IMG/VR virus record: IMGVR_UViG_3300030104_002016
Span: 1 to 21,152 of that record
DNA from: a virus
Reading direction: 5' to 3' (one strand)
Length of the DNA stretch: 21,152 nt
Position numbers and translations under genes: made by a program. A model generated the notes under the pieces. The model ran no database searches, was not told where the DNA came from, and worked only from the letters and a program-made list of their open reading frames with translations. Positions 1-21,152 of the stretch are shown in pieces. Within the stretch, counting starts at the first letter, position 1, and each line of letters opens with the position of its first letter.

Positions 1-319
1 TGCTTGCATACCAGCAAGTGCTTTGGGAGCCTGCCATAAAAGAGACAGATTTTGGCTTGTTGCCTACCCCAGTAGCGACAGATTACAAAGGAAGATCAGG
101 GCAGGGGTTTCAAACCAGACATGGAGCCAAAAGAATAGCCGACATCTTAACCCAAATTGGCGACGGTACAAGAGTAAACCCGTGTTGGACAGAGGAAGCG
201 ATGGGCTATCCGATTGGATACACAGAACTAAAGCCCTAGGAAATTCAGTTTGCCCTCAAGTTGCAGCGATACCACTACAAAGGGTTTTAGATTTAGAGAA
301 ACTTACTGTTTCTGCTTAG
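1..319 (+). pseudogene. C-terminal remnant of a DNA (cytosine-5) methyltransferase with two frame switches
   Basis: The window opens inside a gene resembling phage/bacterial cytosine-5 methyltransferases. In the frame starting at base 2, GACHKRDRFWLVA (about 26-64) matches conserved motif VIII (HxRxR-type). At 230-290 the same frame gives ALGNSVCPQVAAIPLQRV, the motif X helix near the C-terminus. Between them the homologous reading is in the +1 frame: LPTPVATDYKG (about 60-92) and VNPCWTEEAMGYPIGYTEL (about 175-232), which are the usual conserved blocks of this family. The homology therefore moves +1 near 56-70 and back near 226-240. The spacer of about 100 residues normally seen between motif VIII and the LPTP block is also missing. 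I read this as a decayed gene with an internal deletion and compensating indels. Sequencing error at two sites is the alternative, but would not explain the missing spacer. The 5' part lies outside the window. Confidence 0.72.
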
Positions 320-324
320 ACATA

Positions 325-340
325 GTTGACAAGGGTCAAC
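325..340. promoter_or_regulatory. Operator-like perfect dyad over the P1 -35 box
   Basis: GTTGAC-AAGG-GTCAAC is a perfect 6-bp inverted repeat with a 4-bp spacer. It covers the whole P1 -35 hexamer, so a bound protein would block RNA polymerase. The half-site in the extended form AGGGTTGAC recurs at 1041-1049 (containing part of the P2 -35 box) and 2163-2171. That suggests one regulator acting on the left region. No candidate repressor gene was recognised in the window. Confidence 0.5.
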
Positions 341-354
341 CCTAGATATATATT
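326..354 (+). promoter_or_regulatory. Near-consensus sigma70 promoter (P1)
   Basis: The -35 box TTGACA (326-331) is a perfect consensus. A 17-bp spacer separates it from -10 box TATATT (349-354), one mismatch from TATAAT. It lies in the gap between the methyltransferase remnant and the small gene at 392, which it should drive with a leader of about 30 nt. Confidence 0.8.
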
Positions 355-391
355 AAAGAAGTCGAGAGACATCCAATTTAAAGAGTTTTAA

Positions 392-571
392 ATGACTTCT
401 TCTTCACTTTCTCAAATGCCATATCATCCTCTACTTAAAGAGGCGAAGCAAATGAGAGAAAGCTTAAACCAGACAAAAGGATTACAAGCCAAGTTAAACC
501 GCCAAGAAAAAATAACTACATTTTTGTTTTACGCCTTCGCGATTTCTCTTTCAGCCGCCTTTATCTTTTAA
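392..571 (+). CDS. Small tail-anchored membrane protein, 59 aa
   Basis: This short reading frame starts at ATG 392, preceded by a plausible ribosome binding site AAAGAG at 380-385, and ends at TAA 569-571. The first 40 residues are polar and helical, with many Lys, Glu and Gln (KEAKQMRESLNQTKG). The last 18 or so (FLFYAFAISLSAAFIF) form one hydrophobic membrane segment running to the C-terminus. The expected topology is a cytoplasmic helix with a C-terminal membrane anchor. It is bracketed by promoter P1 and an intrinsic terminator at 580-603, so it is probably a single-gene transcript made at high level. Function is unknown. A role in lysis or in modifying the host membrane would fit its shape but is inference. 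Confidence 0.65.
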   Translation: MTSSSLSQMPYHPLLKEAKQMRESLNQTKGLQAKLNRQEKITTFLFYAFAISLSAAFIF

Positions 572-579
572 CCACCGCG

Positions 580-603
580 CCCCCTTTCTCTAGGGGGTTT
601 TTT
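580..603 (+). terminator. Intrinsic terminator after the 59-aa gene
   Basis: Stem CCCCCT/AGGGGG (580-585 with 592-597), 6-nt loop, then six T (598-603). It ends 20 nt before the next start codon at 624, so the next gene needs read-through or an undetected promoter. Confidence 0.8.
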
Positions 604-623
604 ATTCCTTCGCTTTTAAAACA

Positions 624-920
624 ATGGAAAAATCACTAAAGACCGTTGTAATGCCTGACGGTTCATCAACTCAAATTATTTCTTCTAAAGACTTTACTCA
701 CGCAGTCATTTTCTACAATCCTTTTTATGACGGATGGACTGTTAAGAGATGGGAAGAATCAAGAGAATTAGCCGAGGACACCTACAGAAAACAGAAAGAT
801 AAAAAAATGAAAGAGTTTGGCGTTGATAAATACAATTTCAAGGAAGAAGATGATTTTATGAATAAACATGAAAAAGAACTCTACGAAATAGTAGAAACTA
901 ATCTTTGCCCATTTAGGTAA
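624..920 (+). CDS. Hypothetical protein, 98 aa
   Basis: The product is highly charged and soluble. It has a short beta-rich N-terminus (TVVMPDGSSTQIISSKDF) followed by a long Lys/Glu-rich helical half (about residues 45-90), and no signal peptide or membrane segment. I do not recognise the family. There is no clear Shine-Dalgarno sequence before ATG 624, and the terminator at 580-603 sits just upstream. Weak expression by read-through from P1, or from an unseen promoter, is therefore likely. The strand and compact spacing match the neighbouring small genes, which suggests an early or accessory gene, but that is inference. It could be an overcalled frame, though its length and composition argue for a real gene. 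Confidence 0.6.
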   Translation: MEKSLKTVVMPDGSSTQIISSKDFTHAVIFYNPFYDGWTVKRWEESRELAEDTYRKQKDKKMKEFGVDKYNFKEEDDFMNKHEKELYEIVETNLCPFR

Positions 921-929
921 TTAACCAAC

Positions 930-1005
930 GTCGGGGAGCCTGCAATACAACACCCGCTGCAACGGGAAATACAAGGGACGTAATTGGCGTTATCCATCCC
1001 CCGAC
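930..1005 (+). other. Candidate structured RNA element
   Basis: A perfect 7-bp pairing GTCGGGG (930-936) with CCCCGAC (999-1005) closes a 76-nt segment. Inside is a second hairpin, CCCG-6 nt-CGGG (953-966). The stretch is GC-richer than its AT-rich surroundings, has no supported gene, and sits 40 nt before promoter P2. I compared it by eye with tRNA, glnA, SAM, TPP and cobalamin architectures and it matches none. It could be a small phage RNA or a 3' UTR element of the 624-920 gene. There is no T-tract, so it is not an intrinsic terminator. Confidence 0.35.
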
Positions 1006-1027
1006 ATTTAATTATTAAATTATATTA

Positions 1028-1044
1028 ATACGCCTAAACAAGGG
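1028..1044 (-). promoter_or_regulatory. Recurrent intergenic motif, copy A (weak)
   Basis: Read on the minus strand, this ends in TTTAGGCGTAT, identical over 11 nt to copy D at 10030-10040. It matches about 10 of 17 positions of the consensus TTACTATGCARRCGTAT. It lies directly upstream of the P2 -35 box and partly overlaps its AGGGTTGAC element. Confidence 0.3.
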
Positions 1045-1073
1045 TTGACCTTTTGGGAATAATTTACTATTAT
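1045..1073 (+). promoter_or_regulatory. sigma70-like promoter (P2)
   Basis: TTGACC (1045-1050), 17-bp spacer, TATTAT (1068-1073). The -35 box lies in AGGGTTGACC, the half-site of the dyad at P1. The start codon of the next gene is at 1104, giving a leader of about 25 nt that contains a good ribosome binding site. Confidence 0.7.
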
Positions 1074-1103
1074 AAAGAAGTAAACAAAGAGGAGACTCTT
1101 CCA

Positions 1104-1355
1104 ATGCAAATTACTAAGCCTTCTGAAACTCTAACTGGATACACTTTCAATATCTCAGCAAAGCAAAGTTTCACAGTATGTGTTAGCAACGGTGAATTTC
1201 CTTATTGCTCAATGTCTACAAAGACAATAGGCGCTCGCAACCTTCCTTTTCAAAAAGTATTTCACGGCGAGGACTGCTTAATTCAAGCCCTAGAGTCATA
1301 CAAAAGAGCAACAATTAAAAAGGCAATCCGCCAAGTAATCTCAAACCAAGCTTAA
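1104..1355 (+). CDS. Hypothetical protein, 83 aa
   Basis: I chose ATG 1104, preceded by AAGAGGAG (1087-1094) at good spacing. An earlier TTG at 1053 overlaps promoter P2 and is unlikely. The product begins MQITKPSETLTGYTFNIS and carries three Cys (C26, C35, C58). It has a beta-rich N-terminal half and a basic helical C-terminus (SYKRATIKKAIRQVI). No signal peptide or membrane segment is seen and the family is not recognised. It has its own promoter and terminator, so it is a single-gene unit, probably expressed early under the same regulator as the gene at 392 because both promoters share the GGGTTGAC element. The regulatory link is inference. Confidence 0.7.
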   Translation: MQITKPSETLTGYTFNISAKQSFTVCVSNGEFPYCSMSTKTIGARNLPFQKVFHGEDCLIQALESYKRATIKKAIRQVISNQA

Positions 1356-1360
1356 ACACC

Positions 1361-1385
1361 GAGGGCCGCAAGGCTCTTTTTTTTT
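1361..1385 (+). terminator. Strong intrinsic terminator
   Basis: GAGGGCC-GCAA-GGCTCTT: a GNRA-type tetraloop on a 7-bp stem (with G-U pairs), followed by an unbroken T run to 1385. It starts a few bases after the stop codon of the 83-aa gene. Confidence 0.85.
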
Positions 1386-1405
1386 GCCTGCAATTATTTA
1401 TAAAC

Positions 1406-1433
1406 AAAAAATAACCCCGTGAACAAGGCGGGG
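1406..1433 (-). terminator. Minus-strand intrinsic terminator
   Basis: On the minus strand, CCCCG (1433-1429), a 9-nt loop and CGGGG (1419-1415) are followed by TTATTTTTT (1414-1406). It would stop leftward transcripts from the two-gene operon starting at 2175. On the plus strand the same hairpin lacks a T-tract. Confidence 0.5.
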
Positions 1434-1467
1434 CCGGTGATGGGAATTAATAAAAAGATAGCTTTAA

Positions 1468-1492
1468 TATAATTACTATGCAAGCGTATTAA
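1468..1492 (+). promoter_or_regulatory. -10 box TATAAT and recurrent motif copy B
   Basis: A perfect TATAAT lies at 1468-1473 with no recognisable -35 box at normal spacing, which suggests an activator-dependent promoter. Overlapping it is TTACTATGCAAGCGTATTAA (1473-1492), 5 nt before the ATG at 1498. This copy and copy C (2206-2222) agree at 15 of 17 bases and define the consensus TTACTATGCARRCGTAT. Confidence 0.55.
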
Positions 1493-1497
1493 GACTT

Positions 1498-1692
1498 ATG
1501 AGACACTTATTGGACTTATTAGGGAAGCCGTTTGTTTATAGATCCCCGACAAATAAAATTGAAAGTTGGCGACGTATGGCAATGTTTTTATCTTCTAAGA
1601 AATTAAGAGAATTAACAGGCTATAAAGCTCATCACAGCAAAGCAGTAATTTTAAGTAGATATATCAATGAAGAAATGTCGCATTTTAAGTAG
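1498..1692 (+). CDS. Hypothetical small basic protein, 64 aa
   Basis: A short, basic, helical protein with no membrane segment or signal peptide. It has clusters of Lys, Arg and His (RSPTNKIESWRRMAMF and SSKKLRELTGYKAHHSK). I do not recognise it. The high positive charge would suit nucleic-acid binding, but no helix-turn-helix or zinc motif is evident. There is no good Shine-Dalgarno sequence before ATG 1498. The start is supported by the -10 box and recurrent motif immediately upstream, and by the intrinsic terminator at 1757-1790 downstream, which make it a self-contained unit. Confidence 0.6.
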   Translation: MRHLLDLLGKPFVYRSPTNKIESWRRMAMFLSSKKLRELTGYKAHHSKAVILSRYINEEMSHFK

Positions 1693-1756
1693 AATAAATT
1701 TGCCCTTTGTTTTTTGCCTAGTTTAATTATCTAACTATTGAGTACGGGAAGACATA

Positions 1757-1790
1757 CCTCTTAACGGTCACACACGTTAGGGGGTTTTTT
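1757..1790 (+). terminator. Intrinsic terminator
   Basis: CCTCTTAACG (1757-1766) pairs with CGTTAGGGGG (1775-1784) around an 8-nt loop, with some G-U pairs, and is followed by six T (1785-1790). It ends the 64-aa gene's transcript and also separates it from the convergent minus-strand pair ending at 1796. Confidence 0.8.
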
Positions 1791-1795
1791 CTTGT

Positions 1796-1975
1796 CTACC
1801 TATTACGCCAATTCCTGTTTCTGGCGGGTTCTGACCGCGCTTGCTCCCGTTCTATAGCATTAAGTCTATGGAAGATTTCTCTAATATCTGACTGGCGTTT
1901 AGAGGATCTATTGGCTAAGACCATCAACAGGGCGCTAACCATTGCACCAATTAACGCGGCATATATTTCTGTCAT
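1796..1975 (-). CDS. Small N-terminally anchored membrane protein, 59 aa
   Basis: The frame starts at ATG 1975-1973, sharing an ATGA overlap with the stop of the gene upstream, and ends at TAG 1798-1796. Residues 5-21 (YAALIGAMVSALLMVLA) form one membrane segment at the N-terminus. The remaining 38 residues are strongly charged and helical (SSKRQSDIREIFHRLNAIER) and end in an Arg/Asn-rich tail. The expected topology is one N-terminal anchor with a cytoplasmic amphipathic tail. The tight coupling with the 67-aa gene points to joint expression. Small phage proteins of this shape include holins and antiholins, and a probable holin-like gene lies just across the divergent region at 2233, so a lysis role is plausible but unproven. 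Confidence 0.65.
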   Translation of the reverse strand: MTEIYAALIGAMVSALLMVLANRSSKRQSDIREIFHRLNAIEREQARSEPARNRNWRNR

Positions 1976-2175
1976 TGCTCACACAATAACTTGTTCCATT
2001 TATCAGTAATTTCTCTTTCTTTATTTATTCTGTTTCTTATTTGTATTTCTACGCCTAAACCTGTAAACGTATTTGCGTGAGGATGTGCCGGGTTGTCACG
2101 CCCATCTAAAAAATATAATTTCTCCATTAATTCAGTACGGGCTGCGTTTTCCCAAATTGATAAGGGTTGACTCAT
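1972..2175 (-). CDS. Hypothetical protein, 67 aa
   Basis: I set the start at ATG 2175-2173, which gives MSQPLSIWENAARTELMEK. A GTG and a TTG lie a few codons upstream in frame and cannot be excluded. The protein is soluble and helical at both ends, with a central motif LDGRDNPAHPHANTFTGLG (about residues 23-41). That motif has the look of a small conserved phage protein, but I cannot name it. The stop overlaps the start of the next gene (ATGA), so the two form a coupled minus-strand operon. Its first codons contain an AGGGTTGAC element (2163-2171), the half-site seen at P1 and P2, so it may be under the same regulator. Confidence 0.6.
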   Translation of the reverse strand: MSQPLSIWENAARTELMEKLYFLDGRDNPAHPHANTFTGLGVEIQIRNRINKEREITDKWNKLLCEQ

Positions 2176-2205
2176 TCTCACAAACAATTAGCTTTAGTAT
2201 GTTAT

Positions 2206-2222
2206 ATACGTCTGCATAGTAA
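2206..2222 (-). promoter_or_regulatory. Recurrent intergenic motif, copy C
   Basis: Minus-strand TTACTATGCAGACGTAT, followed by ATAAC to give TATAAC as a possible -10 box (2207-2202). It lies in the 57-bp divergent gap between the genes starting at 2175 (minus) and 2233 (plus). It matches copy B at 15 of 17 bases. Confidence 0.5.
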
Positions 2223-2232
2223 GTAAAGGCTT

Positions 2233-2640
2233 ATGACTGACAACAAACAAAAGAGTCAACAAATAGATGTAAATAATGATGACGATGACATGCCTGAATA
2301 TCAGGATATGATCTTATTTTATTTATCAAATGGGGTCAAAACACTTGTTTTGATTTGGAGTCTCAGTATTCTTAGCTTGGCGTACATTTCTTTTCCACCA
2401 GTAATTAAAATAGGAAATATAGAATTTGAGATGCCTGATCAACGACCTGATACCAGTTTTGCGAGCGCGATGCTAGGAACGGTCTTGACAAGTTATGGGC
2501 TGAATGTGTCGAAGGGTGCAACGGCTAAAAAGAAAAATGGCGAAGGCGGCGGAGGCAATACACATACAATATTTGTAAAATATCCACCAACAGAAGTACA
2601 AGTCGTAACTAAAAAACCTGATTCACCTAAAAACGCATGA
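2233..2640 (+). CDS. Holin-like membrane protein, 135 aa
   Basis: The N-terminus is polar with an acidic run (DDDDMPEYQ, residues 16-24). A clear membrane segment follows at 36-55 (KTLVLIWSLSILSLAYISF), then a second amphipathic hydrophobic stretch at 75-92 (SFASAMLGTVLTSYGLNV). After that comes a Lys/Gly-rich soluble tail. Two closely spaced membrane segments and a basic tail after the second resemble small phage holins, but there is no diagnostic signature and no endolysin is seen next to it. ATG 2233 has a TAAAGG at short spacing. The stop overlaps the next start (ATGA at 2637-2640), so it opens the plus-strand operon of secreted proteins. It may instead be a membrane partner of those proteins. 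Confidence 0.7.
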   Translation: MTDNKQKSQQIDVNNDDDDMPEYQDMILFYLSNGVKTLVLIWSLSILSLAYISFPPVIKIGNIEFEMPDQRPDTSFASAMLGTVLTSYGLNVSKGATAKKKNGEGGGGNTHTIFVKYPPTEVQVVTKKPDSPKNA

Positions 2641-3140
2641 AACGACTACTGATCCCATTTGTTTTTCTATTGGCTTCACCTGCTAATGCAGATATTTCAA
2701 TCAAACATACAGCCTCAACAAGCTTAAAAGTTGATGGGGCGGCTGTCCATGCGATTAGAGTTCCGTCAACTTATGCTGTCTCGGGGAACAACATGAAAGT
2801 CACCACAGGTGAACACTTTGGAAAATTGACAGCACCAACAGCCACCGCAGCAGCAATTCTTGATGTTGGAGCTATGGAGGTTAATGTTGTAAGCAGTGCC
2901 TTTTCGTACGAAGAATCGTATATTCAAGGTGATGCGATTCCAGCCATAGGATCAGGCGTTGATGTCTCCGCCGGAGTGGTTCCAGACATGCCGGCTTTTG
3001 GAAATCTTGTAGTAACCTCCGGGGGTGTAGCTGGAAATTTACAAGGGACTGTCCTAAGCTCTGGTTTAACCACCGTTCAGGCAGGTGGGGCGGGGACAAC
3101 TGGGGTCGCACAATATAGCTCAGAAATTACCGTAAAATGA
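2637..3140 (+). CDS. Secreted cyanophage-type hypothetical protein, 167 aa
   Basis: Residues 1-19 are a textbook signal peptide (MKRLL, hydrophobic core, SPANA cleavage site). The mature part is Gly/Ala/Ser/Thr/Val-rich and looks all-beta. It has YAVSGNNM at 46-53, AFSYEESY at 88-95 and a Gly-rich C-terminal stretch (TTVQAGGAGTTGVAQYS) ending in EITVK. From memory, T4-like cyanomyoviruses carry a conserved hypothetical with the same layout (signal peptide, Gly-rich GGVAGNLQGT and AGGAGTT blocks, SEITV end). That recollection needs a search to confirm. It shares the YxVSGxN and AFSxxES blocks with the next gene, suggesting paralogy. It is coupled to the upstream gene by an ATGA overlap. Export by the host Sec pathway is predicted; function is unknown. 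Confidence 0.8.
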   Translation: MKRLLIPFVFLLASPANADISIKHTASTSLKVDGAAVHAIRVPSTYAVSGNNMKVTTGEHFGKLTAPTATAAAILDVGAMEVNVVSSAFSYEESYIQGDAIPAIGSGVDVSAGVVPDMPAFGNLVVTSGGVAGNLQGTVLSSGLTTVQAGGAGTTGVAQYSSEITVK

Positions 3141-3146
3141 TTCTTA

Positions 3147-3593
3147 ATGAGGAAAATCTATAAATTATTGTTGTTTATATCCTTTGTAGGTACTAGCGTT
3201 TCTGCTGTTCCCGTCGTCCCAACATTTTCTACGGGAACGCTAAATTCACGCCAAGAAACTAAAACTGTTGTTTCGGAAACAATAACAAGTGTAGATTTTT
3301 CTGGCTCACAATATGTGGTTTCAGGTCACAATATAGAACCTTTAAATAATAATAATGTTATCTCTCCTCGACTTGTAGAAAGCACACCTCAAACTGTTGA
3401 TAACATCAACTTCACATGGACATCAGTAGATGTAACCCCCGCAAACAAACCAGATTGGAAAATAACAAATCCTGGACAAGCTTTTTCATTCACGGAAAGC
3501 CTTCAAAATTCCGGGCTTTCAAATATAACAACAATAAACAGAATAACCACAACAGAATCCTTAGTAGAATCGGTATCTGTCTTTACTCAATAA
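3147..3593 (+). CDS. Secreted cyanophage-type hypothetical protein, 148 aa
   Basis: The signal peptide covers residues 1-20 (MRKIYK, LLLFISFVGTSVS, cleavage after SVSA), so the mature protein starts VPVVPTFSTG. The mature chain is Ser/Thr/Asn/Val-rich and probably beta-structured, with no Cys. It contains YVVSGHNI (56-63) and AFSFTESL (112-119), both shared with the preceding protein, and ends TTTESLVESVSVFTQ. From memory, it resembles a second member of a conserved cyanomyovirus set (PVVPxFxxGxxxSxxET start, SVFTQ end). It starts 6 nt after the upstream stop without a visible Shine-Dalgarno sequence. The next gene's signal peptide begins inside its last codons, so all three secreted proteins are probably made from one message. 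Confidence 0.8.
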   Translation: MRKIYKLLLFISFVGTSVSAVPVVPTFSTGTLNSRQETKTVVSETITSVDFSGSQYVVSGHNIEPLNNNNVISPRLVESTPQTVDNINFTWTSVDVTPANKPDWKITNPGQAFSFTESLQNSGLSNITTINRITTTESLVESVSVFTQ

Positions 3594-4258
3594 CACTTAG
3601 TCAGCCAGTCTTTGCTAACTCTACAACTATAGCAAGCCCTTCTGCCACGTCACAGGGGTCAGTGATTAACCAAGGTATTCAGGTACAAAGTGGTAGCTTT
3701 ATGTTTCAAGAATTAGGTGATGGAATCCGTTGTAGTGGAACAACTTTGACTATTAATCCATTCATTTCTAAAGTTAATACTTGGAAAGATCCTTTTGAAC
3801 CAACTTATCTAGAAAATATATATGATGATAGCACTGATGACAACGGTAATCTAATAAATCCAGGTGGAGTTTTGTATCAAAAGCCAATAAGGACAGGACA
3901 AGCGCGTAACAACTTAAGTTTTAATTACGGTGTGACCGCAACTATAGCTGTTCCATTAGATCGCCGTATGGTTAATAACTGCGTGGCCGCGCAAAATAGC
4001 AGGGTTAAATATTTAGAACAAGCTTATAAGGCTAGAAAATTAGACTACTCTTTAAGTCGTTTAAAAATATGTGCTGAGCAATTAAAACTGGGCGTGACCT
4101 ACGCTAAAAACAGCCCAAGCTTTGTGACTTGTTCAGATGTCCGTTTAGTCAATCCTCCTAACACCCTCCCAAATCATAAACATTCTATTTCTTCAAATTC
4201 CTCTGATCCTTTCGCCTTTCAGAAAGGGACTTTACAAGAGGTTTCTTCCCCCGAATAG
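3557..4258 (+). CDS. Secreted Cys-containing cyanophage-type protein; start codon unclear
   Basis: The frame from 3557 encodes an apparent signal peptide (ILSR, IGICLYSITL, SQPVFA with cleavage before NSTTI). No ATG, GTG or TTG is available there: codon 3557 is ATC and the nearest in-frame standard starts are TTG 3455 and ATG 3416. Those would add 34 or 47 residues of unlikely sequence read inside the upstream gene. I annotate from ATC 3557 as the most protein-like start (233 aa). The mature part has four Cys (RCSG, NNCV, KICA, VTCS) that could form two disulfides. It also has a KDPFEPTY block, a QKPIRTG block, a helical middle, and a C-terminal PPNTLPNHKHS motif. From memory, this matches the third member of the cyanomyovirus secreted set. 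The end overlaps the convergent gene by 74 nt. Confidence 0.7.
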   Translation: MLSRIGICLYSITLSQPVFANSTTIASPSATSQGSVINQGIQVQSGSFMFQELGDGIRCSGTTLTINPFISKVNTWKDPFEPTYLENIYDDSTDDNGNLINPGGVLYQKPIRTGQARNNLSFNYGVTATIAVPLDRRMVNNCVAAQNSRVKYLEQAYKARKLDYSLSRLKICAEQLKLGVTYAKNSPSFVTCSDVRLVNPPNTLPNHKHSISSNSSDPFAFQKGTLQEVSSPE

Positions 4259-5012
4259 CAAGCAGCTTTTTTGTTATTTTCTTTGATAAACTTTTAGCTT
4301 GTCCTTTTAATTGTTTTTGGAAAAACTTGGCTAATGGTTGCCCAATTACAGTTACACCAACAACAGAAGTAATAGCAATAGTAGATGTATTTACAATGGT
4401 GCTAGGCGGTGGAGTATATGAATTGATGACGTCAAATAATGCTCGGTCTTGGTAGATCGTTTCACATAAATTACCATTCTTTTCATAACGTAAAACAACC
4501 TTTGTTGAAAACTTACCAACAGCCCCAGGGGGGGGTGAACCAGGCAACGGACAAGGAAGGTCAATAGAAGCATTAGTGTTGATACCTTTTAAATCAACTT
4601 TTGGCAATTCAAGGTTTTTTGCAATGCTGTCTGTTTCTGTGTTTTTATCTTTTTTAGTTTTGTTTGTTGTTGTTCTTTTTTCTGTTTTAGTTTGTTCTTT
4701 TGGTGTTTCTAATTTTGGGACAGGTGGAACAATTTCAGGCTCTTCTTCAACAGATTGAATATTTTCCACGCCAGTCCAATCAACAGCCATGCTTTCCAGT
4801 GTTGGAACATTGCCATCACAAAGGATTAAATTTCCACGTTCGTCATTAGTAACTAAATTTTTATTTTTTAATGTCCTAGCCCGTACACAACCAGGTATCT
4901 GAATTACTGGAAAACCAATGTTGCCAGGTATTTTAGGATTAGGCGTATTAATTATTGATAGATCGATTGAAGCTTGAGGTATTTCTCTAATTGATATATC
5001 TTCTATTTCCAC
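4185..5012 (-). CDS. Membrane-anchored Pro/Lys-rich cyanophage-type protein, 275 aa
   Basis: It starts at GTG 5012-5010, immediately after the in-frame TAA of the upstream gene; the first ATG would be codon 75. Layout: a Pro/Ile-rich N-terminus (IREIPQASIDLSIINTPNP, 8-26), then Cys42 and Cys65. A low-complexity Pro/Glu/Lys/Thr linker follows (about 88-130), reminiscent of TonB-type spacers. Next is a compact domain with DLPCPLPGSPPPGAVG (151-166) and CETIYQD (183-189), one membrane helix (about 205-226, IVNTSTIAITSVVGVTVIG), and a strongly basic tail (230-275). From memory, the CPxP...CETIxQD...TSxVxxxPLAK...KK pattern resembles a conserved cyanomyovirus hypothetical. It probably spans the inner membrane with the linker in the periplasm, but orientation is not certain. 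Confidence 0.75.
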   Translation of the reverse strand: MEIEDISIREIPQASIDLSIINTPNPKIPGNIGFPVIQIPGCVRARTLKNKNLVTNDERGNLILCDGNVPTLESMAVDWTGVENIQSVEEEPEIVPPVPKLETPKEQTKTEKRTTTNKTKKDKNTETDSIAKNLELPKVDLKGINTNASIDLPCPLPGSPPPGAVGKFSTKVVLRYEKNGNLCETIYQDRALFDVINSYTPPPSTIVNTSTIAITSVVGVTVIGQPLAKFFQKQLKGQAKSLSKKITKKLLAIRGKKPLVKSLSERRKDQRNLKK

Positions 5013-5552
5013 TTAGCAATCAGATAAATCTTTACCCAAACTTGAGCCAATGTCGGAACCTATTTTTTGCGCCCTATTCCTGGCAAAAGGCTCTAATAAA
5101 AATCCAATTATCGGAATATTAGAAAGCCTTGATGCGCCCGCAGCTGTAGCAACTCCAGCCCCTACCAGACCACCGTTATTCTTTCCAATGATTGAAGCCT
5201 CTAAGCATTTCATATCTATCTCTTGTCTTTTCTCTGTCGGTACATGGGGGACATATTCACGCCTAACATAGCTAACATCTTGTTTACCATTCCATTTGCT
5301 TTTAGTTGTATCGCTACTAAATAAAACCGTTTTGGGTTGGTGCATATTATGAGTGATCGTTAAATCTAATTTTTCCCCATTTTTCTGATAGTGCATTTGA
5401 CTTGCAGAGTTTTCAGTTGTATTTAATCGCGCTAGATCAAAAGGAATTGAATTAGTAGATTTTGATAACAAGGTTAAACTAAAAAAATTAGTACCAATTA
5501 AACCAGCCCCTAAAAGGATACTTAAAAAAGGAAAATCAGAACGGTAAGACAT
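5013..5552 (-). CDS. Membrane protein with glycine-zipper tail, cyanophage type, 179 aa
   Basis: Residues 8-29 (PFLSILLGAGLIGTNFFSLTLL) are a membrane anchor or uncleaved signal. A polar region follows (30-110), then the block EKRQEIDMKCLEASIIGKN (107-125). The C-terminal third is rich in small residues: GGLVGAGVATAAGASRLSNI (127-146), IPIIGFLLEP (146-155), and KIGSDIGSSLGKDLSDC at the very end. Repeated GxxxG spacing suggests membrane or oligomer packing. Cys116 and the terminal Cys179 could pair. From memory, the IDMxCLEASIxGKNxGGxxGA segment resembles a conserved cyanomyovirus protein. The start overlaps the upstream gene by 17 nt. The stop TAA is followed at once, in the same frame, by the GTG start of the next gene. 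Confidence 0.75.
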   Translation of the reverse strand: MSYRSDFPFLSILLGAGLIGTNFFSLTLLSKSTNSIPFDLARLNTTENSASQMHYQKNGEKLDLTITHNMHQPKTVLFSSDTTKSKWNGKQDVSYVRREYVPHVPTEKRQEIDMKCLEASIIGKNNGGLVGAGVATAAGASRLSNIPIIGFLLEPFARNRAQKIGSDIGSSLGKDLSDC

Positions 5553-5742
5553 TACCTGTTGCCTTTGGCATCTCCATACTAGGCATACTTTCTTTTACTA
5601 GCTTCGGCAATTCGCTCTTTATTTGAGACATTGCATGATTAATAATCTTTTGACGATTTAGAAAACCATATCCAAGGCCACCAAGACCTACTAAAAACGC
5701 AGTAAAGGAAATGATAGAAAGAGTGTTAATTACTTTTTGCAT
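5536..5742 (-). CDS. Small N-terminally anchored protein, cyanophage type, 68 aa
   Basis: One membrane segment (residues 7-27, TLSIISFTAFLVGLGGLGYGF) is followed by a basic turn (NRQK). A helical polar tail (HAMSQIKSELPKLVKESM) then ends in Pro/Met-rich MPSMEMPKATGNVLPF. From memory, a protein of the same size and plan, with the same ATGxxxPF end, accompanies the secreted set in cyanomyoviruses. ATG 5742-5740 begins 3 nt after the upstream stop, and the 3' end overlaps the next gene by 17 nt. A bitopic protein with its tail on the cytoplasmic or periplasmic face is expected; its role is unknown. Confidence 0.72.
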   Translation of the reverse strand: MQKVINTLSIISFTAFLVGLGGLGYGFLNRQKIINHAMSQIKSELPKLVKESMPSMEMPKATGNVLPF

Positions 5743-5745
5743 TAA

Positions 5746-5994
5746 TCAATACTTAGACTTTCCAAGTGTAATTGCTGCATCTATATCTGTAAAAGATTCA
5801 GAAGTCCAGATAGAAGTTGTGCCGTCCTCTTTCTTATAAGCCTTAATTATTTCTAGATGATCTACATTCCTTTTAAGGGTGTCCTTATCTTCATCAGTAA
5901 TTTTTGATTGAGCAGCAATAGAATTGATGAGAGTGACGCTATCACCAGCAGCATTAAAGACTTTTGCAACTTCTTCCGTAGAACGTTCAGCCAT
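5746..5994 (-). CDS. Small soluble helical protein after the fibre gene, 82 aa
   Basis: I chose ATG 5994-5992 ([19 protein letters not shown]); a TTG six codons upstream is possible. The ATG lies 8 nt inside the end of the collagen-like fibre gene, so translation is coupled. The product is a helical, acidic protein with the block [20 protein letters not shown] (about 45-64) and no membrane segment. I recall similar short proteins (EEVxKVxxAA...KRNVDHLEI...) as conserved hypotheticals in cyanomyoviruses and other marine phages, placed next to fibre or structural genes. That placement hints at a virion or fibre-assembly accessory protein, but no activity can be read from the sequence. Confidence 0.72.
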
Positions 5995-8707
5995 TGTTTC
6001 TAAGAGTTTCAATCTCCATTTTAAGCTCTTGTATAGCTCTTACAAGTATTGGTATTAATTTTCCAGGTGCTGCCTCAAGTTTTTCTGGATTTGACTCTAA
6101 AACTAAATTTAAAAAATCAGCATCATTATTTTTTTGTGCTTCCTGAAAATCCTGAGCAATAAAACCTGCCTCGTAACCTTTTGGCCCCTTGCCATCTCTA
6201 GTTTGCCACTTGAATTTTACAGGTTTAAGAGAATCAATAAAATCCAATCCTAGATCTAATGTTTTGATATCTGTTTTATCACGTCTATCAGATAAAGATG
6301 AAATTGAGCTTACTTGACAACGCAACGTTGCAACTGAACTATTGCCCAAAACGACTTCGTTTGAAGCTGTGCTTGAACTTGTATCCGAATTAAATCCTAT
6401 ACAGGTATTATTAGAGCCAGTTGTAATGTTATCTCCAGCATGAGCTCCCAGTGCAGAATTTTCTGAGCCTGTATTTACAACCTGTAAAGACTGATTTCCC
6501 ATCCCAGTGTTGTCATTTCCAGTTGTCAGTCCCCCTAGTGCTTCATAGCCCATGCTATTGTTGAAAAGTCCGGTGGTGACTGAATCCATTGCTCTAAGAC
6601 CCACCCCACCATTTCCATATCCTGTAGTGTTACGTTTGCCGGCTTCATACCCCACAAAAACATTTGAATCGCCTGAGGTAGTCGCCTCTCCTGCAAACGC
6701 TCCAACGGCTACGTTATTGCCTGCCGTATTAAGATTTAAAGCCTTGTAACCAACAGCAACCAACTCCGAATTTGTAGTAACAGTCGACAACGCACCACTT
6801 CCAATCGCGACGGATTTATCTCCGGAACTAATGGCTGCGCCTGCATTGTAGCCATAAAGAGAATTATTTACTGCACTTGTACCACTAAAACTACTTCCAG
6901 CGTTTGTGCCTCCCACCGTATTGTATTCAGAGTCAGAATCTAGTCCTCCACCAGCAGCAGCAGCCCATTTAACTCCAGTTGCTTCATTAGAGTCAGCAGT
7001 TAAAACATAATCATTAGTTCCTACAGCTAAAGCAGTTGGATCGCCTGAGCCATCACCAATTAATATTTCACCCTTACCGTCTAAATCGCTATTCATTACT
7101 GCGCCAGCCGAATCTACGTTGGTTGCATTAACTGTTGCATCTGAGCCATCCGCACCTGCGGCGCCTTGTGGTCCCTGAGGTCCTGTTGCACCTGTAGCCC
7201 CTGCCGATCCCGTTGTTCCAGTAGGACCAGTTGCGCCGGTAGCGCCGGTCTCTCCTCTAGGTATTGTGAAATTGAACGTGGCAGCAGAAGATGAACCACT
7301 ATTTGAAACTGAGGCGTTAGTTCCTGCGTTACCTGTAGTTGTTGAACCAACCGCTATAGTTGCCGCTGCCCCATCAGCCCCATCAGATCCAGCGGGCCCA
7401 GTTGCTCCAGTTGCTCCATCACTACCATCGGCTCCGGCAGCTCCTGTTGCACCAGTTGGACCTTGAGGGCCTGTTGCTCCTGTCGCTCCATCTGAACCAT
7501 CTGCGCCTGCTGCACCAGTTGGGCCTTGGGGTCCGGTCGGACCTTGAGCACCCGTTGCGCCTTGTGGTCCTGTAGCGCCAGTTGCTCCATCGTTTCCGTC
7601 AGATCCGTCATTACCTGCTGGGCCTTGAGGTCCGGTTGCACCTGTTGCACCCTGTGAACCTGTAGAACCTTGAATCCCTTGAATCCCTTGTGAACCCTGT
7701 GGGCCTGTGGCTCCAGTGTCGCCTTTGTCTCCTGTTCGAGCAAATGTAATAACTAAATTTTCATTACTACTAAAAGTCCCATCCCCCGAGACATAAGCAC
7801 AAGTAACTTTGTGATAACCGGTAGCTTCTGTTGCAGCCGAAATAGTATATAAACGGAAATTATCAGGTTCAGCCTCTTCACTAATTTTAAAATGACCTTT
7901 TATTGTCGAAGTAGAATCATCTATCGTCCTTAAATAAGCTTGAATATCTGTTCCGTTCTTATCTGTATCATCAATAAATAGAAGCGTTGCACTTTGAGGC
8001 GCTGCGTTATTTAACGCTAATTTGCCTGCACCCGGATCGGCATCACTAGTAGACGTGTTGAATTGATATTCAAAGGTAGCCCCACCAAATGCGCCGGTTT
8101 GCCCAGTCGCGCCAGTATTACCCTGTGGCCCAGTATTTCCTTGCGGGCCTTGGATACCTTGATTGCCTTGTGCGCCCGTCGATCCTGTTGGCCCTGTTGC
8201 TCCTGCTGGCCCTGTTGCTCCTGTATCACCTCTAGGAATGGTAAATTTAAAACTCGCAGCAGAGGCTGAGCCTTCATTCGTAACGCTTGCACTTGTACCA
8301 GCATTACCCGTAACTGTTGAATCTATGCCAACCGTTGCCGCCGAGCCTGTAGATCCTGTAGATCCTGTTGTACCTGTTGGCCCAGTTGCGCCAGTCGCTC
8401 CGGTTGGACCTATTAACGAGACGTAGCTACCAGGCCACGTCCCGCTTGCCTTTGGTCCATACAATCTTGAATTGGTTGTTTCAATCCACCAATCACCGTC
8501 ATTGCCATCACTACTTTGAGGGACTGAACTTCCACTCCTAACTAAAGTTCCTGATTGACCTACAGCTCCAGTTGCGCCCGTAGCGCCCGTTGGTCCGGCG
8601 GGTCCAGTTGGGCCAGTTGGGCCAGCAGTAATGATTTTTACTGTCTGATTTTCATCATCAAGAATCTTGACCTGATTGATTGTCTCGGTAATAGTTACGT
8701 TGCTCAT
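5987..8707 (-). CDS. Collagen-like tail fibre with C-terminal S74 intramolecular chaperone, 906 aa
   Basis: The domains in order are as follows. A short N-terminal attachment region (1-28) is followed by Gly-X-Y blocks at 29-53, 100-122, 160-206, 326-447 and 485-522, mostly [27 protein letters not shown] patch lies at 70-85. A repeated 37-residue beta module occurs at 124-160 and 449-485. A globular domain occupies 207-325. A beta-roll region at about 600-790 repeats every 20-25 residues ([27 protein letters not shown]). The peptidase S74 domain starts at S806 (SDRRDKTDI), with the conserved GFIAQDF and a C-terminal helix. S74 domains trimerise fibres and then cleave themselves off just before that Ser, so the mature fibre should end at about residue 805. 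ATG 8707 overlaps the upstream stop (ATGA). It is probably a host-recognition side fibre. Confidence 0.92.
7253..7363 (-). repeat. Intragenic module repeat, copy 2
   Basis: Residues 449-485 of the fibre repeat the copy 1 module with conserved [14 protein letters not shown] and NFTIPRG. Both copies precede a fresh Gly-X-Y block. FTIPRG may be a cap that starts triple-helix registration (inference). Confidence 0.8.
7367..7732 (-). repeat. Longest collagen-like Gly-X-Y tract in the fibre gene
   Basis: Codes for residues 326-447, an almost unbroken run of GPQ, GAT, GPT, GAA and GSD triplets with internal near-direct DNA repeats. Such tracts recombine easily and are common sites of length variation and mis-assembly. 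Long open frames on both strands here are side effects of the repeat and are not genes. Confidence 0.85.
8228..8338 (-). repeat. Intragenic module repeat, copy 1
   Basis: Residues 124-160 of the fibre: ATVG..ST.TGNAGT.ASV, then [12 protein letters not shown], placed between collagen blocks. Copy 2 is at 7253-7363. Confidence 0.8.
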
Positions 8708-9048
8708 GATGTGTAGCCCTCCGAGACATTAAATTTGACTCTAATAATTAAAGAAGTATCTGAACCAACTGTTCTTTTTACGTCAAAATATGGAGCTGGA
8801 GTAGTTGGCAATATGGTCGTCTGTACTTCAGACAAAGATAGTCTGAATTTTCCATTACTAGCGTCTGTAATTGTGCAAGTTATATCGCAATATTTCTTTG
8901 ATCTCTCTGCGTTCCAGACTTCAGAGGTCAGGGTTGAGCCTGTCAGGTCATGAGCTGTTCCATTTTCATCCTCAAAAATAAAATTTTTAGTCCAATCAAC
9001 TCGACGGTAAACATCTAATTCAGTTGGAGTTTTATTTGGTAAACTCAT
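8704..9048 (-). CDS. Beta-rich tail or fibre-associated protein, 114 aa
   Basis: A beta-rich soluble protein: [20 protein letters not shown], then [19 protein letters not shown], a [17 protein letters not shown] segment and a [21 protein letters not shown] end. The pattern (polar tether, small beta-sandwich, DVKR and LIIRVKFxVSEG strands) resembles short beta-domain proteins placed between fibre genes in siphophages, in the style of N-terminal domains of baseplate upper proteins. No family can be named with confidence. It starts at ATG 9048, directly abutting the TAG of the S74 fibre gene in the same reading frame. It overlaps the collagen-like fibre start by ATGA, so it sits between two fibres and may be an adaptor for one of them. 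Confidence 0.75.
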
Positions 9049-9987
9049 CTACTTTGCCTCTAATGCAGCGACCTTTGTTTCTAACGTCTCAATTTTTGCT
9101 ACGGCCTCTTGTAGTGCTTTTGTTAAAACAGAAACGATTGCATCAACTTTTAAAGATTGAACTTGATTTGCTGCATCTTTCGCCCCTTCGCAACCACTAG
9201 GAATTACCTCCGCTACTTCGTGAGCAATAAAACCCTCTCTTGCTACTCCATCAGCCTTAAAACTAAAATCATCATTGTCTGCATATTCATAATTAACAGG
9301 TCTTAATTGTTTAATTTTGTCGATTCCTGATACTGTTTGAGTCGTTATATTTTTCTTTACTCGGTAATCTGAAGAAACAGTGATTGTCCCCTGATCGACT
9401 GCATCAATCCATAGTTTTGCCGCTGAACCTGTCCATTGAATATTTACAACGTTGCCTTGATTTGTTCCGCTGTACCCACTTCTAGAAGCAAAACCACGAC
9501 CATTGATAACCCCTAAACTTGTAACTGCTGCATTTGCATCCCCTAATGTTATCGAGCCATTACCGTTTGCAGTGAAAGTAGTTTTTATATTGCCATTACC
9601 TCCTGTTTCAATTAGAAAATTATAATTAGTATCATTTGATTGGCTTATTCTGCAATCGTAATCAACAGAACTTCTCTTGAAATCAATATGGGGTGAGGTT
9701 GCATCAGATTGAACTTCAATTGAGCCTGTAGCTGATAGACCAATAAAAGAATTACCAGTTGAAAATAAACCACTCCCATTAGTTTCTAAAAAAGGATGCC
9801 AAGCACTCCCCGTATAATATTCAAACCTATTTGCTGTTGTATTGAGCCAGAGGGTTCCTGTTTGTTTATAACTTGGCGCAGAACCATCAGAGTTAGCTGT
9901 AAGGATATTGGTTAAAGTATTGTTAATGTCATCTCTTACTGTTGCACCAGAACCGTTATCAATTACATAATCACCGTGTTGAGACAT
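9049..9987 (-). CDS. S74-domain tail fibre, 312 aa
   Basis: The N-terminus (MSQHGDYVIDNGSGATVRDD) and the following TGTLWLNTTANRFEYYTGSAW (43-63) form an attachment module I recall as common in marine phage fibres. The middle (70-200) is Gly/Asn/Ser-rich beta structure. The S74 chaperone begins at S206 (SDYRVKKNI) and includes the conserved EGFIAHEVAEVIP (251-263). It ends in a coiled coil (KIETLETKVAALEAK). Self-cleavage before S206 is expected after trimerisation. It is the first gene after gpJ, the usual place for a tail-tip fibre. The start at ATG 9987 follows a gap of 57 nt with recurrent motif copies D and E, so it may have its own promoter. Confidence 0.9.
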   Translation of the reverse strand: MSQHGDYVIDNGSGATVRDDINNTLTNILTANSDGSAPSYKQTGTLWLNTTANRFEYYTGSAWHPFLETNGSGLFSTGNSFIGLSATGSIEVQSDATSPHIDFKRSSVDYDCRISQSNDTNYNFLIETGGNGNIKTTFTANGNGSITLGDANAAVTSLGVINGRGFASRSGYSGTNQGNVVNIQWTGSAAKLWIDAVDQGTITVSSDYRVKKNITTQTVSGIDKIKQLRPVNYEYADNDDFSFKADGVAREGFIAHEVAEVIPSGCEGAKDAANQVQSLKVDAIVSVLTKALQEAVAKIETLETKVAALEAK

Positions 9988-10000
9988 TTTATCTTCTATT

Positions 10001-10019
10001 AATTACGCTTAGTATAGTC
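10001..10019 (-). promoter_or_regulatory. Recurrent intergenic motif, copy E (divergent form)
   Basis: Minus-strand ACTATACTAAGCGTAATT, which fits the consensus if one or two single-base indels are allowed. It lies 14 nt upstream of the fibre ATG at 9987 and contains TATACT, a possible -10 box. It forms an imperfect inverted repeat with copy D. Confidence 0.35.
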
Positions 10020-10023
10020 TATC

Positions 10024-10040
10024 TTACTATTTAGGCGTAT
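10024..10040 (+). promoter_or_regulatory. Recurrent intergenic motif, copy D
   Basis: TTACTATTTAGGCGTAT matches the consensus TTACTATGCARRCGTAT at 15 of 17 positions. It lies in the only gap between gpJ and the first fibre gene, oriented away from the fibre gene, tail to tail with copy E. Confidence 0.5.
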
Positions 10041-10044
10041 CAAG

Positions 10045-13000
10045 TCAAACGGCTTGGCCGTGACCACTCGCAATCCAATTAAAATCATCAGTAATAATGC
10101 TTCCTGAACTGTTTTTTATGGTTGCGATGAATTGATTTGCGGAAATAGCCAGTTCAACAATATCTCCTGAACTAGGCGAAATAACATTAACAGAAACAGA
10201 AGGTTTATCAGTTGTAAAACCTAAAGCACTTGTTCCAGGCCAATACTGCATCGGGAATGTAATTGTTTTTGCAGCTCCGCCATTACCAACAGGTGCAGTA
10301 CTTTGTTGAGTTGAAGGCTCTAGATTTGCTGTAAATCCTAGTTCTTCAATTTCTATATTTTCTGAACTATCAGCCGTTGTCACTTCTGCTTTAAATCTAA
10401 ACCCTCTTCCTTGCAATAATGTATTCGTCATCTTCTGATAACCATTCCAAGTAGGAGAAGCACTAGTAGGATCATCATCTGTTGAATCAACTAAAATTGA
10501 GGCGTCTGGGCTATATGCAACATCACCGTCAAAAGTTGTCCAATCATCAATATTTGTTCCTCTGTCTTCAATAGTTGTACCAACCACAATATTTGCTGTT
10601 TTTAAAGTTTGCTTGAACCGAACAGGGTAAACGCCCTCCATATCAATTACGTTTGAAAAGGTGTACGTTCCAGAGTTGTAAACACCTGACCCAACTTCAT
10701 CTAATGTCTCTACATTTGTCCCTGCAATCGTTAAATTGTTAAAGTCAGTTATTGAGTCAAAATTGTCTGTTGTTGTTAAGCGTAATTTATTTGAATTAAC
10801 TTCTAGATTCGTCTTTGTTCCACTAAAACCAGTCTGTTCAGTTTGTGTTTTTATTGTCTTTAAATTTATATCAGAATCATTTAATACAATTCCTACTGCA
10901 TCACTTTTTCTATACCCAGAATCTTTAAAAGCAATTAAGACCGTTCCACCTAAAGAAGGAAGTTGGACTTGCGTTGATGCGCCTGGAATTGGATCGATTA
11001 AAGTCGTTGAGTTTTGCCATGTTGCTCCTGTAGTTCTACTTGTCCATTTAAAACAAACACTTCCACCAATTTTTACATCTAAATCTGTTGATTGCGTCCA
11101 AGTCAAAAGACCATTGGCAAATTGCACATTAGTAGGTGCTGATGGGGCCGCTGTTTTACCAATAATGTTTCTATTCAAACTTGCAAATGTGCCTGAAACA
11201 ATTGCACTTTGCGCCATACTATAAACTTCACATTCAAACAATCCTGCCTCTAATCCATCAATATCAACAGTCGTGTCTGATGTAATAATTCTAGAATAAT
11301 TATCTGTTTCATTTCTATATCTAACCAAAAATTGCGTTTGGTTCGTTTTATCAAGTGGTCTATTCCATGACAAAGTAATTCTATTAACTACAGTATCATT
11401 AACCTCAACTATATTTTCACTAAAGGATAAACTCGTTGGTGGCTGTGGAATAACATTTAATTCAGAAGTTTGTCTTTCAGGTAAAGCAATGTCTTGTTCA
11501 ATATAATCATATTTTCCTGAGTTATAAGGAATACAGCTAATATCATATAATAAATCATCTTTTTCAGTAACACTAATAACCTTCCAAGTTGATGTTGTTA
11601 ATGTTCCTGTCTTATATACCCATAAACTGTTTGATTGTGGCGCACTAGTATAAGCACTACTAACTGTTATTACACCCAAAGAAATACTACTGACAGTTTT
11701 AGTTTCAACCGTTCCATCTGAAAGAACAACTGACAATTCAGAACCACTAGAAAAAGTAATATCTGTATCACTATCAATAGTAATTGCTGTTGTTGTTGCA
11801 CTTTTTATAAGACCTGCTGTCCTTTTCCCCTGACGCATAGGGTCAGCAATTTCTATTACTTGTCCAGGTCTACAAATAACACCCGCAGCAATAGAAGTGG
11901 TAAAACTACAAACTTCATTTTCATGTGTTTGTGAATACAATAAAGCCCGCCCCATTCGATTTGCTTGTTGTCTTGAAGTACAACCAACAGCTTCTACATT
12001 TTTACTAACAATTCCGTACTTACTTTGTGGAGCCGTTGTTTCATCTTCAACCTGTTCTACATCTTTTTTGTAAGTGTTCATATTAAAGAAACTTACATTT
12101 ACAACTGTGAACTTTGTATCTTGAGGCGTTCCAGAATATGAAAATCCACCTTCAACTACATTTGCTAATGTGAATAAATAAGATGTACTTTGTGGGCTAT
12201 CTTGTATCAGTCTTAAAGAGTTATTGCTCCAATAAGGAGTAACTCTCATGTTGCTGCATATTTTATTAATTACATTAAATGCATTATCTTGCGTTTGTAG
12301 TGAACCATTAAAACTAAATCTTGGTTCTAGACCTGTATTAGTAGAAAGCAAATCGCTGTTGTAATGACTAACAGTATAAAAATCATAATTACTTATTTGA
12401 TTTTCTTTTATAAATTCACCTAATCCAAATCTTTCATTTAATAAAATCTCACGCAAAAGCATTGCAGGGTCTGTATTCCAATGTGTTGCAGTTGTAAAAC
12501 TACCTTGAAAAATATAACCTGTAGGATATTCAATTCTCCCCGTTGTGGGGTCAACAGTTGGAGTAAAAGTTGTTCCAGATCCGTTTGTATATGGTGCAGG
12601 AATTTTTGTTTTTAATCCCCTTATTTTATACATTCTTGCAGGTGGTTGACCTCCAAATCTTTCAGCATCAACTTTAAATGCATGGTAAGCAGTATTAGAG
12701 TATGTATTAGGTTCGTCTTTTATTAAAGTGTATGTACTCCAGTTCATGTCTGATTGAACAGAGTCTTTTTCCCAATGTTTTCCATTACGGTCAATGCTGT
12801 CACTTTTTCCATCATCTGTAATTCTTGTTACTCTTATTTGTAAAGGATAAAGATTAACATCATTACTTACAACTAATTTATGATCTCTTGAATATGGACC
12901 TTTTGATTTACCTTGAACTTGCAGATTCTCTCCAAAAGCATTACTAAAATCAGCCTGCCCTGTGTATTTATGTTCAATTTTATAACGAACAGTGACTCCT

Positions 13001-13566
13001 TTTTGTGTCCCTGTGTCATGTTTTTGTCTGAATAAAGTAGGCCAAGTTAATGTAATTCTTATTGGATAATCACCAGCACCATCTGTATCAAAAGGAGTTG
13101 ATATTGTCTGAGTTACAGGTGAAGCTTGTTCAACTTTAGTTTGTACGTTAACAGTTGTTTCTGTGCTGCTAATTCCAACTTGACTTGTAACTGTTTGCGT
13201 AGCTGTTCCATATTTAAACTCATTTTTCACCTCACCAAAATTATTAATTAAAACATTTTCTGTTGCAACAGAATTAAAAGAAGGTGTTGCACCGTTAATA
13301 GGCGTTTCATTTAGAAAAACATCTGTTAATGCTTCCCTATTAAAATTATCTGTTCCAACGCCCCAACTGCCAGGATGCTGAGAAGGGTATCTTGCTGCTA
13401 ATAATGCTTTTCTTACTGCATTTGCCGGACCTGCAATTTCACCTTCGGAAAGTGCGTCAAAAATAGTTAAGAATTGATTACTTTCTAAAGTGTTTTCATG
13501 ACCAAAATTAGCTCTGAAATCACGAAAATCTCCATTGTGTTGCCCTGAATAATAAGTTGGTGCCAT
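10045..13566 (-). CDS. J: Central tail tip / host-specificity protein (lambda gpJ family), 1173 aa
   Basis: Size and landmarks match lambda gpJ (1132 aa). The N-terminal half has the family blocks NQFLTIFDALSEGEI, EALTDVFLNETPI and MYKIRGLKTKIP. The central block GGFSYSGTPQDTKFTVVNVS with VEAVGCTSRQQANRMGRALL and VICRPGQVIEIADPMRQGKR is the conserved tip-attachment core. Fibronectin-III-like modules follow from about residue 705 (PPTSLSFSENIVEV, ITLSWNRPL). The C-terminal 250 residues are divergent, as expected for receptor-contacting parts. AGGAGGT (in the last codons of gpI) is 8-9 nt before ATG 13566, one of the best ribosome binding sites in the operon. It forms the distal tail tip and contacts the host surface. 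Confidence 0.95.
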   Translation of the reverse strand: MAPTYYSGQHNGDFRDFRANFGHENTLESNQFLTIFDALSEGEIAGPANAVRKALLAARYPSQHPGSWGVGTDNFNREALTDVFLNETPINGATPSFNSVATENVLINNFGEVKNEFKYGTATQTVTSQVGISSTETTVNVQTKVEQASPVTQTISTPFDTDGAGDYPIRITLTWPTLFRQKHDTGTQKGVTVRYKIEHKYTGQADFSNAFGENLQVQGKSKGPYSRDHKLVVSNDVNLYPLQIRVTRITDDGKSDSIDRNGKHWEKDSVQSDMNWSTYTLIKDEPNTYSNTAYHAFKVDAERFGGQPPARMYKIRGLKTKIPAPYTNGSGTTFTPTVDPTTGRIEYPTGYIFQGSFTTATHWNTDPAMLLREILLNERFGLGEFIKENQISNYDFYTVSHYNSDLLSTNTGLEPRFSFNGSLQTQDNAFNVINKICSNMRVTPYWSNNSLRLIQDSPQSTSYLFTLANVVEGGFSYSGTPQDTKFTVVNVSFFNMNTYKKDVEQVEDETTAPQSKYGIVSKNVEAVGCTSRQQANRMGRALLYSQTHENEVCSFTTSIAAGVICRPGQVIEIADPMRQGKRTAGLIKSATTTAITIDSDTDITFSSGSELSVVLSDGTVETKTVSSISLGVITVSSAYTSAPQSNSLWVYKTGTLTTSTWKVISVTEKDDLLYDISCIPYNSGKYDYIEQDIALPERQTSELNVIPQPPTSLSFSENIVEVNDTVVNRITLSWNRPLDKTNQTQFLVRYRNETDNYSRIITSDTTVDIDGLEAGLFECEVYSMAQSAIVSGTFASLNRNIIGKTAAPSAPTNVQFANGLLTWTQSTDLDVKIGGSVCFKWTSRTTGATWQNSTTLIDPIPGASTQVQLPSLGGTVLIAFKDSGYRKSDAVGIVLNDSDINLKTIKTQTEQTGFSGTKTNLEVNSNKLRLTTTDNFDSITDFNNLTIAGTNVETLDEVGSGVYNSGTYTFSNVIDMEGVYPVRFKQTLKTANIVVGTTIEDRGTNIDDWTTFDGDVAYSPDASILVDSTDDDPTSASPTWNGYQKMTNTLLQGRGFRFKAEVTTADSSENIEIEELGFTANLEPSTQQSTAPVGNGGAAKTITFPMQYWPGTSALGFTTDKPSVSVNVISPSSGDIVELAISANQFIATIKNSSGSIITDDFNWIASGHGQAV

Positions 13567-13568
13567 TG

Positions 13569-14168
13569 TTAAATACCTCCTGATGCAACAGCCATTTCAT
13601 GAGGCCCAGTTGTATCTAAGGATTGATTAATCACAACAGAGCCAGTAAAAATTTCTCCAAATACAATTTGCACTGGAACACCAGCCCTTCCAGAATTTTG
13701 AATCCCTTGAAATGAAAAAGCTCTTGTTGGGTCGTTATCAATTTCAGGTATTGGAGGTGCAAGCATCTCGTTTAATCCTCGGGCCGCCAAAGTTACTCCT
13801 ATCGCCATCCCAATTTTAGAATATGTAAGACTTTTACCAAAAACCGTTAAGGCTCCAGTCCCTCCAGGGATAAAAAACGAACCAGCTATTAAGGATATGC
13901 CTAAGATTGTTTTGAATAATCCTTTAGCTCCACCGACAACAGGCATGATTTGTATATCTCCTCCACTCATGTTCTGTACTTCATCTTCACCAATTACTGT
14001 GTCGTTGACCTGCACTTTGTAGTGTTGTTTTGCCATGTGTCTTTCAACATCAGGCCAATTAGAAACTAAAAATTGAATAGCTTCTGCAACTGAATTACAA
14101 TTAGCCTCCATTTCCTTCCAACCAAGGAATTTCGCTAAGGGTCCATAGATTTTAATTGTTCTTTTCAT
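13569..14168 (-). CDS. I: Tail tip assembly protein (lambda gpI family), 199 aa
   Basis: The N-terminal 75 residues form a ubiquitin/ThiS-like domain (MKRTIKIYGPLAKFLGWKEM, VAEAIQFLVSNWPDVERHM, GGDIQIMPVVGGAKG). A Gly/Ala-rich hydrophobic region follows (80-140, IPGGTGALTVFG, AIGVTLAARGLNEML). The C-terminal segment has PTRAFSFQGIQNSGRAGVPVQIVFG, the strongly conserved gpI/BppL-type end that precedes gpJ. A GAGG ribosome binding site lies upstream of ATG 14168. It stops 2 nt before gpJ and contains the gpJ ribosome binding site. In lambda gpI is needed for tail tip assembly but is not in the mature virion. The position directly before J confirms the call. Confidence 0.92.
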   Translation of the reverse strand: MKRTIKIYGPLAKFLGWKEMEANCNSVAEAIQFLVSNWPDVERHMAKQHYKVQVNDTVIGEDEVQNMSGGDIQIMPVVGGAKGLFKTILGISLIAGSFFIPGGTGALTVFGKSLTYSKIGMAIGVTLAARGLNEMLAPPIPEIDNDPTRAFSFQGIQNSGRAGVPVQIVFGEIFTGSVVINQSLDTTGPHEMAVASGGI

Positions 14169-14192
14169 TTGCTACGCCTCATTATTATTATT

Positions 14193-14507
14193 CTACTTTG
14201 GATGTAGTAAATACCATTGGGCAGTATCAGGATTAACAATGAAAAAATTTATTCCGATGCTATTGCATGAATTAACATCTCCTTCACTTGGTTGAGGTGA
14301 ACAATCGGGATGGCTATGAAATATACCTGTCACTTCGCCTAAATTGTCGGCAATAATCCAACCATTCGGATCTAATACGAAATTATTAATCTTATCGTCT
14401 GCAATATTTTGGCAAGGCAAATAACTTCGATCATCAACAACAAGCCCACAAGCTTCATAAGGCTTTGATTCAATTGCATGTAATAACGCTTGATTTTTCC
14501 AAGTCAT
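14193..14507 (-). CDS. JAB/MPN+ metalloprotease-like tail protein (N-terminal half of lambda gpK)
   Basis: The chain carries a complete JAMM signature: Glu near the N-terminus (PYEACGLVV), HSHPDCSPQPSEGD with HxH, then seven residues, Ser, two residues and Asp. These are the zinc ligands and catalytic Glu of JAB/MPN+ isopeptidases. Lambda gpK has this domain followed by an NlpC/P60 cysteine-peptidase domain; here the protein ends just after the JAB fold (104 aa), so the NlpC/P60 half is absent. The ATG at 14507 shares one base with the gpL stop (TGATG); a TTG one codon upstream is less likely. Its place between L and I is exactly that of K. It probably processes or scaffolds the tail tip. Intact zinc ligands argue that it is active. 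Confidence 0.9.
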   Translation of the reverse strand: MTWKNQALLHAIESKPYEACGLVVDDRSYLPCQNIADDKINNFVLDPNGWIIADNLGEVTGIFHSHPDCSPQPSEGDVNSCNSIGINFFIVNPDTAQWYLLHPK

Positions 14508-15079
14508 CAAACATAGGCTCCGATACCAGGGAAATCAGTTCTTGTAAATTGTCTTTTTGGTATCTTGACGTTTGTTAAATCAAAGGCACTAACACATTCA
14601 AATTCAACAATTTCTCTATTTTCTATACTTTTGCGATGGATAAAATACACCTCTTGAGGAAGTTCTTGAGTGGGATCTGCATCTGAATTGCCACCGCTAA
14701 AATTAGCTGCATCCAAGTATTTAGCCAACGTCCTTATTCTTGTTAATTTACATTTTTGTAAATCATTACCTGGAGTCGTAGCATTAACGGTCAGCATTAA
14801 TGTTGTGAACGTCCCAAGGATATTACTAACGGTCAAAGTTGGTCTTGCTAATGTTCCTGATGTTTGACCTTTAAAATCAAAACCTGATGCTTGAATAGGA
14901 AACCTTTGATAACTATTTCCTGCCCATACAACCTCTGCATTTGAATGATTAGAACCGTTATGAAAACGGTAAACAGGATCGACAGATGAACCGTGAATTG
15001 ATGAATCCATCGTTAACGTAAACAATTCAATAATTGCTGACGGATTTGTTTTCTGTAATTCTGCAATTGGGATAGGCAT
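14507..15079 (-). CDS. L: Minor tail protein (lambda gpL family), lacking the Cys cluster
   Basis: IAELQKTNPSAIIELFTLTMD, VYRFHNGSN and VVWAGNSYQRFPIQASGFDF are the usual gpL start. GTLARPTLTVSN and TRIRTLAKYLD follow, as in the family. After EFECVSAFDLTNVKIPKRQ the family normally continues into a Cys-rich segment that in lambda gpL binds an iron-sulfur cluster, ending in a conserved FPG motif. Here IPKRQ is followed almost directly by FTRTDFPGIGAYV, so the cysteine segment is missing while the final FPG end remains. Only Cys110 and Cys162 are present. Total length is 190 aa against 232 in lambda. It is coupled to gpM by TAATG and to the JAB gene by TGATG. Confidence 0.9.
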   Translation of the reverse strand: MPIPIAELQKTNPSAIIELFTLTMDSSIHGSSVDPVYRFHNGSNHSNAEVVWAGNSYQRFPIQASGFDFKGQTSGTLARPTLTVSNILGTFTTLMLTVNATTPGNDLQKCKLTRIRTLAKYLDAANFSGGNSDADPTQELPQEVYFIHRKSIENREIVEFECVSAFDLTNVKIPKRQFTRTDFPGIGAYV

Positions 15080-15426
15080 TATGGTTCAAATACTTGTCTA
15101 AAGGTTGCTTGAATTGTTGCCCTGTTGTTATAAGGAATTGTTTTAGTCCAACTATCACAGACCCATTTATAAGAAGTTGATTCATCTGGAGGTGTCCAAC
15201 CAAAACTTTCATTGTCATCTGCGCGACTATTTAAAAAAGTTTCTACTGTGTCTGCGTCTGTTTCTGAGATATTTTGAAAAGTTAAATTCCATTCTTTTGG
15301 ATTTTGATTTAAGCCAAAATCAACCCTCTGCTGATAACCATCGCCAAATTGTGTCATTCGAGTTTTTGGAGAACTTGTTTTTTGTGCTCCATAGCTAGGA
15401 GAAGGACTTGTTGGGAAGTTTGCCAT
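15079..15426 (-). CDS. M: Minor tail protein (lambda gpM family), 115 aa
   Basis: Begins MANFPTSPSPSYGAQKTSSP, with TRMTQFGDGYQQRVDFGLN (about 23-41), the standard gpM block. It continues with KEWNLTFQNISETDADTVETF, the ADDNESFGWTPPDE segment and the WTKTIPYNNRATIQATFRQVF end, all typical of phage minor tail protein M, which joins the tape-measure tip to gpL. Length is normal (lambda 109 aa). The ATG shares the G/A overlap with the tape measure stop at 15426, and the stop overlaps the gpL start (TAATG). Order H-M-L-K-I-J is conserved. Confidence 0.93.
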   Translation of the reverse strand: MANFPTSPSPSYGAQKTSSPKTRMTQFGDGYQQRVDFGLNQNPKEWNLTFQNISETDADTVETFLNSRADDNESFGWTPPDESTSYKWVCDSWTKTIPYNNRATIQATFRQVFEP

Positions 15427-17075
15427 TAGGTTGCGAGTAATCCTCCAGGTCTACGTTGAACGATTAATTCTTGTTGGATTGCTTGAGATATAACCTCGCC
15501 TAATTGTCCCGCCCGATCTGAATCCCCTTGCACTTGTGATTGATTCGCGTCCACGTTAACAACAACAGAAGTATTGCCGCCCCCCTCTACTCCTAAAATT
15601 CCATTACGACGACGTAGGGGTAATATGGCTTCCGCGCCGGCCTCCCCTGCAACTGCAATTCCACCATTAGCCATCATTTTGTAGTGAGGACTATTTATAA
15701 CCCCGCCTTTCGCATAGGCCGTTACATGTTGACCATTTTCAATTACATTACCTTTCGCACTAAATAACCCTTTAAACCAATCAGTCAAAGGCGCTGTGAT
15801 TGTTTGTTGTATCGCAATACGTGCCATCTCCTTGATAATTGTATTAGCTAAATCCTTAAACGCTAATTTGCCTGTCATCACAAAATTCACCAACGTTTCC
15901 TCCATCTTTTTTATTCCTTTAATCACTACATCCGACATTGCCTCGCCAACAGTTTTAATTGAGGCTCTAAAAGTATCAATTTTTGATTTCATTTGTGTAC
16001 CGAAAGTCTTATCTAATTCTTTTCCAAATTTATTTGCTTCAACTGTTCCTTCCGCAAAATATGACGCAGGTGCATTTTCAGTACCTCCAATAATTGAATC
16101 AAAAAGTTCTTTATTAGTTTTAAAACGATTAGCGAAACCTGAACGCCATTCAGCTTTTGTTTCATCCATACCAGTAAAATCACCTTTTACCCACTTGCCA
16201 ATAATTTCCTTTGTCGTTTTTGCAAGTTGTATTAATTCTTCAGCTAACGCAATAGCCCCCATGATGGAAAAAGCAACGCCCCTAATTGCAATTTCGATAA
16301 CTTTAAATAATCCTGCCCAATCTTTTTCACTGTCAAACACATCAGAGAACACACCAACTAATTGGTTTAGCGTTGGCAATAAAGCATCTGCTAATAGTTT
16401 CCTAAACCCATCAAAACCAAAACTCAACTTTGTTAATTGATCATTAAAATATTCTGCGTTCGCTGCAAACCCCTCGCTCGTTTCATAGTTCCACTTTTCT
16501 AGTTCTTCTCGACCTTCATTTAACAAAGGAATTAATTGCGCCCCTGATCGACCAAATATTTCCATTGCAAGCGCCGCCTTTGTTGCCCCGTTAGGCATAT
16601 TTGAAAAACGATCTGCAATATCACCTAAGAGAACCTCAGAACTTTTTAAATTTCCGTCTGAATCTCTAACGCTTATGCCCAATGCTTCATAACTTTCCGA
16701 ATAAGTTTTTATGCCTTGATCTGCTTCTCTTTGTGATTGTGCTAAACGTCTTAAACCCTTTTCAATTGTTGATTGTTCAACCCCTGCTAATTTTCCGGCG
16801 TTTACATAGGCTTGTAGTGAATCCGCCGCAATTCCTGTTTGCCTGCTTAGTTTTCCAAATGCGTCAGCCTGATTTATTGCACCTGTAACAAATCGACTAA
16901 ATGTCCCCGCCGTCAATATCAAGGCCATCGCCTTAAACGCCGTGTTGACGCTTAAGGCTGCCATTCGTACATTCTTCAACCTTCCCTGTAACCCCTGCAT
17001 GGAGTTACCCATTCTTTTTATTGCAGCCTGCCCCGTCGTTTTCGCGGCAATTATCATATCGAACTTAGCCGCCAT
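15426..17075 (-). CDS. Tail tape measure protein (lambda gpH-like), 549 aa
   Basis: The N-terminus is helical and Ala/Met-rich (IIAAKTTGQAAIKRMGNSMQ). A hydrophobic helix with FSRFVTGAINQADAFGKLSR follows, and then the family block TGIAADSLQAYVNAGKLAGV. Central membrane-like helices occur around 255-290. The C-terminal third matches the lambda gpH end: FVMTGKLAFKDLANTIIKEMARIAIQQ (about 390-420), TAPLTDWFKGLF, YAKGGVINSPHYKMMANGG, VAGEAGAEAILPLRR. At about 0.15 nm per residue it predicts a tail near 80 nm, shorter than lambda's. ATG 17075 shares a base with the T-segment stop (TAATG). It is the template for tail length and is ejected with the DNA. Confidence 0.95.
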   Translation of the reverse strand: MAAKFDMIIAAKTTGQAAIKRMGNSMQGLQGRLKNVRMAALSVNTAFKAMALILTAGTFSRFVTGAINQADAFGKLSRQTGIAADSLQAYVNAGKLAGVEQSTIEKGLRRLAQSQREADQGIKTYSESYEALGISVRDSDGNLKSSEVLLGDIADRFSNMPNGATKAALAMEIFGRSGAQLIPLLNEGREELEKWNYETSEGFAANAEYFNDQLTKLSFGFDGFRKLLADALLPTLNQLVGVFSDVFDSEKDWAGLFKVIEIAIRGVAFSIMGAIALAEELIQLAKTTKEIIGKWVKGDFTGMDETKAEWRSGFANRFKTNKELFDSIIGGTENAPASYFAEGTVEANKFGKELDKTFGTQMKSKIDTFRASIKTVGEAMSDVVIKGIKKMEETLVNFVMTGKLAFKDLANTIIKEMARIAIQQTITAPLTDWFKGLFSAKGNVIENGQHVTAYAKGGVINSPHYKMMANGGIAVAGEAGAEAILPLRRRNGILGVEGGGNTSVVVNVDANQSQVQGDSDRAGQLGEVISQAIQQELIVQRRPGGLLAT

Positions 17076-17760
17076 TATTTCTTATCCTTATTTAAAATTT
17101 CAATCGCCTTGATCTCCATAACCTGTAGATCTTCGATAACCGACTTGAGATCATCATACTCGTATAGCTGAGCAATGGCTAATACTGAGTCGTAGCAAAA
17201 ACCTGTAACCTGACCCAACCCGCTAATTCTCCATTGAGTTTGACAACGGATAAATAAATCAAAAGCGTTTAAGTGTTCTGGCCATAAATAAAATTGTTCC
17301 TCTTTCGTTTCAGGCAATACAACGCCGAAGGCTTTCGCGGCTGCCTCTAGCTCATCTTTATTATCTTTATTATTTTTAAAAATATAATCAACCGCCTTTG
17401 TTAGTTTTTTGTTTTCTCTCCTGTAACTGAATCAATATATGTTTTTGCGATTTCAATTCCGACTAATGGTTTTTCAAGTAATTGATCAAAAGCCTCATCA
17501 GTAAAAGGTATTTGTTCATCATTTGCATCTAAAATATCTTTCCAACCAACAACAACTTCTTTAGCAAACTTTCGCGCAGCCTCAAACATTACATCCATTT
17601 TTGTATTCATTAACTTCTTTTGATATGCTTCGATCTTTGATTGTTCTATTCTTTTAAATACACAATAAAAATTTTGCTTTTCATATTTGCCGTTATCAAC
17701 TGGAACTTTTAATTCAATTTTCCATGAATAGGTATCTGATTTGCCAAGGACTAAAGGCAC
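17075..17760 (-). CDS. Tail assembly chaperone GT fusion, made by -1 frameshift
   Basis: The T segment (DUF1799-like, LWPEHLNAFDLFIRCQTQWR, TGFCYDSVLAIAQLYEYD) has no start of its own that makes sense, but its frame is open right up to the end of the G gene. A -1 slip at AAAAAAC (17404-17410), the last two codons of G before its TAA, joins the frames. That gives a product of about 228 aa: 119 from G, then LTKAVDYIFKNNKD and the T domain. This is the lambda gpG/gpGT arrangement, where G and GT hold tail tube subunits on the tape measure. An AGGAG lies 7 nt upstream of the heptamer and may stimulate slippage, as in dnaX. A TTG at 17317 is the only alternative start for T alone. Confidence 0.88.
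17401..17760 (-). CDS. Tail assembly chaperone (lambda gpG role), 119 aa
   Basis: Starts at GTG 17760-17758, which is preceded directly by an in-frame TAA, so no earlier start exists. The product has a beta-rich N-terminus (TYSWKIELKVPVDNGKYEKQNFYCVFKRIE, in two parts around Cys) and an Ala/Lys-rich helical middle (FEAARKFAKEVVVGWKDI). The acidic segment DANDEQIPFTDEAFDQLLEK follows, and the protein ends IAKTYIDSVTGEKTKN. The second half (VVGWKDI, FTDEAFDQLL) is typical of siphophage chaperones. It lies between tail tube and tape measure, the position of lambda G. Recurrent motif copy F is 10 nt before the start codon. It is translated in excess over the GT fusion if slippage is a few percent (inference). 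Confidence 0.88.
   Translation of the reverse strand: MPLVLGKSDTYSWKIELKVPVDNGKYEKQNFYCVFKRIEQSKIEAYQKKLMNTKMDVMFEAARKFAKEVVVGWKDILDANDEQIPFTDEAFDQLLEKPLVGIEIAKTYIDSVTGEKTKN
17404..17410 (-). other. -1 ribosomal frameshift heptamer A_AAA_AAC
   Basis: In the G frame the last codons read ACA AAA AAC TAA, so the X_XXY_YYZ pattern A_AAA_AAC is in perfect phase and immediately before the stop. The -1 frame after it stays open to 17075. Downstream, TATTTTTAAAAATA is a 14-nt palindrome that could form a weak stem; upstream AGGAG could act as an internal Shine-Dalgarno stimulator. Confidence 0.85.
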
Positions 17761-17769
17761 TTAAATTTA

Positions 17770-17786
17770 ATACGTCTAAATATCAG
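17770..17786 (-). promoter_or_regulatory. Recurrent intergenic motif, copy F
   Basis: Minus-strand CTGATATTTAGACGTAT, 12 of 17 positions of the consensus and 14 of 17 against copy D. It sits 9 nt before the GTG of the G gene, the same geometry as copy B and its ATG (CGTAT, about 8-9 nt, start). No other promoter is visible in the 55-nt gap. Confidence 0.45.
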
Positions 17787-17815
17787 GGTAGACCCAATTA
17801 ACAACTAAAGCAATA

Positions 17816-18748
17816 TCAACTAAAAAGTAAAGTGAACTCATCATTGCCACTATTAGGTAAGGCTCTATAAGCAATATCCAACATTTGATAACCCTCGTTC
17901 TCGCCTTGTCCAATTGTTTCTAACTGTGTTTGACCTGCTGTAAATGTAATCTTCGAACCTGTTGTTTGCCCGTGTTGATGAGTCAGGTTCCCTGTTGCTG
18001 TTGAATTAGTAATTTCATAAAAGTTTTTTGTTCCTAGTGCAACCGATTCAATAGAAACACTTCCTGAACTTGCGCGGTCTGTAATCCTGACCTGTTTTGA
18101 ACTTCCTACTAATTCAGAATAGTAAAGATTGTTATTTTGCTCAAAGCTAAATGAACTTAATGCTCCCGCGTAAGAATGCAATTGGAAAGCAGTTGTGTTT
18201 GTACTGTTCGCGACCTTTGGCACTAATTGAGCATAAGTTGGGGTGAGTATCGTTGTTGCAGTTGGCGCGTTATACAATCCTAAAAAGTTAAATACAAATT
18301 TTGGTGTATCGCCTGCCTCTATTTGATATGTAAAACTCCCTCTTGCACCTGTCATTTTATGTAATGATCCATCTATATATATACCAATGGTCAAACTATC
18401 CGCCGTTTCTAAATTGGTCTCTGGGGTGAATGTATTTGTAGAAGCTTGATCATCGTGTACTAAGCCACATCCCAGTAATAGGTCTGTATAGTCAGGCGCG
18501 GTTCCTGCTGTGCCCGACGGAGTAGCCGAAACAGTTAAAGTTAAACTGACATGAGTATTAGTTTGTATAAAAGGTCTAGACCCAAATTTTCCATCAATGG
18601 TATTTCGATCTAACGCCGTTGCCGCTACTGGTTCAATTGAAACTTCAGTCGCTAAGACCGCATCGGTTCCCGCCAATGTAGCCGCCGACGCATAAGAACT
18701 TTCTTTCTTGGCTGCTACCAGCGTCTTCTTTGTTCGTAATACAGCCAT
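17816..18748 (-). CDS. Major tail tube protein, 310 aa
   Basis: The sequence begins MAVLRTKKTLVAAKKESSYASAA and continues with the family block for siphophage/Mu-like tail tubes: TEVSIEPVAATALDRNTIDG (about 33-52), FGSRPFIQTNTHVSLTLTVS, a DYTDLLLGCGL patch near 90, and TIGIYIDGSLHKMTGARGSF (about 119-138). The C-terminal half has VPKVANSTNTTAFQLHSYAG, VRITDRASSG and the YQMLDIAYRALPNSGNDEFTL end. It is all-beta, Thr/Ser-rich and lacks Cys except C94, typical of tube proteins. It lies between the tail terminator and chaperone genes, where lambda V sits. It probably polymerises around the tape measure to form the tube. The upstream gap carries motif copy G. Confidence 0.88.
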   Translation of the reverse strand: MAVLRTKKTLVAAKKESSYASAATLAGTDAVLATEVSIEPVAATALDRNTIDGKFGSRPFIQTNTHVSLTLTVSATPSGTAGTAPDYTDLLLGCGLVHDDQASTNTFTPETNLETADSLTIGIYIDGSLHKMTGARGSFTYQIEAGDTPKFVFNFLGLYNAPTATTILTPTYAQLVPKVANSTNTTAFQLHSYAGALSSFSFEQNNNLYYSELVGSSKQVRITDRASSGSVSIESVALGTKNFYEITNSTATGNLTHQHGQTTGSKITFTAGQTQLETIGQGENEGYQMLDIAYRALPNSGNDEFTLLFS

Positions 18749-18768
18749 CTAACCAAATCAAATTTACG

Positions 18769-18785
18769 ATATGTCTACATATTAA
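18769..18785 (-). promoter_or_regulatory. Recurrent intergenic motif, copy G
   Basis: Minus-strand TTAATATGTAGACATAT, 14 of 17 consensus positions. It is 20 nt before the tail tube ATG. ATATGTAGACATAT within it is nearly palindromic. Confidence 0.45.
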
Positions 18786-18805
18786 ACGAAACTTGGTATT
18801 AAAGC

Positions 18806-19234
18806 TTAGACAGATGCCAAATTATTATTTAATGTCCGATATTGAATTTCATACGAACAGGTAACAATTCCGGCGGGTTGATCTGCGTCAATATTTTCGT
18901 TCGTTGTCGTGGTCAAATAAATATCACTGATCAAATTATTTAAAGTTGCATTAGTCATAATTTTATTATGCAAACTTTCGACAATCGGATCTGCAACTTC
19001 ATCAGGCGTATCACCTCGAACGATTACAGAAATATCAATTGTAAGTGTGTGATCAAGTGTTGCTAGTGAGGTTGTTTGTGTTGCCGTATCATTTGACCAA
19101 GACACCAAAAGAGCCGGACTTTCTGCCCGTGTTAACGCCGTAACCCTTGATCTGTAAATTCTTGTCCCGACTGAAGTAGTACCAGCTAATGCAGCCTTAA
19201 CAGCGTCTAATATGCTTTCTCGTCTCGTTGTCAT
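18806..19234 (-). CDS. Tail terminator / minor tail protein (gpU-like), 142 aa
   Basis: Begins MTTRRESILDAVKAALAGT, then VGTRIYRSRVTALTRAESPALLVSWSND (about 22-49). It continues with TLDHTLTIDISVIVRGDTPDEVADPIVESLHNKI and ends VTCSYEIQYRT. This helix-strand-helix pattern with RESIL...RxYRSR...ESPALLV...D is the usual layout of the gpU-like tail terminators that cap the tail tube and join it to the head. Length is normal for the family (lambda U 131 aa). ATG 19234 shares one base with the stop of the connector gene (TAATG). It is placed just before the tail tube. It could also be annotated as a gpZ-like protein; only one such gene is present here. Confidence 0.82.
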   Translation of the reverse strand: MTTRRESILDAVKAALAGTTSVGTRIYRSRVTALTRAESPALLVSWSNDTATQTTSLATLDHTLTIDISVIVRGDTPDEVADPIVESLHNKIMTNATLNNLISDIYLTTTTNENIDADQPAGIVTCSYEIQYRTLNNNLASV

Positions 19235-19533
19235 TAGACCTTAGATAAAGATACTTGTCGGGTTAGGCCATCAATATTAGCTTCATTTACTCGCACCGTA
19301 TAACTCACATCATTTCCATTCGCATCTTGCACTGTTAATGTATCGCCAAATTTTAAAGAACTAAAATCAGAATCTTTTACGTGTAAAACATAATCAACAG
19401 CTAAAACTTCACCGCCTGCCAAAACTGATGTAGGTTGATCTAAGTAACCACGTCCAACAATAGTTCCAGACTTGACCAATGAAGTCTCATCAACGTTAAA
19501 AATTGCGTCTAGTGAATCAGTCGCTATTGACAT
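19234..19533 (-). CDS. Head-tail connector (lambda FII-like), 99 aa
   Basis: A small beta-barrel-type sequence: DSLDAIFNVDETSLVKSGTI, then ISVAGGEVLAVDYVLHVKD-like strands, DFSSLKFGDTLTVQDANGND (about 56-75), a YTVRVNEANIDGLTRQVSLSKV end. The FGDxLTV...G...YTV...DGLTRQVSL pattern fits FII-type head-tail joining proteins. It lies immediately before the tail terminator in the expected order. ATG 19533 overlaps the preceding gene by 17 nt. FII would sit on the portal/adaptor side of the head and dock the tail; size 99 aa against 117 in lambda. Confidence 0.78.
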   Translation of the reverse strand: MSIATDSLDAIFNVDETSLVKSGTIVGRGYLDQPTSVLAGGEVLAVDYVLHVKDSDFSSLKFGDTLTVQDANGNDVSYTVRVNEANIDGLTRQVSLSKV

Positions 19534-19744
19534 TTGCTTTTACCTTTTTTGTTTTTGATGCAGTTGGTGGAGTTGGAGGTAAAAAAGCCTCTGGCATTGA
19601 ACATTCTTCAACCGATTCTGTTGATTCCTCTGCTTTTTTCATGCGAATTAATATTTCAGCGTCTTTATCACTTACGTCGTAATTTTTGCCAACCTCTAAG
19701 GATTGACCGCTAGCGCTTGTGTTTTTTAATGCTTTGATTTTCAT
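19517..19744 (-). CDS. Small head-region protein (DUF7210-like), 75 aa
   Basis: The N-terminal half, MKIKALKNTSASGQSLEVGK then YDVSDKDAEILIRMKKAEE, is a common small phage head-module fold (KxLKxxxxxGxxLExGxxYDVSDxDAExLIxMxxAE), often placed between capsid and connector genes. The C-terminal half is a Pro/Lys-rich tail (EAFLPPTPPTASKTKKVK). The start ATG 19744 lies 3 nt after the T-tract of the terminator at 19748-19773, with no Shine-Dalgarno sequence, so translation initiation should be weak. The position corresponds to FI in lambda, but the two sequences do not look alike. Role in head completion is inferred from place. Confidence 0.75.
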   Translation of the reverse strand: MKIKALKNTSASGQSLEVGKNYDVSDKDAEILIRMKKAEESTESVEECSMPEAFLPPTPPTASKTKKVKANVNSD

Positions 19745-19747
19745 AAG

Positions 19748-19773
19748 AAAAAAAAGGGGCCGTTTCCGACCCC
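19748..19773 (-). terminator. Strong intrinsic terminator after the capsid gene
   Basis: On the minus strand GGGGTCG-GAAA-CGGCCCC (19773-19756) is a 7-bp stem with a GNRA tetraloop, followed by eight T (19755-19748). It lies 10 nt after the capsid stop and 3 nt before the next start codon. It should reduce transcription of the tail genes relative to capsid unless antitermination acts. Confidence 0.85.
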
Positions 19774-19782
19774 CCGATTTAG

Positions 19783-21138
19783 TTAGCTAAGTGCGTCTTT
19801 AATCGCTGCAAAGCTTTGAGCATGAGCCACAGCTACATCCATCGTTGTTACTGCGCGGATGGAAGTTAATAGCTTGATGAAGTCGTCTTCAGTCTCACTA
19901 ATAGAAACCTCTATACCTGCGCCCCACATCCCAACATAGATGTCAGAGAAGTTACCGAAAATAATAGGAGTACAAGTTGAAGCAGAACCCTTAGTTAGGT
20001 TTGTTGGTAATAGGTTGTTTTCTCTTATTGAGTACCCATTAATTGAACCCGGTGTGCTACCTCTGCTGATGTCCTGAAGGTTGCTATTCCATAGGTAGGC
20101 GCCGTCAGTAGTTGTTGAACCACCTGCGCGAGCCTTCTTAAGTTGGTTAATAATTTTGCTGTGAGCAATGTAACCAAGAGACCCAGTTAAAGCGTTGTCT
20201 TCAGATAAAGCACCTTCTAGATCGATTAAATTGTTCAAACTAACCGACCCTCCATTAGTTCCTAGAGCAATATTTCCGATTCCAGTGGTATTCAAAACGC
20301 CTTCGGGCTGGCCGCCTGAACCCGATCCGTTCAGAATCGCGAGATCCCTAGCCTGATCGATTTTAGTGATCAAGTTGCGTCTAGAAAGCTCTTCAATTGC
20401 TGGTAATGCTTGCTGTTCAGTTTGCATTGACCACTTTGAATATGCCGCTACTCGTTTTGGAGTCAAACTCACATTTGAGAATGTGCTCTCACTCTGAGTA
20501 ATTGCGGTTGTCTCTGTGGAAAGCCAATAAGCAGTAGCGTCTGTGTCTCTTTTAGGAATACTTACGTCACCGACTAGGCCCGGCAAGACAGTAACGCCCA
20601 TAGCCATTACAGAACTAGTTGCCTGCAATGTTTCTATAAAACGCTCTGGTAGATAATCCACCCCAACTAGCGCTCCTCCTGTTCCACTTGCTCCAGTGTT
20701 GTAGGTAGCTCTTAAGTTTTTGGGTGCTAATGCGCCGTAAGGAATGAAAACAGATCTTTCTGATGTTCTTTGAACACCGCCTCTCTTTAATACTTCCTCA
20801 CTAACTTCTGATGCTGCACCGGCTCCTCTTGAATGATCCTTGCCATAAAGAAGGTATGACATTGAATCTTCAATGCCTCTATAACCGATGTCATTAGTTT
20901 CATTTGAATCGATTTGCTCGACTGTTTCAACTGGCTTCGCTTGAAGCTTGTCTAATGCGATCTTTCTTGTTTCGCCTATAGAAGTACCATCACTAATAAG
21001 AGTCTCTTTCAACTCATTACCTAGTTGATGCCTTTCGCATAACACAGAAATTTCTCTAATGCGATTGCGCTCATCTGAAGCAGCTTTTTTAGAAGCTTCA
21101 TCACGCACCACCGTCAAGTCAGGGGTGTTTTCAGTCAT
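19783..21138 (-). CDS. Major capsid protein, HK97 fold, 451 aa (5' end may lie outside the window)
   Basis: The N-terminal 65 residues (SDERNRIREISVLCERHQLG, LKETLISDGTSIGETRKIAL) look like the helical scaffold/delta region or the linker that follows a ClpP-type protease in protease-capsid fusions. From about residue 130 the HK97 capsid core follows: SVFIPYGALAPKN, GGALVGVDYLPERFIETLQA, VSIPKRDTDATAYWLSTE, LTPKRVAAYSKWSMQ, then ARDLAILNGSGSGGQPEGVL (263-282) and MWGAGIEVSISE near the end. This is the standard Phage_capsid family. ATG 21138 has no good Shine-Dalgarno sequence and the frame stays open to the window edge (EKTE before M). The real start, or a fused protease, could therefore lie upstream. 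Mature capsid protein probably loses about the first 100 residues. Confidence 0.92.
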   Translation of the reverse strand: MTENTPDLTVVRDEASKKAASDERNRIREISVLCERHQLGNELKETLISDGTSIGETRKIALDKLQAKPVETVEQIDSNETNDIGYRGIEDSMSYLLYGKDHSRGAGAASEVSEEVLKRGGVQRTSERSVFIPYGALAPKNLRATYNTGASGTGGALVGVDYLPERFIETLQATSSVMAMGVTVLPGLVGDVSIPKRDTDATAYWLSTETTAITQSESTFSNVSLTPKRVAAYSKWSMQTEQQALPAIEELSRRNLITKIDQARDLAILNGSGSGGQPEGVLNTTGIGNIALGTNGGSVSLNNLIDLEGALSEDNALTGSLGYIAHSKIINQLKKARAGGSTTTDGAYLWNSNLQDISRGSTPGSINGYSIRENNLLPTNLTKGSASTCTPIIFGNFSDIYVGMWGAGIEVSISETEDDFIKLLTSIRAVTTMDVAVAHAQSFAAIKDALS

Positions 21139-21152
21139 TTCAGTTTTTTCTG

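Follow-up and report, generated by a model that had tools for sequence, protein, structure and literature searches.

A probable host-envelope lysis cassette shared by contractile-, long- and short-tailed cyanophages

Introduction

In phage T7, the holin gene and the Rz/Rz1 genes are found in the tail-fibre/terminase region. Viral lysis of Prochlorococcus and Synechococcus supplies a large share of ocean dissolved organic matter, and for most cyanophages, which are very abundant, the literature surveyed assigns no lysis genes. The closest described counterpart of the locus studied here is a cluster of T4-like cyanophages, comprising T4-GC 218/219/234/235/237 and a “plasmid stability protein”, that was reported in all of these phages but S-PM2 (Sullivan 2010, PMC3037559). 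The authors suggested that “functional reasons” lay behind the clustering and suspected mobility, but gave no function; the suggestion of mobility was later repeated for S-SCSM1.

The locus described here contains the same gene families, and their convergent arrangement matches that of P-HM2 and Syn9. Whereas the published cluster was confined to T4-like phages, the cassette is also found here in a siphovirus and in T7-like phages, with evidence for exchange as a block and for linkage to endolysin genes. The initial annotation was right that no function had been assigned to these genes, although the cluster itself had already been described in 2010. The cassette, carried by more than 440 sequenced cyanophages, provides a concrete candidate for a lysis system and points to a role in cell lysis for genes now labelled “hypothetical” or “plasmid stability”. 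It also exemplifies cleanly how phages of a single host group, whether contractile-, long- or short-tailed, trade a functional module.

The cassette in the window

The window, meaning the whole stretch of DNA that was analysed, is a complete IMG/VR record of 21,152 bases, and its minus strand bears the structural block of a lambda-like siphovirus, from capsid to tail fibres. Genes are named by their T4-GC numbers (218, 237, 236, 235 and 234) or, for the remaining two, as phrog_605 and phrog_568. In the window, 218-237-236-235 lie on the plus strand, tail-to-tail with 234, phrog_605 and phrog_568 on the minus strand. Seven genes had been flagged initially, at 2637, 3147 and about 3557 on the plus strand and between 4185 and 5994 on the minus strand. 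All are present in the sequence, and six of them, together with a gene at 2233-2640 (DUF6450, T4-GC 218) that had been omitted, make up the cassette. The seventh, gX (P0008; 5746..5994, minus strand), encodes an 82-aa soluble protein outside the conserved cassette; it is present in just 10 of 86 cassette loci and has no PHROG match below E 0.01. The other six match PHROGs 564, 650 (DUF6322), 848, 570, 605 and 568, in agreement with their proposed resemblance to hypothetical proteins of cyanomyoviruses.

The first gene, g218 (2233..2640, plus strand), encodes a 135-aa protein that matches DUF6450 (PF20048, 35 bits against a cut-off of 25) and phrog_2714/721, and its HMM matches PHM2_191 of P-HM2. 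The protein has an acidic N-terminus, a transmembrane helix at about residues 37-55, a second, less hydrophobic segment and a Lys-rich tail. A simple hydropathy scan finds one hydrophobic segment in the window protein and two in 167 of the 238 homologues scanned; the P-SSP7 homologue, gp43, is annotated in GenBank with two transmembrane segments. Neither PHROG nor Pfam ties g218 to a holin family, the PHROG matches all being of unknown function and the Pfam match being DUF6450. This domain is present in every cassette genome tested, and also in the C39-positive phage S-N03.

The next three genes encode secreted proteins. The product of g237 (2637..3140, plus strand; phrog_564, E 1.3e-41) has 167 aa and is predicted to be beta-rich, that of g236 (3147..3593, plus strand; phrog_650; DUF6322, PF19847, E 5.7e-26) has 148 aa and is an S/T-rich beta protein, and that of g235 (3416..4258, plus strand; phrog_848, E 8e-60) has a mature part of about 210 aa with a long helix and conserved Cys, the invariant residues being C59, C142, C172 and C192. 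Signal peptides had been noted on all three, and each does have a Sec-type signal, but position 3557 lacks a start codon and the third reading frame opens at the ATG at 3416. The signals have AxA-type sites that are consistent over hundreds of homologues, and a lipobox-like motif occurs in 0/183 sequences of g237, 2/286 of g236 and 2/300 of g235. Of 282 loci, 267 have the first ATG of 235 within 236 but in a different frame, and the median overlap is 178 nt. Because iterated HMMs of 237 and 236 cross-match, these two families look like paralogues.

The AlphaFold2 models are of moderate quality. That of g235 (pLDDT 70) has no match in a structure search of the PDB. The model of g236 (pLDDT 77) contains S/T-rich strands of about 20 residues at 32-51 and 124-144, and its matches, which include pore hairpins, phage tails and flagellar rings, are weak and none is reliable (E >= 0.017, Z <= 4). 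The long amphipathic strands of the g236 model are compatible with a barrel without amounting to evidence of one. No known lytic fold or domain was found in any cassette protein, and structure searches gave no significant match.

On the minus strand, g234 (P0005; 4185..5012; phrog_570, E 2e-31) begins with GTG and encodes a 275-aa protein with a Cys/Pro/Lys-rich N-terminal part, a C-terminal transmembrane segment at 206-224 and a basic tail (net charge +16 after the segment). In 167 of 202 loci, the 3' end of g234 overlaps that of g235. A TonB-like linker had been proposed for P0005; the Pro/Lys-rich stretch is there, but Pfam detects no TonB domain. A TonB-type energy transducer was rejected, as P0005 has no Pfam match and its transmembrane segment is C-terminal rather than N-terminal. 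The two remaining genes, which encode putative accessory proteins, are assigned by PHROG matches: phrog_605 (5013..5552), with an N-terminal transmembrane segment and a Gly-rich C-terminal segment, and phrog_568 (5536..5742), the 68-aa “plasmid stability” protein, which has an N-terminal transmembrane segment and matches no Pfam family. A hydropathy scan finds one hydrophobic segment in each of g234, phrog_605 and phrog_568, as expected from the initial annotation, which had placed membrane segments in three of the four minus-strand proteins.

Distribution among cyanophages

Evidence that these genes belong together came from searches of other phage genomes. By tblastn, relatives of g235 (P0004) were found in 442 of 50,697 phage records and relatives of g237 (P0002) in 396, all of them cyanophages. 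An HMM search among cyanophages showed that the genes do co-occur, and the synteny of the cassette was found again in nearly 300 loci. Given the restriction of all matching records to cyanophages and the number of syntenic loci, this co-occurrence is not due to chance. P-HM2 and Syn9 have the same convergent order as the window, with 237-236-235 facing 234-(605)-568-218; in Syn9 the cassette sits among replication genes. Together with the PHROG matches, this synteny bears out the earlier view that a lambda-like siphovirus carries a set common to T4-like cyanophages. A window-like layout is also found in MED4-184, a cultured Prochlorococcus phage of 38 kb with an annotated tape-measure protein, while in S37C6 (Autographiviridae) the cassette adjoins a fibre gene.

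In the T7-like phages P-SSP7, S-TIP37 and P-GSP1, the cassette consists of four genes on a single strand, 234-218-236-235. Among 80 IMG/VR loci retrieved with the S-TIP37 protein as query, 63 have all four genes, 59 of them exactly these and four an extra match to gX. Judged from gene content, this T7-like form is the minimal set, consisting of two membrane and two secreted proteins. The cassette is thus found in siphoviruses, T7-like podoviruses and myoviruses, in over 440 GenBank records, all from marine cyanophages. In bacterial and archaeal genomes, a scan with a single sequence gave no match and a profile scan gave 14 places. These 14 were taken for phage contigs, from infected single cells or misbinned MAGs, and a host origin was rejected; this reading rests on contig sizes and on the MAG or single-cell sources rather than on case-by-case inspection.

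Exchange as a block

Three genomes reveal which part of the cassette moves. G007, with a 40-kb genome, and the window phage are siblings, their capsid proteins being 98% identical, many tail proteins 80-95% and the phrog_605 proteins 90.5%; the core genes 218, 237, 236, 235 and 234 of G007 are only 24, 40, 38, 30 and 30% identical to those of the window. By contrast, the same five genes are 90, 82, 90.5, 77 and 75% identical to the window in G002, a contig with T7-like genes, and 36, 78, 82, 77 and 75% identical in G001, a siphovirus with another backbone. Because the core has diverged in the sibling but is close in G002 and, apart from 218, in G001, the unit of exchange is, on sequence comparison, positions 2233-5012 of the window, with phrog_605 and phrog_568 outside it. 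Apart from 237, the exchanged core genes are those of the minimal T7-like set. Mirror-tree distances correlate at 0.77-0.90 among 237, 236, 235 and 234, at 0.57-0.73 between 605 or 568 and these four, and at 0.25-0.37 for g218, values that were taken as no more than weak support, since they are confounded by common phylogeny and short sequences.

These data bear on the mobility suggested for the T4-like cluster. If the “plasmid stability” protein conferred mobility, the cassette would be a self-mobile unit, as its clustering, variable position and annotation might imply. This is hard to reconcile with a 68-aa phrog_568 protein that has a transmembrane segment and no Pfam family, with T7-like carriers that have no phrog_568 and still keep 234-218-236-235, and with a block exchanged between G007 and the window that leaves out both 568 and 605; self-mobility is therefore highly improbable. 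Alternatively, the proteins could coat or alter the envelope of the infected cell and so block adsorption or injection by other cyanophages, which would make the cassette a mobile island of phage-phage competition. Secreted and inner-membrane proteins, a block exchanged by unrelated phages that share hosts, a core strongly diverged between siblings (as would fit specificity) and a genome position that varies among T4-like phages all agree with such superinfection exclusion or envelope remodelling. However, exclusion genes are typically sporadic, whereas nearly all T4-like cyanophages and many of the T7-like and siphovirus ones have the cassette, and this explanation is rather unlikely in view of the lysozyme linkage described below.

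Association with lysozyme and endolysin genes

T4-like phages without the cassette bear a C39-peptidase gene annotated as endolysin or lysozyme. They include S-PM2, which is C39/GH24-positive and is the same phage that was the sole cluster-free T4-like cyanophage of PMC3037559. In a profile search, 11 of 12 C39-bearing isolates lacked 235, and the remaining one, S-CAM7, gave a weak partial match. S-ShM2 has both the cassette and C39, but there the C39 domain lies within a 1,205-aa protein. Seven endolysin families were searched for. C39 was absent from all eight cassette-bearing GenBank records and from six distinct further contigs (leaving out G015, a duplicate of Syn9), and GH24 lysozyme, Amidase_2 and M15_4 were absent from 12 genomes, namely the eight records, the window, G001, G002 and G007. 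Among cassette genomes, Glucosaminidase was found only in a 954-aa ORF of S-SCSM1 and SLT only below the cut-off, in a 1,052-aa ORF of Syn9; GH19 had no match in any that was scanned. No other endolysin was found among 10 proteins each of G001 and MED4-184. These exclusion counts are not independent events because the isolates are related, and lineage or habitat may be behind the near-exclusion.

The exclusion is not strict, and its exceptions are the strongest evidence for a link to lysis. Large cyanophage contigs of freshwater type, one of them with psbA/psbD, bear the cassette and lysozyme in one locus. In these T4-like contigs, a C39 peptidase gene, a GH24 lysozyme gene and 218 follow one another in one direction, and, where the contig extends far enough, 234 and 568 come next, facing 235-236-237. 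Among 80 C39-lysozyme loci, 68 have room downstream, and g218 is present in 56 of these; the distance from the lysozyme gene to the opening of the g218 frame is 4-17 bases in 37 gene pairs.

Additional evidence came from slot replacement in T7-like phages. In P-SSP7, S-TIP37 and P-GSP1 the cassette is placed between the tail-fibre and terminase genes, and in the estuarine T7-like phage S-CBP2 a C39 “lysozyme” fills the slot that holds the cassette in P-SSP7. In the siphovirus S-CBS2 and the myovirus S-N03, a lysozyme or endolysin gene follows the tail-fibre genes, a position like that of the cassette in the window. While exclusion genes of the kind considered above could also adjoin lysis genes, the location of DUF6450 directly behind a lysozyme gene and the replacement of the cassette by lysozyme in the T7-like slot both argue against superinfection exclusion.

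A virion or ejection role would fit the arrangement in the siphovirus and the podovirus, where the minus-strand half of the cassette lies behind tail-fibre genes and shares their direction. The cassette proteins could be packaged or ejected and, like T7 gp14-16, build a DNA channel across the envelope. This reading is quite improbable, given that three of the proteins have cleavable-type signal sequences, which would be unusual for packaged proteins, that T7-like carriers already possess internal virion proteins, and that phages with contractile, long non-contractile and short tails all carry the set without change. The published virion lists of S-CREM2 and S-SZBM1 are uninformative because a scan of the complete S-SZBM1 genome and of 46 kb of S-CREM2 found no cassette genes, and the whole S-CREM2 genome lacks g235. 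The initial suggestion of exported virion-associated proteins is unsupported, as all three virion types have the cassette in the same form.

A proposed role in lysis of the host envelope

Gene content, signal and transmembrane features, synteny, block exchange, endolysin linkage and slot replacement are established directly by the analysis. Because of the synteny with C39/GH24 lysozyme genes and the slot replacement in T7-like phages, the cassette is probably a module of picocyanobacterial phages for lysis of the host envelope, and the presence of the same module in three virion types counts in favour of this reading. Against it count the failure to find a lytic fold or domain in the cassette proteins, the absence of a recognised endolysin from marine carriers among the families searched, the co-occurrence of cassette and lysozyme in freshwater phages, the fact that not all g218 homologues show two clear hydrophobic segments, the presence of DUF6450 in the C39-positive S-N03, and the setting of the cassette among replication genes in Syn9. 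The exported and inner-membrane proteins had initially been proposed to form an envelope-spanning system; the set is indeed co-inherited and best read as envelope-acting, and the linkage and slot replacement refine that proposal towards lysis.

From these associations we infer the lysis role as a whole, a holin role for g218, a spanin-like role and topology for the other proteins, and any complex between them. Late in infection, the short membrane protein g218 would act in a holin-like manner in the inner membrane. The Sec-secreted g237, g236 and g235 would form an assembly in the outer membrane or periplasm, to which g234, held in the inner membrane by its tail anchor and bearing a Pro/Lys linker, would couple. 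Jointly, these proteins would disrupt the inner and outer membranes in a spanin-like way without lipoproteins, with the phrog_605 and phrog_568 products as possible accessory membrane proteins. In marine carriers, the peptidoglycan step may be performed by virion hub enzymes or by an unrecognised protein, or none may be needed.

A broader proposal is possible, though tentative: that most marine cyanophages lyse their hosts via an unrecognised multi-protein system, with a DUF6450 holin, a secreted complex, predicted to be beta-rich, that is joined to an inner-membrane protein with a C-terminal tail anchor and stands in for spanins, and no dedicated soluble endolysin of known type, the whole being traded as one block across three tail types.

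Comparison with known systems

There are parallels between g218 and class II holins of the S21 type, in that the protein is short and charged at its C-terminus, with at most two hydrophobic segments. In freshwater phages, and only there, its gene directly follows a GH24 lysozyme gene, as in a class II holin and endolysin operon, whereas marine carriers lack the lysozyme partner. One difference is that the PHROG and Pfam searches linked g218 to no holin family.

The cassette also resembles the C39-peptidase/GH24 endolysin locus of S-PM2, S-CBP2 and S-CREM1, which uses the same slot in T7-like phages and the same operon in freshwater T4-like phages. The two loci differ in their products, peptidoglycan hydrolases in one and membrane or secreted proteins in the other, and they are nearly exclusive in isolates.

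The likeness to the Rz/Rz1 spanins of lambda and T7 (18.5/18.7) lies in the combination of inner-membrane with putative exported partner proteins, in the shared region of the T7 genome and in the out-of-frame overlap of two genes for exported proteins (236/235). Identity with Rz1-like lipoproteins was ruled out by the lack of a lipobox. The secreted proteins of the cassette differ further from Rz1 in their length of 150-230 aa and their predicted beta-rich or Cys-bearing character, and their putative inner-membrane partner differs in being anchored by its C-terminal tail.

Overlapping secreted-protein genes

Within the candidate lysis cassette, two of the three plus-strand secreted-protein genes, g236 and g235, share sequence: g235 has an N-terminal extension that overprints the C-terminal end of g236 (window 3416-3593), an arrangement found in 267 of 282 loci. 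The overlap, in the window and in its homologues, is long and out of frame, and both of the genes involved encode secreted proteins.

Exchange between phages

A cassette near-identical to that of the siphovirus window is carried by G002 (IMGVR_UViG_3300020306_000003; loci L316-L318), a contig of 43 kb that has short terminal repeats as well as T7-like genes and in which no DNA polymerase was noticed. A further candidate for an exchanged gene lies at window 1796-1975 and encodes a 59-aa membrane protein, which is 85% identical in G001, a siphovirus contig otherwise unrelated to the window. The cassette also occurs on contigs attributed to Bacteroidetes, Chloroflexota, Euryarchaeota and other genomes (L426-L432, L435-L438), which probably reflect cyanophage contamination of the assemblies.

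Neighboring and related genes

A tail-fibre gene (window 5987-8707) lies immediately upstream of the cassette's minus-strand half; it has long collagen-like GXX repeats, and its C-terminal portion is similar to S74-type intramolecular chaperones. The window homologue of tail assembly protein K (14193-14510) is just 105 aa, versus 235 aa in the sibling siphovirus G007; the part absent from the window may be a peptidase domain. In freshwater cyanophage loci L418-L420, a nuclease-like gene sits between gene 234 and the phrog_568 gene. In cassette-bearing S-ShM2 (L417), a C39-peptidase domain lies inside a 1,205-aa protein whose gene adjoins T4-GC 15, a family of virion structural genes.
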